Source: Gammaproteobacteria bacterium (lineage in GTDB: Bacteria; Gemmatimonadota; Gemmatimonadetes; Longimicrobiales; Gaopeijiaceae). Taken from it: 64,000 bases of DNA. Below the pieces are notes generated by a model. The model saw only the letters and a list, made by a program, of their open reading frames with translations, ran no database searches and was not told the origin of the DNA. Shown in pieces: positions 1 to 64,000 of the stretch. The stretch's first letter is position 1; each line of letters begins with the position of its first letter. Where the stretch lies: assembly GCA_028819075.1 (NCBI GenBank), contig JAPPMM010000016.1, forward strand, positions 1 through 64,000. Direction: 5' to 3'. The translations under genes were made by a program, and so were the position numbers.

Positions 1-640
1 CCAGCCTCCGCAGGGGACTCACGGAGTGTGGCCCCAAGGAGTAAGCTGGCTGAACAACGAAACGGGCGTCAGAGAAGCCCGTCGGCGCCGCGTCCGAGAC
101 CCGGCGGCGACCGCCGCCGATGCGGTGGCGGCGCAACTCCGCGAGCGCTTCGGGGAACCCGTTCAGACAGACCTCGTGAAGCGCGGCTGGCAGCCGGACA
201 GAGGCCAGCGGTGCCGGGCCGTCCATGCACTCCCAAAGCCCGAGCAATGACTGATGCCGCGAGCGTCCGCGTCGATGGACACGGGCACCAGTTCGGCCGT
301 GGGGTGGATCAACCTGACTACGGTTCTCCTCCGGCGTTTCGCCTCGTTTGGTCGTGCTGCCCTTCATGGGCCGGTGACCCGAAAGGCGGCACCCTACGGA
401 TTCCATCCGCAACGGGTTTCACTCCAGCCGTCGGGGACGGGCCGCCGAAGCCGATCCGCGCCCATCCTCAAGGGAGTCTTTGGGGACGGGGACTGGCCCC
501 GGAATCCAGATCGGAGGGGTCATCACGAATGACGGCGGGGATGGTGCGGGCGTGTCCCCGAGGGAAGTGTCGGCCCGCGGGCTGAACTGGTGCTTCGGCG
601 TCTGCATGCTGGGACGCTCAAGGGTCGCCTGTAAGGGGTC
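1..640. other. Gene-poor left edge, no convincing coding region
   Basis: Several short open frames overlap here on both strands, but none has a clear ribosome binding site or a recognisable protein pattern. One frame near 26-250 encodes a short stretch rich in Ala and Arg that could be the worn end of a gene lying beyond the window. I cannot name it. The next recognisable pieces are an IS-end-like repeat and a broken peptidase gene, so this is probably decayed accessory DNA. Confidence 0.4.
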
Positions 641-660
641 AACCCTTGGGAAACGTCCTA

Positions 661-709
661 ATGTCTCACAACTTTTTCGGGATGTCTCGGAACGTATCCG
701 GGATGTCGG
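661..709. repeat. 21-bp tandem imperfect repeat, IS-end-like
   Basis: Two 21-bp units lie directly side by side at 661-681 and 682-702. Both start with ATGTCTC and end with CGGG, and a third partial copy starts ATGTCGG at 703. Closely spaced copies of an ATGTC-type sequence are what I would expect at transposase-binding ends of IS21- or IS481-like elements. No transposase gene is attached, so this would be a solo end. The family assignment is inference. Confidence 0.4.
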
Positions 710-999
710 CAGTCGTCGCCAGCCGCTTGTCGAACCGCTCCAGGCGGGTTCCGGCGAGGTCCAGTAGAGAGCTAGTAAAGAGCACCTGGGGTAAGGTTGG
801 CGGAGCCGTTGTGAGCGCCCTCGCCGGTGCGCGGCGCGGACGGCCCCGGCGAGTGACTTACGGGATCGTCAGCGACTCCATCCCTCGTCGGCACGACGGG
901 TGCGGTTCAACTCCTCGGCCGGTAGGCGCCACTGGGCATCACGCGCCCAGAATTGCTTGCCGGCCCCTGCGGGGAAGCGCTCGCGGAGACGGGCCAGGT

Positions 1000-1450
1000 A
1001 TCACGGCGTACAGCATCGCCTTGTGGGCGTCGCGACCGGTCGCTGAGCGGACCCGGCATTCGATCCAGGCGTTGCCCCACGGGAGCACGCCCGTCGAACC
1101 GGAAGACTCGATCACGTCCAAGCCGGTGGCGCCGCTGCCTCGAAGTAGTGGCTCCTCGCCGTACACGAACTCACGGCGGGACTCGCGCGCCTGCCTCAGG
1201 AAACCGTGTCGCTTCCGCCGAATCCACGCTAGTAGGCCGCGAGGGTCGCTGCCAGCCGCACCGCCTCCTCGTCGGGGCGCGCGGCAACGCGCAGTAGTCC
1301 CTTTTTGCGGGGGTAGACGCCGAGATGCATGTGCTTGATTGCCTTGCGAACGACGACCTCGACGGAGATGCCGCCGACGTCCAGAAGGAAAGCCGAGATC
1401 GATCCGGGCTTCCGCCGGTTCCGACTCAGTGCCCCTTTAGGGAGTTGCAT
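1000..1450 (-). pseudogene. Broken YgjP-like (M48/DUF45) metallopeptidase fragment
   Basis: The minus strand encodes the N-terminal half of a YgjP-like zinc peptidase. The frame from about 1390 down contains VRKAIKHMHLGVYP and RVAARPDEEAVRLA, typical of the family start. It stops at about 1230, and the protein resumes in another frame as LAWIRRKRHGFLRQARESRREF, then shifts again near 1010 (YLARLRERF). The WGSC segment and the HExxH zinc site of intact members are not found. Intact members often sit beside type I restriction genes, but none is visible here. At least two frameshifts plus 3' loss make this a pseudogene. Confidence 0.6.
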
Positions 1451-1567
1451 TACCGTGCGAGGCCCTTCTGGCCCGCTACCAGCCGGAGCGACAACAGTTT
1501 GCTGGGTCCGGGGGCGCACCCACCAAGCGAGCGGTGCCTTTCCACGGCGTACCAGAAGTCTCTGTCG

Positions 1568-2209
1568 CTAGTTCAGAGGCGCTTGGAACTCCAATTCCAC
1601 TGCGCTGATGTCGTACCAGTCGATTCCCCGATCCGGGTAGCCGTCCGGATCGTCTGGACCGACCGGGCGTTCCACCAGAACTGCAAGCCTCGACCGCAAT
1701 ACGTCGAAGCCCACGGCCCTGTGGCGCACGCGAACCGAGCCGACGAGCTCGGTGGCGGCGTAGATATCCAAGTACGAGAATTCCTCCCGGTCCCGATTGG
1801 TGAGGACCCAAAGGCGGTCTTGGTCATCCACCCAGTAGTGTACGCCGTAGCGTTCCGGTGTGCTGCGAAATCTCTCAGGCTCGCACGGCATCTGAAAAAA
1901 CGTGGCGGCTGGGGATCGACAGCGCTCGAGGTATCGCTCCACATCCTCTGGGCTAGGATACTCGGGCGCGAACAACGGACGTTGTACCACAACCCCGCTC
2001 TCGTCGTCGGGATCCGCCAAGAAAAACATCTGCCCCCGGCAAAGAGTAGTAAAGACCATGCTTCCCGACGCAAACCTGAGTGCGCCACCCAAGTCGGTAG
2101 AAAGCCTCCTACCCGATGGTGCCACCGGAGGCGGGCAATCGGCCTCGGCGGCCATCGATCCTGAATAAACTCTCTCCCAGAGAATCTCTCCCGTTCTTAC
2201 GTCAATCAC
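1568..2209 (-). CDS. Beta-propeller-like protein, N-terminally truncated
   Basis: This 213-residue frame starts at a GTG placed directly after an in-frame TAG. Its first residues (IDVRTGEILWERV) read like the middle of a propeller blade, so the true N-terminus is probably missing. Blade-like repeats such as LDVRTGE and DRLWVLTNRDREEFSYLDIY resemble six-bladed beta-propeller proteins. No signal peptide is present, which fits loss of the 5' end. The same-strand sequence upstream is open in other frames but gives no obvious continuation. It may be a remnant rather than a working gene. Function unknown. Confidence 0.5.
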   Translation of the reverse strand: MIDVRTGEILWERVYSGSMAAEADCPPPVAPSGRRLSTDLGGALRFASGSMVFTTLCRGQMFFLADPDDESGVVVQRPLFAPEYPSPEDVERYLERCRSPAATFFQMPCEPERFRSTPERYGVHYWVDDQDRLWVLTNRDREEFSYLDIYAATELVGSVRVRHRAVGFDVLRSRLAVLVERPVGPDDPDGYPDRGIDWYDISAVELEFQAPLN

Positions 2210-2449
2210 CTACGGCCTCCGCAAGTCCAGATCTAGCGAAACCAGCCGTCCTACCTTCCACAAGACCCGGCTCACGCCCGTCGCAGTCAGAGTCCGCCGC
2301 AAGCCCTGACTCAACGGCAAGCTCGGCTTCCTGCGCGTAGATCCCTAACCGCTGAATGATGGGGCTAAATCTCGAACGCGAGCGAGAGACCCATTAGACG
2401 ACATGAAACCGTGAAATCGGCCCGGAACTGCGATGCCGAGGGCGCTTGT

Positions 2450-4606
2450 CTACCTTCTCGATCGCGGCTGTAACGTGATCATCGTAGTTGCACGACTCCC
2501 GCCAAAGATGCCGGAGGCGTCACAGGGCTCGGTAGGCTCCGTGCCCGGAATGAAGATCTCCGTGTAACGCTGGGTTTCCGGGCACCATTCGGAGGCGAGG
2601 AGCCCGGTCTTGTCGTCCACCGCGAGCCTGATCAGCTTCTCGGGCAGCGGCCAGGGGTCGGGGATCTCCCTGAGTGCCGGAATGACCGGCTCGTCCTCCT
2701 CCCCTTCCCATCCGTAATAGACGCTCCGCATGAAGTTGCCCCACACGGGAGCGGCGTCTCCCCCCCCTGTAGAGCCGGGACGGATCTCCTCGGGTTGGTC
2801 CATCCCGAACCAGACGATCGCGTGAAGGTCGGGGGTGAACCCGTTGAACCACGCATCCGTCGAGTTGTTGGTCGTCCCGGTCTTGCCGGCAGCCGGGACT
2901 TCGTACGGCAACCCCGCGACCAGCCGAATCGCCCTGTAGCCGGTACCTCTCGCGACCACGTCCTCCAGCATGTGGACCATAACCCGCGCCTCCAGACTGT
3001 CGAGCACGGCCGTCTTCTCCGGCTGGGGCTCCCATAACACCTCGCCCTCGGCGTTCTCCACACGCACGATGCCGTGGGGCTCGACACGGGTGCCCAGGGT
3101 GGCGAAGGAGGCGTAGGCCTTGGCCATGTCGATGGGGAGGACTTCCGCCGCCCCGATGGTGGTCGACGGGAAACGCGGAATCTCGGTGCTCAGGCCCAGC
3201 CGGGTGGCCATCTGGGCGACGGTCTCAATGCCCACGTCGTCCCAACCGAGCCTGATGGCGATCATGTTGCGGGACTCCCTCAGGCCTTGGCGGATGGTCA
3301 TGCCTCCCTTGAAGGTCTCGTCGAAGTTCTGCGGAAGCCACGGCTCGCCGCTCACCTGCATGTAGGCAAAAGGCGCGTCAACCACGATGTGCGAAGGCGG
3401 AATTCCACTCTCGACCGCCGCAGCGTAAACGAACGGCTTGAACGACGAACCCGGCTGGCGCAGGGCTTGGGTGGCGCGATTGAATTTGGAGTGGACGAAG
3501 TCGCGGCCACCGACCATCGCCAGCACTTCTCCGGTTACCGGATCCAGCACGACCATCGCCCCTTGGACGTACGGGGTCTGGAGGGCTTCGGTGGCTTCCG
3601 CGAACTCCCCGTAGCGCGGGTGTTTGAATCCGGGCCGAACTTCGATGCTCCGGAACCCCTCTTCCATGGCCCGCTCGGCGAGGAACTGCATGTCGAGGTC
3701 CAGCGTGGTCTGGATTTCAAGGCCGGCGGTGTACAGTTGACTGCCATAACGATCGTCCAAGATCTGCCGGATCCATTCCGCGAAGTACGGAGCCGCCGGT
3801 GTCCGGTCGGGGGTCGCTGGCGTCGGGAGGGGAACGGCGGCCCACCGCTCCAAGTCGGCCGCGCTGATATAGCCCTGCTCGGCCATGCGGCGCAGCACTA
3901 GGTTGCGTCTGGATCGTGCCTGTTGGGGATTCAGGAAGGGGTTGTAGCGGCGGGGACGGTTGGGGATCGCCGCCAGGAGAGCCGCTTCTGCGGGATTGAC
4001 CTGAGTGGTGGGCTTGCCGAAGTACTTCAGCGAGGCGGCTTCGATGCCGTACACCCCATCGTAGTTCACCTGATTCATGTAGGCTTCGAGAATCTGTTCC
4101 TTCGAGTAGGCACGCTCCAGCTCCAGCGCCACTTGGGCCTCCTTGAGCTTGCGCAGAAGTCGCTTCTCGTAGCCGATGTCCTCCTCCCAGATGTTGCGCG
4201 CCAGCTGCTGGGTGAGCGTGCTGCCCCCGCCGTGCTCCAGGGATCGGGTGAGAATAAGGTCGCGGGCCGCGCGCGCGATCCCGATCGGGTCCAGGCCACC
4301 GTGGTTGTAGAAGCGCTTGTCCTCCACCGCGACGAAGGCTCCCGGGACGTACGCGGGCAGAGAGCCGATCGCCACCGGCGTCCTGCGCTGGATGCCGAAC
4401 TCTTGGATGAGCCGACCGTCACGGGCGAGGAGCTTGGAAGTCGTGCGCGGCTCCCAGTTGTAGATCTGGGCGATGGAGGGGCAATCGTTGCAGAGGTTTC
4501 GCCAAGAACCCCACATGAAACCCAGAACGAGCCCCGCAGTGGCCAAAAGGGTCGGGGCTATCACTGGAATTGCGAACGTCCGAAGCGTTGAACTCAAGGA
4601 TTTCAT
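2450..4606 (-). CDS. mrcA: Bifunctional penicillin-binding protein 1A
   Basis: A class A PBP of 718 residues that polymerises and crosslinks peptidoglycan in the periplasm. A short cytoplasmic start is followed by one membrane anchor (about residues 11-33). The GT51 glycosyltransferase domain shows EDKRF at 95-99 with the catalytic Glu, and GGSTLTQQLARN from 127. The transpeptidase domain shows SSFK at 387-390 (nucleophile Ser387), SRN at 445-447 and KTGT at 575-578. All key residues are present and the length suits the family, so it should be active. No strong Shine-Dalgarno site precedes the ATG. It stands alone between decayed sequences and IS remnants. Confidence 0.93.
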   Translation of the reverse strand: MKSLSSTLRTFAIPVIAPTLLATAGLVLGFMWGSWRNLCNDCPSIAQIYNWEPRTTSKLLARDGRLIQEFGIQRRTPVAIGSLPAYVPGAFVAVEDKRFYNHGGLDPIGIARAARDLILTRSLEHGGGSTLTQQLARNIWEEDIGYEKRLLRKLKEAQVALELERAYSKEQILEAYMNQVNYDGVYGIEAASLKYFGKPTTQVNPAEAALLAAIPNRPRRYNPFLNPQQARSRRNLVLRRMAEQGYISAADLERWAAVPLPTPATPDRTPAAPYFAEWIRQILDDRYGSQLYTAGLEIQTTLDLDMQFLAERAMEEGFRSIEVRPGFKHPRYGEFAEATEALQTPYVQGAMVVLDPVTGEVLAMVGGRDFVHSKFNRATQALRQPGSSFKPFVYAAAVESGIPPSHIVVDAPFAYMQVSGEPWLPQNFDETFKGGMTIRQGLRESRNMIAIRLGWDDVGIETVAQMATRLGLSTEIPRFPSTTIGAAEVLPIDMAKAYASFATLGTRVEPHGIVRVENAEGEVLWEPQPEKTAVLDSLEARVMVHMLEDVVARGTGYRAIRLVAGLPYEVPAAGKTGTTNNSTDAWFNGFTPDLHAIVWFGMDQPEEIRPGSTGGGDAAPVWGNFMRSVYYGWEGEEDEPVIPALREIPDPWPLPEKLIRLAVDDKTGLLASEWCPETQRYTEIFIPGTEPTEPCDASGIFGGSRATTMITLQPRSRR

Positions 4607-4932
4607 CTTTTTGGGGCAACGGCGCGGAGTGCGCGGATCTAAGGCGGAGGTGACGAGCGGGTCACAAGAGTTCTGAAGCGCTCCCCGTAACCTGGTTGGA
4701 CAATCTCGATCGGGCTACCCCGCGTTTCCCTTACCGGATCCGCACCCGTCCCGATCCCTGCGCTCACGGGCCACCGTCACCCGTTTCTCCACCTTTAGTC
4801 TAGATCTCGTCCGTTTTCTCGGCGTAACCGCAAGTCCTGGCGGGCGTTAGCCATGAGATCACAGGCTTCTCGGGTTGCCGGAGCGGCGCTCTTCGGTTCA
4901 GAGTAATGCCGGAAGGGCTTGGTGGGCCCGTA

Positions 4933-4966
4933 GGGGGCTGCGGAGCCCCCGGCTCGCCGGAGCCGG
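4933..4966. other. Tandem GC-rich hairpins at the IS edge
   Basis: Two hairpins lie side by side. GGGGGCT (4933-4939) pairs with AGCCCCC (4944-4950) around a GCGG loop. CCGGCT (4949-4954) pairs with AGCCGG (4961-4966). They sit just beyond the 3' end of the ISNCY-type transposase remnant. They could be a terminator protecting the element or subterminal IS structure. No T-tract follows. Confidence 0.45.
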
Positions 4967-4999
4967 TCTTGAGAGAGCCTCCGCGATCGCGGTAAAGTC

Positions 5000-5905
5000 T
5001 TACGTCGGCTTGAGTTTCAGCGCGCTGCGGGCCAGCACCACGAGGTTGTGGGCGACGATCGCCGACCAGACGTAGGCTCGGAAGTGATCGAGGCCCCGCC
5101 AGGCGCACCCGTCGGAGGCCGAAGCACCGTTTGAGATACGAGATTCCCGCCTCTATGCCGGCCCGGAACCGGCGGAGCTGCTCGTAGATCCCCGGGGTGG
5201 ACGTCATGTCCGCCGGCTGCAGTCCCTTCTTCCTGTGGAACATCACGTCAGTGACGCCCAATCGCCTTGGCTTCCTCCAGATTGCGCTTGTTGGCGTAGC
5301 CGGCGTCGCAGGCCACCTGCCTAGGCACTGAACCGTAGATCTGAGCATGGCGCTCGATCATGGCGATGCAGCGGCTGCTGTCCGCCGGATTCCCCTTCTC
5401 GACCACCGCGTCGAGCACCAGTCCGCTCGCCCCCGTGCTGAGATTCCTGAGCCGGGACTTTCTCGCCCCGCGGCACCCGGCGCTCCGTCTGGTCGATGAC
5501 CCGCTCGACCAGTTGCCGGCAGTGCAGGGCGTGCTCCCGCCACCCCCGCAACCCTTTGCATCCGTCCGCCACTTTCAGAGCGCCCTGCAGGTAGCGCGGT
5601 GTCCGTCTCGTCATCCCGAGCAGTTCCCGGTAGGCCGCCACGCGCCGCCTTCCGCGGCGGCGTGATGCTCTCAGGGCCCACCGCTTCGCCGCCCGGCGGT
5701 GGTTGTGGAAGGGGAAGGCGTCCGCACCCAACTCCTTGCGGACCTTCACCATAAGCCGGTTCAGCACCCGAACCCCGTCGCAGACACCCGGTTGATCCGC
5801 TCCCACACCTCCGCGCGAACCGCCCCGATGCACCGCTGCAAGGCCGACTTCTTCGGTGGCCGCACCGGATTGACTCGGGCAAAGTGCTTCGCCGAAGCGG
5901 AATCG
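5000..5905 (-). pseudogene. ISNCY-type transposase remnant with frameshifts
   Basis: The protein must be pieced together from several minus-strand frames. From 5905 one frame gives LLDSASAKHFARV, KKSALQRCIGAV and RAEVWERINRV. After a frame change come VRVLNRLMVKVRKELG and ERVIDQTERRVPRGEKVP. Another change gives ASGLVLDAVV, KGNPADSSRCIAMIERHAQIYG and ACDAGYANKRNLEEAKAIG. A shift near 5260 gives TDVMFHRKKGL and FRAGIEAGISYLKRCFGL, and a last shift gives the normal C-terminus ending at 5000. The FRAGIEAGISYLKRCFG block is diagnostic of this transposase group. About the first third is missing. It cannot encode a working enzyme without repair of all the breaks. Confidence 0.75.
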
Positions 5906-5906
5906 A

Positions 5907-6503
5907 GCAGCGCACCGCATCCGCGAGGCGCTGGCCAGCGATCCCGGGGATTTCAACGGGCCGATCGAGGTAGACGAGACCTATGTTGGCGGGCTGGAGC
6001 GCAACAAGCACAGATCCAAGAAGCAGCGGCTCGGACGCGGCCCCGTCGGCAAGGCCGCCGTGGTCGGCGCGAAGGATCGGGAGAGCGGACAGGTCGCGGC
6101 GCGCGTGATCGAGCGCACCGACCGCGAGACGCTACAGGGCTTCGTGGACGACCACGCCTCCTCGGGCGCGACCGTGTACACGGATGACGCCACCGCCTAC
6201 AAGGGCATGGACAGGCCGCACGAGACGGTCAAACATTCGGCAGCCGAGTACGTCCGGGGCAAGGCGCACACGAACGGCGTCGAGAGTTTCTGGGCCACGC
6301 TCAAGCGCGCGTACAAGGGCACGTTCCACCGTCTCTCGATCAAGCACCTGCAACGCTACATCGATGAATTCGCCGCGCGGCACAACGTCCGGGAGCTGGA
6401 CACGCTCGACCAGATGGCGCACGTCGCCGCCGGGATGATCGGGCGACGGCTCATGTACCGGGATCTGATCGCCGACAACGGGCGGTCCGCGATGGCGCGG
6501 TGA
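5907..6503 (+). pseudogene. IS1595-type (ISXO2-like) transposase, 5' truncated
   Basis: The frame reads HRIREAL, then PIEVDETYVGG (first catalytic Asp block), KAAVVGAKDRESGQV, YTDDATAYKGM, KAHTNGVESFWATLKR (catalytic Asn/His-Glu region) and YIDEFAARHNVR, and stops at 6503. This is the DDE domain of the IS1595 family. The N-terminal zinc-ribbon and helix-turn-helix part is absent: upstream of HRIREAL the frame meets a TGA near 5870 inside the neighbouring remnant. The first start codon inside the frame is GTG at 6060, which would omit the first catalytic block. Probably inactive. Confidence 0.75.
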
Positions 6504-6554
6504 GTTGGATGAGTTCGGCGTACAGAACCCGTGCTGCGCCGCGCGAGCGAATCG

Positions 6555-7106
6555 TCAGGGGGGTGGCTCTACCGTCGGGGGCGGTGGCGGAGGGACCGCT
6601 TGCGGATCAGCGGGAGGCGAGAACCTAAAGAGCCCGCCCACGATCTCTGGCAAGGCCAAGGCCAAGAAAGTGAAGTTGCTCTGCCCGATGATGTCCATGC
6701 CGATCAGGACATCGCACCCCGCGCATTCGGCTTCGAAAACCGGAAGGAACGGAAACAGGATTTGGTTCGGAAGCCAGAGGCTGGCGTAGTAGACGTCGCA
6801 CTCCCGGTTCCCCGCTGGTGTCTGGACGGTCTCTGTGCGAGCAAGAAGCAACTGGGCACCCCGCCTGACCGCTGACGTAACGGCCGTATGGGTCGCTCCG
6901 GTATCGAACAACCCTATGTTGCGTCCGAAGGACGCCGGGGCGGATACCCCTTGTTGCAATCGCACGGACGCTGGGGTCTCGCTGGCTCTCTGAACCCATT
7001 CCGGCGCTGGCAGCGGCGGCCCTACACTTACGTCACAAGTGATCTTCCGGGGGTGGCCAACTAGAAATTGCTGGAAAACATGGCCGTGACGGGGGTTGTC
7101 GGGCAT
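6555..7106 (-). CDS. Retropepsin-like aspartic protease
   Basis: A 183-residue protein with the pepsin/retropepsin signature FDTGA at 67-71, preceded by a strand (GRNIG), and the second hydrophobic motif DVLIGMDIIG at 132-141. This layout matches bacterial single-domain gag-asp/retropepsin proteins, which work as dimers with one catalytic Asp per chain (here Asp68). The C-terminal 20 residues are almost all Pro. No signal peptide is seen, so it is probably cytosolic. It starts 15 bp after the stop of the DUF5678 gene and should be co-transcribed with it. Natural substrate unknown. Confidence 0.8.
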   Translation of the reverse strand: MPDNPRHGHVFQQFLVGHPRKITCDVSVGPPLPAPEWVQRASETPASVRLQQGVSAPASFGRNIGLFDTGATHTAVTSAVRRGAQLLLARTETVQTPAGNRECDVYYASLWLPNQILFPFLPVFEAECAGCDVLIGMDIIGQSNFTFLALALPEIVGGLFRFSPPADPQAVPPPPPPTVEPPP

Positions 7107-7121
7107 GTGCGAAGCTGCTTT

Positions 7122-7373
7122 TTACGCGACGCGAGAGTGAAAGACCGCCGGCGGATCCTCGGTCTCGGGAACGCAGTGATGGATGGAAAACCGCCCAGGC
7201 TCCAGCTTGTGGCGGCGCACGGCTAGATCATACGCTTCGGCCTCGCCATCGCAGGCATCCACAACCCTTCCGCCATGGATGATGACATACTTGCCACGGT
7301 GGTCTAGAACAAGATCGTTACGGTTGCGCTTGAAGAACTCCACTTGCTTCCTCACCTCGTCGAACATCTCCAT
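7122..7373 (-). CDS. DUF5678 domain protein
   Basis: A small 83-residue protein. The core DLVLDHRGKYVIIHGG followed by VVDACDGEAEAYDLAVRRH is the DUF5678 pattern, in which an exposed strand is followed by a helix. No membrane segment or signal is present. GGAG sits seven bases before the ATG at 7373. An upstream in-frame ATG at 7418 would overlap the predicted promoter (7409-7437), so 7373 is the better start. It leads an operon with the retropepsin-like gene. The molecular role is unknown; the pairing suggests partner or regulator of the protease. Confidence 0.75.
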   Translation of the reverse strand: MEMFDEVRKQVEFFKRNRNDLVLDHRGKYVIIHGGRVVDACDGEAEAYDLAVRRHKLEPGRFSIHHCVPETEDPPAVFHSRVA

Positions 7374-7408
7374 AACCTCTCTCCAAGGAAACGCGAAAAA
7401 GGCCGGTT

Positions 7409-7437
7409 CCTGTAACATTCTTTAAGGAAGATGTCAA
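7409..7437 (-). promoter_or_regulatory. Sigma70-type promoter for DUF5678-retropepsin operon
   Basis: On the minus strand a perfect TTGACA (7432-7437) is followed after 17 bases by TACAGG (7409-7414), preceded by TG. The start codon at 7373 lies about 30 bases after the expected transcription start. Confidence 0.5.
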
Positions 7438-7531
7438 GGGTTTGCCGATTTGTCCACCAAGCGGCTTGCCCGACCTTCCGCCCCTTGACGCGGGCTAGAG
7501 CCCCGCTTTTCCTCACCACGCCCGGGCGGAT

Positions 7532-7547
7532 CCTCCCTTCTGGGAGG
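7532..7547 (-). terminator. Hairpin after small membrane protein gene
   Basis: CCTCCC (7532-7537) and GGGAGG (7542-7547) form a perfect six-pair stem with a four-base loop, only a few bases past the stop codon at 7553. No T-run follows on the minus strand, so if it terminates transcription it does so weakly or with Rho. Confidence 0.4.
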
Positions 7548-7552
7548 GGGCT

Positions 7553-7750
7553 TCACTCGTCCTTGAACATGCCTGCACCGATACCGAAACACAGCGCGAC
7601 GAACAGTAGACCGTCGAGCGCCTCGGCGATGTGCATCTGCACAAGCGCCTCGCGGGTGATCTCAGCGGGTTCATCGCGAATGGAGTTGCGCTCCTTGGCG
7701 CGACGTGCGTGCGCCCGCAAGAGAGTCCTAAGCTGCTCTAGCGTCGCCAT
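7553..7750 (-). CDS. Small membrane protein, unknown
   Basis: 65 residues starting MATLEQLRTLLRAHARRAKE. The first two thirds are charged and helical, rich in Arg and Glu. One hydrophobic segment near the C-terminus (GLLFVALCFGIGAGMF) could cross the membrane. A longer frame reaches 8014, but its upstream part has no protein character and overlaps the neighbouring small gene. A GGGAG lies upstream of the ATG at 7750. The gene follows 7780-7950 after 29 bp, so the two probably form an operon. I do not recognise the family. Confidence 0.5.
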   Translation of the reverse strand: MATLEQLRTLLRAHARRAKERNSIRDEPAEITREALVQMHIAEALDGLLFVALCFGIGAGMFKDE

Positions 7751-7779
7751 CACTTCATGCTCCCGAGTTGGGGGGACGA

Positions 7780-7950
7780 TCAGGCTCGCTTGCGAAGCAA
7801 CTTCTGTGCTACCTGCTTCGGCGTGACGCCTTCGAACTCCGGGTTGGGCGATGGCGTGTTCTCCCACTTGCGGATCAGGGCGCGCCGTTCCTTCTCGGCA
7901 CGCGGCTTGTCCAGGTTTCCACGTTGTCGTCCACCGGGCTGATCGGTCAT
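7780..7950 (-). CDS. Small basic protein, unknown
   Basis: 56 residues, highly charged (DKPRAEKERRALIRKWE), with a C-terminal VTPKQVAQKLLRKRA that looks like a helix. A clear AAGGAG sits seven bases before the ATG at 7950, which decides this start over the longer frame. No membrane segment. A matching promoter lies at 8010-8039. It could bind nucleic acid or a partner protein, but nothing in the sequence proves this. The next gene (7553-7750) follows closely on the same strand. Confidence 0.5.
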   Translation of the reverse strand: MTDQPGGRQRGNLDKPRAEKERRALIRKWENTPSPNPEFEGVTPKQVAQKLLRKRA

Positions 7951-8009
7951 CGCCTGCTCCTTGTTTGCGGGCGTCCAACGTTCTTGGGTAGGGGGGGACA
8001 CTCACCCGA

Positions 8010-8039
8010 ATCATAACAAGTCCCGGAGCCGCGCTGCAA
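8010..8039 (-). promoter_or_regulatory. Promoter of the small-gene pair
   Basis: On the minus strand TTGCAG (8034-8039) and TATGAT (8010-8015) are separated by 18 bases. The start codon at 7950 lies about 55 bases downstream of the expected start site. Confidence 0.5.
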
Positions 8040-8066
8040 ACCTCTAGGGCAGCCTCCCTGAGCGGG

Positions 8067-8095
8067 TTCTACTTGCTCCGGGCCGACGTTATGAT
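8067..8095 (+). promoter_or_regulatory. Promoter of the Ntn-hydrolase gene
   Basis: TTCTAC (8067-8072) and TATGAT (8090-8095) are spaced by 17 bases. The -10 hexamer is identical to that of the divergent promoter. AGGAGG at 8121-8126 and the ATG at 8136 follow. Confidence 0.45.
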
Positions 8096-8135
8096 TCTCC
8101 CGCCGTTGATCCCAGAGCAAAGGAGGAATCCCCCG

Positions 8136-8873
8136 ATGAGCCTTGTGATTACCTTGCGGACGCCAGATGGCATCGTCTTGGCCTCCGACACCCTCACAAC
8201 CCTTAATCGCGCAGACAACCCGCCACAGGGAGGCAACCAACCAGCAACGCGCACGGTTGCGAGTTTCCCGGTTTCGTTCGCCGCCTCGAAGGTGTTTCCG
8301 TTCCTCGAAACCTTCGGCGTAGGGACCACCGGCACGCCGATCATTGCTGATAAGAGCGTCGGTCGCTTGCTTCGGGAACTGGAGACGGAACTGGCTTCTG
8401 CGCCGGTTAGCTTGACCGTCGAGAATGCAGCGGACAAGATCGGTGCTCGTATCGCGCGAAGCATGAAGACGGCTCCAGACGCAGAGTCCCGCAACGCTTC
8501 CGTGGAGTTCGTGGTCTCCGGGTATGAACAGGATGGAGCTCCCATTGATGCGATCCGAAGGGTGGCGGCTGGGACCGTGACAGGCTCCTCGAAACCTGGC
8601 CAGCCGGGGTTGGGGTTGAGCGCGGTCGGCGAGGGCGGTGTAGTCGGGGCCTTCATGCAACTGGCAAAGAGCCTTCAACTGGAACCTGCGGTGCGATTTA
8701 TCGCGTTGCCGGACGCGGTAGCGTTCGCTACGTTCCTCATCGAAGCAACGGGGGGCTTTCAGCGGTTCTTTCTGGCACCACAGACTGTTGGCCGAGATGT
8801 TGACGTTGGAATCATCGAGCCGGGGGAGGCATTCAGATGGGTTCGGAGAGCAAGTCAAGCGGCGTTGAAGTGA
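8136..8873 (+). CDS. Proteasome-like Ntn-hydrolase
   Basis: A 245-residue protein whose first 20 residues (MSLVITLRTPDGIVLASDT) match the start of proteasome-fold subunits. If Met1 is removed the N-terminal residue is Ser, and Asp falls at position 17, where proteasome subunits have their conserved Asp. The later SKVFPF and GVGTTGTP fit the following strands. A clear equivalent of the catalytic Lys33 is not obvious, so activity is uncertain. The strong AGGAGG nine bases before the ATG supports this start. No ATPase partner is nearby. The downstream 62-residue gene overlaps it. Probably a stand-alone self-assembling hydrolase; substrate unknown. Confidence 0.65.
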   Translation: MSLVITLRTPDGIVLASDTLTTLNRADNPPQGGNQPATRTVASFPVSFAASKVFPFLETFGVGTTGTPIIADKSVGRLLRELETELASAPVSLTVENAADKIGARIARSMKTAPDAESRNASVEFVVSGYEQDGAPIDAIRRVAAGTVTGSSKPGQPGLGLSAVGEGGVVGAFMQLAKSLQLEPAVRFIALPDAVAFATFLIEATGGFQRFFLAPQTVGRDVDVGIIEPGEAFRWVRRASQAALK

Positions 8874-9025
8874 TCGAACGGCTTGAGTTTCCGGTCTCGG
8901 ACTCCAGCAGTTTTTCCTACTCGGTAGAGAGTGCAGGTCCGGCTGAACGCCGCGTTCGCCGCCATGAGGATCCGCCTCGGGTGCTGCACTTCCGCCCCAC
9001 CCTGACGGGTATTTCTCTCCGGTAG
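8837..9025 (+). CDS. 62-residue protein overlapping the Ntn-hydrolase gene
   Basis: The ATG lies 37 bases inside the end of the Ntn-hydrolase gene, in another frame, and GGGGGAGG sits about seven bases before it. This arrangement suggests translational coupling. The product begins MGSESKSSGVEVIERLEF, continues with a Ser-rich stretch and ends with an Arg-rich tail. No membrane segment or known domain is visible. It may be a partner, inhibitor or assembly factor of the hydrolase. A chance frame cannot be excluded, although the ribosome binding site argues against it. Confidence 0.4.
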   Translation: MGSESKSSGVEVIERLEFPVSDSSSFSYSVESAGPAERRVRRHEDPPRVLHFRPTLTGISLR

Positions 9026-9071
9026 GACGCGCTGAGCAGGGTCGTCCGGGCGGCCCTAGGTCGGCCCCCCC

Positions 9072-9572
9072 TTACCTTCGCCAACGCACCTGATGCGCGC
9101 CGCTGCCCAACGAGCGCCTGACGGTCGCAAGATGGACCCGGCCGTAGTAGACCTCCAGCCTCAAGGCCCGGCGCGATGTGGCCGTCCACCTTGTGCCCAT
9201 ACCGGTCAGGGCCTCCTCGATGGCCAGCGAACGCAGGGTGATCGCGTCAGCCATCGGGCGCGTCACCATGATGATCAGCACGGCGCCGCGCTCGGTGGCG
9301 GCGGCCTCGGTGATGAACTGGCAGAGATCCCGCGCGAGGCTGGCCGGGACGGGTCCCGTGACCGACTTGCCGGGACACGCTTCTGCGACGGCCTGCAGAC
9401 GCTGCTCCTCATTTCGCCGTCGAAGCGCCCCTCGGGCCTCCTGGGCCTGTCGCTCTCTCTCCACGCGCTGACGTTCGGCCTCTTCGGCATCGACCGCAGG
9501 GTCGCTCCCCGGAGGCGCGTCCGCCTGTTCGATGGCTGAGGCGGCGCGGGCGCGGGAGATCCCGCCATTCAT
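9072..9572 (-). CDS. Unknown protein with coiled-coil N-terminal half
   Basis: 166 residues. After a short start comes an Ala/Glu/Arg-rich helix (VDAEEAERQRVERERQAQEA) likely to form a coiled coil. A second half follows with GAVLIIMVTRPMADAITL and a strand-rich C-terminus ending HQVRWRR. The ATG at 9572 has GGGAG upstream and is preferred over a TTG at 9620 that extends the frame. No signal peptide or membrane segment. Not recognised. The gene converges with the Ntn-hydrolase group and may be the last member of the accessory island. Confidence 0.5.
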   Translation of the reverse strand: MNGGISRARAASAIEQADAPPGSDPAVDAEEAERQRVERERQAQEARGALRRRNEEQRLQAVAEACPGKSVTGPVPASLARDLCQFITEAAATERGAVLIIMVTRPMADAITLRSLAIEEALTGMGTRWTATSRRALRLEVYYGRVHLATVRRSLGSGAHQVRWRR

Positions 9573-9777
9573 GTCCGGTTCTCCCGCTCTTGCGGCACGG
9601 TCCAGCAGGGTCCCGTCCAACGGCAGGAAACGCAGATCGTGCAGCCCTGTATGACTTTATACGATTTCCTGCCCGGATTCGGACTACCTACAATCCGCTG
9701 GGCGGGGATTGCCTTGGTGGGCTTCTGTGTGTCCCGGCCCTAAAGGCCTTTCTGACATTGTTTCGATGCGGCTGGAG

Positions 9778-10662
9778 TCACTTCGAGACGGACCTTCTAG
9801 CGGCCAGCTTCCTGGCTCTTCGGGCCGGATCTCGATGGGCTTGGAACACGCGGGACGATCGGGTCACGGAGCCACCCCTGCGCAAGTCGTGGGCCAACGC
9901 TCCGGTCGCCCGCTCCTTCTGCAACCAGCACTCGATCAGCCACTCCCATCCCAGACAACGTCGGGCTGTCGAGGGCCGAACTCCGATAAGCCGGTTCATC
10001 TGATTGCTCAGCGCGAAGCCGTCGGGATAACCCAGGCCACACGCGACGGAGTGCAGGCTCTGCGATGAGTTCTGCAGCCGGAGGACAGCGTGCAGAATCC
10101 GGCAGAACTGCAACCAGTGCGAAGGCACCGGCAGCCCTCTCGACACGAAGCGGCGTCCCAGTGCGCGGCGCGACAGGTAGATCGTCCGGGACAGGCTGGC
10201 GATCGTGGTGAGGTGTCTCGCCAGCCTCACCGTGCGACGAATGATGTCGCATGTGCCGCGGTCGACCCGCAATCCTCTCCACGCGAGATACTCGGTGAAC
10301 TCAACCGGGAGGTCGGTGGGAGGTCGGCGGATGAGCGACTTCATGTCGCCCGGATCGATGTCGTTGTGGTGAGGAACGATGGCTGTCGGCCTACATCGCC
10401 CGATGACGTGGAGAAGATCCGTCTCCGCCGTCAGCGACGAAGCGGGCGGAAGAATGAGAATCAGGACGACGCCCGCCGGTCGCCGGCGTGCGACCCTCAG
10501 GTCGTCGGCCAGCTCCCCCGTCCCCAGACGCCAGATTAGAGCCGAGCCCCTGAGTCCCCTCTCACGTTCAATGAACTCGGCCGTAGCCGTGAGCGGAACA
10601 AGCTTCCGGTACGGGACGGAAAAGAGCAGAAACGGCGGCTGGGGGCGCTTTGAGCGGGGCAT
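9778..10662 (-). CDS. AraC-family transcriptional regulator
   Basis: 294 residues. The C-terminal part holds the two helix-turn-helix segments of AraC proteins: IASLSRTIYLSRRALGRRF (about 150-175) and SLHSVACGLGYPDGFALSNQ, followed by RLIGVRPSTARR. The N-terminal 140 residues have no recognisable ligand-binding cupin, so the signal is unknown. AAGGAA precedes the ATG. A basic extension of about 50 residues follows the DNA-binding domain. It is divergent from the cyanophycinase-like gene with 302 bases between them, so it might regulate that gene, but no operator was found. Confidence 0.65.
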   Translation of the reverse strand: MPRSKRPQPPFLLFSVPYRKLVPLTATAEFIERERGLRGSALIWRLGTGELADDLRVARRRPAGVVLILILPPASSLTAETDLLHVIGRCRPTAIVPHHNDIDPGDMKSLIRRPPTDLPVEFTEYLAWRGLRVDRGTCDIIRRTVRLARHLTTIASLSRTIYLSRRALGRRFVSRGLPVPSHWLQFCRILHAVLRLQNSSQSLHSVACGLGYPDGFALSNQMNRLIGVRPSTARRCLGWEWLIECWLQKERATGALAHDLRRGGSVTRSSRVFQAHRDPARRARKLAARRSVSK

Positions 10663-10964
10663 GGGCGGTTCCTTTGCAAGATGCAGGCGACGGACAACAG
10701 TAGTCGCCCACGATCAGCGACCTATCAGCAAATGACGAACGCAACACCCCGGAGGGTTCGAGGGTTGGCCGTACCCGGTCGTGGTGCTGCGCCCGGGTGA
10801 CGGGCTGACGGCCCCGGTGGACGACGGCTGAACGGGCCCTTCGCCACACCTGCTCGCGGCTGGCGCAACAAGGCTCAAGGCCGAATGATTCCAGTCCGGG
10901 TTGCACGCCAACCCGGCGACGATCGGGAACCCACACACCCGGACGAACGTCCAGGAGGCCGCAG
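10663..10964. other. Divergent intergenic region with a 5'-UTR stem-loop
   Basis: This 302-base gap separates the AraC-like gene and the cyanophycinase-like gene. The main feature is a perfect eight-pair hairpin: CCGGGTTG (10896-10903) with CAACCCGG (10909-10916), loop CACGC. It lies about 50 bases before the plus-strand ATG. AGGAGG stands six bases before that ATG. I see no convincing -35/-10 pair on either strand. The hairpin could be an operator, an attenuator or an mRNA-stabilising element. Confidence 0.45.
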
Positions 10965-11852
10965 ATGAACCGGAGCACAACCGTGATCGCCATCGGGATC
11001 GCTCTCGCCATGGGAACCGCCGGAGACGGTACGGCGACGCATCTCGCGGCCCAGGAGGTGGGTCCCGCCAACGGCTCGCTGGTCGTGGTGGGGGGCGCCA
11101 TGCAGGATCTGGGCATCGTGCGCCGCTTCATCGACCTGGCGGGGGGCCCCGACGCCCCCATCGTCGTGATCCCGACCGCGGGCGGCGCGGCCGAGTACGA
11201 CCAGTTCTACCCCGGCCTGCGCCAGTTCCGGGCGGCGGGCGCGACCAACCTGACGGTGATCCACACCAACGACCGTGACGAGGCCGACGGCGAGGCCTTC
11301 GTCAGGCCGATCCGGGAGGCCGGCGGCGTCTGGTTCCCGGGCGGGCGGCAGTGGCGCATCGCCGATTCCTACCTGGACACGCGCACCGAGGAGGAACTCC
11401 ACCGCCTGCTCGAGCGCGGCGGCGTCATCGGCGGCTCGTCGGCCGGAGCGTCCATACAGGGGTCGTACCTCATCCGCGGGGACACGCAGACCAACACCAT
11501 CATGATGGGCGACCACGAGGAGGGGTTCGGCTTCCTGCGCAACGTGGGCATCGACCAGCACCTGCTCCGCCGCAATCGCCAGTTCGACATGCTCGAGGTG
11601 ATGGAGGCGATGCCCGACCTGCTGGGCATCGGCATCGACGAGAACACCGCGATCGTGGTTCAGGGCGATGAATTCGAGGTGATCGGCGAGAGCTACGTCG
11701 TCATCTACGATACCTCGGTGCAGATCGACACCGGCGGCGACTTCTACTTCCTGGCCCCCGGCGACCGGTTCAACATGGCCACCCGGGAAGCGCGGCGGCC
11801 GGCGAACACGGCGCGCCCGCTCGACCGCGTGCAGCGGCGGCCGGGGGGGTAG
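10965..11852 (+). CDS. Exported cyanophycinase-like peptidase (S51)
   Basis: 295 residues beginning with a signal peptide (about 1-29, ending AQE). It has the serine peptidase S51 fold: GSLVVVGGAM, IVVIPTAGGAAEYD and IGGSSAGASIQG with the nucleophile Ser in GSSAGA, followed by GIGIDENTAIVV. Cyanophycinases split multi-Asp-Arg polymer into beta-Asp-Arg dipeptides; relatives cut other Asp peptides. Export suggests action on external peptides or polymer. No cyanophycin synthetase lies in the window, so the exact substrate is open. The stop codon lies in a hairpin shared with the convergent gene. Confidence 0.8.
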   Translation: MNRSTTVIAIGIALAMGTAGDGTATHLAAQEVGPANGSLVVVGGAMQDLGIVRRFIDLAGGPDAPIVVIPTAGGAAEYDQFYPGLRQFRAAGATNLTVIHTNDRDEADGEAFVRPIREAGGVWFPGGRQWRIADSYLDTRTEEELHRLLERGGVIGGSSAGASIQGSYLIRGDTQTNTIMMGDHEEGFGFLRNVGIDQHLLRRNRQFDMLEVMEAMPDLLGIGIDENTAIVVQGDEFEVIGESYVVIYDTSVQIDTGGDFYFLAPGDRFNMATREARRPANTARPLDRVQRRPGG

Positions 11853-11871
11853 CGGCCCGGGCTAGCCCCCC
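11843..11871. terminator. Shared hairpin between convergent genes
   Basis: GGGGGGGTAGC (11843-11853) pairs with GCTAGCCCCCC (11861-11871) with one mismatch and a seven-base loop. Both stop codons (TAG at 11850 on the plus strand and TAG at 11864 on the minus strand) are inside the stem. It can act in either direction, though no T-tract follows. Confidence 0.5.
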
Positions 11872-12629
11872 GACCCCGCGGCCTCGGCCAGCGCCTCCAG
11901 TTCGTTGTCCAGGATGTCGCGGAAGAGCTGCGTGGGCAGGGCGCCCTGGACGGGGAACCCGTTGATCAGGAAGCTCGGGGTTCCGCGCAGGCCGAGCGCG
12001 CGGGCGGCGCGTCCGCCGTCGGCGATGCGGCGTCCGGGCCGCTCCTCGGCGATGCAGGACTCGAACTGCTCCGAGTTCAGGCCCAGCTCGGCGGCGTAGC
12101 CCAGGAAGTGGGGCATGGGATCGCCACTGTCCTTCCAGGTGCGCTGATCCTCGAACAGCCGCACCATCATCCCCTCGAAGTCGTCCTGCTCACCCGCGCA
12201 CTCGCCCGCGAGCGCCGACAGGTCTCCGTGGGGGAACATGCCGGTCACGATCGGGATGTACTTCCACAGCACGGTTCCGGCGTCGATGTACTCCTCCTGG
12301 AGTACGGGGAAGGTCTGCTGGTGGAACTGGCGGCAGAAGCCGCAGCCGAAGTCGCTCAGTTCGGCGATGCGCAGCGTTGCTTCCGGGTCTCCGAAGTCGT
12401 AGCCCAGGCCCGGGAAGTCGATCTGCTCGCCGGGGAGCGTTTCGGGAGGGGTGATGACGAGGCTCCGGGTGAGGGACTGCGTAGATGCGTCCTCCGCGGG
12501 AGGATTCGCGTCGCCCTCTCCGCCCGCGCAGCCGGTCGCCAGCGCGAGAACGAGCGGGGCCAGGGCCCGGCGGCGAAGCCTTGCGGCGAGCCGACTCCCG
12601 CCGGGCGGCGTGGGGTGCTGTAGCTTCAT
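11862..12629 (-). CDS. DsbA-like thioredoxin-fold lipoprotein
   Basis: 255 residues. Start: GGAAAG lies just before the ATG at 12629; the longer open frame upstream is a shadow of other sequence. A basic N-terminus, hydrophobic segment and lipobox LATGC (Cys34) mark a lipoprotein. The thioredoxin-like domain has the redox pair C96-G-F-C99 in DFGCGFCRQFHQ, and a cis-Pro loop GTPSFLING near the C-terminus. It probably oxidises or shuffles disulfides in exported proteins. It follows the zinc-ribbon gene at 12677-13075 by 47 bp, likely in one operon. Confidence 0.85.
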   Translation of the reverse strand: MKLQHPTPPGGSRLAARLRRRALAPLVLALATGCAGGEGDANPPAEDASTQSLTRSLVITPPETLPGEQIDFPGLGYDFGDPEATLRIAELSDFGCGFCRQFHQQTFPVLQEEYIDAGTVLWKYIPIVTGMFPHGDLSALAGECAGEQDDFEGMMVRLFEDQRTWKDSGDPMPHFLGYAAELGLNSEQFESCIAEERPGRRIADGGRAARALGLRGTPSFLINGFPVQGALPTQLFRDILDNELEALAEAAGSGG

Positions 12630-12676
12630 CGTTACTTTCCGATCTTTGGCTGAAGTTGTGCGTGGAAGGAGCCGTG

Positions 12677-13075
12677 TCACCGGCGGCGCAGGAGGCGCGA
12701 GATCAGCATCCCCGCGACCACTCCGAGAACCAGGGAACCGGCCAGCGCTCGCCCGCTCCATACCCGCGGCTCGCGGATTGGGGCCGGTTCCGGGATGTGC
12801 GGGGCAAGTGCGGTGGATGGTACCGGGTCCGTCGGCTCGCCGACAAGGGCGCAGGCGGCGCATTCGGCAAGCCCGCGGTCGCGGGCCGTCCGGTTGCCGA
12901 AGCTCAGCGACGAACCGCAATCGGGGCAGGTGCCGTCGGCGGGCGCCGGTTCGATCATGCCGTAGAGGGCGCCCTTGGAGAGATCGAGCTGGTCGGCGAT
13001 CCGGTTGACACTCTCGTCGGAGTCCCAGTACATGCGGTTTACCACCTTCGCCAACTCGGTCGGTCCGACGGTCAT
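12677..13075 (-). CDS. Zinc-ribbon, HTH and membrane-anchor protein
   Basis: 132 residues from ATG 13075, with GGAGG upstream. The first 50 residues look like a small helix-turn-helix (RIADQLDLSKGALYGMI). Then comes a zinc ribbon with C-x2-C (CPDCG) and a later C-x2-C (CAAC). A Pro-rich linker leads to one C-terminal membrane segment (LAGSLVLGVVAGMLISRLL) ending in Arg residues. It may be a membrane-tethered sensor or regulator. The next gene on the strand is the DsbA-like lipoprotein, so redox or zinc sensing is possible but unproven. Confidence 0.6.
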   Translation of the reverse strand: MTVGPTELAKVVNRMYWDSDESVNRIADQLDLSKGALYGMIEPAPADGTCPDCGSSLSFGNRTARDRGLAECAACALVGEPTDPVPSTALAPHIPEPAPIREPRVWSGRALAGSLVLGVVAGMLISRLLRRR

Positions 13076-13167
13076 CGATCCTGGTCCTCCGGCTGCCCTT
13101 GACCCGGTTCGCGGCAGGCGGACAGAATAGCCCCGCCCCGAACGACATGCGAACAAACCGGATTTCC

Positions 13168-13845
13168 ATGCCCCCTGCATCGACGGGAGGCTATCTCCCG
13201 ATACCCGTCTCGCACGGCCTGCTGGAGGCTGTGCTGCGCCGGCCGCCAGAGGCGCTGCGCGGGGCCGCGGTCATGTGCCACCCGCATCCCCTGCACGGGG
13301 GCACGATGCACACCAAGGCCGTGTACCGCGCCGCCCAGGGCATGACCGAGGCCGGACTGGCGGCGCTCCGCTTCAACTTTCGCGGCGTGGGGCGCAGCAC
13401 CGGTTCCTACGACGGAGGGCTTGGCGAGACCGAGGACGCGCGCGCCGCGCTGCGGCACGTCGAGCGTCTCTTTCCGGGGCTGCCGCTGGTGGCCGGCGGA
13501 TTCTCGTTCGGGTCGCTGGTCGCGCTGAGGGCGGGCGCGGGCCATTCGCGCGTCGCGGCCATGGTCGGCGTGGGGCTCGCCTTCGACCGCCACGACTACG
13601 GGTTCCTGGCGGAGGCGCGCTGCCCCGTGCTCATCGTTCAGGGCGAACGCGACGAGTTCGGTTCGGGAGCAAGGGCGGTGGAATTCGCCCGCCAACTGGG
13701 CGAGCCGGTGGAGGCGGTCGTCATCCCGGGAGCGGACCACTACTTTCACGGGCACTTCGACGAACTGCGCCGCGGCATACGGGAGTTCCTCACCCGGCCG
13801 GCGGTCGCGCGGGCGCTGGAACGGAAGCGGGTTGAGACAGGATGA
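13168..13845 (+). CDS. Alpha/beta hydrolase (KANL3/Tex30-like)
   Basis: 225 residues from ATG 13168; an in-frame ATG at 13147 would add seven. The fold of small dienelactone hydrolase-like enzymes is clear: CHPHPLHGG (oxyanion region), nucleophile Ser in GGFSFGS, acid in QGERDEF and His in GADHYFHGH. The GADHYFHGH ending is typical of this COG2945-like group. Substrate unknown, probably a small ester or amide; no signal peptide, so cytosolic. The stop overlaps the start of the next small gene by ATGA. It is divergent from the zinc-ribbon gene with under 100 bases between. Confidence 0.75.
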   Translation: MPPASTGGYLPIPVSHGLLEAVLRRPPEALRGAAVMCHPHPLHGGTMHTKAVYRAAQGMTEAGLAALRFNFRGVGRSTGSYDGGLGETEDARAALRHVERLFPGLPLVAGGFSFGSLVALRAGAGHSRVAAMVGVGLAFDRHDYGFLAEARCPVLIVQGERDEFGSGARAVEFARQLGEPVEAVVIPGADHYFHGHFDELRRGIREFLTRPAVARALERKRVETG

Positions 13846-14093
13846 GAGATCGCAGCCGCATTGTCGGCAATCTGGAGGCTATCTACACCAGCGCCTTCAG
13901 CAGGGCCGAACGCGAGAACGACCGTGCCGAGATGGATCGGCTGGACTTCGCCTTCCAACGCGACCAGCTCTACCTGGAAACGCTGCTCGACATCCGCGAT
14001 CTCCTCCTTCCGGAAGCGGAAGGCGCCGTGGACAAGGCCACGAGCCTGATCGACAAGGCGAAGGTCATCAGGAGGGCCGTCAAGCTGCGGTAG
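13842..14093 (+). CDS. Small helical protein, unknown
   Basis: 83 residues, mostly charged helix (RAERENDRAEMDRLDFAFQRDQLYLETLLDIRDLL), probably a coiled coil or helical hairpin. The ATGA overlap with the hydrolase gene indicates translational coupling. No Cys, no membrane segment. The 3' end overlaps the convergent GNAT gene by 14 bases. I do not recognise a family. It may be a structural partner of the hydrolase. Confidence 0.55.
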   Translation: MRDRSRIVGNLEAIYTSAFSRAERENDRAEMDRLDFAFQRDQLYLETLLDIRDLLLPEAEGAVDKATSLIDKAKVIRRAVKLR

Positions 14094-14631
14094 CCGACTT
14101 GGACATGTAGATGTCCGGCCGGCCCCGGCCGTTGGCGTCCGGCATGCACCCGGTGACCACGTAGCCCAGGCGGCGATAGAAGAGAAACGGGTGCCGGCCG
14201 CCCAGGTCCCGCAGTGCGGCGAGGTGACGCGGGACATCCTCGTAGAGGTCCGCCCCCGCCAGAGAGGTCTGCGCGCCGTCGTCGTCGGTACCGAGCGTGA
14301 ACGTCAGCGCGCCGCGGCGCCGCGCCTCATCCTCGAATGCGGCCACCAGCGCCCTTCCCACCCCGCGAAGCCGATGCTCCCGCCGTACGACGAGCGGGTG
14401 CAGCTCCCACACGCGGCCCTCGTATTGCGGCAGACCGCCGATCCACCCCAGGAGACGGGCGTCGTCGAGGGCGGCGAAGGCGAAGCCCTGGCGAAGGACT
14501 TGCGACACCTCCTTCGCGGCGGCCTCCAGATCCGGCCACCCCCGCGGATGATCGTCGAAGCCCTCAACCAGCAGCGCCGCGGCCTGCCCGTGCACGGCGT
14601 CGGACTGGCCGCCCAGCTCTGTGATCGTCAC
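14080..14631 (-). CDS. GNAT acetyltransferase, AAC(6')-like
   Basis: 183 residues from GTG 14631, which has AGGGAG six bases upstream; an in-frame ATG at 14685 lacks one. The acetyl-CoA loop appears as RREHRLRGVGRALV. The C-terminal blocks LTFTLGTDDDGAQTSL, ADLYEDVPRHLA, FLFYRRLGYVVTG and MPDANGRGRPDIYM follow the pattern of aminoglycoside 6'-N-acetyltransferase relatives. Such enzymes transfer acetyl from acetyl-CoA to an amine. Whether an antibiotic is the real substrate cannot be read from sequence, and many chromosomal relatives have other roles. It is divergent from the adenosyltransferase gene. Confidence 0.75.
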   Translation of the reverse strand: MTITELGGQSDAVHGQAAALLVEGFDDHPRGWPDLEAAAKEVSQVLRQGFAFAALDDARLLGWIGGLPQYEGRVWELHPLVVRREHRLRGVGRALVAAFEDEARRRGALTFTLGTDDDGAQTSLAGADLYEDVPRHLAALRDLGGRHPFLFYRRLGYVVTGCMPDANGRGRPDIYMSKSATAA

Positions 14632-14750
14632 ATCCCTCTCCCTGTGTGCGGTTCGCACGGCGCTCGGCCCCGGAGCAGGGGTCATGCACCGGTATTATAC
14701 TCCGCACTGGATGCACGCTGGCGTCGTGCACGGACCTGCGATGGATGCGG

Positions 14751-15302
14751 ATGAAGATCTATACCAGACGAGGCGACGAGGGAGACACCGGCCTGCTGGG
14801 GGGCGGGCGCGTGGCCAAGGACCATCCCCGTCTGCACGCGTACGGCACGGTGGACGAACTCAGCTCGTGCCTCGGGCTCGCCCGCAGCCGGACCGGGGTT
14901 CCGGCCACCGCCGCCCGGCTGGCCTGGATCCAGCGCGATCTCTTCGCCATCGGCGCCTCCCTCGCCCGTCCGCCGTCCGCGGAGGGACGCAGGCGGCCAC
15001 CGGTGCCCGAGGTGCCGGTCGAGCGGGTCGGCGAGATGGAGGCATGGATGGACGAAGCGGACGCCGGGCTGCCCCCGCTCCGCAACTTCATCCTGCCGGG
15101 CGGTGCGCCGGCCGCCGCGACGCTGCACCTCGCTCGCTCCGTGTGCCGGCGGGCGGAGCGGGTCACCGTGTCGCTCGCGGCGCGCGAAGCGGTCGACGAA
15201 GGCATCGTCCGCTACCTCAACCGGCTGTCGGACCTGCTCTTCGTGCTGGCCCGGGTCGAGAACCACGCCGCGGGAACCGCCGACCAGACCTGGGAGAAGT
15301 GA
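14751..15302 (+). CDS. Cob(I)yrinic acid a,c-diamide adenosyltransferase, PduO type
   Basis: 183 residues beginning [18 protein letters not shown], the ATP-binding N-terminal signature of the PduO/MMAB family. It also has [12 protein letters not shown] and the C-terminal block [26 protein letters not shown]. The enzyme transfers the adenosyl group of ATP to cob(I)alamin, making coenzyme B12. In-frame ATGs just upstream (14745 and earlier) are possible, but the family start fits 14751. No other cobalamin gene is near. A perfect 14-bp palindrome (15307-15320) follows the stop. Confidence 0.88.
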
Positions 15303-15371
15303 GCCGCCTCGCCGGCGAGGTTACAAGGGAACCGCAGGGCGCGAGCCCGGCACTTCCGGGGGACGTGGTCC

Positions 15372-15400
15372 TTGCAACCGCTATTGGCTTCCTGCATCAT
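15372..15400 (+). promoter_or_regulatory. Possible promoter of the ferredoxin gene
   Basis: TTGCAA (15372-15377) and CATCAT (15395-15400) are separated by 17 bases. The ferredoxin start codon is about 90 bases further on. The -10 match is moderate. Confidence 0.3.
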
Positions 15401-15498
15401 TCAGCGCGATATGGAGCCGGAATAACGCTCGGTGGGCCCGCGGTGTGCAGGTCGGCAATGCGCCATGCCCCGGGCCACTTCGAGTCTCAGGAGGGACC

Positions 15499-15732
15499 AT
15501 GACATACATCATCACGGAGCCGTGCATCGGGACCAAGGACGCGAGTTGTGTCGAGGTCTGTCCGGTGGACTGCATCTACGAGACCGAGGATCAGTATCTC
15601 ATCCATCCGGATGAATGCATCGACTGCGGAGCGTGCGAGCCGGAGTGTCCCGTGCAGGCCATCTTCCCGGACACGGATGTCCCCGACGAGTGGACGAACT
15701 ACATCGAGAAGAACAAGGACTACTTCGAATGA
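15499..15732 (+). CDS. fdxA: 7Fe-type ferredoxin
   Basis: A 77-residue soluble electron carrier. Cysteines at 9, 17 and 21, with 50, suit a [3Fe-4S] cluster. Cysteines at 40, 43 and 46, with 25, suit a [4Fe-4S] cluster ([12 protein letters not shown]). The long gap from Cys9 to Cys17 is typical of the seven-iron type rather than the 2[4Fe-4S] type. AGGAGG stands just before the ATG. It lies alone between the adenosyltransferase and a small convergent membrane protein gene. Possible partners include the molybdenum hydroxylase downstream, but nothing links them directly. Confidence 0.88.
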
Positions 15733-15824
15733 TCCCCGGCGGACGGCCGGTATTTGCCTGAGGGTCACCCCTTCCCGGCAGGGGCGCGAGCGGGTCGCGC
15801 CGGGGAATCGGGGCGTCAGATGAT

Positions 15825-16028
15825 CTAGATGCCCAGTTCCCGCAACTGCTCCGGGGTGAGCGCTCGCCGGTAGGCGTCCCGAGCCCGCGTGCGGTGGCGG
15901 GACCGGGTGCCGACGAGGATGAGGGTAGCCACGGCAGCGGCACCCAGCAGGCCAACGGTAAAGGCTCGGATGATCCCCTCCCCATTTTTCAGATCCCTGA
16001 TTCCAAACAGCCTTCGCCGCCCCTTCAT
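15825..16028 (-). CDS. Small single-pass membrane protein
   Basis: 67 residues from ATG 16028 (a longer frame reaches 16103). A basic start MKGRRRLFGIRDLKNGE is followed by one membrane segment (AFTVGLLGAAAVATLILVG), an Arg-rich stretch and the C-terminal helix LTPEQLRELGI. The positive-inside rule puts the long basic flank in the cytoplasm. No strong ribosome binding site was found, so the gene is plausible rather than certain. Function unknown. Confidence 0.45.
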   Translation of the reverse strand: MKGRRRLFGIRDLKNGEGIIRAFTVGLLGAAAVATLILVGTRSRHRTRARDAYRRALTPEQLRELGI

Positions 16029-16216
16029 AGCATGAACCGTGCCTCGCGCAATTCGGGCGCCAATCCTCGCCTGAGGGCGGCAATCTCCCCACTTCGGGCG
16101 CACATGCCCGAATCATGTCAGGTGCGTGCAATCGGAAAACCGGCAACGATCTTGCCGGAGCCACTGAAAACTGATGCCCGCCCGGGCCGTGGGCCACCCC
16201 TCGGCGGGACTCCGCG

Positions 16217-17392
16217 ATGACCCCGCGGGAGAGCGTGGAGGGCCGCGCGAGGGAGGGCGACGCGCTCGCGCTGGCGCGCCTCCTGGTGGCCGTGCCGTCC
16301 GTCAATCCGCGCATCGAGGCTTCCGGCGGCGGAGAGGGGGAGATCGCCGCCTGCGCGGCCGGGTTGCTCGAAGGCTGGGGATTCGATGTCTTGCTGACGG
16401 AGCCCGAGGCGGGCCGCCCCAACGTGGTCGGACGCATCGGCGACGGGCCCCGCAGCCTGATGTTCAACGGCCACCTGGACACCGTCGGTGTCGAGGGGAT
16501 GACCATCGACCCGTTCGGCGCGCAGGTTCGGGACGGACGCCTGTGGGGGCGCGGGTCGTGCGACATGAAGGGTGGCGTGGCGGCCCTCCTGAGCGCCGCG
16601 GCCGCGCTGGCGCGCCGGGGTCCGCCTGGTGAACTCATCGTCGCGCTGACCGCCGACGAGGAGCACGCCAGCACCGGAATGGCCGGGCTCACCGATGCCG
16701 GCGTGGGCGCCGATGCCGCCGTAGTGTGCGAGCCCACCGGGCTCGCGGTCATGCCCGCCCACAAGGGATTCGTGTGGGTCGAGGCCGCCTTCGCGGGACG
16801 CGCCGCGCACGGTTCCCGGCCCGATCAGGGGGTGGACGCGATTCTGCACGCCGCCGAGTTTCTCGTCGCCATGGCCGAGTACGAGCAGAGCCTGTTCGAG
16901 CGGGCGCCGCATCCCCTGCTGGGCTGGGGGTCGATTCACGCGGGGACCATCTCCGGGGGGGCTGCCCCGTCAGTCTATCCGGAGCACTGCGAGGTCGTGG
17001 TGGAGCGGCGAACCCTGCCCCACGAGTCGCCCGAGGCCGTCATGCAGGAGCTCGCGGCCGTGGTGGCGGGGCTCGGCGAGGAGGCACGGTCCGGCGCCGC
17101 GCTGCGCATGACGCTGGAGCGTCCGGGGACCGAGGTGCCGGAGGCGTCACCACTGGTGCAGGGCCTGCTCGGGGCGATCGCCGCCAGCGGACGGGATCCG
17201 ACCATCGAGGGCATGACCGCCTGGGTCGACGCCGCCTTCCTGAACCGGTCCGGGACTCCGGCCGTATGTTTCGGTCCGGGGTCGATCGCGCAGGCACACT
17301 CCGCCGACGAGTGGATCGCGGTCGACGAGATCGAGGCCTGCGCGCGCATCCTGGAGGGTTTTGGCCGGGAGTTTCTGTCCGGAGGAAGGTAG
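16217..17392 (+). CDS. M20 family metallopeptidase (ArgE/DapE-like)
   Basis: 391 residues. Zinc ligands and catalytic residues are in place: His86 and Asp88 in FNGHLDTVG, Asp116 in GSCDMKGG, Glu148-Glu149 in ADEEH, and VCEPTG. The dimerisation lid (KGFVWVEAAFAGRAAHGSRPDQG) and a C-terminal His in AQAHSADEWI are also present. The family removes acyl or aminoacyl groups from amino acids and peptides. With arginase two genes downstream, acetylornithine/arginine turnover is an attractive idea but is only inference. The following gene starts at the next base after the stop. Confidence 0.85.
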   Translation: MTPRESVEGRAREGDALALARLLVAVPSVNPRIEASGGGEGEIAACAAGLLEGWGFDVLLTEPEAGRPNVVGRIGDGPRSLMFNGHLDTVGVEGMTIDPFGAQVRDGRLWGRGSCDMKGGVAALLSAAAALARRGPPGELIVALTADEEHASTGMAGLTDAGVGADAAVVCEPTGLAVMPAHKGFVWVEAAFAGRAAHGSRPDQGVDAILHAAEFLVAMAEYEQSLFERAPHPLLGWGSIHAGTISGGAAPSVYPEHCEVVVERRTLPHESPEAVMQELAAVVAGLGEEARSGAALRMTLERPGTEVPEASPLVQGLLGAIAASGRDPTIEGMTAWVDAAFLNRSGTPAVCFGPGSIAQAHSADEWIAVDEIEACARILEGFGREFLSGGR

Positions 17393-18106
17393 ATGAAGAA
17401 CGATCCCGCGACCGGCGGCACAGCGCTCGACAAGGTGCGCCAGGCCACAATCGACCGGTTGTGCGAGCGGTTCGCCGAGGATCGCCTGTCCATGCGCGAC
17501 TTCGAGCGCCGCCTTGATCTCGCGCATCGGGCGACCTCGACCCGTCAGCTCCCGGCGCTCGTGGCCGGTTTCCCTGCCACGACGCAGCAGCCGGCCGGCG
17601 GCACCCCCGTCCCGGCGACTCGCGCGCACCAAACCCTCCCCGCGGATGTGGTGCCTCTGGAGAGGGTGCCGGCCCGGCAGTTCATGGCAGGTGTCCTGGG
17701 AGCGAGCACGCGGGGTGGGGCGTGGATCGCGCCCCGCGAGATGTACGCCCTCGCGCTCATGGGGGGCGTCGAGCTCGATTTTCGGGAAGCCGGCTTCGGG
17801 CCGGGCGTGACCGAGGTCACCGTCTTCGCCCTCTGGGGCGGGGTGGACATCATCGTCCCGCCGGGCCTCCAGGTCGAATGCAGCGGCGCGGGCATCATGG
17901 GAGCGTTCGAACGGACGCCCGACGAGCTCGCGGACGCGCCCGTGGCTTCCTCGGATCCGGGATCTCCCGTGTTGCGGGTCAACGGGGTGGCCCTGATGGG
18001 TGGCGTTGACGTGACCACGCGGCTGCCGGGCGAGAGGGAGAAGGACGCGGCCCGCCGCCGCAAGCTGGCGCGGAAGGCGCGCCGCAAGGAGCTCCGCGGA
18101 TGGTGA
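17393..18106 (+). CDS. DUF1707 / LiaF-like cell-wall response protein
   Basis: 237 residues. The N-terminal 60 residues are a DUF1707 helical domain (IDRLCERFAEDRLSMRDFERRLDLA). The C-terminal half is the LiaF-like beta domain: ALMGGVELDFREAGF, VTVFALWGGVDIIVPPG and VALMGGVDVTTRLPG, three turns of a GGV-type strand repeat. A basic tail of Lys/Arg ends the protein. Such proteins are tied to envelope stress sensing. There are no membrane helices. GGAGGAAGG precedes the ATG, which abuts the M20 stop. Its stop overlaps the arginase start by seven bases. Confidence 0.8.
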   Translation: MKNDPATGGTALDKVRQATIDRLCERFAEDRLSMRDFERRLDLAHRATSTRQLPALVAGFPATTQQPAGGTPVPATRAHQTLPADVVPLERVPARQFMAGVLGASTRGGAWIAPREMYALALMGGVELDFREAGFGPGVTEVTVFALWGGVDIIVPPGLQVECSGAGIMGAFERTPDELADAPVASSDPGSPVLRVNGVALMGGVDVTTRLPGEREKDAARRRKLARKARRKELRGW

Positions 18107-19011
18107 AGGAGCTTGCGCTGGTGTCGGTGCAGATGGATCTCGGCGCCGGGCGGCGCGGCGTGGACATGGGACCGTCCGCGATGCGCATCGCCGGCCTCAG
18201 GGACAAGCTGGAGCGACTCGGCTATCGTGTCCGCGAGATGGGAACGGTGGTGGCGACCGATCCCGAACGCACCGAGCAGCGGGACCTGCAGGCGCGCTAC
18301 CTGCCCGAAGTCGAATCCGTGTGCCGCCGCGCCCGCGACATGGTCGAGGATGCGCTGGTGCGGGGATGGATGCCGCTCGTGCTGGGCGGCGACCACAGCA
18401 TCGCCATCGGATCCGTGGCCGGCGTCAGCCGCTTCTACGCGCGCAGCAGGGAGAGGATCGGCCTCATCTGGGTGGATGCCCACTCGGACATGAACACGCC
18501 CGAGTCCAGCCCGTCCGGCAACGTGCACGGGATGCCGCTCGCGGTGCTGACCGGCCACGGGCCGCAGGTGCTGAGATCGCTGGCGGACCGGCACCCGGCG
18601 GTGCGGCCGGAAAACGTGAGCATGATCGGGGTGCGCGAAATCGACCGGGCCGAACGGGAGGTGGTCAGGTCATCCGGCGTGCGCGTGTTCACCATGTCGG
18701 AAGTCGACGAGCGCGGCATCGCCTCCTGCGTGGACGAGGCGATCGCCAGAGCGAGCGCCGGCACCGCGGGGTTCCACCTCTCCTACGACCTGGACAGCCT
18801 CGATCCCATGATCGCACCGGGCGTCGGCACGCCCGTGGCCGGGGGGCTGACCTTCCGCGAAGGACACCTGATCTGCGAGAAGGTGGCGCGGTCGGGAAGG
18901 CTCGTCGGCCTGGAAATGGTGGAGCTCAACCCCGTCCTGGACGCGCGCAACCGCACCGCCCGGATGGCGGTGGGGCTGATCGCCTCCGCGCTGGGGCAGA
19001 CGATCCTCTGA
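18100..19011 (+). CDS. rocF: Arginase
   Basis: 303 residues with all ureohydrolase metal motifs: GGDHSIAIGS, DAHSDMN (plus PSGNVHGM, typical of true arginases) and SYDLDSLDP. The Mn2 centre hydrolyses arginine to ornithine and urea. The SGNVHGMPLA segment favours arginase over agmatinase. The start overlaps the LiaF-like gene, so M20 peptidase, LiaF-like protein and arginase form one translationally coupled unit. No urease genes are seen. The bacilliredoxin gene converges ten bases after the stop. Confidence 0.9.
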   Translation: MVKELALVSVQMDLGAGRRGVDMGPSAMRIAGLRDKLERLGYRVREMGTVVATDPERTEQRDLQARYLPEVESVCRRARDMVEDALVRGWMPLVLGGDHSIAIGSVAGVSRFYARSRERIGLIWVDAHSDMNTPESSPSGNVHGMPLAVLTGHGPQVLRSLADRHPAVRPENVSMIGVREIDRAEREVVRSSGVRVFTMSEVDERGIASCVDEAIARASAGTAGFHLSYDLDSLDPMIAPGVGTPVAGGLTFREGHLICEKVARSGRLVGLEMVELNPVLDARNRTARMAVGLIASALGQTIL

Positions 19012-19020
19012 GGGCCCTGC

Positions 19021-19440
19021 CTACGCGCAGTGCTCGTCGAAGGCGCTGCCCAGGTCGGCGGCGATCTGGTAGGCCGAATGCCCCTCGATCTGGTGGCGTT
19101 CCATCATGTACACGAGCTCGCCGTCCTTGAACAGCGCGACCGACGGCGACGACGGCGGGTAGCCGGCGATGTACTCGCGCGCCTTGGCCGTGGCGTCCAT
19201 GTCCTGACCGGCGAAAACGGTGGTCAGGATCTCGGGACGGTTCTCGTTTTCCAGCGCCAGGGCGACGCCGGGGCGCATGGCGCCGGCCGCGCAACCGCAG
19301 ATGGAGTTGACCACCAGCAGCAGCGGGCGGTCCTCACCGTCCACGACCGCTTCCACCTGGTCGGACGTGCGCAGTTCCTGAAAGCCCAGGCGGACGAGTT
19401 CCGCGCGCATGGGGGCGACAATCATCTCCGGGTATGGCAT
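19021..19440 (-). CDS. BrxA/BrxB family bacilliredoxin
   Basis: 139 residues from ATG 19440 with GGAG about ten bases upstream. The characteristic start MPYPEMIVAPMRAEL and active site SICGCAAG (CGC motif) define the YphP/YqiW family. In bacilli these proteins remove bacillithiol from oxidised proteins. Whether this organism makes bacillithiol cannot be told here. The C-terminal YMMERHQIEG is also typical. The gene is divergent from the molybdenum hydroxylase operon. Confidence 0.88.
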   Translation of the reverse strand: MPYPEMIVAPMRAELVRLGFQELRTSDQVEAVVDGEDRPLLLVVNSICGCAAGAMRPGVALALENENRPEILTTVFAGQDMDATAKAREYIAGYPPSSPSVALFKDGELVYMMERHQIEGHSAYQIAADLGSAFDEHCA

Positions 19441-19625
19441 CGGGAAATCACTCCGCTCGCGGGGGACGACGGGGAACGGGATGCGCAGCCGGCGATGGTA
19501 CCTCACCGGATCGCTGCTTCGGACATCCCGCTGGGCGGAAAGTAACGAGGAGCGAACTGTCGCCTCAAGTCCTGGTACTATTGGTTTCGGGAATCTCACA
19601 CGAAGCGGGAGGCTGCCGCGCTCGC

Positions 19626-20135
19626 ATGGTGAAGGCCACGACCTGCATCGTCCATCTGCGCGTCAACGGAGACGATTACGCGCCGGGCGTGCCCTCGCAC
19701 TACACGCTGCTGGAGACGCTGCGGTACGTCATCGGGCTCACCGGCTCCAAGCAGGGCTGCGACAAGGGCGATTGCGGGGCATGCACGGTCATTCTCGATG
19801 GAGAGCCGCACCTGTCGTGCATCACCCCGGTGCTGGCGGCGGAGGGGCGCGAGATCCGAACCGTGGAAGGACTGGCAGGCGCGGGCCGTCCGCACCCGCT
19901 GCAGGACGCCTTCGACCTCAACGGGGCGGCGCAGTGCGGGTTCTGCACCCCCGGCATCCTGTGCTCGGCGGCCGCCCTCCTGGAGCGCAACGATGCGCCG
20001 AGCCGGACGGAAATCCGGGAGGCGCTCGCCGGCAACCTCTGCCGCTGCACCGGCTACACCAAGATCTACGACGCCGTCGAGTCGGCGGCCGCGGTGTTGC
20101 GCGGGCAGAGCGGCGGGACGGAGAACGGGGAATGA
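19626..20135 (+). CDS. Molybdenum hydroxylase, [2Fe-2S] subunit
   Basis: 169 residues. The N-terminal plant-type [2Fe-2S] cluster uses Cys45, Cys50, Cys53 and Cys65 (GCDKGDCGACTV). The C-terminal helical cluster uses Cys104, Cys107, Cys139 and Cys141 (CGFCTPG and NLCRCTGY). This is the small electron-transfer subunit of xanthine dehydrogenase-family enzymes such as 4-hydroxybenzoyl-CoA reductase and CO dehydrogenase. A longer open frame extends upstream, but the family start fits the ATG at 19626. It overlaps the large subunit gene by ATGA. Confidence 0.92.
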   Translation: MVKATTCIVHLRVNGDDYAPGVPSHYTLLETLRYVIGLTGSKQGCDKGDCGACTVILDGEPHLSCITPVLAAEGREIRTVEGLAGAGRPHPLQDAFDLNGAAQCGFCTPGILCSAAALLERNDAPSRTEIREALAGNLCRCTGYTKIYDAVESAAAVLRGQSGGTENGE

Positions 20136-22666
20136 GCGATTCTCCGCGGCGTGACCCGGCCCTTGGGGAGCTTGCGCTGTGGGCTGAGACGGACGACGGG
20201 TCCCGGCCGGATTCGGGGGCGGCGTCCGGCGACGCCGCTCATCCGGCACCCGGGGTGGGGTCCGGCTTCACGCTCATAGGCAAGCCCCAGCGCAAGGTGG
20301 ACGGGCTGGCCAAGGCCACGGGCAAGGCGGCGTACACCGACGACATCTCGCTCCCCGGGATGCTGCACGGGAAAATCCTGCGCAGCCCGCACCCCCACGC
20401 CCGCATCCTCTCCATCGATGCCTCCCGGGCCCTCGCGCTCGAGGGCGTGCACGCGGTCGTCACGGGCCGCGACATGCCGGTCCGCTACGGCATCATTCCC
20501 TGGACGCCCGACGAATACCCGCTGTGCGTGGAGCGGGTGCGCTACATCGGCGACGGGGTGGCGGCGGTGGCGGCGGTGGATGAAGACACCGCAATCCGGG
20601 CGCTTTCGCGGATCCGCGTCGAGTACGACGAGCTGCCCGCCTGTCTCGATCCCGCAGAGGCGCTCGCCGCCGATGGGAGCGAGGAGCATCCCTTCATCCA
20701 CGAGCCGCGCCGGGAGGGACGGAACGGCAACGTCACCAAGCGGGTGCAGCTCAGCTTCGGCGAGGTGGACGAGCGCATGGCGGACGCCGACGTGGTGGTG
20801 GAGGGCGAGTACTTCTTCGAGGGCACCACCCACACCCCCATCGAACCGCACTGCGCCATCGGCCGCTACGACGAGAACGGGCGCCTGACGGTGTGGTCGG
20901 CGACCCAGGTGCCGCACTACCTGCACCGCGAGCTGGCCTCGGTTCTGGGGCTGGACCCCGCGACCATCCGGGTCGTGCAGCCGCCGGTGGGCGGGGCGTT
21001 CGGCGGCAAGTCCGAGCCCTTCGACCTGGAGTTCTGCGTCGCCCGGCTGTCCATGGTGACGGGGCGCCCGGTCAAGATCCTCTATACCCGCGAAGAGGTG
21101 TTCTACGCCCACCGCGGGCGCCATCCCTTCCACATGAAGTACCGCACCGGCGCCGACGAAGAGGGTCGGCTGCAGGCCGTCGATGCGGAGGTCGTGCTGG
21201 ACGGGGGCGCGTACGCGTCCTTCGGGCTCGTGACCACGTATTACGCGGGCCAACTGCTCACCGCCCCCTACGCCATGCCCGCGTACAGCTTCGATTCCAC
21301 GCGCGTCTACACCAACAAGCCCGCCTGCGGCCCGAAACGCGGCCACGGCTCGGTGCAGCCGCGCTTCGCCTTCGAGGTGCAGCTGGACAAGCTCGCCGAG
21401 AAGCTGGCGATGGACCCCATCGAGCTCCGGCGCGTCAACTTCATGGGCGGCAACACGCGCACGGTGAACGAGCTGCGCGTCACCTCGAACGGCTTCCTGG
21501 AGTGTCTGGATGCCGTGGAAAAGGCGAGCGGATGGCGGGAGCGCCATCGACGGCTGCCGCCGGGGCGGGGACTCGGCGTAGCCGGTTCCTGCTACATCTC
21601 CGGAACCAACTACCCGGTCTATCCCAACGAGATGCCGCAGTCGGCGATCCAGTTGCAGGTGGACAGGTCGGGGCGGGTGGCGGTGCTGAGCGGAGCATCG
21701 GAGATCGGGCAGGGGTGCGACTCCATGGTGGCGTACATCACCGCGGAGGAGCTGGGCGTGCCGCTCGAGTACGTGCGCGTATTGGCTGGCGACACCGACT
21801 TCACCCCGGTGGACCTGGGCGCCTACTCGTCGCGCATCACCTTCATGCTCGGCAACGCCTGCATCGATGCCGCCCGCAAGCTGCGCAGGAAGGTGCAGGA
21901 GGCCGTAGCGGAGGACTGGGAATGCCCGCCGGGCCAGGTTCAACTGGCGGGAGGGTGGGCGTATTACGCGCCGGACACCGGGCGCAGGATGCCCATCGCC
22001 CAGGCCTTCAACCTGGCCGAGGCGCGCTTCGGCACGCTGGGGGCCACCGGCTGGTACAACACGCCGCGCGACAACCACGGCGACTACCGCGGCGGGACCA
22101 TCGGCGCATCGCCAGCGTACTCCTTCACGGCGCACGTGGCCGAGGTCGACGTGGATGTGGAAACCGGGGTCGTGGACGTGGTCCGGATCTGGGTGGCGCA
22201 TGACTGCGGGCGCGCCCTGAACCCGCTGCTGGTGGAGGGTCAGATGGAGGGGTCCGTCTACATGGGCTTCGCCGAGGCGCTCATGGAGGAGCAGATCTTC
22301 AAGTCCGCCGCGCAGGGGCGCGCGGGGCTCCACAACGCGCCCTCGCTCCTCGACTACCGCATTCCCACCAGCCTGGACACGCCGGAAATCGAATCGCTGA
22401 TCGTCGAGTCGATCGACCCGGAGGGCCCCTACGGCGCCAAGGAGGCGGGCGAGGGGCCGCTGCATTCCTCGATCCCGGCGATCGCCAACGCCATCCACGA
22501 TGCCACGGGGGTTCGCATGGACCGTCTGCCCTTCTCCGCCCCGAACGTGTGGAGAGCCATCCAGGAGGCCGGGGGGCCGAAGGCGCTGGAGCCGCCGCGG
22601 CGCCGGACCGCACCGCCTCGGGAGCCCGCGAGGGTCGACAGGACGGCGGTCGGGGTGGGCCGATGA
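20132..22666 (+). CDS. Molybdenum hydroxylase, Mo-cofactor subunit
   Basis: 844 residues. After a variable 45-residue head comes the aldehyde oxidase/xanthine dehydrogenase a/b hammerhead (RKVDGLAKATGKAAYTDDI). Then come the cofactor-binding segments TTHTPIEPHCAIG, PPVGGAFGGKSEP and QPRFAFEVQLDK, and the catalytic GAKEAGEGP near the C-terminus with the conserved Glu. Overall pattern is closest to the 4-hydroxybenzoyl-CoA reductase alpha and related clade. The substrate cannot be fixed from sequence; a cyclic aromatic or N-heterocycle is likely. Stop and next start overlap (ATGA). Confidence 0.9.
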   Translation: MSDSPRRDPALGELALWAETDDGSRPDSGAASGDAAHPAPGVGSGFTLIGKPQRKVDGLAKATGKAAYTDDISLPGMLHGKILRSPHPHARILSIDASRALALEGVHAVVTGRDMPVRYGIIPWTPDEYPLCVERVRYIGDGVAAVAAVDEDTAIRALSRIRVEYDELPACLDPAEALAADGSEEHPFIHEPRREGRNGNVTKRVQLSFGEVDERMADADVVVEGEYFFEGTTHTPIEPHCAIGRYDENGRLTVWSATQVPHYLHRELASVLGLDPATIRVVQPPVGGAFGGKSEPFDLEFCVARLSMVTGRPVKILYTREEVFYAHRGRHPFHMKYRTGADEEGRLQAVDAEVVLDGGAYASFGLVTTYYAGQLLTAPYAMPAYSFDSTRVYTNKPACGPKRGHGSVQPRFAFEVQLDKLAEKLAMDPIELRRVNFMGGNTRTVNELRVTSNGFLECLDAVEKASGWRERHRRLPPGRGLGVAGSCYISGTNYPVYPNEMPQSAIQLQVDRSGRVAVLSGASEIGQGCDSMVAYITAEELGVPLEYVRVLAGDTDFTPVDLGAYSSRITFMLGNACIDAARKLRRKVQEAVAEDWECPPGQVQLAGGWAYYAPDTGRRMPIAQAFNLAEARFGTLGATGWYNTPRDNHGDYRGGTIGASPAYSFTAHVAEVDVDVETGVVDVVRIWVAHDCGRALNPLLVEGQMEGSVYMGFAEALMEEQIFKSAAQGRAGLHNAPSLLDYRIPTSLDTPEIESLIVESIDPEGPYGAKEAGEGPLHSSIPAIANAIHDATGVRMDRLPFSAPNVWRAIQEAGGPKALEPPRRRTAPPREPARVDRTAVGVGR

Positions 22667-23634
22667 GCGCCGCATTCAGGCACGTAATACACGCGAATTA
22701 CAGGCGCTTGGCGCGCCCCGCCGCGGCCATCGCGGCCCTTCTCGCCCTGGCATCCTGTGATTCCGGGTCTTCCGTCGAGGAGGCCCGCCTGCTGGCGCTG
22801 TCGGAGGGGACGGCGGAGGACTGGGGCATCGTGCGCTCGACGCTTGCCCGGGCCTGGGACGAAGAACTGCACCGCCTGCCGCTGGGCGAGACCATGGCGC
22901 GCATCGGCGTGACCTTCGTGGGCACCGCGTACGTGCCGCAGACCCTCGAAGTGGAGGGCCCCGAGCGCCTGGTGGTCAACCTGCGCGAGCTCGACTGCGT
23001 CACCTTCGTCGAGAACGTGCTGGCGCTGGGCCGCTTCGTTCATCTCCACGACCCGTCGTTGCTCGACGATGAAGCGCGGCTGCGCGCCGAGTACCGGCGG
23101 CTGCTCACCGAGATCCGGTACCGGGGCGGCGACCTGGAGGGCTATCCGAGCCGGCTGCACTACTTCTCCGAGTGGATCGCCGACAACGAGGCGCGCGGGC
23201 TGGTGCGCGACATCTCCCGGGAGTTGGGCGGGATGGCCGACGACACCCCGATCGACTTCATGTCGGCGCACCCGGATGCCTACCGGCAGCTCGCCGAGCC
23301 CGGCGTGGTCGACGAGATCGCGCGCGCGGAGGCCCGGCTGAGCGCGCGGCCCCGCTACTTCATCGGCGAGGCGCACATCGAGGACACGGCTCCGGGTATC
23401 GCCAACGGCGACATCATCGCCGCCACCTCCACGGTGGACGGGCTCGACATCGCGCACACCGGGCTGGCGCTGGTGCGCGACGGCGGCGTGTTTCTGCTCC
23501 ATGCTCCCCTGGTCGGGTCCGCTGTCCAGATCAGCGAGGTTCCGCTCGCCGAACGCGTCCAGCGCATCGGCGGCCAGGACGGGATCATGGTGGCGCGACC
23601 CCTGGAGCCCGGCACTGCCGGCGGAGATCGCTGA
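22663..23634 (+). CDS. DUF1460 lipoprotein, amidase-like
   Basis: 323 residues with a lipoprotein signal ending LALASC. The DUF1460 domain shows the NlpC/P60-type nucleophile region NLRELDCVTFVENVLAL (Cys in ELDC) and a later His in DIAHTGLALV. Relatives include N-acetylmuramoyl-L-alanine amidase-like proteins acting on cell wall peptides. It sits between two subunit genes of the molybdenum hydroxylase, with an ATGA overlap in front and its stop directly against the next start. That placement is unusual because nothing in its chemistry links it to the hydroxylase. Confidence 0.82.
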   Translation: MSAAFRHVIHANYRRLARPAAAIAALLALASCDSGSSVEEARLLALSEGTAEDWGIVRSTLARAWDEELHRLPLGETMARIGVTFVGTAYVPQTLEVEGPERLVVNLRELDCVTFVENVLALGRFVHLHDPSLLDDEARLRAEYRRLLTEIRYRGGDLEGYPSRLHYFSEWIADNEARGLVRDISRELGGMADDTPIDFMSAHPDAYRQLAEPGVVDEIARAEARLSARPRYFIGEAHIEDTAPGIANGDIIAATSTVDGLDIAHTGLALVRDGGVFLLHAPLVGSAVQISEVPLAERVQRIGGQDGIMVARPLEPGTAGGDR

Positions 23635-24636
23635 ATGCTGCGCCTGCCCCCGTTCCGCTACCACCGGCCCCGAACCATCGACGAAGCCGTGGGGCTGCTG
23701 GACCGATGGGGAAGCAGGGCGCTCCCGGTCTCGGGGGGCACGGACCTCATCCCCAACATGAAGCATCGGCTCTTCACCCCCGAACACCTGGTCGCGCTCA
23801 GGCAGATCCCCGGCATGAGGGGGTTCCGGCGCGACGGCAGCGCGCTGGTGATCGGCGGGGCGGAGACGCTGGCCTCGGTGGCGCGCCATCCCGAGGTGCG
23901 GCGCCGGTTCCCGTCGCTGGCGGCGGCCGCAGGGCAGGTGGCGGGACCGCAGCTGCGCAACATGGGCACCCTGGGCGGCAACATCTGCCTGGACACCCGC
24001 TGCACGTACTACAACCAGACGGAGTTCTGGCGCGACGCCCTCGGGTACTGCCTCAAGAAGGATGGGGATGTGTGCCACGTCACCCGCGTGGGGAAGAAGT
24101 GCGTGGCCGCGCATTCGGCCGATACCCCGCCCGTGCTCATGACACTGGGGGCGACCATCGAGCTGGCCGGACCCGAGGGGCGCCGGCAAGTGGGCCTGAA
24201 CGACTTCTTCCTGGCGGACGGCATCTGGAACAGCCGCAGAAAGCCGGGGGAAATCGTGACCCGGGTGCGCATTCCCTTCCCCTCGCGTGACAGCCGCGCC
24301 GCGTACACCAAGCTGCGCCAGCGGCGCTCCATCGACTTCCCGCTGCTGTCGGTGGCCGTCTCCGCCGACTTCCAGCGCTCCGGGCGGGTCTGCCAAATCA
24401 TGGGCGTGGTGACCGCGCTCGGCGCCCGGCCACGGCTGCTGACCGGATGGGCCCGCATCGCGCTGGGCCGCACGCTCTCGAACGAGGTGGTCGAGGCGCT
24501 CGCGGAGCGGGCCCACCGCCAGTGCCATCCGCTGGAAAACGCGATCGTCGATGCGGACTGGCGCCGGGCGATGGTGCCGGTGCAGGTTCGTCTGGCGCTG
24601 GAGGCGCTGCGGCCCTCAGCCGCGAGTGCTTCGTAG
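23635..24636 (+). CDS. Molybdenum hydroxylase FAD subunit with 4Fe-4S insert
   Basis: 333 residues. FAD is bound by PVSGGTDLIP (31-40) and RNMGTLGGNI (108-117). An extra insert carries cysteines 118, 123, 139, 147 and 156 (CTYYNQ, ALGYCLKKDGDVCHV, KKCVAA). The spacing 123-139-147-156 matches my memory of the [4Fe-4S] ligands in the beta subunit of 4-hydroxybenzoyl-CoA reductase, whose insert is absent from ordinary xanthine dehydrogenases. The enzyme may therefore exchange electrons with a low-potential ferredoxin. The C-terminal CO dehydrogenase flavoprotein domain is complete. Confidence 0.88.
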   Translation: MLRLPPFRYHRPRTIDEAVGLLDRWGSRALPVSGGTDLIPNMKHRLFTPEHLVALRQIPGMRGFRRDGSALVIGGAETLASVARHPEVRRRFPSLAAAAGQVAGPQLRNMGTLGGNICLDTRCTYYNQTEFWRDALGYCLKKDGDVCHVTRVGKKCVAAHSADTPPVLMTLGATIELAGPEGRRQVGLNDFFLADGIWNSRRKPGEIVTRVRIPFPSRDSRAAYTKLRQRRSIDFPLLSVAVSADFQRSGRVCQIMGVVTALGARPRLLTGWARIALGRTLSNEVVEALAERAHRQCHPLENAIVDADWRRAMVPVQVRLALEALRPSAASAS

Positions 24637-24684
24637 GGCCGGCCACACACCCCCAATCCGCATCCGCCCAACCTCGAGCCAGCC

Positions 24685-25929
24685 ATGCGCGCCGTCCGCT
24701 TCCACGTTTCCATCCCCGGGTACCTGATCGCCAAGTCGCTCGGCCGGGTGACCGACTGGGCGCTCTTCGGGGCCGCCGGGGGCGTCAAGATGGAGGAACT
24801 CCCCGTCCCCGCGCTGCCGGGTCCGTCGTGGGTGGGGCTTGAGGTGCTGCAGTGCGGCATCTGCGGCTCCGACATCAGCAACGTGACCTACGCCGCCAGC
24901 CCTTCGATGGAGCCCTTTGGCTCCTTCCCGGCGGTGCTCGGGCACGAGATCCTGGCGCGGGTTGTGGAGACCGGGCCGCGAGTGCGCGCGGTGGAGGTGG
25001 GGCAGCGGGTGGTGGTGGACCCGATGATCTCGTGCACCACGCGCGGCTTTGGGGCTGACGACCACTGCCGGTCGTGCGACGAGGGCCTCCATTCCACGTG
25101 CGAGCGGGCGGGGGAGGAGGGCGCTCCCCGCGAAGACGGCAGCTGTCTGGGGCGCGGGCTCACCATCGGCTACCACGGCGACCTGCCGGGGGGCTGGGGG
25201 GAGCGAATGGTGGCGCACGAGAGCCAGCTGTTTCCGGTTCCGGACGCCATCCCCGACCGCCGCGCGGTCCTGACCGAACCGGTCTCCATCGGGTTGCACG
25301 GCGCACTCCGCAGTCCCCCGCACCCGGACGAGCCCGTGCTGGTGATCGGCAGCGGCCCCATCGCGCTGGGCACGATCTGGGCGCTGCGCGCGCTGGGCTT
25401 CGACGGGTTCCTGCTGGGCCAGACCAAGCGCCCGCACGAGGCGGAGCTGGCGCGGGCGTTCGGGGCCTCCGACGTGGTGTCACCGGGTTTCGAGGCCCGC
25501 AACGCGCTGGTCGATACCGGGGCGGTGGCCTATCAGCCCATCGTGGGCCCGGAGGTCTTCGAGCGCGGGGGGTTCCCGCTGATCTTCGATTGCGTGGGCA
25601 GCGCGGGAAGCCTGGCCCAGGCGCTGAGCTTCGCCTCTCCGCGGGGACGGGTGGTGATGCTGGGGTGTACGGGCCAGACCAGGCTCGACCTCACCTGGAT
25701 GTGGGCCCGGGAGCTCGACCTTAAGGGCTACGTGGGCTACGGCCGGGAGCGCTGGCGGGGCGGGACCCGCCACACCATGGCGATCGCGCACGAGCTGATG
25801 GAGGAGACGGGCACGCCCCTGGAGAAGATGGTCACGCACGTCTTCCCGCTGCGGCAGTTCCGCACGGCGCTGGGCGCTGCCGCCAACCATCGCGCGAGCG
25901 GGGCGGTGAAGGTGTTGCTGGAGCCGTGA
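24685..25929 (+). CDS. Zinc-binding alcohol dehydrogenase (MDR)
   Basis: 414 residues. Catalytic zinc ligands are in CGICGSD and GHEI. A structural-zinc lobe with DHCRSCDEGLHSTCE is present but has an insert compared with short MDR enzymes. The NAD(P)-binding Rossmann segment VLVIGSGPIALGTI follows, then DCVGSAGSL. It oxidises an alcohol or reduces a carbonyl using a nicotinamide cofactor. It follows the hydroxylase FAD subunit by 48 bases on the same strand, suggesting a shared catabolic pathway. The substrate is unknown. Confidence 0.85.
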   Translation: MRAVRFHVSIPGYLIAKSLGRVTDWALFGAAGGVKMEELPVPALPGPSWVGLEVLQCGICGSDISNVTYAASPSMEPFGSFPAVLGHEILARVVETGPRVRAVEVGQRVVVDPMISCTTRGFGADDHCRSCDEGLHSTCERAGEEGAPREDGSCLGRGLTIGYHGDLPGGWGERMVAHESQLFPVPDAIPDRRAVLTEPVSIGLHGALRSPPHPDEPVLVIGSGPIALGTIWALRALGFDGFLLGQTKRPHEAELARAFGASDVVSPGFEARNALVDTGAVAYQPIVGPEVFERGGFPLIFDCVGSAGSLAQALSFASPRGRVVMLGCTGQTRLDLTWMWARELDLKGYVGYGRERWRGGTRHTMAIAHELMEETGTPLEKMVTHVFPLRQFRTALGAAANHRASGAVKVLLEP

Positions 25930-25972
25930 GGCTTGGCGAACGGGGCCCCGGTGGACTGGGGCGGCGTCCGCG

Positions 25973-26440
25973 TCAGCCGCGGTCCGAGCCGTCCGCCTGG
26001 TCCCGGACCCGCTTCGCGGCCTCCTGGAGCGCGTCGAAGCCGAGCAGCGCGCACTTGATGCGCACCGGGAACTTGCTCACCCCCTGAAGCGCGCGCAGTT
26101 CGCCCAGTTTCCGGTCGCGGGCGGCTTCCCTGCTTCCGTGCATCATCTCCGTGAAGCGCTCGGCGAGCGCCAGGGCCTCGTCGAGGCTTTTCCCCTTCAG
26201 GCGCACGGTCATCATCGAGACCGAGGCCTGGGAGATGGAGCAGCCCTGGCCGATGAAGGTGGCGGCCTGTACGCGCTCCTCCCCGTCCAGCTTCAGGTGC
26301 AGGCGGATTTCGTCGCCGCAGACGGGGTTCGCCATGTGCACTTCGACCGTGGCTCCCGGGAGCACGCCCTTGTTCCGTGGCTTGCGGTAGTGTTCGAGGA
26401 TGAGCTGCTGGTAGAGCGAACTCAGGGCGATCTCGGTCAT
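25973..26440 (-). CDS. sufU: SufU, sulfur transfer partner of SufS
   Basis: 155 residues. Zinc and sulfur-acceptor residues Cys41 and Asp43 (NPVCGD), Cys67 (GQGCSIS) and Cys130 (IKCALL) are all present. The insertion typical of SufU relative to IscU (about GSREAARDRKLGELRAL) is there. SufU takes persulfide from SufS for cluster assembly on SufBCD. It is the last gene of the suf operon, starting 25 bases after the sufS stop. Confidence 0.92.
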   Translation of the reverse strand: MTEIALSSLYQQLILEHYRKPRNKGVLPGATVEVHMANPVCGDEIRLHLKLDGEERVQAATFIGQGCSISQASVSMMTVRLKGKSLDEALALAERFTEMMHGSREAARDRKLGELRALQGVSKFPVRIKCALLGFDALQEAAKRVRDQADGSDRG

Positions 26441-26465
26441 GGTGCGCGGTCTGCGATGTGTGGCG

Positions 26466-27743
26466 TCATCCGAAGATGGCCTTCACCCGGTTCAGCCCCT
26501 CGATGAGCCGGTCCACGTCTTCGGTGTCGTTGTACAGGTAGAACGATGCGCGCGAGGTGGCGGGCACGCCGAAGTGCTTCATGACCAGTTGCGCGCAGTG
26601 GTGGCCCGCCCGCACGGCCACCCCGTCCGCGTCCAGGATGGTCGCGACGTCGTGGGCGTGGGCATGGTCGAGCAGGAACGACACCACCCCGCAGCGCTCG
26701 CCGGCGGGCGGCCCGAAGAGGCGAATGCCGTCGACGGCCGCCAGGCGGTCGAGCGCGTACTCGAGCACGGTGCGCTCGTGCTCGGCGAGGGCGGCGTGCC
26801 CGATGCCGGCGAGGTAGTCGGCGGCTGCCCCCATCCCCACCGCGCCGGCAACGTTGGGGGTGCCGGCCTCGAACTTGTGGGGCACCTCGGCCCAGGTGCT
26901 GTAGTCGCGCTCGACCACCGAGATCATCTCGCCGCCGCCCTGGTAGGGCTCCATCCGTTCGAGCAGCTCGCGCCGCCCCCACAGCGCGCCGATCCCGGTG
27001 GGTCCGCACATCTTGTGGCCCGAGGCGGCGTAGAAGTCGCACCCGAGCGCCGCCACGTCGATGGGGAGGTGAGGGGCTCCCTGGGCGCCGTCCACCAGCA
27101 GGAGGGCGCCGGCGGCGTGAACCTGCTCGGCGATCTCCGCGACCGGGTTGACCGTGCCCAGCGCGTTGGACACGTGGGAGAGCGCCACCATGCGGGTGCG
27201 CGGCGAGAGCAGCTCCGGCAGCCGGTCGAGCCGGAGCCGGCCTTCGTCGTCGAGTTCCAGGTAGCGCAGGCGGGCTCCGGCGCGCGCGGCGGCGAGCTGC
27301 CAGGGCACGAGGTTGGAGTGGTGCTCCTGGGTCGAGAGCACGATCTCGTCGCCCTCGCCGAGGAAGGTGTGGCCCCAGGCGCTCGCCACCAGATTGATCG
27401 CCTCGGTGGTGCCTCGCGTCCAGACCACCTCGGCGGGGTCGGCGGCGCCCAGGAAGCGGGCCACCTTGCGGCGCGCGCCCTCGTAGGCTTCGGTCGCCCG
27501 GCGCGCGAGCTCGTGCATGCCCCGGTGGACGTTGGCGTGGTCGTGCCGGTAGTAGTTCGCGATCGCGTCGATGACCGCGTCGGGCTTCTGGGTGGAGGCG
27601 GCGTTGTCCAGGTAGACCAGCGGCTTGCCGCCCACCTCCTGCTGCAGGGCCGGGAAGTCGCGCCGGGCCCGGGAGGCGAAGGCGTTCGCGCGCGAACGCC
27701 GGTCGCTGGCGCGGGCTCCGGCCGCCGCCGCCGGGCCGTTCAT
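26466..27743 (-). CDS. sufS: Cysteine desulfurase SufS
   Basis: 425 residues from ATG 27743; the longer open frame runs over the Rieske gene and is a shadow. PLP-binding Lys244 lies in SGHKMCGPTG. The active-site Cys383 lies in VRAGHHCAQLVM, the short-loop type II form. The enzyme converts Cys to Ala and holds sulfur as persulfide for SufU. The start overlaps the Rieske stop (ATGA), so the two are translationally coupled. A 20-residue Ala/Arg-rich head precedes the conserved part. Confidence 0.93.
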   Translation of the reverse strand: MNGPAAAAGARASDRRSRANAFASRARRDFPALQQEVGGKPLVYLDNAASTQKPDAVIDAIANYYRHDHANVHRGMHELARRATEAYEGARRKVARFLGAADPAEVVWTRGTTEAINLVASAWGHTFLGEGDEIVLSTQEHHSNLVPWQLAAARAGARLRYLELDDEGRLRLDRLPELLSPRTRMVALSHVSNALGTVNPVAEIAEQVHAAGALLLVDGAQGAPHLPIDVAALGCDFYAASGHKMCGPTGIGALWGRRELLERMEPYQGGGEMISVVERDYSTWAEVPHKFEAGTPNVAGAVGMGAAADYLAGIGHAALAEHERTVLEYALDRLAAVDGIRLFGPPAGERCGVVSFLLDHAHAHDVATILDADGVAVRAGHHCAQLVMKHFGVPATSRASFYLYNDTEDVDRLIEGLNRVKAIFG

Positions 27744-28066
27744 TTTCCCACCAGCACGAATACCGCCGAGTCCCTCACCTCGGTCGGGTAGGAGCGCACC
27801 GGGCGGATCGCGGGCAGGCACCTGGCACGCCCGCTGGCCAGGTCGAAGCGGGCCCCGTGATACATGCACTCGACCTGATCGCCCTCCAGCGTCCCGTCGG
27901 AGAGGGGATAGTCGGCGTGGGAGCAGCGGTCGCGCAGCGCGTAGAAGGTGCCGTCCACGTTGGCCAGCACGACAGGGGTGTCTCCCGCCATCACCGCGAG
28001 CAATGACCCCGGAGGGCAGGAGTCCGCATCCGCCACGCAGTGCCACTCGGGCTTCTTCCTAAACAC
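27740..28066 (-). CDS. Rieske [2Fe-2S] ferredoxin in suf operon
   Basis: 108 residues from GTG 28066. The Rieske cluster ligands are Cys48 and His50 (RCSHADYP) and Cys67 and His70 (CMYHGARFD). It is a soluble ferredoxin like the NirD or dioxygenase electron carriers. It overlaps sufS by ATGA. Rieske proteins in suf clusters are known from other phyla and may feed electrons or help maturation. Specific role not established by the sequence. Confidence 0.9.
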   Translation of the reverse strand: MFRKKPEWHCVADADSCPPGSLLAVMAGDTPVVLANVDGTFYALRDRCSHADYPLSDGTLEGDQVECMYHGARFDLASGRARCLPAIRPVRSYPTEVRDSAVFVLVGK

Positions 28067-28131
28067 CAGCCTTCGTCCTGGCAGCCCGTGGACGAACTCC
28101 CCCCGGCATTCGAACGGCGATGCATCCGCGC

Positions 28132-28207
28132 TGGATCGCTTCGCTCTGCGTTGCTTTTCGGCCCAATAGCCCTGCTATTCGGCCTTCAAAGCGCCTTGCC
28201 AGCCCGG
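28132..28207. repeat. Imperfect palindrome between sufD and the Rieske gene
   Basis: The 185-base gap between sufD and the Rieske gene contains a nested inverted repeat. Its core is GGCCCAATAG (28160-28169) against CTATTCGGCC (28175-28184), with one C-C mismatch and loop CCCTG. Weaker pairing extends outward. It could be an mRNA processing or attenuation element that lowers expression of the downstream sufS-sufU part, or a dispersed repeat of the genome. Confidence 0.45.
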
Positions 28208-28251
28208 CGCCTCGCCGCTCTCGGTGCGCGGGCGGATTCATCCACGGACCG

Positions 28252-29616
28252 CTAGTGGGCACGGAGCTTTTCCTCGATGGCGCGCGTCACCTTTTCGGTA
28301 ACGCTTCCCGGCGGACGCCGCTGCAGCACGTCCTGCAGGAAGCCACGCACCACCAGGCGCTCCGCCCGCCGCCGCGACAGCCCCCGGCTCTGCAGGTAGA
28401 AGAGGGCCTCCTCCTCCAGTTGGCCCACCGTGGCCCCGTGCGAGCAGCGGACGTCATCCGCTTCGATCTCGAGGTTGGGCAGCGCATGCGCCGAAGCCTC
28501 TTCCGAGAGGAGGAGGTTGCGGTTGGTCTGGTAGGCGTCGGTGCGCTGGGCGCCGGGCGAGACCCGGATGATGCCGCGGAACACCGACCCCGACGCGTCG
28601 TCGAGCGCCCCCTTGTAGAGCAGATCGCTGGTGGCGTGGGGCGCCGCGTGGTTCTGGCTGGTGCAGTGGTCGAAATGCTGGTCCTCGTTGCCGAAATAGA
28701 GGCCGAGGATGTGGCTGTGCGCTCCGGGCGCGGCCAGCTCCGAGTTCAGATCCAGCCGCGCGGTGCTCGCCCCCAGGGTCACGTGCAGCGAATCCGTGCG
28801 CGCGTCACGGCCGACCAGCGAGCGGTAGAGCGCCATGTGGAAGGCGCCCAGGCCCATCCGCTGCACGGAGGCGTAATGGGTGGCGCTGTTGTCCCCGGCC
28901 AGAACCTCCGCCGCGGACAGGAAGAAGGTCTGCTCGTCGAAGTGCGGCGAGAGGATCTCCTCCACGACGGACAGCGTGGACCAGTCCTCTCCGATCACCA
29001 GGGTGCGGGCGAAGTAGGCGGCCGCCGGATCGGAAACCCAGCGCGTGATCCGCACGGGCAGGGGAAGAGTCACGTTGCGCGGCACGAAGAGCACCGTGCC
29101 ATCGGTCCAGAGCGCCGCGTTGAGCGCCGAGAACTTGCCCTGGTCCGGTGGAATGGCCCGGGCGGCCAGGTGCTCGCGCAGCAGATCCGGATGAGCGTGC
29201 ACCGCCTCCCGCAGCGAGGCCAGCACAACCCCCTGCGCGGCGGCTTCGGCGGTCAGGTCGGCGTGCACCACCCGGCCGTCGATCTCGACAATGTGCCCGG
29301 CGGCGTCCCAGTCCTCGCGCATCGCCTGCCGCAGCTCGGGGGGCCAGGCGTCCGCGGAGATCCCGCGCGCGCCGCGGGCCGCGGGGCTCAGGGCGTCGAG
29401 GTCGAGCTTGCGCGACAGGTCGGTGTAGCGCCACTCCTCGAGCCGGGTCGTGGGAAGGGGGGTCCGCTCGTAGGCCTCCCAGGCCTGCCAGCGCCGCTCG
29501 GCCAGCCAGTCCGGCTCGCCGGCGGCCAGGCGCTCCACGGCCGCCGCGTTGATGGTCGCCGTCACTCCCTCCAGCGGCCCGGCGGCTGGAGCCTGCAATG
29601 TCGATGTCCGGGACAT
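28252..29616 (-). CDS. sufD: Fe-S cluster assembly protein SufD
   Basis: 454 residues. The SufBD beta-helix core shows the conserved DLNSELAAPGAHSHILGLYF and HFDHCTSQNHAAPHATSDLLYKG, with the His equivalent to that needed for cluster assembly. The C-terminal block DVRCSHGATVGQLEEEALFYL follows SufB/SufD family rules. SufD pairs with SufB and SufC as the scaffold complex. The N-terminal 130 residues are the variable helical head, typical for SufD. It lies 66 bases after sufB. Confidence 0.92.
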   Translation of the reverse strand: MSRTSTLQAPAAGPLEGVTATINAAAVERLAAGEPDWLAERRWQAWEAYERTPLPTTRLEEWRYTDLSRKLDLDALSPAARGARGISADAWPPELRQAMREDWDAAGHIVEIDGRVVHADLTAEAAAQGVVLASLREAVHAHPDLLREHLAARAIPPDQGKFSALNAALWTDGTVLFVPRNVTLPLPVRITRWVSDPAAAYFARTLVIGEDWSTLSVVEEILSPHFDEQTFFLSAAEVLAGDNSATHYASVQRMGLGAFHMALYRSLVGRDARTDSLHVTLGASTARLDLNSELAAPGAHSHILGLYFGNEDQHFDHCTSQNHAAPHATSDLLYKGALDDASGSVFRGIIRVSPGAQRTDAYQTNRNLLLSEEASAHALPNLEIEADDVRCSHGATVGQLEEEALFYLQSRGLSRRRAERLVVRGFLQDVLQRRPPGSVTEKVTRAIEEKLRAH

Positions 29617-29682
29617 GCCGTTGCTTCTATGCTCAACGCCCGCGGGCGGGCGCGGATGTACGTGTGATGGTGCCGTTCCTCG

Positions 29683-31098
29683 TTATCCTACCGACCCTTC
29701 CATCTCCAGCTCGATCAGCCGGTTCAGCTCCACGGCGTATTCCAACGGCAACTGCCGGGCGATGGGCTCGATGAAGCCGCGCACGATCAGCGCCATGGCT
29801 TCCTCTTCCGGCATTCCCCGGCTCATCAGGTAGAAGATCTGCTCCTCCCCCACCTTGGAGACGCGGGCTTCGTGCCCGACCGTGGACTGGTTCTCGTCGA
29901 TCTCGATGTAGGGATAGGTGTCGGTGCGCGCCGCCTCGTCGATGAGCAGCGCGTCGCACTCCACGTTCGACTTGGCGTCCGTGGACCCCTCGTAGACCTT
30001 GCACAGGCCGCGGTAGCTCGCCCGTCCGCTCCCCTTGGAGATGGACTTCGAGACGATGGAGGAGCTGGTGCGGGGCGCGGCGTGGATGACCTTGCCGCCG
30101 GTGTCCTGATGCTGGCCGTTGCCGGCGTACGCGATCGACAGAATCGAGCCGTGCGCCCTCTCTCCCACCAGGAAGCACGACGGGTATTTCATGGTGAGCT
30201 TGGAGCCCAGGTTCCCGTCGAGCCATTCCATGGTCGCGTTCTCGTGCACCAGCGAACGCTGGGTCACGAGGTTGTACATGTTGTTGGACCAGTTCTGGAT
30301 GGTGGTGTAGCGGAAGTGCGCGCCCGGCTTGACCACGATCTCGATCACGCCGGAATGGAAGGACTCGGTCGAGTACACGGGCGCGGTGCATCCCTCGATG
30401 TAGTGGGCGCGCGAGCCCTCGTCGGCGATGATGAGGGTGCGCTCGAACTGCCCCATCTGCTCCTGGTTGACCCGGAAGTACGCCTGCAGCGGGGTTTCGA
30501 GTTCGACGCCGGGCGGGATGTAGACGAAGGATCCCCCCGACCACACGGCCGAGTTCATGGCCGCGAACTTGTTGTCGCCGGGCGGCACCACGGTGGCGAA
30601 GTGCTCGCGGAAGAGTTCCGGGTGGTTGCGCAGGCCGTCCTCGATGGAGTCGAAGATGACGCCCTGGGCCTCCCACTCCTCCTTCAGGGAATGGTAGACC
30701 ATCTCCGACTCGTACTGGGCGCCGACCCCGGCCAGGATCTCGCGCTCGGCCTCGGGGATGCCCAGCCGGTCGAAGGTCTCCTTGATGTTCGCCGGGACGT
30801 CGTCCCACGAGCGCTCCATGCGCTCCTGCGGGCGGACGTAGAAGAAGATGTCGCCCAGCACCGACTCCAGTTGCGAGAGGTCGCCGCCCCAGGTGGGCAT
30901 CGGCTTGGCGTTGTAGATGTCGAGCGACTTGAGGCGGAAGTCGAGCATCCACTCCGGCTCGCCCTTCTGCGCCGAGATCTCGCGCACGACCTTCTCGTTC
31001 AGCCCGCGTCCGCTGCGGAAGACGGGTTCGTCCTCGGTTATGAAATGGTACTTGTAGTCGTCGAGCCCGATGTCTTGTACGGCTTCGTTGGTGGGCAT
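29683..31098 (-). CDS. sufB: Fe-S cluster assembly protein SufB
   Basis: 471 residues, the usual SufB length. Hallmarks are [46 protein letters not shown], the central Cys/His region, and the C-terminal [23 protein letters not shown]. SufB receives sulfur and builds the cluster with SufD and the ATPase SufC. It starts 28 bases after sufC. The only oddity is gene order: sufC comes first in this operon. Confidence 0.95.
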
Positions 31099-31126
31099 TG
31101 TGGACCTCGCGGGTTGGCCGTCCCGC

Positions 31127-31912
<786 letters not shown>

Positions 31913-31995
31913 TGCTATCGATCTGGAGGGATTCCGGCCCGGGCGGATACGGAGCCCGGGGGTGGGAGACGACTGGGGGCTCCGTCCGGGAGCCC

Positions 31996-32025
31996 CTTGT
32001 AATCAAGAATGATTCTCCGTTTCAA
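31996..32025 (-). promoter_or_regulatory. Possible suf operon promoter
   Basis: On the minus strand TTGAAA (32020-32025) and TACAAG (31996-32001) are spaced by 18 bases, in a locally AT-richer patch about 80 bases before sufC. An overlapping alternative is TTGCTT with TTGATT at 17 bases. No IscR- or SufR-like palindrome is obvious. Confidence 0.35.
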
Positions 32026-32071
32026 GCAATCTAGAATTGGGCGTCCCAAGGGTCAAGCAATCGATGCCTGA

Positions 32072-33070
32072 TCAGCCGGCCTCCAGGCGCGCCATCTCGG
32101 CTTCGGCCGCGATGTAGCCGAATCCGGCCCAGCCCGAGCCCTCGAGGATGCGCCGGTACATCTCCCGCGCCTGCTCTTCGCGTCCGTTGTAGAGGTGCCA
32201 GGTCGCCACGCCGTACGCGATGGCCACGCCGGACGGGTCCTCCTGCTCCGGATCCCACAGCTCGTCCGCTTCGATCTCGCCCTTGTACATCAGCAGGAGC
32301 TGGTGGTAGGAGGTGTTCTCGATGACGTCCAGGTCGGCGGTCACGGGTTCGAGAACGGCGGCCGCCTCGTCGTCGCGTCCCAGGCGGCGGAGCGCCATGT
32401 ACCACCAGTGTGAGATCGCGACCAGCTGGTCGGGGTTGTTGGTGACGGCGATGTAGTCCTCGTACGCCGGGACGGCGGCTTCGAAATCGCCCTTCAGGTA
32501 GTGCGCCAGCGCCAGGTGGTAGTGGATGTTGGACTGGAGGGTGCTGGTGGGGATGCCGCGCTCGTTGGGCTGGCCGTCCGGCTCCACCTCGTCGGGCTCG
32601 CCTTCCTCCAGGGAGGCTGCATGCGAGAGGTCGTCGATGGCCCGGTCGAATTCGCGCACGCTGATCCAGCGGTGGCCCCGGTGCCGATACATGCGGGCGT
32701 CCCCGGGATGCTTCTCGATCCCCTCGCTGAAGACGTCGACGGCCTCGCGATAGAGCCCCGTGTAGCCGATGCGGCGGCCCAGCCAGATGATGGCGTCGGC
32801 ATCGTCGGGATCGGCGTCGTAGTCGGCGCGGGCGATGTCGATGTCCTCGGCCTGCTGCGCCGCGATGTCGGGCGGAGCCGCGTTGGGGTACAGGGTTTCG
32901 CCGAGGAGAGAGAAGGCCTGGGCGCCTTCGGGAAGCGGGCGGGTTGCTTCGCTCGCTGCCGGGTCGTCCGCGGGGGCATTCCCGGGGCCTGGGGTGTCCC
33001 CGGTGCAGGCGGCGAGGGCGAGCGCCGGGAAGAGGACGGTGCAGGCGGCGAGGGGTCGATGGTGCTTCAT
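32072..33070 (-). CDS. TPR-repeat lipoprotein
   Basis: 332 residues with signal peptide and lipobox ALAAC. A low-complexity Ala/Pro/Asp linker leads to tetratricopeptide-like repeats, for example IIWLGRRIGYTGLYREAVDVFSEGI, MYRHRGHRWISVREFDRAIDDLS and YHLALAHYLKGDFEAAVPAYEDY. TPR arrays mediate protein contacts, here on the outer side of the membrane. It is the last gene of a minus-strand run behind the aminotransferase, 37 bases after its stop. Specific partner unknown. Confidence 0.75.
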   Translation of the reverse strand: MKHHRPLAACTVLFPALALAACTGDTPGPGNAPADDPAASEATRPLPEGAQAFSLLGETLYPNAAPPDIAAQQAEDIDIARADYDADPDDADAIIWLGRRIGYTGLYREAVDVFSEGIEKHPGDARMYRHRGHRWISVREFDRAIDDLSHAASLEEGEPDEVEPDGQPNERGIPTSTLQSNIHYHLALAHYLKGDFEAAVPAYEDYIAVTNNPDQLVAISHWWYMALRRLGRDDEAAAVLEPVTADLDVIENTSYHQLLLMYKGEIEADELWDPEQEDPSGVAIAYGVATWHLYNGREEQAREMYRRILEGSGWAGFGYIAAEAEMARLEAG

Positions 33071-33107
33071 CGTGCTCTCCCGAGGATCAAGAGGATGTGG
33101 TGTTGAA

Positions 33108-34325
33108 CTAACCCGGTCCGTCCCGGAGGAACTCGCGGACCGCTTCCGCGAGCGTCTCGATTTCGGCCCTGGTGTTGTAGTAGTGGGGAGAGACGCGCAG
33201 GGTGTTTTCGACGCCCTTGGCGTCCAGGTCGATCAGGGCGTAGCCGTGGGGCGTGGCGGAGGTGTTGATGCCCCGCTTGCGCAGCGCGGGGACGAACTCG
33301 ACCGCGTCATGGCCCGCCAGGTGCAGCGAAACGATGGCGGAGCGGACCCGTCCCTGGTCCAGGACGGTTGCGCCATCCAGCGCGCCCAGCGTTTCGCGCG
33401 CGAAGTCCGCGAGGTCCCAGGCCCGCTCGCGAATGGGTTCGAGACCCAGCCGGGTCGCGTAGCGCACCGCCTCGCCGGTGGCCAGCACCAGCGCGTACGC
33501 GAACTCCCAGTTCTCGAAGCGGGTCGCGTCCGGGGCGGGCTGGTAGAGGTCGGCGTCGATCCAGTGGGCGCCCCTCAGGTCCGGCATCAGGGGTTCGAGG
33601 TCCATGTCGAGGACGCGGTCCGAGGCGTAGAGGAACCCCGCTCCGCGCGGCCCGCGCAGGAACTTGCGGGCGGTGGCCGACAGGAAATCGCATCCGATGG
33701 CGCGCGCGTCCACCGGCATCTGCCCCACCGACTGGCAGGCGTCGACCAGGTAGAGGACGCCGCGCTCCCGGCAGGCCTGCCCCACCTCCGCGACCGGCTG
33801 CACGAGTCCGGAGCTGGTGGGCACGTGGGTGAGCGCGACCAGGCGCGCGCCCCGCCGGTGGATGATGCGCGACACAGCGGCCGGGTCGACGCCCCCCTCG
33901 GGAAGGTCGGGCGCCCGCACCACCTCCACCCCCAGGCGGGCCTGCAGCGAAAGGTAGGCGATCTGGTTGGAGACGTAGTCGTTCGTGCTCGTCACCAGCA
34001 CATCCCCGCGCTGGAAGGGGACGCACGAGAGCGCCTGGTTGAAGGCGGCGGTGGCGTTCTCCATGAAGGCGATGTTGGCGGGCGCCACCCCGAGCAGCCC
34101 GGCGACCGCGTCGTAGGCGGCGGCGACCTGGTCGGCGCGCGCATCGGCGGCCTCGTAGCCGCCGATGCGGGCCTCGAGTTCCAGATGGTCGCGTGCGGCA
34201 CGCAACGCGGGCGCCGGCATGAGGCCGGCGCCCGCGTTGTTCAGGTGGATGCGGTCCCGGCAGCCGGGAGTGTCCGCGCGCAGCCGGGCAACATCGAGGG
34301 GCACGCGGCTGGCGGCGGCGGTCAT
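33108..34325 (-). CDS. Class V aminotransferase, SufS/kynureninase-like
   Basis: 405 residues. N-terminal HLNNAGAGLMP, PLP-contact segments FMENATAAFNQAL and LVDACQSVGQMPVD, and the PLP Lys in SATARKFLRGPRG are clear. The catalytic Cys loop of cysteine desulfurases is not evident, so this is probably a lyase or transaminase rather than a sulfur donor. It lies between the amidohydrolase and TPR genes, 41 and 37 bases away, so an operon is likely. Substrate unknown. Confidence 0.78.
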   Translation of the reverse strand: MTAAASRVPLDVARLRADTPGCRDRIHLNNAGAGLMPAPALRAARDHLELEARIGGYEAADARADQVAAAYDAVAGLLGVAPANIAFMENATAAFNQALSCVPFQRGDVLVTSTNDYVSNQIAYLSLQARLGVEVVRAPDLPEGGVDPAAVSRIIHRRGARLVALTHVPTSSGLVQPVAEVGQACRERGVLYLVDACQSVGQMPVDARAIGCDFLSATARKFLRGPRGAGFLYASDRVLDMDLEPLMPDLRGAHWIDADLYQPAPDATRFENWEFAYALVLATGEAVRYATRLGLEPIRERAWDLADFARETLGALDGATVLDQGRVRSAIVSLHLAGHDAVEFVPALRKRGINTSATPHGYALIDLDAKGVENTLRVSPHYYNTRAEIETLAEAVREFLRDGPG

Positions 34326-34366
34326 CGTGCCGGGAACAGCCGTTTCGCGGAGGTCTCGCCTCGCAG

Positions 34367-36022
34367 CTACCGCCCGCTGCCGTCCGAGACTGCGGCCCGT
34401 TCCGCCTTCGCCTGACGCACCATCTCGCGCACGTCCTCCAGAAGCTGCTGGGCGTCGTAAATGATGCCGTCCTTGATGGTGTACTTGATTCCCCCGACGC
34501 GCCCGGGCACGCCGGTTTCGTCGTCCAGCTTGGGCGCGCCGTTGCCGTACAGCACCTTCAGGTTCTCGAGCGGATTCTCATCCACCAGAACCAGGTCGGC
34601 GCGCGTATTCGGACGAATGATGCCGAAGTCGGCGGGAGCGTCGTCGTACTTGGTGAGCATCTGCGCGGGGTACAGGGTCGCGGAGCGGATCACCTCCACG
34701 GGATGGAAGCCCGCCTCGCGCAGCAGCTCGAACTCGCGGATGTAGTCGAAGCCGTAGAGCTTGTAGATGAAGCCCGAGTCCGAGCCCGTGGTCACGATCC
34801 CGCCGGCGTTCTTGTAGTCGTTCAGGAAGTGCATCCACTTCTGGTAGAACCTGCGCCAGTGGTACTCGTCCTCGGTGGTCCAGTAGAACCAGTAGGATCC
34901 GTGCGCCACCCGGCTGGGCTGGTAGAAGTCCTCCTGCGACGGAAGCGTGTACTCCTCGTGGTAATCCGCTTCGCGCGCGCGCATGACGTCGCGGCTGGCC
35001 TCGTAGATGGTCATCGTGGGGTCGAGCCCGAAGCCCAGCTCAAGGAACTCGTCGATGAGGTCCTCCCACTGCTCGCTGCCGGGCTCCGCGGCCTGGTACC
35101 AGAGGCGTCCCACGTTGCCGAAGCGGTGCTGCTCGTCGTTGTAGTTGTAGTTGAGGGGCCAGTCTTGGACCGAGTAGTCGGTGAGCATGGACTCCATGAG
35201 GCCGTAGTAGTGCGTCATCATGTCCAGTCCGACCCGCGCCGCCTCGACCGCCGTCATGCGCGCCATGCCCATCTGGTCGAGGTGGGCGACGGTTTCCAGG
35301 TCGAAGCGATGCGCCTCGTCGATGAGCGCGGCCATGATCTCGGGGTCGTAGGCGCCCAGCTTGAGGCCGTCGATGGTCTGGCCCTCGATTTCCTGGGACG
35401 CGGCCCAGCGCACCCACTCGCGCGCGTCCTCGGGAGTGATGATCAGGCGTCCGCCCCAGCCCTCGCCGCTTCCGGGACGCGCATACGAGTACATGTGAGG
35501 CGCGACGATGGTGTTCTGGGCCGCCAACGCCTTCTCGCGCAGCTGCCACTCGAATCCCCCGTGGGGCACGCCGCGCGACGTGGTGATCCCGTGGCCCAGC
35601 CAGAGCTTGTAGACGTATTCGCCCTGCGGGGCCTTGGGAACGCCTCCCGTGTGGGCGTGCATGTCGACGAAGCCGGGGAGCAGGAACATGCCCTCGCCGT
35701 CGATCTCGTGGTCGCCCGCCTCCGGGCGGCGCTGCTCGTTGATGTCCACCAGCGGGTAGCCCACCGAGGCTATCTCGACGATGCGGTTGTTCTCGATGAC
35801 GACGTCCATCGGCCCCCGGGGCGGCGAGCCGGTGCCGTCGATGACGGTCACCCCGCGGATGATCAGGCGATCGAAGGGGCCCTGGCCCTCGTCGGCGCCG
35901 CGGGGGGTAGTGGGCTCCATCTGAGCCTGCGCGGCGATGGGCGCGAGGGAGACCGCCAGCGCACAGAGCAGGCCGTGCAACAGGAACGGGAACGGGCGCC
36001 GGGACGACCTATGATGCGTCAT
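34367..36022 (-). CDS. Exported amidohydrolase
   Basis: 551 residues from ATG 36022 with GGAGG six bases before it. A signal peptide (about 1-33, ending AQA) indicates export. The metal-dependent hydrolase fold shows VIDGTGSPPRGPMDVVIENNRI, HxH in PGFVDMHAHTGG, the barrel histidine in VAHLDQMG, and late GIVTTGSDSGFI with the metal Asp. The closing LYPAQMLTKYD and RADLVLVDENP are family-typical. It likely hydrolyses a cyclic amide or dipeptide-like bond in the periplasm. The frame is open further upstream to 36244, but that part belongs to a different, decayed gene. Confidence 0.85.
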   Translation of the reverse strand: MTHHRSSRRPFPFLLHGLLCALAVSLAPIAAQAQMEPTTPRGADEGQGPFDRLIIRGVTVIDGTGSPPRGPMDVVIENNRIVEIASVGYPLVDINEQRRPEAGDHEIDGEGMFLLPGFVDMHAHTGGVPKAPQGEYVYKLWLGHGITTSRGVPHGGFEWQLREKALAAQNTIVAPHMYSYARPGSGEGWGGRLIITPEDAREWVRWAASQEIEGQTIDGLKLGAYDPEIMAALIDEAHRFDLETVAHLDQMGMARMTAVEAARVGLDMMTHYYGLMESMLTDYSVQDWPLNYNYNDEQHRFGNVGRLWYQAAEPGSEQWEDLIDEFLELGFGLDPTMTIYEASRDVMRAREADYHEEYTLPSQEDFYQPSRVAHGSYWFYWTTEDEYHWRRFYQKWMHFLNDYKNAGGIVTTGSDSGFIYKLYGFDYIREFELLREAGFHPVEVIRSATLYPAQMLTKYDDAPADFGIIRPNTRADLVLVDENPLENLKVLYGNGAPKLDDETGVPGRVGGIKYTIKDGIIYDAQQLLEDVREMVRQAKAERAAVSDGSGR

Positions 36023-36029
36023 GGGGTTC

Positions 36030-36244
36030 CTCCAGGGATGAACGGATCCGGTACGGCGCTGGAAATCTAGGGAAAGCGCGGGCGGGGTGCGAACGGGAGA
36101 ACGCCGTCCCGGGCCGGTGGGGACGGACGGTCCCGCCTCGTGAACCTCCTCCTCGATCCCCCCGTCTGGCTCTGGAGCCTCTTGTCGATAGCCGCCGTCA
36201 ACGGCCGACACCCAGCCGCTCGCGTCAACGACCAGGGGCTTCAA
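36030..36244 (-). pseudogene. VapC-like PIN toxin remnant
   Basis: The ATG at 36244 opens a frame starting MKPLVVDASGWVSAVD, the classic first strand of a PIN-domain RNase with its catalytic Asp. After about 18 residues the PIN pattern ends and the frame runs in phase into the amidohydrolase. The start overlaps the stop of the small gene at 36241-36402 as in vapBC operons. The rest of the toxin is lost, so it should be inactive. Confidence 0.5.
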
Positions 36245-36402
36245 CCTGGTTCGAGCCGATTCCGATCGGCTTCAAGGTGCTCGAGCGCGGTGGGCCCGGG
36301 CGGCGCCTGTTCCATCGCGGCATGGCAGTCCCTCAACCACGCGCGGAGCCATTCCTCAGGCGTCTGCTGGTCCGCCGCTTCATTCTCGATGGTGGCTTTC
36401 AT
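36241..36402 (-). CDS. Possible orphan VapB-like antitoxin
   Basis: 53 residues: MKATIENEAADQQTPEEWLRAW and on to NRLEPG. The product is acidic and helical, with no clear ribbon-helix-helix or AbrB fold. Its stop overlaps the start of the PIN remnant by four bases, the usual antitoxin-toxin arrangement. It follows the RNA ligase gene by 37 bases. It may be a surviving antitoxin or a decayed gene. Confidence 0.4.
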   Translation of the reverse strand: MKATIENEAADQQTPEEWLRAWLRDCHAAMEQAPPGPTALEHLEADRNRLEPG

Positions 36403-36439
36403 GTCGCTTTCATGGCCAGCGCGCCCAGGCAACAGGTCG

Positions 36440-37357
36440 TCAATCCCCGAACGCGGCTTCCGCCAGCCGCTTCTTGTACCACTCGGGGAACCCCTTGGTG
36501 ACCGCGCCGTCGAAGCGCTTCTCGAAGTGCTTCCACAGGCGGTCCTTGAGGTCGTCCAGGCACTCCTCGCGCACGTCCTCGCGGATGTGGCGGATGATCC
36601 TGCCGATCTCGACCGGGGTGCCGCCTTCGATCAGCCCCTCGGCCAGGAGCCCGGTCACCACCTTCTCCCAGCGGGCCGGGCCGGACACCGATTCCGCCAG
36701 GACCTTCAGGAACTCGGTCTGCCTGAGGCGCTTCCAATCGGGGTTGCCGGCGTGGGCCTCCTTGAACTTCTCCGAGACGAACTTGGCCCGGATTGGGAGA
36801 CCGTCCTCGCCGAAGAGGGGAACCTCGTGGGCACGCTTGATGACCACGCCCTCGATCCTGGGCCCGCCCAGGAACGACTCGAGTTCCAGCAGCTTCTCCA
36901 GCCGGGCCGGGCTCGACAGCATCCCCTCGAAGAGGATGGGCACCGCCTCGATCCCCAGCCGGGTCGCCACCCGGGCCTTTTCCTCGTAGCCGAGGTAGTC
37001 CTCGGTGCCGGCGTCGACATCGAACAGAGCGATGTAGCCCTGCGGCACGCGGCCATAGGCGAGCGTGTTGTGGCGCGGCCGGCCCACCGCCTCACCGCGA
37101 TAGACGACGCCCGGCGACAGCAGGCCATCTGCGGCCATCCGCCGGATCGACGCGACCGACGGGGCGAAGAGGTTCGGCGGCTCGTCCAGATCGAGCGTGA
37201 GCCGTTTGGAGCGGGCCGACAGGCGCGGCGGATCGCCGACCAGACCCCAACTGATCTGCGAGCCGTCCACCTTCTCTTCCACGACGACGGGCTTGTCGAG
37301 CAGTCCCTTCGTCGCACGGTGGCCGAGGGCGAATATCTTTCCGTAGCGTCCCAGCAT
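36440..37357 (-). CDS. RNA ligase (Rnl2-like nucleotidyltransferase)
   Basis: 305 residues from ATG 37357. Motif I is EEKVDGSQ with the AMP-accepting Lys29. Later motifs are YRGEAVGRP (III-like), IEGVVIKR (IV) and RAKFVSEKFKEAH (V). It matches the bacterial RNA ligase family related to T4 Rnl2, which joins RNA 3'-OH and 5'-phosphate ends using ATP. A helical C-terminal domain follows. It is divergent from ligA, with 335 bases between. The decayed toxin-antitoxin pair lies just downstream, so a link to RNA repair after toxin damage is tempting but speculative. Confidence 0.82.
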   Translation of the reverse strand: MLGRYGKIFALGHRATKGLLDKPVVVEEKVDGSQISWGLVGDPPRLSARSKRLTLDLDEPPNLFAPSVASIRRMAADGLLSPGVVYRGEAVGRPRHNTLAYGRVPQGYIALFDVDAGTEDYLGYEEKARVATRLGIEAVPILFEGMLSSPARLEKLLELESFLGGPRIEGVVIKRAHEVPLFGEDGLPIRAKFVSEKFKEAHAGNPDWKRLRQTEFLKVLAESVSGPARWEKVVTGLLAEGLIEGGTPVEIGRIIRHIREDVREECLDDLKDRLWKHFEKRFDGAVTKGFPEWYKKRLAEAAFGD

Positions 37358-37692
37358 GGTTCTCGTCCGCGTGGAGTTCCGGCTCGCGACAGGTTGTCGA
37401 GAGCTTCTCGCGGCGCGAGAACCGGGATGGGCGGCCGACGGAAGTCGGCTGTGGCTTCGCGTGATGATGCGCCGGGCTGCAGCGAGACGGAATAAGCATG
37501 GCCGGGGCCTTCCGGTCAAGAGGGCCATGGGCGCTCTCGGCCGCCAGAAAGCGAAGCTCTCCGTCGGCGGCGAATCCCCCGGAGCGTGGCCATTGCGTTG
37601 GGGTTATCGTTGTGTCATTCGTCACCGCTGGCGGGCACAATCCGCATCCGGCCCGGCCCGAGGAGCCTCCCCGACCCCTTGAGAACCACGAC
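37358..37692. other. Divergent spacer between RNA ligase and ligA
   Basis: This 335-base gap has open frames on both strands, but they read as low-complexity Arg-rich shadows. The ligA frame is open back to an ATG at 37498, yet that extension has no family similarity. I see no good promoter pair. It presumably holds the promoters of both ligase genes. Confidence 0.4.
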
Positions 37693-39753
37693 GTGACCCC
37701 GACCGAGGGGGAAGTTCGGCGCCGAGCCGACCGCCTGCGCGCCGAGATCAGGCGCCACGACCACCTCTACCATGTCGAGAACCGGCCGGAGATCTCGGAC
37801 GGCGCCTACGACAGGCTGTTTCGCGAGCTTCAGGCCATCGAGGAGGCGTTTCCGCACCTCCTGACCCCCGACTCGCCCACCCAGCGGGTCGGGGCGGATC
37901 CGCTTTCGGAGCTGCCGGTGGTGCCGCATGTGGTGGCCATGCTCTCGCTCGACTCATCCGAATCGGAGGAGGATCTGCGCCGCTTCGACGAGCGCGTACG
38001 CAAGGCGGTGGACGGGCCGGTCGAGTACCTCGTGGAGCCAAAACTGGATGGGTCGTCGCTGGAAGTGGTCTATGTGGATGGGGTGCTGGACCGCGCCGTG
38101 ACGCGGGGGAACGGGGTGGAGGGCGAGGGCGTCACCGAGAATGCCCGCACGATTCCTTCGGTGCCGCTGCGGCTACGCGCCGGGCGTGACCCGCTCCCGA
38201 TCCCATCCCTGCTCGCAGTCCGCGGTGAGGTCCTCATGTACCTCTCTTCCTTCGAGGAACTCAACCAGGGCCGGGTCGAAGCCGGTCTCGAACCCTACGC
38301 CAACCCGCGTAACGCGGCGGCGGGCGCGCTGCGCCAACTGGACTCGCGCATCACTCGGACGCGGCCGCTGGAGTTTTTCGCCTTCGACATCCTCGACGTC
38401 ACCTGGACGGCCTCCGGCACCGGGGACGGAGAGCCCTCCGCCCCCGAAAAAGCGATGGGCTTCGACACCGACGAGCAGGCGGTGGAAGTGCTGCACAGGT
38501 GGGGGCTGCGGCTGCCGGACCGCACCCGCAAGGTGGCGGACATCGACGAAGCCATCGCCTATCACGCCGATTTCGCGCGGGACCGGGACGACCTTGACTA
38601 CGAGATCGACGGGGTGGTGCTGAAGCTGAACGCGCTGGCTCCGCGTGCCGCGCTGGGGAGCACCTCCCATCATCCCAGGTGGGCGTTCGCATTCAAGTTC
38701 GCGCCCCGGCAGGAGGTGACCCGCCTGGAGCGCATCACCGTGCAGGTCGGCCGCACGGGAAAGCTGACTCCGCTCGCCCTGCTGCGCCCCGTCGAGGTTG
38801 GGGGCGTGACCGTGTCGCGCGCCTCGCTGCACAACCGCGAGGAGCTGGAGCGCAAGGATGTGCGCGCGGGTGACCTGGTCCGCATTCAGCGCGCGGGCGA
38901 CGTCATTCCGCAGGTGGTCGAGCGGGTGGAGGAACCCGGGCGGGCGCGCAGCGAACCCTTCCCGATGCCCGAGGAGTGCCCCCGGTGCGGCGCGGCCGTG
39001 GTGGAAGAGGGGCCGTTCGTGGTGTGTTCGAACCGCCTGGGCTGTCCGGCCCAACTGGAACGCGGCATCGAGCATTTCGTGTCGCGGGGCGGGCTCGACA
39101 TCGAGGGCCTGGGTTCGGAGACGGTCGCGCTGCTGGTCGGTGAGGGCCTGGTGCGCGAGCCCGCCGACCTCTTCGATCTGACGCCGGACGACCTCCTCAA
39201 GCTCGAGGGGTTCGCGGAAACCCGGTCGCGAAAGCTGGCGGCGGCGATTCTGAGCGGGAAGAAAACGGAACTCGCGCGCTTCATCTACGGCCTGGGCATC
39301 CCCGAGGTGGGGGCCACGGTGGCGCGCGTACTGGCCGCCGAGTTCCGCGATCTCGCGACCCTGCGCGAAATCACGGCGGAGCGGCTGGAGGAGGTGGAGG
39401 GGATCGGGCCCATCATGTCGAAGAAGATCACGCGGTTCTTCAACGATGATGCCCGCGCCGCTTCCGTCGATGCCATTCTGTCCAAGGGCTTCGACCTGAT
39501 TCCTCCGCCCGAGCGGGAGAGCCGCGCGCTGGAGGGAAAGAGCTTCGTGTTCACCGGAAAGCTGGACTCGATCACGCGATCCGAGGCGAAGAAGCGCGTG
39601 GAGAGCCTGGGTGGGCGCGTGGTTTCTTCCGTAAGTTCCGCCACCGGCTACCTGGTCAGGGGGGAGCGACCGGGATCCAAGGCGAAGAAGGCCGAAGAGC
39701 TGGGTGTTCCTGTGCTGGACGAACAAGCCTTCCTGAGGTTGCTCGAGGAATAG
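37693..39753 (+). CDS. ligA: NAD-dependent DNA ligase
   Basis: 686 residues from GTG 37693. Domains in order: Ia domain with HDHLYHVENRPEISDGAYD (NMN binding), adenylation domain with the AMP-Lys in EPKLDGSS, OB fold, Cys4 zinc finger (CPRCG and CSNRLGCP), helix-hairpin-helix repeats, and a C-terminal BRCT (LEGKSFVFTGKLDS). It seals nicks in replication and repair using NAD. Length is normal. An internal Ser/Gly/Glu-rich loop (TASGTGDGEPSAPEK) lies in the adenylation domain. The start choice rests on family alignment because no strong ribosome binding site is present. Confidence 0.95.
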   Translation: MTPTEGEVRRRADRLRAEIRRHDHLYHVENRPEISDGAYDRLFRELQAIEEAFPHLLTPDSPTQRVGADPLSELPVVPHVVAMLSLDSSESEEDLRRFDERVRKAVDGPVEYLVEPKLDGSSLEVVYVDGVLDRAVTRGNGVEGEGVTENARTIPSVPLRLRAGRDPLPIPSLLAVRGEVLMYLSSFEELNQGRVEAGLEPYANPRNAAAGALRQLDSRITRTRPLEFFAFDILDVTWTASGTGDGEPSAPEKAMGFDTDEQAVEVLHRWGLRLPDRTRKVADIDEAIAYHADFARDRDDLDYEIDGVVLKLNALAPRAALGSTSHHPRWAFAFKFAPRQEVTRLERITVQVGRTGKLTPLALLRPVEVGGVTVSRASLHNREELERKDVRAGDLVRIQRAGDVIPQVVERVEEPGRARSEPFPMPEECPRCGAAVVEEGPFVVCSNRLGCPAQLERGIEHFVSRGGLDIEGLGSETVALLVGEGLVREPADLFDLTPDDLLKLEGFAETRSRKLAAAILSGKKTELARFIYGLGIPEVGATVARVLAAEFRDLATLREITAERLEEVEGIGPIMSKKITRFFNDDARAASVDAILSKGFDLIPPPERESRALEGKSFVFTGKLDSITRSEAKKRVESLGGRVVSSVSSATGYLVRGERPGSKAKKAEELGVPVLDEQAFLRLLEE

Positions 39754-39935
39754 CCGAGCGGAATCCGGGACTACCGGCCGTGCCGGAGCTGCGGGTGACG
39801 GTGTCCGCAATCCCGCGGGGGCCCGGATGGCATTCACCGGTGCGCGATTTCAGCGGTACGTTTATCGTTCGTGACATGAAACCCCCGAATCGCGCCCCCA
39901 GCCGCCGCTCCGTGGCCCCTCCCGGATAGCCGGAT

Positions 39936-40898
39936 TTGATCCTCCCCGCACTGGGCCTGTTCGGCGGCGTGATCGGCCTCTATCTCGGCGCCCATTGGCT
40001 CGTTTTCGGCGCGGCCGGCCTGGGCAGGACGATCGGGGCGCGGCCCATCGTGGTGGGGCTGACCGTGGTCTCGCTGGGCACGTCCGCGCCCGAACTGGTG
40101 GTGTGTGTGCTCGCCGCCATCGGGGGGAGTTCCGACCTGGCGATCGGCAACGCCCTCGGCTCCAATCTCGCCAACGTCGGCCTGATCCTCGCGGTCACCG
40201 CGATCGTCCAGCCGCTCGGCGTCAACCGGCGCATGGTGGTACGCGAGATTCCGGCAATGCTCGCGATCACCGTGCTGGCCTATCCGCTGATCGCCGACCA
40301 GTACGCATCTCGACTGGACGGGGCGGTTCTCCTGGGCGTGCTCGTGATCTACCTGGGCGCTCTGCTGCGCTCGGCGCGCCGCGAGACCCCCGAGATCCTC
40401 AAGGAGTTCGAGGCGTTTTCCGAGGATGATGCCCGTACGAAGCCGACATCGGTCACGAAGAACGTGCTGCTGGTCCTCCTGGGATCGGGACTTCTGGTGC
40501 TGGGCGGGAGGCTGATCGTAGTCAGCGCAATCGATATCGCCACGGGGATGGGCATCTCGGAGCTGCTCATCGGCGGAACCGTCGTCGCCATCGGCACATC
40601 GCTGCCCGAACTGGCCACCTCGGTGGTCGCGGCGACGCGCAATGAGGCGGATATCGCCGTCGGCAACGTCATCGGCTCCAACATCTTCAATCTGACGGCG
40701 GTCCTGGGCACCGCCGCCGTCATCGAACCGCTCTCGGTCGCCTCGGGCGTGCTGGGCCGCGAATTCCTCGCGATGTTCATCCTGTCGGCGCTGGTGTGGC
40801 CGATGGCGTGGTCCGCGCTCAAGGTTCGGCGCTGGGAAGGACTTACGCTCCTCGCGCTCTACGCCGTATTCTGGCTGTGGCTGGGGGGGAGCGCATGA
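39936..40898 (+). CDS. Calcium/sodium antiporter (CaCA family)
   Basis: 320 residues, probably from a TTG start, with about ten membrane helices in two inverted halves. The two alpha-repeat signatures are GTSAPELVVCVLA with GNALGSNLANVG, and GTSLPELATSVVAA with GNVIGSNIFNL. A short acidic loop lies between halves (FEAFSEDDARTK). It exchanges Ca2+ for Na+ (YrbG type) at the inner membrane. The stop overlaps the next gene's ATG (ATGA), coupling it to the DUF2157 protein. Confidence 0.9.
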   Translation: MILPALGLFGGVIGLYLGAHWLVFGAAGLGRTIGARPIVVGLTVVSLGTSAPELVVCVLAAIGGSSDLAIGNALGSNLANVGLILAVTAIVQPLGVNRRMVVREIPAMLAITVLAYPLIADQYASRLDGAVLLGVLVIYLGALLRSARRETPEILKEFEAFSEDDARTKPTSVTKNVLLVLLGSGLLVLGGRLIVVSAIDIATGMGISELLIGGTVVAIGTSLPELATSVVAATRNEADIAVGNVIGSNIFNLTAVLGTAAVIEPLSVASGVLGREFLAMFILSALVWPMAWSALKVRRWEGLTLLALYAVFWLWLGGSA

Positions 40899-42028
40899 GC
40901 AGATCCGACATGGAATCCGCGCTGGAGCGCTGGCAGGAGGCCGGGCTTGTCTCCGGCGAGCTGGCCGAGCGGCTGCGCGAGGAGCACGCGCACAGCCAAC
41001 GGCGCGCGCGTCGCCGGTTTCTGCAATACGCCGTCGCGGGAATGGCAGGCATTCTGCTGGTGATCGCGGCGGTCACCTTCTTTGCCTGGTCGTGGCCCGA
41101 CCTGGGGCCCGCGGCGCGCACATGGGTGATTGCCGGGACGGGGATCGCGATCGTGCTGCTGGGGATGCGGCTCGAGGCGGCGCGGCGCTACGTGCCGGTG
41201 ACGTACGCGCTCCAGACCAGCGGTCTGATCCTGCTCCTCACGGCGTACGTGTACTCGATGGAGGCCTGGGAAAACACGACGCCAGGCGGCGTCGTGGTCG
41301 GCCTTCTCGCCCTTGCAACTCCGGCCGCGACCATCCCGGTCTTCGTGCGCCGCAACCCGATCATGCCGGCGGTGGGCACGGCGCTCGGCTACGGCTTTCT
41401 GGCGGCGTTTCTCTTTCGAGCCTTCGATCTGGACACCGACGTCATCATCTGGATCCTCGACGGTGCGCTGGCGGCTGCCCTGGTGGTTCTTGCCCTGCTG
41501 ATGCGGACGGGAAACACCCGGTCCGTCTCACGTCGAACCCTGTACGCCTTCACCGTCAGCCTCTACGTGGGCTATCCTATGGCGGGCCTTACCGTGGCCG
41601 GGCCCTTCGAGCTCGGCGCGGAGGCGCTCCTGGCGCTGGACGCGTGGCTGTTGCTGGTCACAGCGCTGGCCCTCTGGGGCATCTATCGAGCTCCGGCGAT
41701 GCTGCGGAGCGCACGCTACAGCCTGCACCTCGCGGCATCGGTCCTGATTGCCATTCCTCTGGGGTTCGGAACCGCGCTCGATGTGTACGATCTTCCGCCG
41801 CTGGGCGCCGCAGCTGTGGTGGCGGGAGCCGGGGCGTGCGGACTGTCGTACGGACTGCGCACGAACGCGCGGCCGCTCGTGCTGTGTTCCTGCGTGACCA
41901 TCGTGTGCGCCGCATGGTATCTGGCTGTCGACGCCGGCGACAGACTGGGTTCCGTAGTCGCGCTGGCGTTTACGGCGGCGCTGTTCTTCTGGGTGGCTAC
42001 CCGGTTGGGCAGGGAGAAGGAGGCATGA
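40895..42028 (+). CDS. DUF2157 multi-pass membrane protein
   Basis: 377 residues from ATG 40895. The N-terminal 45 residues are a soluble helical DUF2157 domain ([22 protein letters not shown]). About eleven membrane helices follow, with short loops. No catalytic motif is visible. Relatives are widespread and of unknown function. It overlaps the antiporter gene by four bases and FabI begins just after, so all three probably share a transcript. Confidence 0.75.
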
Positions 42029-42029
42029 A

Positions 42030-42920
42030 ATGCTGGGGATAGATCTGAGCGGCAAGCGCGCGTTCATCGCCGGGGTCGCGGACGACAGGGGGTACGGCTG
42101 GGCCATCGCCCGCGCGCTTGCTGCGGCCGGTGCCACGATCTGCCTGGGCACCTGGCCCCCGGTGATGCGCATCTTCCGGATGAGCCTGAAGCGGGGAAGG
42201 CTGGATCGCTCGCTTCCGGGCGGAGGTGAACTCGAGATCGAGAAGATCTATCCCCTCGACGCCATCTTCGACACCCCGGACGACATTCCCGCGAAGTATC
42301 GGGACGACAAGCGCTATCGTGCGGTCGACGGCTACACCATCCAGGAGGTCGCGGACACCCTTCGCGCCGATTTCGGGGATGGGTGCCTGGATATCCTCGT
42401 GCACTCGCTCGCGAACGGCCCCGAGGTGCGCAAGCCGCTCATCGAGACCAGCCGCAGCGGCTACCTGGCCGCGATCAGCGCCAGTTCCTACTCCCTCGTG
42501 AGCATGGTTCAGCGCTTCGGTCCCCTCATGCGACCGGGCGCGGCGGCGGTCTCGCTGAGCTACCTGGCTTCCGAACGCGTCATCCCCGGGTACGGCGGGG
42601 GAATGAGCGCGGCCAAGGCGGCGCTCGAGAGCGACACCCGCGTGCTCGCCTTCGAGGCGGGGAGGCGGTGGGGGATGCGGGTGAACACCATCAGCGCGGG
42701 CCCGCTGCCCAGCCGGGCGGCGTCCGCGATCGGCCTGATCGACCGCATGGTCGAGTACTACCGCACCAATGCGGCCCTGCCGGAGGTGAATACCGCCGAC
42801 GACGTGGCCAACGCCGCCGCCTTCCTGTGCTCGCCGCTGGGGGCGGGGATCACCGGCGCGACCCTCCATGTGGACAAGGGCTACCACGTCATGGGCATCG
42901 CTGCGGAGCCGCAGCTCTAG
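42030..42920 (+). CDS. fabI: Enoyl-ACP reductase FabI, plant-type
   Basis: 296 residues, with AAGGAGG seven bases before the ATG. The NADH-binding [13 protein letters not shown] opens the Rossmann fold. The catalytic pair is Tyr188 and Lys196 in [17 protein letters not shown]. The eight-residue step and the insert [19 protein letters not shown] are the marks of chloroplast/apicomplexan ENR, not of E. coli FabI. The enzyme reduces trans-2-enoyl-ACP in fatty acid elongation. The substrate-loop [15 protein letters not shown] is conserved. Triclosan sensitivity cannot be judged from sequence alone. Confidence 0.9.
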
Positions 42921-42924
42921 GGCG

Positions 42925-44295
42925 ATGAGCGGCGGGCGTCCCTTCGGCGATGCCCTGCCGCACCTGCGGGTCACGCCCCCGGGGCCGCGCTCGCGGGCGC
43001 TCGGGAAGCGGTTGCGGCAGGCCGAATCCCGCAACGTGACCTTCATCGGCGACCGCTTCCCGGTCTTCTGGGAAGAGGCCCTGGGGTCCAACGTGCGCGA
43101 TGTCGACGGCAACGTGTACGTCGACCTCACGGGCGCGTTCGGGGTCGCCTTCGCCGGCCACCGCCATCCGCGAATCGTGCGGACGGCGGCCGAGCAGCAG
43201 CACCGGCTGACGCACGGGATGGGCGACATCCACCCTCCGGCGGCCAAGGTCGAACTGCTGGAGCGGCTGACGGGGCTCGCTCCCTGGCCGGAGGCGCGCG
43301 CGGTTCTGGCCTCTGCGGGGTCCGAAGCTGTGGAAATTGCGCTGAAAACCGCCGAATTATCCACAGGACGAGCTGGTATCCTCGCCTTTGAATGTGGATA
43401 TCACGGTTTGACCCTCGGTGCTCTCGCTACCACCCACCGCGACGACTTCCGCGCGCCCTTCCGCAGGCGTCTCTACGATGGCGTGGTGTTTGCTCCGTTC
43501 CCCGGCCGCCCGGAAGAAGTGTCGCCGAGCCTCGCGGCGTGTGAGCGGGCGTTCGAGGATGGCGCCCGCCGTGGAGCCGCGATCGGCGCGGTGCTGGTGG
43601 AGCCGGTGCAGGGCCGCGGGGGCGTGGGCATCCCGCCTCGCGGGTTCTTTCCGGCACTGTGCGCGCTCGCCCGGCAGCACGGGGCGGTCGTAGTGGCCGA
43701 CGAAGTGTTCACCGGCCTCGGCCGCTGCGGGAGCATGTTCGCGGGGCCCGCCCTCGGGCTCGACGCCGACCTCATCTGCCTGGGCAAGGCGCTGGGCGGC
43801 GGCTTCCCGCTGAGCGCGTGCCTGGGGACGGCGGAGGTCTTCGACGCCTGGCCGGAGTCGGCCGGCGAGGCCCTGCATACCAGCACCTTCCTCGGACACC
43901 CGGTCGCCTGCGCCGCGTCACTGGCCTTCCTGGACCTTGTGGAGTCGGAGCGCCTCCACCGGCACGCGGCGAGCTTGGGGGAGCACCTCCTCGCCCATCT
44001 GCGCGAACGACTGGATGGCGTCGCGCACGTGAGGGAGGTACGGGGGCTGGGTCTGCTGGCCGGAATCGAGATCGTTCGTCGCGCGCCGGCGTCCCCTGGG
44101 CCCGCTCAAGCCGTGCCCTGGGAGGGAGCGGGGGCCCGCATCGCCGCTAGGCTCCTGGCGAAAGGCGTGATGGTGCTGCCCGCGGGCGAGCAGGGTCAGG
44201 TGATCGAGCTGACCCCTCCCGCAACCATGTCGCACGAGCTGCTTGACCACGCGCTGGACCGACTGGTTCGCGCCGTCATCGATCTACCGGAATAG
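42925..44295 (+). CDS. Class III aminotransferase
   Basis: 456 residues. It has SAGSEAVEIALKTA, VLVEPVQGRGGVGIPP, VVADEVFTGLGRCG, PLP Lys in LICLGKALGGGFPLSA and HTSTFLGHPVACAASLA. This is the ornithine/4-aminobutyrate/acetylornithine transaminase family. The exact amine donor is not clear; given arginase in the window, an ornithine-type role is possible but not shown. It begins four bases after the FabI stop. The 3' end overlaps the convergent hydrolase gene by 12 bases. Confidence 0.85.
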   Translation: MSGGRPFGDALPHLRVTPPGPRSRALGKRLRQAESRNVTFIGDRFPVFWEEALGSNVRDVDGNVYVDLTGAFGVAFAGHRHPRIVRTAAEQQHRLTHGMGDIHPPAAKVELLERLTGLAPWPEARAVLASAGSEAVEIALKTAELSTGRAGILAFECGYHGLTLGALATTHRDDFRAPFRRRLYDGVVFAPFPGRPEEVSPSLAACERAFEDGARRGAAIGAVLVEPVQGRGGVGIPPRGFFPALCALARQHGAVVVADEVFTGLGRCGSMFAGPALGLDADLICLGKALGGGFPLSACLGTAEVFDAWPESAGEALHTSTFLGHPVACAASLAFLDLVESERLHRHAASLGEHLLAHLRERLDGVAHVREVRGLGLLAGIEIVRRAPASPGPAQAVPWEGAGARIAARLLAKGVMVLPAGEQGQVIELTPPATMSHELLDHALDRLVRAVIDLPE

Positions 44296-45201
44296 ACCGC
44301 TCGCCTTCAGATAATCGAGCGTTGCCGCCGCGCACGCCTCCGGCTGCTCCAGTTGCACGAGGTGCGTCCCTCCGCGGATCCAGGCATAGTCCACGGTCGG
44401 GATATGATGGAGTTCGGTGGTCGGGAAATACGTGTAGGGGATGCCGGGGTCGGCCCCGATGACCATCGTCGGACAGGCGAGCGCCCCGAAGTCGATCAAC
44501 GCCGCATACTGTCCGCCGTACCGGTAGATCCGGGCCTCATACTCGCGGGGACAGCGAAGGCCAAACCCATCCCCGTCCGCGGTTCGGCGCAGCGTCGTCC
44601 GGGCCATGAGCCGGCGTACTCCGCGTGCCACGTACTGGAACGCGGGCATGTACAAGAGCACCTCCGCGAACTCCTCCCGCGTCGAATACCGGTCCGCGCG
44701 CGCAAGCGTCATCGTGGCCGCGCGCCTCGCCACGTCCGCGCACTCCTCCCGCGCGGGTCCGAACTCGCACAGCGGCGGGTCGAAGAGCACGCGGGCCGTG
44801 AACTCCCCCCCGCGCGTGGGAGACAGCAGCGAGACCAGGCCCGAGAGAGAATGGAACACGCCGGCTTGCGGCTTCTTCCCGAAGCCCCTCGTGATGGCTT
44901 CCTGGATGCGGATGTGGTCGTCGATGAGCGTGGGCACATTGTGGCTGCCGAGCGGCCCGGGCGTATTCCAGCCGTGGTTCCGGAGGTCGTAGAGCACGAG
45001 ATCGAAGTCGTTCGCGAACAGCGACCAGAACGGGTAGTAGAGATCGATCGCGAGGCTGTTGCCGTGGCTCATCACGATGCGCGGGCCGGAGGGGTTCCCG
45101 TGGCGCCGGAGCGTGGTCGACGCGCCGTCGCACAGGCGCACATCGCAGACGGAATGAGGCTCGGGCACCTGCCAGACCTGCGTCCCTTCGGGATCACTCA
45201 T
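44284..45201 (-). CDS. Alpha/beta hydrolase
   Basis: 305 residues from ATG 45201; an upstream TTG at 45228 would overlap a likely tRNA promoter. Oxyanion-region MSHGNSLAID, nucleophile Ser in VFHSLSGLVS and a late His in GTHLVQLEQP outline the triad. The VLYDLRNHGWN segment is typical of the haloperoxidase/epoxide hydrolase-like set. No signal peptide. Substrate unknown. It is convergent with the class III aminotransferase. Confidence 0.75.
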   Translation of the reverse strand: MSDPEGTQVWQVPEPHSVCDVRLCDGASTTLRRHGNPSGPRIVMSHGNSLAIDLYYPFWSLFANDFDLVLYDLRNHGWNTPGPLGSHNVPTLIDDHIRIQEAITRGFGKKPQAGVFHSLSGLVSLLSPTRGGEFTARVLFDPPLCEFGPAREECADVARRAATMTLARADRYSTREEFAEVLLYMPAFQYVARGVRRLMARTTLRRTADGDGFGLRCPREYEARIYRYGGQYAALIDFGALACPTMVIGADPGIPYTYFPTTELHHIPTVDYAWIRGGTHLVQLEQPEACAAATLDYLKASGLFR

Positions 45202-45219
45202 GGCGGAACCGGGCGGGGG

Positions 45220-45249
45220 TTGATTCAACGCGGGGGAAGTCGGTATCTT
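45220..45249 (+). promoter_or_regulatory. Likely promoter of tRNA-Glu
   Basis: TTGATT (45220-45225) and TATCTT (45244-45249) are spaced by 18 bases, about 20 bases before the mature tRNA 5' end. Confidence 0.5.
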
Positions 45250-45270
45250 ACCGGCCCTTTGCTTGAAGAC

Positions 45271-45343
45271 GCCCCCATCGTCTAGTGGCCTAGGATACTT
45301 GGTTCTCAGCCAAGAGACCGGGGTTCGACTCCCCGTGGGGGTA
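45271..45343 (+). tRNA. tRNA-Glu (anticodon CUC)
   Basis: A 73-nt cloverleaf. Acceptor GCCCCCA pairs with TGGGGGT (terminal G-U pair). The anticodon stem CTTGG/CCAAG encloses the loop TTCTCAG with anticodon CTC, reading GAG. The T arm is CCGGG, TTCGACT, CCCGT-type. CCA is not encoded. Confidence 0.92.
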
Positions 45344-45353
45344 TCGCGGAACG

Positions 45354-45390
45354 CGGGCCGTCGCTTTCGGGTGCGGCCCGGGTTTCGTTT
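45354..45390 (+). terminator. Hairpin with T-rich tail between two tRNAs
   Basis: CGGGCCG (45354-45360) pairs with CGGCCCG (45374-45380), followed by GGTTTCGTTT. It could terminate the tRNA-Glu transcript or guide processing of a joint precursor with tRNA-Val. Confidence 0.4.
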
Positions 45391-45463
45391 GGCCGCTTAG
45401 CTCAGTTGGCAGAGCACTACGCTCACATCGTAGGGGTCGCTGGTTCGAGTCCAGCAGCGGCCA
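45391..45463 (+). tRNA. tRNA-Val (anticodon CAC)
   Basis: A 73-nt cloverleaf. Acceptor GGCCGCT pairs with AGCGGCC. The anticodon stem CTACG/CGTAG encloses loop CTCACAT with anticodon CAC, reading GTG. The T arm is GCTGG TTCGAGT CCAGC. The aconitase gene converges ten bases later. Confidence 0.92.
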
Positions 45464-45473
45464 CTCCTCCGCT

Positions 45474-47570
45474 TCATCCCGCCAGCCGCCTCGTCATCTC
45501 CACGGGCCGCGGCCGGGCCCCCGGCTTCCACGCGGTCACGTAGCCCGCCACCGCGCTCGCCGCGACGGAATACGGCGAAGCCAGGTACAACTGACCCGGC
45601 CCCGAGCGTCCCGGAAAGTTCCGGTTCTGGGAGGAGATGCTCACCTCGTCGGGGCGGCGCGTGACCCCCGGTCCGGCGTTGATGCAGGCGCCGCATCCCG
45701 GCTCGATGAAGGTGGCGCCGATGCGCCGGAAGAGGTCCAGGTAGCCCCGCTCCCGGCAGTACTCGCGCACATCGGTCGAGCCGCACTGGATGAAGCACTC
45801 CACGTCCGGGTGCACGCCCAGTCCCCAGCGGTCGTGCATCTCGCTGAAGACACGGGCGTACATGTCCATGTCCTCCTTCTTGCCCGCCGTGCACGACCCC
45901 GCGTAGGCGATGTCGATGCGGATGCGGTCGGGCTCGAGGTCGTCGAGCGGCACCCCGTTGCCGGGGTCGTTGGGGAGCGCCGCCATGGGCTGGATGTCGG
46001 ACGCGTCGATCTCGATCACGCGGACGTAGTTGGCGCCGGGGTCGCTGTGCATGTCGCGCGCCAGTGCCTCCGCCCGCTCCCGCTCCATCCCGCGCTCGGC
46101 GACCAGATATTCGACCGATCGCCCGTCCGCCGCGACCAGCCCGGTGAACGCGCCCACCTCCGCGGCCATGTTGGTCATGGTCGCACGCTCGTCCACGGGG
46201 AGAGCCTCCACGGCCGGCCCCGCGTACTCGATGATCTGCCCGATCGCATGGCCATCGCGGATGTAGGGGTGGCGCAGGATCTCGAGCATGTAGTCCTTGG
46301 CCGTCACCCCCTCGGCGGGCGTCCCCGAGATCTCGACCTTGAAGGAGGGCGGGACCTGCACGCGCACGTCCCTGGTGATCCAGGAGTTGAAGATGGCCGT
46401 CGTGCCGACCCCGAACGCCAGCGCCCCGATCGCGCCTGCGTGGGGCGTGTGCGAGTCCGAGCCGATGATGAGCATCCCCGGCTCCGCGTAGTCCTCCAGG
46501 ATCTTGGAGTGGCAGATGGCGACCGATCCCATCCGGTGGCCCATCTGCTCCCCGTAGAGCCGGATGCCCTGTTTCTCCGCGAACTCGCGCTGCTTCACCT
46601 CGAGCTGGTTGGCGACCTCGAGCAGCCCCTCCTCGATGCGCTCCTGGCTCATCGCCTTGTGCAGGAAGGTCAGATGGTCGCGGAAGAAGAGGACGCTGTC
46701 CGGGTCCCGCACCCTGCCTGCGGGCCCCATCTTCTGCTCGAAGAAGATGGCCGCCATGGGGGTCACGTACTCGTGCGAGAAGCGGATGTCGGTGCGGAAG
46801 AAGCCGGCCTCGCCCGGGGTGACCGCGTCGACGCCGACTTGGCCCCCTGCCGGATCGACCACCCAGTGGCGGGCGAAGATCTTCTCCGCGAGGGTCATCG
46901 GGGGGCTTGCGCCCGAAGCGCCGGGGTCGGCCGAAGGCGCAGGCACCGTCGCCCTGCCCTGCATGCGGGCCACGTTGAACTCGAACAGCCCGCCGTACTC
47001 GATGATCTGGCGGGTGATATCGTCCTTGCCGCGCGTGAACTCCTCGAGCCGCAGCGGCTCGCCCCGCGCGATGCGCTCCGCCACGCCGAAGTCGGTAGTG
47101 GTCAATACCCCCAGGTTCTGGCAGTTCTCGTTGTAGATGCGCTCGATGCTCTCGCTGACGACGACCCGGATGCCGGCCATCAGCTCTGCGTACGGGCTCT
47201 GTTCCCGGCTGGAGCCCTTGCCCCGACGCCTGCCCGCGACCGAACAGACGAAGCCGCCGTTCTTGACGCTCGCTCTTGTGACGGGGTATTCCTCCGCCCC
47301 GCTCTTCGTGTTCGTGGTGCGCAGCCCGAGGTAGGGGAATTCCCCCAGCGTCTCGTCGTAGAAGAAGCAGACGTACGCGGGCGTGATCTCGTCGGTGGAG
47401 ATCTGGTCGCGCAGGCGGGCGCGCAGTTCCTCGCTCAGTTCCAGGTCCAGTCCCTCGTAGAGCTGGGCGCGCACGAGGGCGGTGTCGTCGGCCAGGTACA
47501 GCACTCGCCCGCGCACGTCGAGGGTCGCGGGTCGCTTGGGCGTCGGGCGGGTGAGGAGGTCCCCGGCCAT
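45474..47570 (-). CDS. Aconitate hydratase with N-terminal swivel domain
   Basis: 698 residues. The LeuD-like swivel domain is at the N-terminus (RRRGKGSSREQSPYAELMAG, YNENCQNLGVLTTTDF) and the catalytic Fe-S domains follow (GSDSHTPHAGAIGALAFGVG, AGSCTAGKKEDM, EPGCGACINAGPG, SSQNRNFPGRSG). This order is that of AcnB, but the HEAT-like head of AcnB is missing. The [4Fe-4S] cysteines are in SCTAG and GCGAC. It likely isomerises citrate or a related 2-hydroxy acid. It lies seven bases after the sodium-dependent transporter gene, so the two are co-expressed. Confidence 0.85.
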   Translation of the reverse strand: MAGDLLTRPTPKRPATLDVRGRVLYLADDTALVRAQLYEGLDLELSEELRARLRDQISTDEITPAYVCFFYDETLGEFPYLGLRTTNTKSGAEEYPVTRASVKNGGFVCSVAGRRRGKGSSREQSPYAELMAGIRVVVSESIERIYNENCQNLGVLTTTDFGVAERIARGEPLRLEEFTRGKDDITRQIIEYGGLFEFNVARMQGRATVPAPSADPGASGASPPMTLAEKIFARHWVVDPAGGQVGVDAVTPGEAGFFRTDIRFSHEYVTPMAAIFFEQKMGPAGRVRDPDSVLFFRDHLTFLHKAMSQERIEEGLLEVANQLEVKQREFAEKQGIRLYGEQMGHRMGSVAICHSKILEDYAEPGMLIIGSDSHTPHAGAIGALAFGVGTTAIFNSWITRDVRVQVPPSFKVEISGTPAEGVTAKDYMLEILRHPYIRDGHAIGQIIEYAGPAVEALPVDERATMTNMAAEVGAFTGLVAADGRSVEYLVAERGMERERAEALARDMHSDPGANYVRVIEIDASDIQPMAALPNDPGNGVPLDDLEPDRIRIDIAYAGSCTAGKKEDMDMYARVFSEMHDRWGLGVHPDVECFIQCGSTDVREYCRERGYLDLFRRIGATFIEPGCGACINAGPGVTRRPDEVSISSQNRNFPGRSGPGQLYLASPYSVAASAVAGYVTAWKPGARPRPVEMTRRLAG

Positions 47571-47577
47571 CCGCGCC

Positions 47578-49011
47578 TCAGCTGAAGTCGACGCCGAAGA
47601 GCACCGCGATGATGATCGCGGCCACGGCGAAGGGCGCCACGAAGCGGATGAAGAAGCGCCACGCGCCGTAGTGGAACCAGCGCGGTTGGGTGCCGTCCTC
47701 GAGCTCGCCTCGGGTCGCCTCGCGGGTCATGAACCATCCCGCCGCCAGCGTGATAAAGAACCCGCCTGTTGGCAGCATCCAGTTCGACACGAAATGGTCG
47801 GCGTTGGCAAACCACCCCACCTTCCCGCCGCCAAAGAACGGGACGCTCATGGTCGAGAGAAGCCCTCCGCCCTCGACACCCAGGAGCCCGGGGATCGATA
47901 GCACGGCGAGAGTGGTGAACGCGAAGATGGCCGCCCCAGCGCTGATCGTGGCCTTGTGGCGAGTCAGGCGCCGCTCGTCGATCAGGTACGCCGAAACCAC
48001 TTCGAGCAGCGAAATGGTCGAGGTGAGCGCGGCCAGCGCCACCAGAACATAGAAGAGTGGACCGAGCACCACGCCGAAGGGAACCTCGCTGTAGAAAAGC
48101 TGGGGCAGCGAGATGAAGAGCATCCCCACCGTTGAGCCGCCTACCTCGTCGCGCATCCCGGCCACCGAGAAGATCACCGAGAACATGACCACGGTTGCGA
48201 CCAGGGCAATCAGCGTGTCGAGCGCCACGATCGCGCCGGACGCCTTCACGACCGAGTGCTTGCGCGAGATGTACGACCCGTAGGTGATCATCGCGCCCAT
48301 TCCGAGCGAAAGAGTGAAGAATGAGTGGCCGAGCGCCTCGAGGATCGCCCCCCTCTCCAGCTCCGCGAAGTTGGGCCGAAAGATGTGGTTGAGCGCCTCG
48401 CCCGCTCCGCTCATGCCCAGTGCGCTCACCAACATGAGGAGCAGGATGCCGAAAAGGATGGGCAGGAAGATCCGCGCGATCCGCTCGATCCCCTTGCTCA
48501 CGCCGAAATAGACCACTGCGATGGTTCCGAGGCTGAACCCCAGGGAGAGCAGCAACTGCAGGCCGGTGTTGAGCGCCTGCGCGTTGAAGAGGTCACCGGC
48601 CGACATGTCGGCGGGGTAGCCGCCGAGGGTCCACCCGACCGTCTGCGTGAAGTAATAGAGCGACCACCCGGCGATGACCGTGTAGTAGCTGAGCAGGATG
48701 AAGCCGGCCAGCACGCCCCAGCCTCCCACCAGTGCCCCGAGCTTGCGTCCGCCGGGCCACTTCGACGCCACCGCTTCCTTCAGCGCGCCCACCGCGCTCT
48801 TCTGGCTGCGCCGCCCGATCAGCAGCTCGGCGATCATGATCGGCAGGCCGACTGCGGCGATGCAAATCAGGTACACGAGGACGAAGGCCCCGCCGTTGTT
48901 CTCCCAGGTGATGAACGGAAACTTCCACAGGTTGCCGAGGCCGATCGCGCTGCCGGTGGCGGCAAGCACGAGGCCTGCGTTGGAGCTCCAGTGGTCTCGC
49001 TGCTGTGACAT
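47578..49011 (-). CDS. Sodium-dependent transporter (NSS/SNF family)
   Basis: 477 residues from ATG 49011. The opening SSNAGLVLAATGSAIGLGNLWKFPF is the unwound TM1 signature of LeuT-type transporters. About eleven or twelve helices follow, with sodium-site segments such as SLGMGAMITYGSYI and ALAALTSTISLLEVV. The family imports amino acids or similar solutes with Na+. It is first in a two-gene operon with aconitase. It is divergent from the BMP transporter, with 180 bases between. Confidence 0.88.
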   Translation of the reverse strand: MSQQRDHWSSNAGLVLAATGSAIGLGNLWKFPFITWENNGGAFVLVYLICIAAVGLPIMIAELLIGRRSQKSAVGALKEAVASKWPGGRKLGALVGGWGVLAGFILLSYYTVIAGWSLYYFTQTVGWTLGGYPADMSAGDLFNAQALNTGLQLLLSLGFSLGTIAVVYFGVSKGIERIARIFLPILFGILLLMLVSALGMSGAGEALNHIFRPNFAELERGAILEALGHSFFTLSLGMGAMITYGSYISRKHSVVKASGAIVALDTLIALVATVVMFSVIFSVAGMRDEVGGSTVGMLFISLPQLFYSEVPFGVVLGPLFYVLVALAALTSTISLLEVVSAYLIDERRLTRHKATISAGAAIFAFTTLAVLSIPGLLGVEGGGLLSTMSVPFFGGGKVGWFANADHFVSNWMLPTGGFFITLAAGWFMTREATRGELEDGTQPRWFHYGAWRFFIRFVAPFAVAAIIIAVLFGVDFS

Positions 49012-49191
49012 GGCGTCTGCTCGGGGCTGGTCGTCCCGGTCATCGGGACGAGGGGTCGGGTCGAAGTTGCCGCGGGACGGCTCTATATTGCGCGCGGGAC
49101 AAGGCGGTGCGCCAGTCATGACAGGCTGCGACGAGCGGGGACGCTCCCGCTCCGGCTGAGAGGTCCCGGCGTCCGGAACAGGGAGATACTC

Positions 49192-50235
49192 ATGAGCCAT
49201 TCGAGGGTTCGGCATGCGGCCCGCGCGCTTGGCGCGGCGTGCTTCCTGGGCGGGTTGGTCATCGGTTGCGGGGGAGGAGAGAACGACTCTCCGGACGACG
49301 CGTTGCGCGTCGCGCTGCTGACGTCCGGGCCTGTGAGCGACGCCGGATGGTACGCGGGGGCGTACGAAGGCCTGCTGCTGATCGAGGAGTCGCTCGGGGC
49401 GCGGATCAGCCATCAGCAGACCCGCTCGCCCGCCGAGTTCGACGAGGCCTTCTTCTCGTATGGTTCCTCGGGCTACGACCTGGTTTTCGCCCACGGCTTC
49501 GAGTACCAGGACGCGGCGTTGCGCGCCGGCGAGGAGTTCCCGGACCTGACCATCGTCGTCTCCAGCGGGGGTCGGATTTCGGACAACGTGCGGTCGCTGA
49601 TCTTCCGCCTGGAGGAGGGCAGCTATCTCGCCGGCATGATGGCGGGAGGCCTCACCCGGTCACGGGTGGTGGGGATGGTCGGGGGCGTGGCGATTCCGCC
49701 CGCCCAGGGGACCTTCCGCGCCTTCGAGGCGGGGGCGCGTTCCATCGACCCGGACATCGAGGTGCTGGAGGCCTTCATCGGCAGTTGGGACGACGTGGCG
49801 GCCGCCAGGGAGGCGGCAACGGCGCAACTGAACCGGGGCGCCGATGTCCTGGTGCACAACACGGACGCGGCCAGCTTCGGCGTGTTTCAGGCGGTTCGGG
49901 AGGCGAACGGGGACGAGAACCCGGTGTGGGCCATCGGCATGAACCGGGATCAGAACGACGTGGCCCCCGAGGTCATCGCGGGAAGTGCCGCCATCGACAT
50001 CCCCAGGGCCTTCCTGGACGTGGCGAGCCGGTTCACGGCCGGGACGCTCCCCCCGGGGGCGCTCGATCTCAGTCTCGGCGAGGGCGTTGTGGACTTCATC
50101 GTCAACCCGGTGGCGCTCGACCGCATCCCCGCCGACCTGCTCGCGCGCATCGACGAGGCGAGGGTGGCCATCCGGGAGGGCATGCTGGAGGTGCCCCGGA
50201 TCGAGTTCCTGGAGGAGGAACCCGGAGGCCCTTGA
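49192..50235 (+). CDS. BMP-family substrate-binding lipoprotein
   Basis: 347 residues with a lipoprotein signal ending LVIGC. GGGAG sits six bases before the ATG. The BMP/Med fold shows VALLTSGPVSDAGWYAGAYEGL, YDLVFAHGFEYQDAA, RLEEGSYLAGMMAGGLT, VGMVGGVAIPP and VDFIVNP. These proteins bind purine nucleosides for ABC import. The three genes downstream complete the transporter. Confidence 0.9.
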   Translation: MSHSRVRHAARALGAACFLGGLVIGCGGGENDSPDDALRVALLTSGPVSDAGWYAGAYEGLLLIEESLGARISHQQTRSPAEFDEAFFSYGSSGYDLVFAHGFEYQDAALRAGEEFPDLTIVVSSGGRISDNVRSLIFRLEEGSYLAGMMAGGLTRSRVVGMVGGVAIPPAQGTFRAFEAGARSIDPDIEVLEAFIGSWDDVAAAREAATAQLNRGADVLVHNTDAASFGVFQAVREANGDENPVWAIGMNRDQNDVAPEVIAGSAAIDIPRAFLDVASRFTAGTLPPGALDLSLGEGVVDFIVNPVALDRIPADLLARIDEARVAIREGMLEVPRIEFLEEEPGGP

Positions 50236-50240
50236 GGCCC

Positions 50241-51761
50241 ATGGGCGGCGCCGCCGTCGAGATGCGGTCGGTGAGCAAGCGCTTCGGATCCATCGAGGCG
50301 CTTGCCGACGCGAATCTCAGCGCCCGGCCCGGGGAGGTTCATGCGCTGCTGGGAGAGAACGGCGCCGGCAAGACCACGCTCATGCGGGTGCTGTGCGGTG
50401 TGCTCCGTCCGGACGGCGGCGAAGTTCTGGTCGAGGGTCGCCGGTTGCGGCCGGGCGGTGCCCGCGCGGCGGCCGCGGCCGGGATCGGGATGGTGCACCA
50501 GCATTTCACCCTGGTGCCCAGTCTGACGGTCGCCGAGAACGTGGCGCTGGGGACGCGGGAGGGCAGCGGGTTCCATCTGGCGCTCGATCGCGTGCACGCC
50601 CGGCTCGCGGAACTGGAGCGGGTCACGGGGCTGCCGGTGGACCCCGGGGCTGCCGTGGCCGGTCTGTCGGTGGGCGCGAAACAGCGGGTGGAGATCCTGA
50701 AGGCGCTCTACCGGGATCCGCGCGTGCTGGTGCTGGACGAACCGACGACGGTGCTGGGACCGCAGGAGGTGGACTGGCTGTTCGGCGTGCTGCGCTCGCT
50801 GGTGGAGGAGGGACGCACGGTCCTGCTGATCGGGCACAAGCTGGACGAGATCCTGCGGGTAGCCGACCGGGTGACCGTGCTCCGGCGAGGGCGAACCGTG
50901 CTGGCGGAAGGGCGCGAAGCGGTGGACGCGCCCGGGCTGGCGCGGGCGATGATCGGCCGGGAGACGACCCCGGCGGCCCGGCCGGTACGAGTCGAAAGAG
51001 GGGAGCGGGTTGCGCTCCTGGAGGCGGTGGGGGTCCGGGGCGAAGACGGCCGCACGGCGGTGCGGGAAGTCACGCTGGAGGTGCACCGGGGCGAGATCGT
51101 GGGCATCGGCGGGGTGGAGGGCAACGGCCAGCGCGAGCTCGCTCTCGTGCTGTCGGGGAGGCTGCGCCCGGCTGCCGGCAGTGCGGACCTGCCGGCCACC
51201 GTCAGCCTGATCCCGCAGGACCGGGGCGCGGGCGGGCTGGTCCCGGGTTTCGACCTGGCCGAGAACACCGCGCTGGCCTTCCACGACACCGACGCGTACC
51301 GTCGCGGGCCGCTCATCGACTGGGCGGCGATGCGGCGCACCGCGCACGAGATCGTGACCGGATTCGATGTGCGGGCGCCGGGGTGGCGGGCGACGGCGCA
51401 GTCGCTCTCGGGCGGCAACCGGCAGAAGCTGCTGGTGGGCCGCGAACTGGCGCGCGCCCCCGACCTGCTGGTGGCGGAGAATCCGATGCGCGGGCTCGAC
51501 ATCGCAGCGGCCGCTTTCCTGCGCGACAAGCTCGTGGAGTTGAAGAGAGGCGGTCCGGGGATGGAGGAAGGCGGTGGGGCAGGTAGTCGGCCCGCGCGTG
51601 CGCCGCCGGGCATCGTGCTCTTCTCCACCGATCTGGACGAGGTGCTCGACCTGGCCGACCGGGTCTTCGTGCTCGTGCGCGGCCGGCTGATCGCCGTGCC
51701 GGAAGAGGAGCGCAACCCGGCGGGGATGGGCCGGCTGATGCTCGGCTCGGAGGGGGCGTGA
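50241..51761 (+). CDS. Nucleoside ABC transporter ATPase (two ABC domains)
   Basis: 506 residues. The first ABC domain has Walker A GENGAGKTT, Q-loop MVHQHFTLVP, signature LSVGAKQRVEIL and Walker B RVLVLDEPT. The second has a degenerate P-loop (GGVEGNGQRELAL), signature LSGGNRQKLLVGRELA and Walker B LLVAENPMRGLD. This is the usual asymmetry of sugar/nucleoside ATPases. A Gly-rich insert (GGPGMEEGGGAGSRPARAPPG) lies before the last strand. It begins five bases after the binding-protein stop and energises import. Confidence 0.92.
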   Translation: MGGAAVEMRSVSKRFGSIEALADANLSARPGEVHALLGENGAGKTTLMRVLCGVLRPDGGEVLVEGRRLRPGGARAAAAAGIGMVHQHFTLVPSLTVAENVALGTREGSGFHLALDRVHARLAELERVTGLPVDPGAAVAGLSVGAKQRVEILKALYRDPRVLVLDEPTTVLGPQEVDWLFGVLRSLVEEGRTVLLIGHKLDEILRVADRVTVLRRGRTVLAEGREAVDAPGLARAMIGRETTPAARPVRVERGERVALLEAVGVRGEDGRTAVREVTLEVHRGEIVGIGGVEGNGQRELALVLSGRLRPAAGSADLPATVSLIPQDRGAGGLVPGFDLAENTALAFHDTDAYRRGPLIDWAAMRRTAHEIVTGFDVRAPGWRATAQSLSGGNRQKLLVGRELARAPDLLVAENPMRGLDIAAAAFLRDKLVELKRGGPGMEEGGGAGSRPARAPPGIVLFSTDLDEVLDLADRVFVLVRGRLIAVPEEERNPAGMGRLMLGSEGA

Positions 51762-51789
51762 TCCACGCCGGGCGGACGGCGCGCCTGCC

Positions 51790-52857
51790 ATGATCCGCCG
51801 GCTGTTGCGGCCGCGCCTCCGGTCGCGCTGGATCGGCCCGCTGGCGGCCGGCTCAGTGGCGCTCCTGACTGCGGCGCTGCTGGCGGCTGCTGGGCTGGCC
51901 CTAGCCGGATACGAGCCGGTAGCCGCCGGGCGGGCGCTGGTCTCGGGCGCCTTCGGCTCCTGGGAGCGGTTCGCCTCCATCACCCTGGTGCGCGCGACCC
52001 CGCTCATTCTGACCGGGCTGGCCGTTGCGCTCGCCTTCCGCGCGGGCGTGTGGAACATCGGAGCGGAGGGGCAGCTCTACGCGGGCGCGGTGGCGGCCGT
52101 GTGGGTGGGGCTCACCTTTCCGGGCGCGCCGGCGTGGCTGCTCCTCCCCGGGGCGATGGCGGCCGCCGCGGTGGCGGGAGGCCTTTGGACGCTCGTACCG
52201 GTGGGGCTCAAGTTCCGCGCCGGGGTCGGAGAGGTCATCACCACCATCCTGATGAACTTCGTCGCCATCCACACGGTGGCGTGGCTGGTGCACGGCCCCC
52301 TGCAGGAGGCGCGCGGGGTCTTTCCGCAGACCGACCCGGTAGCGCTCGCGGCCCGGCTCCCGCGCCTCGGGGCCGGTCGGCTGCACGCCGGCTTCCCGGT
52401 CGCGGTCGTGCTCGCGGGGGCGCTCTGGTGGCTGCTGAGGCAAAGCGCCTGGGGATTCCGGGTGCGGGCGGTGGGCGCCTCGGTCCGCGCGGCAGCCGTG
52501 TCCGGCCGCATCCACACGGGAAGCGTGGTGCTGGGGGCGTTCCTGCTCTCCGGGATGCTCGCCGGGCTGGCGGGCGGGGTGGAGGTGGCGGGGGTGACCT
52601 TCGCGCTCTACGAGAACCTCTCCCCCGGCTACGGCTACACGGCCATCGCGGTCGCCCTCCTCGCGGGCCTGAACCCCCTCGCGGTACTCCTGGCGGCCGG
52701 GTTCTTTGGCGTCCTGCAGGCGGGAGCGGCCGCCATGCAGCGCGACGTGGGAGTGCCCGCTGTCTGGGTCAGCGCCATCGAGGCGCTCGTCATTCTGGCC
52801 GTGGTGGCGGCGGACCGGTTCCTGCGCCGGGGCGTGGCCGGGAAGGGTGGAGGCTGA
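51790..52857 (+). CDS. Nucleoside ABC transporter permease 1
   Basis: 355 residues, about nine or ten helices. The BPD_transp_2 pattern includes RATPLILTGLAVALAFRAGVWNIGAEGQL, VGEVITTILMNFVA and GFRVRAVGASVRAA. It forms one half of the channel. The next permease starts two bases after the stop, suggesting equal expression. Confidence 0.9.
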   Translation: MIRRLLRPRLRSRWIGPLAAGSVALLTAALLAAAGLALAGYEPVAAGRALVSGAFGSWERFASITLVRATPLILTGLAVALAFRAGVWNIGAEGQLYAGAVAAVWVGLTFPGAPAWLLLPGAMAAAAVAGGLWTLVPVGLKFRAGVGEVITTILMNFVAIHTVAWLVHGPLQEARGVFPQTDPVALAARLPRLGAGRLHAGFPVAVVLAGALWWLLRQSAWGFRVRAVGASVRAAAVSGRIHTGSVVLGAFLLSGMLAGLAGGVEVAGVTFALYENLSPGYGYTAIAVALLAGLNPLAVLLAAGFFGVLQAGAAAMQRDVGVPAVWVSAIEALVILAVVAADRFLRRGVAGKGGG

Positions 52858-52859
52858 CG

Positions 52860-53792
52860 GTGGACGCGGCGGCTCTTCAGGCCTTTCTCGAGGCGTCGGT
52901 GCGGCTGGGCGCGCCCCTTGCCCTCGCCGCCCTGGGCGAGACCATCAGCGAGCGCGCCGGCGTCATCAACATCGGCCTGGAGGGCTCGATCATCGGGGGT
53001 GCCTTGGGCGGGGCGCTCGGGGCGCTGCTCACCGGATCGCCGGGCGCGGGCGTTCTGGCGGGGGCAGCCGCCGGAACCGCGATCGCCGGCGTCTTCGCGC
53101 TGTTCGCCATCACCCTGAACGCCGACCAGATCATCGTCGGCACGGCGGTGACCCTCGGGGGACTGGGCATCACGGGTGTCGTCTACCAGAGCGTGTTCGG
53201 CGCCACCGGCACGGCGCTGACCCTTCCCACCCTGCCCGCGCTCCCGCTCCCGGGCCTGTCGGCGCTGCCCGCGATCGGACCGGCGCTCTTCAGCCAGGCA
53301 TGGACCACCTACCTGGCCTATCTGCTGGCGCCCGCGCTCTGGTACTACCTGTTCCGCACCCGCTGGGGACTCGAACTGCGGGCCGTGGGCGAAGAGCCGG
53401 ACGCAGCCGACGCGGCCGGCATCCGCGTGCGCCGCACCCGCGTCCTGGCGGTGCTCGGCGCGGGCTTCCTGGCGGGAATCGCGGGAGCCCATCTGGCGCT
53501 CGCCCACGCCGGCACTTTCGCGGAGGGGATGTCGGCGGGACGGGGCTTCATCGCCATCGCAGTGGTCGTGCTGGGCCGCTGGAATCCCCTCCTCGTCCTC
53601 CTCGCCTCCCTCTTCTTCGGCGCGGCTTCGGCGCTCCAGTTCGAACTCCAGGCGGTGTTCGCGAACGTGCCCTACCAGCTCCTCCTGGCGTTCCCCTACC
53701 TGCTCACCCTCGCGGCGCTCGCGGGATGGATCGGCCGTTCCAAAGCGCCCGCGGCCCTCGCGCGTCCGTGGCCCCCTCGCTCGGGCGAATAG
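52860..53792 (+). CDS. Nucleoside ABC transporter permease 2
   Basis: 310 residues from GTG 52860, with GGAGG seven bases upstream. It has the permease core APLALAALGETISERAGVINIGLEG, LNADQIIVGTAVTLGGLGIT and WGLELRAVGEEPDAADAAGI (EAA-like loop), with about eight helices. It completes the BMP-type importer. The asparaginase-like gene follows after 120 bases. Confidence 0.9.
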   Translation: MDAAALQAFLEASVRLGAPLALAALGETISERAGVINIGLEGSIIGGALGGALGALLTGSPGAGVLAGAAAGTAIAGVFALFAITLNADQIIVGTAVTLGGLGITGVVYQSVFGATGTALTLPTLPALPLPGLSALPAIGPALFSQAWTTYLAYLLAPALWYYLFRTRWGLELRAVGEEPDAADAAGIRVRRTRVLAVLGAGFLAGIAGAHLALAHAGTFAEGMSAGRGFIAIAVVVLGRWNPLLVLLASLFFGAASALQFELQAVFANVPYQLLLAFPYLLTLAALAGWIGRSKAPAALARPWPPRSGE

Positions 53793-53912
53793 CGGGCGCA
53801 GGAGTCGGCAAAACGCCGCGGACCGAGTATCCTTGAAGGGGATTCGGCGCACCCTGCTCCACGCGCGCCCAACCCGACCCGGCGAGCACCTGAAATCGAA
53901 GGAGAGAGGCCC

Positions 53913-55055
53913 ATGAGACGGTTTATATTCGCCTGCATTCAGGGACTCGCGGTCCTCGCCGCGAACACGGCGTGCGCGGCGGCGGCACCGGAGATGGCTG
54001 CAACGCCGGCACCGGCCCCCGCGATGCAGTCCACGGAGCCATCGCCCCCCGCCGATGCGGCGGAGGAGGCCGGGGCGCTTCCCCGGGTGACCATCGTGGC
54101 CACGGGAGGAACCATCGCGGGGGTGTCCGACACCCGCACCAGCTTCCAGAGCTACCGGGCCGGGTCGCTCGGCATCGACGAGATGCTCTCGGAGCTCAGG
54201 CCCCAGATCGACGAGGTGGCGGACGTCACCACGGTCCAGTTCGGCAACCGGCCCTCGGGCGGCTACGCGATCGCCGACTTCTTCGACTTGACCCGCGCCG
54301 TCGAGGACGCGCTCGAGACGGCGGACGCCGTGGTCGTGACCTCGGGAACGGGCAGCATGGACGAGTTCGTCTACTGGCTCGACCTGACCGTGCAGAGCCG
54401 GAAGCCCGTCGTCATCACCGGCGCGATGCGGCCCTGGACCGTGATCGGCACCGACGCGCACGCCAACCTGTTCAACGCCATCGTCCTGGCCGCCAGCGGC
54501 GAAACCCGCTGTTTCGGCACCGTGCTCATGCTCAACGACGAATTCCACGCCGCCAAGGAGGCATGGAAGGGCGATGCCTACCGGATGGACACCTTCGTGT
54601 CACGCGAGCTCGGCAACCTGGGCTTCATCGACGAGCTGGACGTGCGAACCTATCGGGCTCCCCCGCGGGTACAGCATTGTGCCGAACCCGAGCGGTGGAT
54701 GACCCCGTTCGATCTGAGCGCGATCTCGAAGGATGACCTTCCCCGGGTCGAGGTCCTCATCGGATACCAGGGCGCCGGGCTGGACGAGGCCATTACGGCG
54801 TGGGCCGAAGCCGGGGTCCGGGGCATCGTCCTCGCCGGGGGCCGCGGGTCCCGGGAGGTGCAGGAGAAGGCCGAGGAGATTGGGGTGGTTTTCCGGCGCA
54901 CCCATCGCTTCCGCACCGGCACCGACAACCTCTACCCACAGAAGGCGAGGCTGCTTCTGCTGCTGTCGCTCGCGTTCACGGACGACCCCGAGCAGGTGGA
55001 CGCCTGGTTCGAGGAACTGGGCGGGGCTGAATTCGAGATCGATCCGGGGAGGTAA
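53913..55055 (+). CDS. Exported asparaginase-like protein, atypical site
   Basis: 380 residues with a signal peptide ending around AAAAPEMA, then a low-complexity linker. The type II asparaginase fold shows VATGGTIAG with the first catalytic Thr and VITGAMRP. Where asparaginases have HGTD-T (second Thr and Asp), this protein has SGTGSMDE: the Thr is kept but the Asp is replaced by Gly. A Lys is retained in EAWKGD. It may hydrolyse a different amide or have altered specificity. GGAG precedes the ATG. Confidence 0.8.
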   Translation: MRRFIFACIQGLAVLAANTACAAAAPEMAATPAPAPAMQSTEPSPPADAAEEAGALPRVTIVATGGTIAGVSDTRTSFQSYRAGSLGIDEMLSELRPQIDEVADVTTVQFGNRPSGGYAIADFFDLTRAVEDALETADAVVVTSGTGSMDEFVYWLDLTVQSRKPVVITGAMRPWTVIGTDAHANLFNAIVLAASGETRCFGTVLMLNDEFHAAKEAWKGDAYRMDTFVSRELGNLGFIDELDVRTYRAPPRVQHCAEPERWMTPFDLSAISKDDLPRVEVLIGYQGAGLDEAITAWAEAGVRGIVLAGGRGSREVQEKAEEIGVVFRRTHRFRTGTDNLYPQKARLLLLLSLAFTDDPEQVDAWFEELGGAEFEIDPGR

Positions 55056-55167
55056 CAACCCGGCGGCCGGTCCGCGTGTCCTTGGAGGAGACGCGCTTTT
55101 CCCCGCTTGCGTGCCGGGCTACGTTGCGGGCTCGATTGCCGTGCGCATGACCAAAGGATGTCGCCAG

Positions 55168-57918
55168 ATGCCTCGATTTCCGCTTCTGATTCCCGCTGCC
55201 CTGGTGGCTGCATTGGTCGCCGGATCCGTCCCGGCCGCCGTCCCCGCGCTCGCCCAGGCGCCCCCCGACGATCGGGGCACGGTCGCGGTCGGGCTTCTGC
55301 TGCGCGAGCTGGACGGCGTGAAGCGGGTGCTGATGACCGCCGCGCACCCGGACGACGAGGACACCAACACGATCACCACCCTCGCCCGCGGCATGGGCGC
55401 GCGCACGGCCTATCTGGCGCTCACGCGCGGTGAGGGCGGACAGAACCTCATCGGCACCGAGTTCTGGGAAGGGCTGGGGATCATCCGCAGCAACGAGCTC
55501 GTGGCCGCGCGCGCGATCGACGGCGGTGAGCAGTTCTTCACGCGGGCCATCGATTTCGGCTTCTCGAAGTCCGCGGACGAGACGCTGTCCAAGTGGCCCC
55601 GCGAGGAGATTCTCGGGGATGTGGTTTGGGCCATCCGGCGTTTCCGGCCGCAGGTCATCGTCTCGGTGTTCAGCGGCACGCCCAGGGACGGTCACGGTCA
55701 GCATCAGGTAGCGGGCATTCTCACGCACGAGGCCTTCGACGTGGCCGCGGACCCGAGCCGCTTCCCGGAACAACTCGGCGACGGCATCGAGGCTTGGCAG
55801 GCCGACAAGCTCTACCTGGCGCGGGGTGGATTCGTAGGAGGTGAGTCGGTCACGCTGCAACCGGGAACCTTCGATCCGCTCCTGGCTCGCTCCTATCTCC
55901 AGGTGTCGATGGATTCGCGCAGCCAGCACCGTTCCCAGGACATGGGATCGGCGCAGCCGATGGGACCGCGGCAGTCGATCCTGGCGCTGGTGAAGACGGC
56001 GGAGGGCGTCGACGGCACCGGCGGCTTCTTCGCAGGCGTCGATACGACCTTCGCGGGGCTCATCGCGCAGGCCGTACCACCGAGCGAGGCATCCCAGGAG
56101 GAGATCGAGACCTATCGGGCGGCCATCGGCGTCACGGAGGCTTCGCTGGATGCGATGGCGCCGGAGCAGGCCGCCCCGGCGCTCGCGCGCGCCCTCGAGA
56201 CGCTGGAGCGGATCATCGAGCGCGCCGGCGGCCCGAACGCGCCCCCCGAGGTCACCGAAGCGCTCGCACGCCGGCATGACCTGGTGCGCCAGGCCCTCCT
56301 GGCCTCGTCCGCGGTGCTGACGCAGGTGCGCGCGAGCGACGACCTGGTCGTGCCCGGGGAGTCCTTCGAGGTGCGGGTCGATCTCTGGAACGCCGGACCC
56401 TATCGGGTCGAGGGAGCCGGACCCGGGCTGGCGCTCCCGGAAGGCTGGAACGCGGACCTGCTGGAGGGCAGAACCATCGACACCGGGGGCTTCGGTCCCC
56501 GCCGGACCTCGCTGACGACGGTTTCCGGAACCTCGGAAACGCTCGCGCCGGGCGAGATCCGCCGCTGGGTATTCCGCGTGGACGTGCCCGCGGACGCCGA
56601 CCCCTCTCGCCGCTACTACCTGAGTGAGCCCCGGGAGGGCGACATCTACGCCTGGCCGGACGACTGGCAGTTGCGCGGCCTGCCCCACGATCCCCCCGTG
56701 GTGACCGGCGGCGCGCGCTTCGAGCTGGTCATGGACGGCGGCCCGACCGGTTCGCCCACCCGCATGGCCCTAGCCAGCGACGACGCAGCGCGCTACTACG
56801 GGGTCGACCCCGCCCAGGGCGAGTTCACCGAGCCGCTGCTGGTGGTGCCCGCCGTGTCGGTGACGGTCGCGCCCGCACAGATGGTATGGCCGCTCGGCGA
56901 CACGGGCGCGCGCACCGTCAGCATCCGCGTCCGCAACGAGGCAGAGGAGGGTGTCACCGGTGAACTCGCCCTGGAGGGAGCGGGGTGGTCGGTCGCGCCC
57001 GCCTCCGTCCCGGTCGAACTCGCCTCACCCGGCACCGAGCGCACCTACACGCTCACCGTGGCCCCCGAGGCGGGCCGGGGCGTCGGCCGCGACCGGCTGA
57101 CCGCCATGGTGCGCGCCGCCGACGGCCGCGCCTGGAGCGAGCGCGTCGAACTCATCGACTACCCGCACATCGAGCGGGCGGCCCAGTTCCACCCGGCGGA
57201 GCTGCGCACCTCCATCTTCCCCGTCACACTGCCCGAGGGCCGGCGTGTCGGATACATCATGGGCACGGGGGATTCCGGCCCCGAGGCCCTCGCCTCCCTC
57301 GGGTTCGAGGTGGAGCTGCTGGGGCCGGCCGATGTGCTCGCCGGCGACTTTGCGCGCTTCGACGTCCTCGTGCTGGGCGTGCGCGCCTACGAGGCCCGCG
57401 ATGACCTGGCGGCCGCCAACGAGGCGGTCCTCGACTTCGCACGCGCCGGGGGCACCGTGGTGACCCAGTACAACCAGTACGCCTTTCCGGCGAGCGGCCA
57501 CGCGCCCTATCCGGTAACGATCTCGCGGCCGCACGACCGCATCACCGACGAGAACGCCGCCGTCACCTTCCTGCATCCCGCGGCCCCGGTGCTGAACGCC
57601 CCCAACCAAATCAGCGATGCCGACTTCGAGGGCTGGAGGCAGGAGCGCGGCCTCTACATGCTGAACACCTGGGACCCGGCCTTCACTCCCGTGCTCTCCA
57701 TGGCCGATCCAGGCGAGGCCCCCAAGGAGGGCTCTCTTTTGATCGCTCCTCTCGGAGAAGGCGTGTACATCTACACCGGACTCGCCCTCTTCCGGCAGTT
57801 CGGCGACGGCGTCCCGGGCGCGTATCGCCTGTTCGCCAACCTGGTCTCCCTCGACGGCCCGACCTGGCGACAGTACATAACGCCCGTCCCGGACGCGGAC
57901 GGGGGCGGCGCCCGATGA
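55168..57918 (+). CDS. Large exported PIG-L deacetylase-family protein
   Basis: 916 residues from ATG 55168 with AAAGGA upstream and a signal peptide (about 1-30). The PIG-L/LmbE domain has AHPDDED (His60 to Asp64) and a later GHGQHQ, the zinc site for N-deacetylation of sugars. A central region has two beta-sandwich NEW3-like segments. The C-terminal 220 residues look like a class I glutamine amidotransferase-like fold (GYIMGTGDSGPEALASLGFEV, DVLVLGVRAYEARDDL) without a clear catalytic Cys. Likely acts on exported glycans. It overlaps the next gene by ATGA. Confidence 0.82.
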   Translation: MPRFPLLIPAALVAALVAGSVPAAVPALAQAPPDDRGTVAVGLLLRELDGVKRVLMTAAHPDDEDTNTITTLARGMGARTAYLALTRGEGGQNLIGTEFWEGLGIIRSNELVAARAIDGGEQFFTRAIDFGFSKSADETLSKWPREEILGDVVWAIRRFRPQVIVSVFSGTPRDGHGQHQVAGILTHEAFDVAADPSRFPEQLGDGIEAWQADKLYLARGGFVGGESVTLQPGTFDPLLARSYLQVSMDSRSQHRSQDMGSAQPMGPRQSILALVKTAEGVDGTGGFFAGVDTTFAGLIAQAVPPSEASQEEIETYRAAIGVTEASLDAMAPEQAAPALARALETLERIIERAGGPNAPPEVTEALARRHDLVRQALLASSAVLTQVRASDDLVVPGESFEVRVDLWNAGPYRVEGAGPGLALPEGWNADLLEGRTIDTGGFGPRRTSLTTVSGTSETLAPGEIRRWVFRVDVPADADPSRRYYLSEPREGDIYAWPDDWQLRGLPHDPPVVTGGARFELVMDGGPTGSPTRMALASDDAARYYGVDPAQGEFTEPLLVVPAVSVTVAPAQMVWPLGDTGARTVSIRVRNEAEEGVTGELALEGAGWSVAPASVPVELASPGTERTYTLTVAPEAGRGVGRDRLTAMVRAADGRAWSERVELIDYPHIERAAQFHPAELRTSIFPVTLPEGRRVGYIMGTGDSGPEALASLGFEVELLGPADVLAGDFARFDVLVLGVRAYEARDDLAAANEAVLDFARAGGTVVTQYNQYAFPASGHAPYPVTISRPHDRITDENAAVTFLHPAAPVLNAPNQISDADFEGWRQERGLYMLNTWDPAFTPVLSMADPGEAPKEGSLLIAPLGEGVYIYTGLALFRQFGDGVPGAYRLFANLVSLDGPTWRQYITPVPDADGGGAR

Positions 57919-58418
57919 GCGCGCCGCGTTCCGGAGGATTCGCCCTGGCGGGGTTCCTGCTGGCCACCGCCGCCATGCTGGCCTCCCCGATCCCGACGCA
58001 CGCCCAGACTCCGGTCTGGTCGGCAACGCTCACCGTGGCTCGAACGAATGCCGCGGACGCGGTCGGCTATTGCCGGGGTGCCGCCAACTGCAGCGGGGAA
58101 ACCGCGCACTACGGCGAGCTGAGCGAACCGGGCTTCTCGATCGGAGAGACGGGCTATACCGTCACCAGCATCCGCTGGGGAGCCGGCGGGGAGGGCTACA
58201 TCCACCTCACGCTGGACCTGGCCCTGTCCGACGAGGATATGGCATCACTCGTTCTCCAGCTCGATGATACCAGCCTCAGCCTGGCAGAGGCCCGAGTAAA
58301 CGAGCCTGCGGAACATGACTTCACCGCCAACTACACCTGGGACGGCAGCGGGTCTGTTCCGGATGAGGCGACCTCGGTCAGCGTGAGTCTAAGCAGGGGT
58401 CCCGCGCCCATCCGCTAG
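57915..58418 (+). CDS. Small exported beta-sandwich protein
   Basis: 167 residues with a signal peptide ending THAQ. The rest is one repeat of a beta-rich domain (VWSATLTVART, GYTVTSIRWG, DDTSLSLAEA, YTWDGSGSVPDEATSVSVSL) that I know as a recurring unit in secreted adhesion-type proteins. One Cys pair (CRGAANC) may form a disulfide. It overlaps the PIG-L gene by four bases and may be its partner at the cell surface. Confidence 0.65.
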   Translation: MSAPRSGGFALAGFLLATAAMLASPIPTHAQTPVWSATLTVARTNAADAVGYCRGAANCSGETAHYGELSEPGFSIGETGYTVTSIRWGAGGEGYIHLTLDLALSDEDMASLVLQLDDTSLSLAEARVNEPAEHDFTANYTWDGSGSVPDEATSVSVSLSRGPAPIR

Positions 58419-58444
58419 CAGGGTCCGCGCGGCTCACCGCCAAG

Positions 58445-58461
58445 CCTTACGTAACGTCAGG
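58445..58461. promoter_or_regulatory. MerR-type operator-like palindrome
   Basis: CCTTACGT, A, ACGTCAGG forms a 17-bp palindrome with one mismatch. It strongly resembles operators of MerR-family regulators, which sit between -35 and -10 boxes. It lies 200 bases before the first DoxX-like gene. No MerR gene is in the window. Confidence 0.4.
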
Positions 58462-58669
58462 GTTCCGGGGGAGCAGCCGCTAACAGTCCCCGGATGCATC
58501 GCCGCTCGAGGACCGGGGGGTGTCCACGGGCCGCTCGATGGCGCCCACCGGCACCGTGTCCCCGACACCGCTCAGACCGTACTTTCCCAGGATCCGAAGC
58601 AGGTGACCTCAAAGGGGTTCACCGAGTCCGTTCCGGGGAAGGATGCCCTCAACCGGTCGGGAGGAACGC

Positions 58670-59026
58670 ATGCCAACCAGGCACCCAGCGGCAAGGGACG
58701 TCCCGGAACAAGTGATTCCGACCGTGTCGGTGCTCCTGGCGCTGGTGTTTCTGATGACGGGCACCATGAAGCTCATCGGGGGGTGGTGGGACCGGTTCGA
58801 GGTGTGGGGCTACCCCGTCTGGTTCTTCTACGTCGTCGGTGTTACGGAGACGGCGGCGGGCCTCGCGCTGATGCGGAGGAGGACGCGGCTGTACGGGGCA
58901 CTGGCCATCATGGCCGTCATGGCTGGCGCGCTCTTCACGCTGCTGCGGGCCGGCGACACCGACCGCATTGCCATTCCCGCTCTGGCGCTCGTGCTCGCGG
59001 TCACCGTGGCCAACTATTCGAGGTAG
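58670..59026 (+). CDS. DoxX-like membrane protein A
   Basis: 118 residues from ATG 58670 with GGAGG six bases upstream. Four membrane helices: VSVLLALVFLMTGTMKLIG, WFFYVVGVTETAAGLALM, LAIMAVMAGALFTLL and IAIPALALVLAVTVANY. The MKLIGG and FFYVVGVTETAAG pieces are DoxX-like. It is the first of two related tandem genes. Function unknown; relatives are linked to redox or quinone chemistry in some species. Confidence 0.7.
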   Translation: MPTRHPAARDVPEQVIPTVSVLLALVFLMTGTMKLIGGWWDRFEVWGYPVWFFYVVGVTETAAGLALMRRRTRLYGALAIMAVMAGALFTLLRAGDTDRIAIPALALVLAVTVANYSR

Positions 59027-59089
59027 CCGTAGCTTCGTCGCTTACACGGACACTCCGGTCGTCCCACACTCGCAACGCAAGGAGCAGAA

Positions 59090-59425
59090 ATGGCGGACAA
59101 GGGAAGCAGGGGGATTACGATCGTATCGGTGCTGCTGGCGTTGCTCTTCCTGCTGAACGGCGGCATGAAGCTGGCCGGGATGATGGTCGACCAGTTCGCG
59201 ATGTGGGGATACTCCGGCTGGTTCCAGTACCTGATCGGCATCGCCGAGGCGGCCGCCGGCGTGGGCTTCCTGATGAAGAAGACGCGCTTCCTCGCCGCTG
59301 TGGCCATGGTCCCGGTCATGCTCGGGGCGATCTACACGCTGGTCACGAACGGTCAGACGGGGCAGGCCGTGGTCCCGCTGGTCGCACTCCTGCTCTGCCT
59401 GCTCGTGGCGAAGAATTCGCGGTAG
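59090..59425 (+). CDS. DoxX-like membrane protein B
   Basis: 111 residues, with AAGGAG before the ATG. Four helices follow the same plan as protein A (MKLAGMMVDQFAMWGYSGWFQYLIGIAEAAAG), so the pair comes from a tandem duplication. The end VAKNSR mirrors VANYSR in protein A. The two genes are 63 bases apart and likely co-transcribed. Confidence 0.7.
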   Translation: MADKGSRGITIVSVLLALLFLLNGGMKLAGMMVDQFAMWGYSGWFQYLIGIAEAAAGVGFLMKKTRFLAAVAMVPVMLGAIYTLVTNGQTGQAVVPLVALLLCLLVAKNSR

Positions 59426-59575
59426 GACCGCGATGCACCCTCGCGGAGCCGGGCTGCGGATCCCGTTTCCGGTTCTCAGCGCATTCCGGATGACCGTCGG
59501 CGAGGGAGTCGCCCGATAACCCGACGGGATGGCTCGCGCGATACGGCGGGCACCCGCGCGAGGGCGAAAACTGCC

Positions 59576-62107
59576 ATGAGCGAACGACGCACCGGGCCGT
59601 CCCGAGCCAACGTCGCGGTCATCGGGGCCGGCATCGTCGGCAATTGCCTGGTCGAGCATCTGGCGAAGCTCGGCTGGGACGACCTCGTGCTGATCGAGAA
59701 GGGTCCGCTTCCCAACCCCGGCGGGTCCACCGGGCATGCGTCCAATTTCATCTTCCCGACCGATCACGGGCGCGAGATCGCGCTGATCACCCTCGAGAGC
59801 CAGCGCCAGTACGAGGCGCTCGGCGTCAACACGACCTGCGGGGGGATCGAGGTCGCGCGAACCGAGGAGCGCATGGAGGAGTTGCGCCGGCGCATGACCT
59901 CGGCGCGGGTGTGGGGCATCGAGAGCGAGCTGCTGTCGCCAGCCGGAGTCGTCGCCAAGGTCCCGTTCGTCAACCCGGATGTCATTCTCGGTGGCTTCTA
60001 CACCCCGGGCGTCTCCGTCGTCGACTCGGTCGGGGCGGGCACGATCATGCGGGAACGGGCGCTGGCCAGGGGCGTGCTTACGGTCCTGGACGAGACCGAG
60101 GTGATCGGCCTCGAGGTTGAGCCGGTGCCGTTCGGACGCCCGCGCATTCGGGCGGTCGCGACGACTCGGGGAACGATCGAAGTCGACCACGCGATCATCG
60201 CCTGCGGCGTCTGGAGCCCGCGCATCGCCGCGATGGCCGGCGCCACGATTCCGCTGACGCCGGCGGTGCACCAGATGGCCGATTTCGGCCCGGTCGAACT
60301 CCTGCTCGGAACCGGCAACGAGATCGGCTACCCCATCGTGCGCGACATGGACTCGTTCATGTACGAGCGCCAGAGCGACGGGGCGATGGAGGTGGGCTCG
60401 TACGCGCATCGTCCCATCCTGATGCACCCGAACGACATTCCCTCCGTCGCCGAGGCGGAGCGCTCTCCCACCGAGCTGCCCTTTACGCCCGCGGACTTCG
60501 CGCCGCAGCTCGAGCACGCGCGCGAGATCATGGGCGAGCTGTTGGCGGGCACCGGGATGCAGTACGCCGTCAACGGCCTGCTCTCGCTCACCCCCGATAC
60601 CCAGCAATTGCTGGGCGAGACCGCCGAGGTGGCCAACCTCTGGTCTGCGGCGGCCGTGTGGGTGCGGGAAGGCCCCGGCTCGGCGCGGCTGGTCGCGGAG
60701 TGGATGACCCACGGCTACCCGCGTCTTCTCGATCCGCACGAGTCGGACGTCACCCGCTTCCAGCCGCACGAGCGCACGGTCCATCACGTTCGAGCACGCT
60801 GCGGCGAGCACTTCCGCAAGACGTACGGGATCGTGCATCCGCGCGAGCAGTGGGAGTCGGCGCGCGGGATCAACCGGTCCCCGTTCCACCCTCGGACCGA
60901 GGCGCTGGGTGCCGAGTACTTCGAAGCGCGTGGATGGGAGCGCCCGCAGTGGTACGCTTCGAACGAAGATCTGGTGGAGCGCTACGATGTCCCGGACCGC
61001 CCACACGAGTGGGACCGGCGCTGGTGGTCTCCGATCATCAACGCGGAGCACCTGCACCTGCGCGAGAGGGTGGGCCTGATCGATCTGGGCGCGTTCCAGA
61101 TCTTCGACGTGTCCGGGCCCGGCGCGCTCCGGTACCTGGAGACGATGACGGTCAACGCGTGCGACCGTCCGGTCGGCAGCTCGATCTATACGCCGCTCCT
61201 GACGCCGGACGGAGGCTTCCGCGCCGATCTCACCATCCAGCGGCTGGCTGATGACCGGTTTCGCATCGTCACCGGCGTCCTGGACGGAGCGCGCGACGCG
61301 TTCTGGTTCCGCAGGCATCTGCCCGCGGACGGGTCGGTGCAGTTCGAAGACCGGTCGTCCGCGATAACCACCCTCGGGGTGTGGGGACCGGCCGCGCAGG
61401 CCTTGCTCTCGAGCATCGCGGACCGCGGCCTGAGCCAGGACGAGCTCCCCTACGGCACGGTGCGGGACGCGCTCATCGACGGGATTCCCGCCACCTTGCT
61501 GCGCATCTCCTATGTGGGCGAGAGCGGCTGGGAGATCTACACGCGCACGGAGCACGGCCTGGCGCTCTGGGACGTGATTTGGGGCGCGGGCCGAGACTTC
61601 GATGCGAGGCCGGTGGGCATCGGCGTCTACGGCACCACGGCACGCATGGAGAAGGGCTACCAGTTGATGGGCGCTGAGCTAACGTCGGAGTACTCACCGG
61701 TCGAGGCCGGGCTGGCTCGCCGCCAGGTCAAGCAGGCGGACTTCATCGGCAAGGCGGCCTATCTGAAGGCCCGCGAACGGGGTCCGGCGGCGAAGATCTG
61801 CACGCTCACCATGGACGACCACACGAGCGCATCCGGCCTCGCGCGCTTCCCGACGGGGGGCAACGAGCCGGTTCTGACGCTCGATGGGGACCGCATCGTC
61901 GACGCGCTGGGCAGGGAGTCCCGCGTGACCTCCGCCGGAATGGGGCCGACCGTGGGGAAATACCTGCTGATGGCCTACCTGCCGGCCGAACTCGCCCGCG
62001 TCGGCGAGCGGCTGCAGGTGATGTACATGAACGAGTGTTTCCCGGTCACGGTGGCTGCGGTCGGCACGTCGTTATTCGATCCGTCCGGAAGCCGGATGAG
62101 GGCGTAG
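59576..62107 (+). CDS. FAD-dependent dehydrogenase fused to GcvT (DMGDH-like)
   Basis: 843 residues. The N-terminal DAO-type FAD domain begins VAVIGAGIVGNCLVEHL (15-29) and has a His in GSTGHASNF, where dimethylglycine dehydrogenases bind FAD covalently. The C-terminal GcvT/aminomethyltransferase domain shows VGLIDLGAFQIFDVSGPGALRYL, YTPLLTPDGGFRADLTIQR and YVGESGWEIYTRTEHGLALWD. Such enzymes demethylate N-methylglycines, passing formaldehyde to tetrahydrofolate. Start rests on the ATG at 59576, with no strong ribosome binding site. It converges with a DmdA-like gene. Confidence 0.85.
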   Translation: MSERRTGPSRANVAVIGAGIVGNCLVEHLAKLGWDDLVLIEKGPLPNPGGSTGHASNFIFPTDHGREIALITLESQRQYEALGVNTTCGGIEVARTEERMEELRRRMTSARVWGIESELLSPAGVVAKVPFVNPDVILGGFYTPGVSVVDSVGAGTIMRERALARGVLTVLDETEVIGLEVEPVPFGRPRIRAVATTRGTIEVDHAIIACGVWSPRIAAMAGATIPLTPAVHQMADFGPVELLLGTGNEIGYPIVRDMDSFMYERQSDGAMEVGSYAHRPILMHPNDIPSVAEAERSPTELPFTPADFAPQLEHAREIMGELLAGTGMQYAVNGLLSLTPDTQQLLGETAEVANLWSAAAVWVREGPGSARLVAEWMTHGYPRLLDPHESDVTRFQPHERTVHHVRARCGEHFRKTYGIVHPREQWESARGINRSPFHPRTEALGAEYFEARGWERPQWYASNEDLVERYDVPDRPHEWDRRWWSPIINAEHLHLRERVGLIDLGAFQIFDVSGPGALRYLETMTVNACDRPVGSSIYTPLLTPDGGFRADLTIQRLADDRFRIVTGVLDGARDAFWFRRHLPADGSVQFEDRSSAITTLGVWGPAAQALLSSIADRGLSQDELPYGTVRDALIDGIPATLLRISYVGESGWEIYTRTEHGLALWDVIWGAGRDFDARPVGIGVYGTTARMEKGYQLMGAELTSEYSPVEAGLARRQVKQADFIGKAAYLKARERGPAAKICTLTMDDHTSASGLARFPTGGNEPVLTLDGDRIVDALGRESRVTSAGMGPTVGKYLLMAYLPAELARVGERLQVMYMNECFPVTVAAVGTSLFDPSGSRMRA

Positions 62108-62109
62108 CC

Positions 62110-62129
62110 GCCCGCACGAATCCGCGGGC
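62110..62129. terminator. Hairpin between convergent C1 genes
   Basis: GCCCGC (62110-62115) and GCGGGC (62124-62129) flank an eight-base loop, three bases after the plus-strand stop. No T-run follows. It may stop transcription from both sides. Confidence 0.3.
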
Positions 62130-62162
62130 CACGAAATCGCCGCATCCTTCCCGCGTGCGCCT

Positions 62163-63467
62163 CTACTTCACGGCATCCTCGCCCCGCGCGTGCGCCACTT
62201 CGCGCGCACTGGGGGTGGCCGAGGGCCGGAACGGAACCTCGCACACCCGGGCTCGATCGGGCTTGCCCGCCTCGCTCGCGTACTCGTCCGGCAGCCAGAC
62301 CGTGAGTTCCGTCCCGACGGCGGACATCCCGACGGGCACGTAACCCAGCGCGATGTTGCATCCCAGCTCGGGCGCGTGCCAGGGCGAGGTCAGGTATCCG
62401 ATCGGGTCGCCCGCATCCGCGCCGGACACCAGCCAGAAATCGGGCGCGTAGTCGTCGATGGGCCTGCCGCCCATCCTCATCCCCACCAGCGTCATGGCAA
62501 ACGGCGGCCGGCCGGCCTCGATCTCTGCCCGCATCCGCTCCAGCGCCGCCCGGCCGATGTAGTCGCCCTCCTTCTCGCGCGGCACCTGGTATCCCAGGTT
62601 GCACTGGAACGGAACGGTCTCGTGGTCCATGTCCTGTCCCCACGACAGGATGCCCGCCTGAATCCGGCGCTGATGGCCGGGGGCGATCACCATGAGCTGG
62701 TGCGCCTCGCCCGCGTCGAGCACCGCGTGCCACAGCCTCTCGGCGTGCAGCGTCGCGTCGCGCAGGTAGATCTCGTACCCCTTCTCCCCCGAGAATCCCG
62801 ACTGCGAGATCACCACCGAACACCCTGCGATCTCCGCTTCCATGAGCCCGTAGTAGGGGATTTCGCGGATGCCGTCGCCCACCAGATCGGCCATGAGCGC
62901 CAACGACTTCGGCCCTTGGATCTGCAGCGGACACACGTCGATCTCGTCGATCTCGACGTCCATCCTCATCCCCACATTGGCGCCCTGGAGCCAGAACAGC
63001 AGGTCGGAGTCGGCGAGGGAGAACCAGAACTCATCGTCCGACAGGCGCAGCAGCACCGGGTCGTTGAGGATGCCGCCCCGCTCGTTGCACAGGATGACGT
63101 ACTTGCCGTGCATCGGTTCGATGCGGGTGGCGTCGCGCGTGATGACGTAGTCGGTGAATCGCTCGGCGTCCGGTCCCTTCACCCGGATCTGGCGTTCCAC
63201 GGCGACATTCCAGAGCGTGACGTGTTGCGTCAGCGCTTCGTGTTCGGCCGCCGCGCCGCCGTCCTCCGGCCGCACGTAGCCGCGCGGGTGGTAGATGCGG
63301 TTGTAGGTTGTTGCGCGCCAGCAGCCCGCATCGTGGGACAGGTGCCAGTACGGCGACTTCCGCACGCGGGTGGAAATGAGCAGCTCCACGGGGGTCCGGC
63401 CGCTCTGGCGAAGGTTGATGGGTACGATGCGATCGGACTGATCGACGGAAACAGGATGGCTGACCAT
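62163..63467 (-). CDS. GcvT-fold aminomethyltransferase, DmdA-like
   Basis: 434 residues from ATG 63467. The pattern LISTRVRKSPYW, VTLWNVAVERQIRVKGPDAERF, NDPVLLRLSDDEFWFSLADSDLLFW, CPLQIQGPKSLALMADL, SQSGFSGEKGYEIY and RIQAGILSWGQDMD follows dimethylsulfoniopropionate demethylase DmdA and relatives more than glycine cleavage T protein. It is longer than DmdA and may use another methylated substrate. The methyl acceptor should be tetrahydrofolate. It is convergent with the FAD/GcvT fusion, which suggests related C1 chemistry. Confidence 0.78.
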   Translation of the reverse strand: MVSHPVSVDQSDRIVPINLRQSGRTPVELLISTRVRKSPYWHLSHDAGCWRATTYNRIYHPRGYVRPEDGGAAAEHEALTQHVTLWNVAVERQIRVKGPDAERFTDYVITRDATRIEPMHGKYVILCNERGGILNDPVLLRLSDDEFWFSLADSDLLFWLQGANVGMRMDVEIDEIDVCPLQIQGPKSLALMADLVGDGIREIPYYGLMEAEIAGCSVVISQSGFSGEKGYEIYLRDATLHAERLWHAVLDAGEAHQLMVIAPGHQRRIQAGILSWGQDMDHETVPFQCNLGYQVPREKEGDYIGRAALERMRAEIEAGRPPFAMTLVGMRMGGRPIDDYAPDFWLVSGADAGDPIGYLTSPWHAPELGCNIALGYVPVGMSAVGTELTVWLPDEYASEAGKPDRARVCEVPFRPSATPSAREVAHARGEDAVK

Positions 63468-63521
63468 GGGTGTCCGGGATTCCGGGTTGACGGGATGGCG
63501 TACGGTCCCCAAAAGTCCGTC

Positions 63522-64000
63522 ATGAGCGACTTGGTGACAACCGGGGCCGGCGGCGTGAGGGTCGTCGTGGATACCAGCGTCTTCCTGCCGGGTGTGTTTT
63601 TCGGCGGCCCGCCCCGCGACGTGCTGGCGGCGTGGCGAGCCGGGCAATTCGAGGTGGTGGTGTCCCCCGAGGTCCTTCGGGAATACGTTCGGGTCGGCGA
63701 ACGGTTGTCGGCGCGGTTTCCCGGCGCGGATTTCGAACGCGTCCTGGAGATGATCGCGGCCAACGCCACGCTGGTGTCGGCGCCTCCCTTGCCCGAAGCT
63801 GTGTGCGAGGACTCCGACGACGACAAGTTTCTCGCGTGTGCGGTGGCCGCCGGAGCCGGGTACGTGGTGAGCAGCGACAAGGCGCTCCTTGCAACTTCTC
63901 CCTATCGGAACGTGAAGGTCATTCGTTCGCGTGATTTCCTGGACATGCTCCGAGTCACGGCCGCTCCGGCGCAGGATGACCGCGACGCCGCGGCTCGACT
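63522..64000 (+). CDS. PIN-domain toxin-like protein, cut by window edge
   Basis: An open frame from ATG 63522 (or in-frame ATG 63495) runs to the window end without a stop, giving about 159 residues. It has the PIN layout: RVVVDTSVFLPGVFFGGPPRDVL with first Asp, VVSPEVLREYVRV with Glu, EDSDDDKFLACAVAAGAGYVVSSD with the later acidic residues. This is the COG1569-like set of putative RNase toxins. No antitoxin gene lies upstream, where a minus-strand gene starts 55 bases away. A partner may lie beyond the edge. Confidence 0.7.
   Translation, partial: MSDLVTTGAGGVRVVVDTSVFLPGVFFGGPPRDVLAAWRAGQFEVVVSPEVLREYVRVGERLSARFPGADFERVLEMIAANATLVSAPPLPEAVCEDSDDDKFLACAVAAGAGYVVSSDKALLATSPYRNVKVIRSRDFLDMLRVTAAPAQDDRDAAAR

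Follow-up and report, generated by a model that had tools for sequence, protein, structure and literature searches.

A retropepsin-like protease and a small DUF5678-type partner as a putative mobile two-gene cassette of bacteria and phages

Genes for a retropepsin-like aspartic protease and for a small DUF5678-type protein are neighbours in bacterial genomes and phages far beyond what chance would produce, the partner gene coming first and the protease gene second. We propose that the two constitute a self-contained, probably horizontally mobile cassette, present in phages as well as in at least 24 phyla of bacteria, and, at somewhat less than an even bet, that the C-terminal tail of the partner docks in the cleft of the protease and controls its activity. 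The pairing, the gene order, the invariant catalytic residues, the predicted fold and the conserved tail are the observations from which this proposal starts. The case that led us to the family lies in the window, by which we mean the whole stretch of 64,000 nucleotides analysed here. The first-pass annotation of the window had described a DUF5678-like gene and a FDTGA-type protease gene 15 bp apart, and both are present on the minus strand, as two short open reading frames read directly within 6555-7373 (Table 1).

Table 1. Features of the partner-protease pair in the window and of its immediate surroundings
Feature	Position	Strand	Basis
-35-like hexamer TTGACA	7432-7437	-	direct reading; scanner gave no full sigma-70 promoter
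Weak -10-like hexamer TACAGG, 17 nt downstream of TTGACA and preceded by TG	7409-7414	-	direct reading; 3 of 6 matches
Ribosome-binding-site-like GGAGAGAGG ahead of ATG 7373	7374-7388	-	direct reading
Partner gene, DUF5678-like, 83 aa	7122-7373	-	PF18929 below threshold; aligns over full length with partners at other loci
Partner C-terminal tail PPAVFHSRVA (family consensus YTQTFHSRVxFx)	7125-7154	-	tail conservation; AVF a modelled strand
15-bp spacer from partner stop to protease ATG, both genes in one frame	7107-7121	-	direct reading
Retropepsin-like aspartic protease, 183 aa	6555-7106	-	PF13975/PF13650 below threshold; homology; retropepsin fold (model)
Catalytic motif D68-T-G-A-T	6891-6905	-	DTGA invariant across aligned pairs
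LIGMD, second retropepsin motif (hydrophobic-hydrophobic-Gly)	6693-6707	-	sequence and alignment
Proline-rich C-terminal tail in place of the SEC-C of most relatives	6558-6617	-	sequence comparison
IS1595-type transposase remnant, convergent with the pair and outside the unit	6060-6503	+	PF12762 (DDE_Tnp_IS1595), E 3.4e-28

The first class-wide protease search gave adjacent pairs in two other genomes, and profile searching of bacterial genomes brought up at least 527 relatives of the protease. The 80 genome loci kept are the best-scoring of these relatives and hence biased to typical members; every one of them has the partner immediately upstream in the same orientation. A rank can be read from the titles of 73 of these loci, and these titles name 24 phyla. 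A viral scan, near-copies included, placed the partner directly upstream of the protease in 48 of 53 loci, and one of the five loci without a recognised partner is cut by a contig end. Starting from the partner instead, 12 of 14 viral loci had the protease as the adjacent gene, two of these 12 being incomplete (one runs into an IS1-like transposase, one stops at a contig end) and the other two loci being partner-only. In the window's own phylum, 249 genomes yielded 12 non-redundant partner loci, with an adjacent protease that looks intact in nine, is truncated in one and is absent in two. Neighbourhood co-occurrence of the two families, which the first-pass annotation had put forward as a check, thus holds in both directions, and this supports a functional two-gene unit. 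The gap between the genes is short, with a median of 3 bp and 111 of 122 values within -30 to +40, and the distance matrix of the partner correlates with that of the protease (r 0.49, a value that none of 2000 permutations reached). Covariation between partner and protease residues did not rise above that of permuted pairings. At the locus L199 (5228-5950) the protease reading frame enters an IS1-like transposase frame and looks interrupted.

The surroundings of the pair are variable. No third conserved gene was found within the fetched flanks of the 80 loci, and the flanking families are diverse, the commonest being phage integrases with 4 of 117 neighbouring genes; because the neighbours vary, we regard the pair as self-contained. 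The suggestion of a mobile accessory module, made earlier on account of IS remnants next to the genes, survives in its first half: occurrence is patchy, with no match in nine other-species genomes of the window's genus, a pair is carried by the Leptospira phage KF114879 (4744-5545) next to a portal-like gene, four phage integrases lie beside pairs, and the tree, which is built on few columns, is mixed by phylum, with 38 label changes against a minimum of 23 and 54 after shuffling. An IS remnant does lie beside the window pair, but no transposase recurs beside the pair in the 80 loci, and for this reason we do not consider it an IS passenger. A convergent transposase directly downstream was seen in two genomes, IS1-like in one (L004, 497-1354) and IS1595-like in the window (Table 1). 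Neither window protein matched the plasmid collection; plasmid matches obtained with a relative as query look like the SEC-C parts of YchJ, UPF0149 and SecA and were set aside.

In the window, the pair sits in a stretch that has no counterpart in congeners, synteny being back at about 9697. A repeat of about 140-160 bp at 9538-9700 has many copies in the window's own genome and in congeners, often at contig ends, and congener synteny restarts exactly where this repeat ends; with an integron cassette in mind, a second copy was sought within the window and not found. Some further observations from these genomes may be recorded here. The reading frame at 8073-8873 begins with MSLVITLRTPDGIVLASDTLTT, which by eye resembles the start of an Ntn-hydrolase of proteasome type, and has no Pfam match. 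The penicillin-binding-protein-like gene at 2499-4522 of the window has a second version on contig 19 of the same genome (77180-79203), with 84% identity. In the Leptospira phage, most of the protease reading frame carries no gene annotation.

The window copy is an outlying member of the family, and the labels given to it earlier need some qualification. Its partner protein scores 20.6 bits against DUF5678 (PF18929; cut-off 23.2, E 4e-4) and its protease 17.4 bits against PF13975 (cut-off 28.2), so that both stay below threshold, whereas relatives of either exceed the cut-offs, those of the partner with 28.0 and 24.6 bits. The protease is 27-31% identical to the proteases of two other genomes; its LFDTGAT follows the clan AA pattern of two hydrophobic residues followed by Asp-Thr/Ser-Gly, and its LIGMD the second, hydrophobic-hydrophobic-Gly motif of that clan. 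The 'perfect TTGACA promoter' is likewise only partly borne out: the -35-like hexamer is present, but the scanner reported no complete sigma-70 promoter upstream of the pair and the -10 element agrees at half of its positions. The alternative partner start at ATG 7418 (98 aa) is unlikely since it lies inside this putative promoter, and the start at 7373 is preferred since GGAGAGAGG precedes it and it matches the start of the relatives. A terminal branch of 5.07 in the tree marks the copy as extremely diverged. It has Phe before the catalytic Asp where 98% of the family have Trp (W47) and Ser-Asn in place of G125/D126 (99 and 98%), its protease lacks the SEC-C motif (CxC..C(C/H)), and the partner tail lacks the terminal Phe of the family. 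The long branch, the loss of Gly-Asp and the missing Phe may mean that the window pair is altered or in decay. Within the same phylum there is also a second, diverged subfamily, in which the protease signature (LIDTGAS..LIGRDIL) and the partner tail (SNPALSLGVPLSC) both differ from the usual ones, as would suit a tail recognised by its protease. One such pair lies in the window's own genome, on contig 21 (1768-2408), where a stop codon interrupts the partner gene.

Across 126 aligned pairs, the DTGA of the protease is invariant, as is the Gly-Met of LIGMD (~100%). The modelled order of elements in the partner is helix-helix-strand-strand-helix-strand, and the tail YTQTFHSRVxFx follows. This tail matches the folded core in conservation (2.64 versus 2.37 bits), and the protein ends exactly three residues after the tail Val in 70 of 103 cases. 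Since the two genes are in frame with each other at 42 other loci as well as in the window, the natural readthrough translation could be modelled as a fusion (AlphaFold, monomer, with paired alignment rows); readthrough as a biological product was rejected, because at many other loci the second gene is in another frame or overlaps. The fusion models reached pLDDT 90.3 and pTM 0.80 for a Tenacibaculum pair and pLDDT 83.6 and pTM 0.79 for the window pair. By our own estimate, independently placed domains would give a pTM of roughly 0.6, and the high values suggest, indirectly, that the partner and protease domains stand in a defined relation. Both the window protein and the relative are predicted to adopt the retropepsin fold of clan AA. 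The best structural match of the relative's protease model is APRc (Z 12.6, 118 residues, 2.7 A, 22% identity), DDI1 also matching the protease half with Z 11, and APRc is again the top match of the window model (E 1.3e-3, probability 1.00). In both models the first half of the partner tail forms a short strand, AVF in the window, and the HSRVxF half is disordered and unplaced; pLDDT is below 50 for residues 81-95 of the window fusion and for most of the tail in the Tenacibaculum model. Conservation combined with such low pLDDT is typical of short binding motifs, and taken with the high fusion pTM it points, at the level of these models, to direct binding.

We therefore consider the following scenario as a working model. 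The first gene would encode a small DUF5678-type protein and the second a retropepsin-like (clan AA) aspartic endopeptidase, which is expected to be a homodimer. The two products would bind each other, with the flexible tail YTQTFHSRVxF of the partner lying in the cleft of the enzyme, either as substrate or as pseudosubstrate, and cleavage or release of the tail would then set protease activity. The cleft of retropepsins has about eight subsites and the P1 preference of these enzymes suits Phe or Tyr; the length of the tail fits such a cleft and its central Phe/Tyr fits P1, consistent with docking. In most relatives SEC-C might in addition bring the protease into the Sec/SecB or ribosome environment, while the window copy would carry its proline-rich tail instead. 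A more specific version, a control module spread across bacteria and carried by phages in which the partner tail acts as a leash on the retropepsin within a protease-type toxin-antitoxin unit or an infection sensor, often tethered through SEC-C to the ribosome or Sec, appears to us unlikely.

If the partner were an adaptor or activator, its folded domain would capture clients and pass them to the protease, the tail would be only a tether and SEC-C would direct the pair to translation or secretion quality control, an arrangement that we consider doubtful. The folded core of the partner is indeed well conserved too, and a SEC-C-like motif ends 67 of the 80 genomic proteases and 18 of 42 viral ones (PF02810, E 2e-11 in one relative). 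In SecA this motif binds SecB, and it also occurs in YecA and YchJ (PMC8076867), which share the C-terminal SEC-C with most proteases of the family and differ in not being proteases. Its absence from the window copy and from 24 of the 42 viral pairs argues against the adaptor, and because of it we take SEC-C not to be essential; nor does any shared neighbour point to secretion, SecA domains occurring in just 2 of 117 neighbouring genes.

Equally doubtful in our view is a toxin-antitoxin-like or anti-phage unit, in which a harmful protease would be held by its partner as an antidote until stress or infection released it. The small gene comes first and is tightly coupled to the second, as in a type II arrangement. 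Many type II antitoxins have a flexible C-terminal tail, and the partner resembles them in this respect. The patchy, mobile and phage-borne distribution beside integrases would suit such a unit as well, and relatives weakly match the PADLOC candidate PDC-M08B, in one case across the protease domain (E 6e-4). Against it, no defence family recurs next to the pair, where only scattered single matches were found and defence genes are not enriched; the partner matches no PADLOC model, and the window proteins do not match PDC-M08B.

It is less probable still that a strand of the tail completes the dimer interface or assembly of the protease, away from the active site, to make a heteromeric enzyme. 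Terminal strands hold retropepsin dimers together, and both models show a short strand within the tail, but the terminal strands of the protease show no covariation with the partner. That unrelated genes merely share a promoter by chance is very improbable, since beyond the shortness of both genes nothing specific favours it and it is at odds with near-universal adjacency over 24 phyla and variable neighbours on both sides.

How, then, does the pair, with docking of the tail as our preferred reading, compare with systems described before? Retropepsin-like bacterial proteases are already known in APRc (PMC4140852), RimB (PMC11957791) and RloA (PMC12239564). APRc (RC1339 of Rickettsia conorii, PDB 5c9f) has the same single-domain retropepsin fold, and work on it has been confined to Rickettsia and tied to surface proteins there. 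Neither a DUF5678-type partner nor a SEC-C is known to us for APRc. The gene of RimB, from RimABK, likewise adjoins that of a protein which RimB binds and regulates, but this protein is the ATP-grasp ligase RimK and the substrate is polyglutamate, and no RimK-type ATP-grasp gene is among the recurrent neighbours of the present family. RloA similarly shares its operon, rlo, with functional partners, but it is secreted and paired with the transglutaminase-like RloB and the ATP-grasp protein RloC. In the accessible literature, subscription papers being outside its scope, DUF5678 appeared only in an unrelated plant-pathology mention, and nothing joined SEC-C with retropepsin, the SEC-C motif with aspartyl protease, or retropepsin with toxin-antitoxin. 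The cassette thus seems to be undescribed there, though absence from that literature is no proof of novelty.

Little is understood of bacterial retropepsins and substrates are known for few of them, and here a whole family appears with a dedicated small partner of its own. This assigns a context to DUF5678-type proteins, and the conserved tail of about 12 residues is an immediate candidate peptide for binding and cleavage tests.
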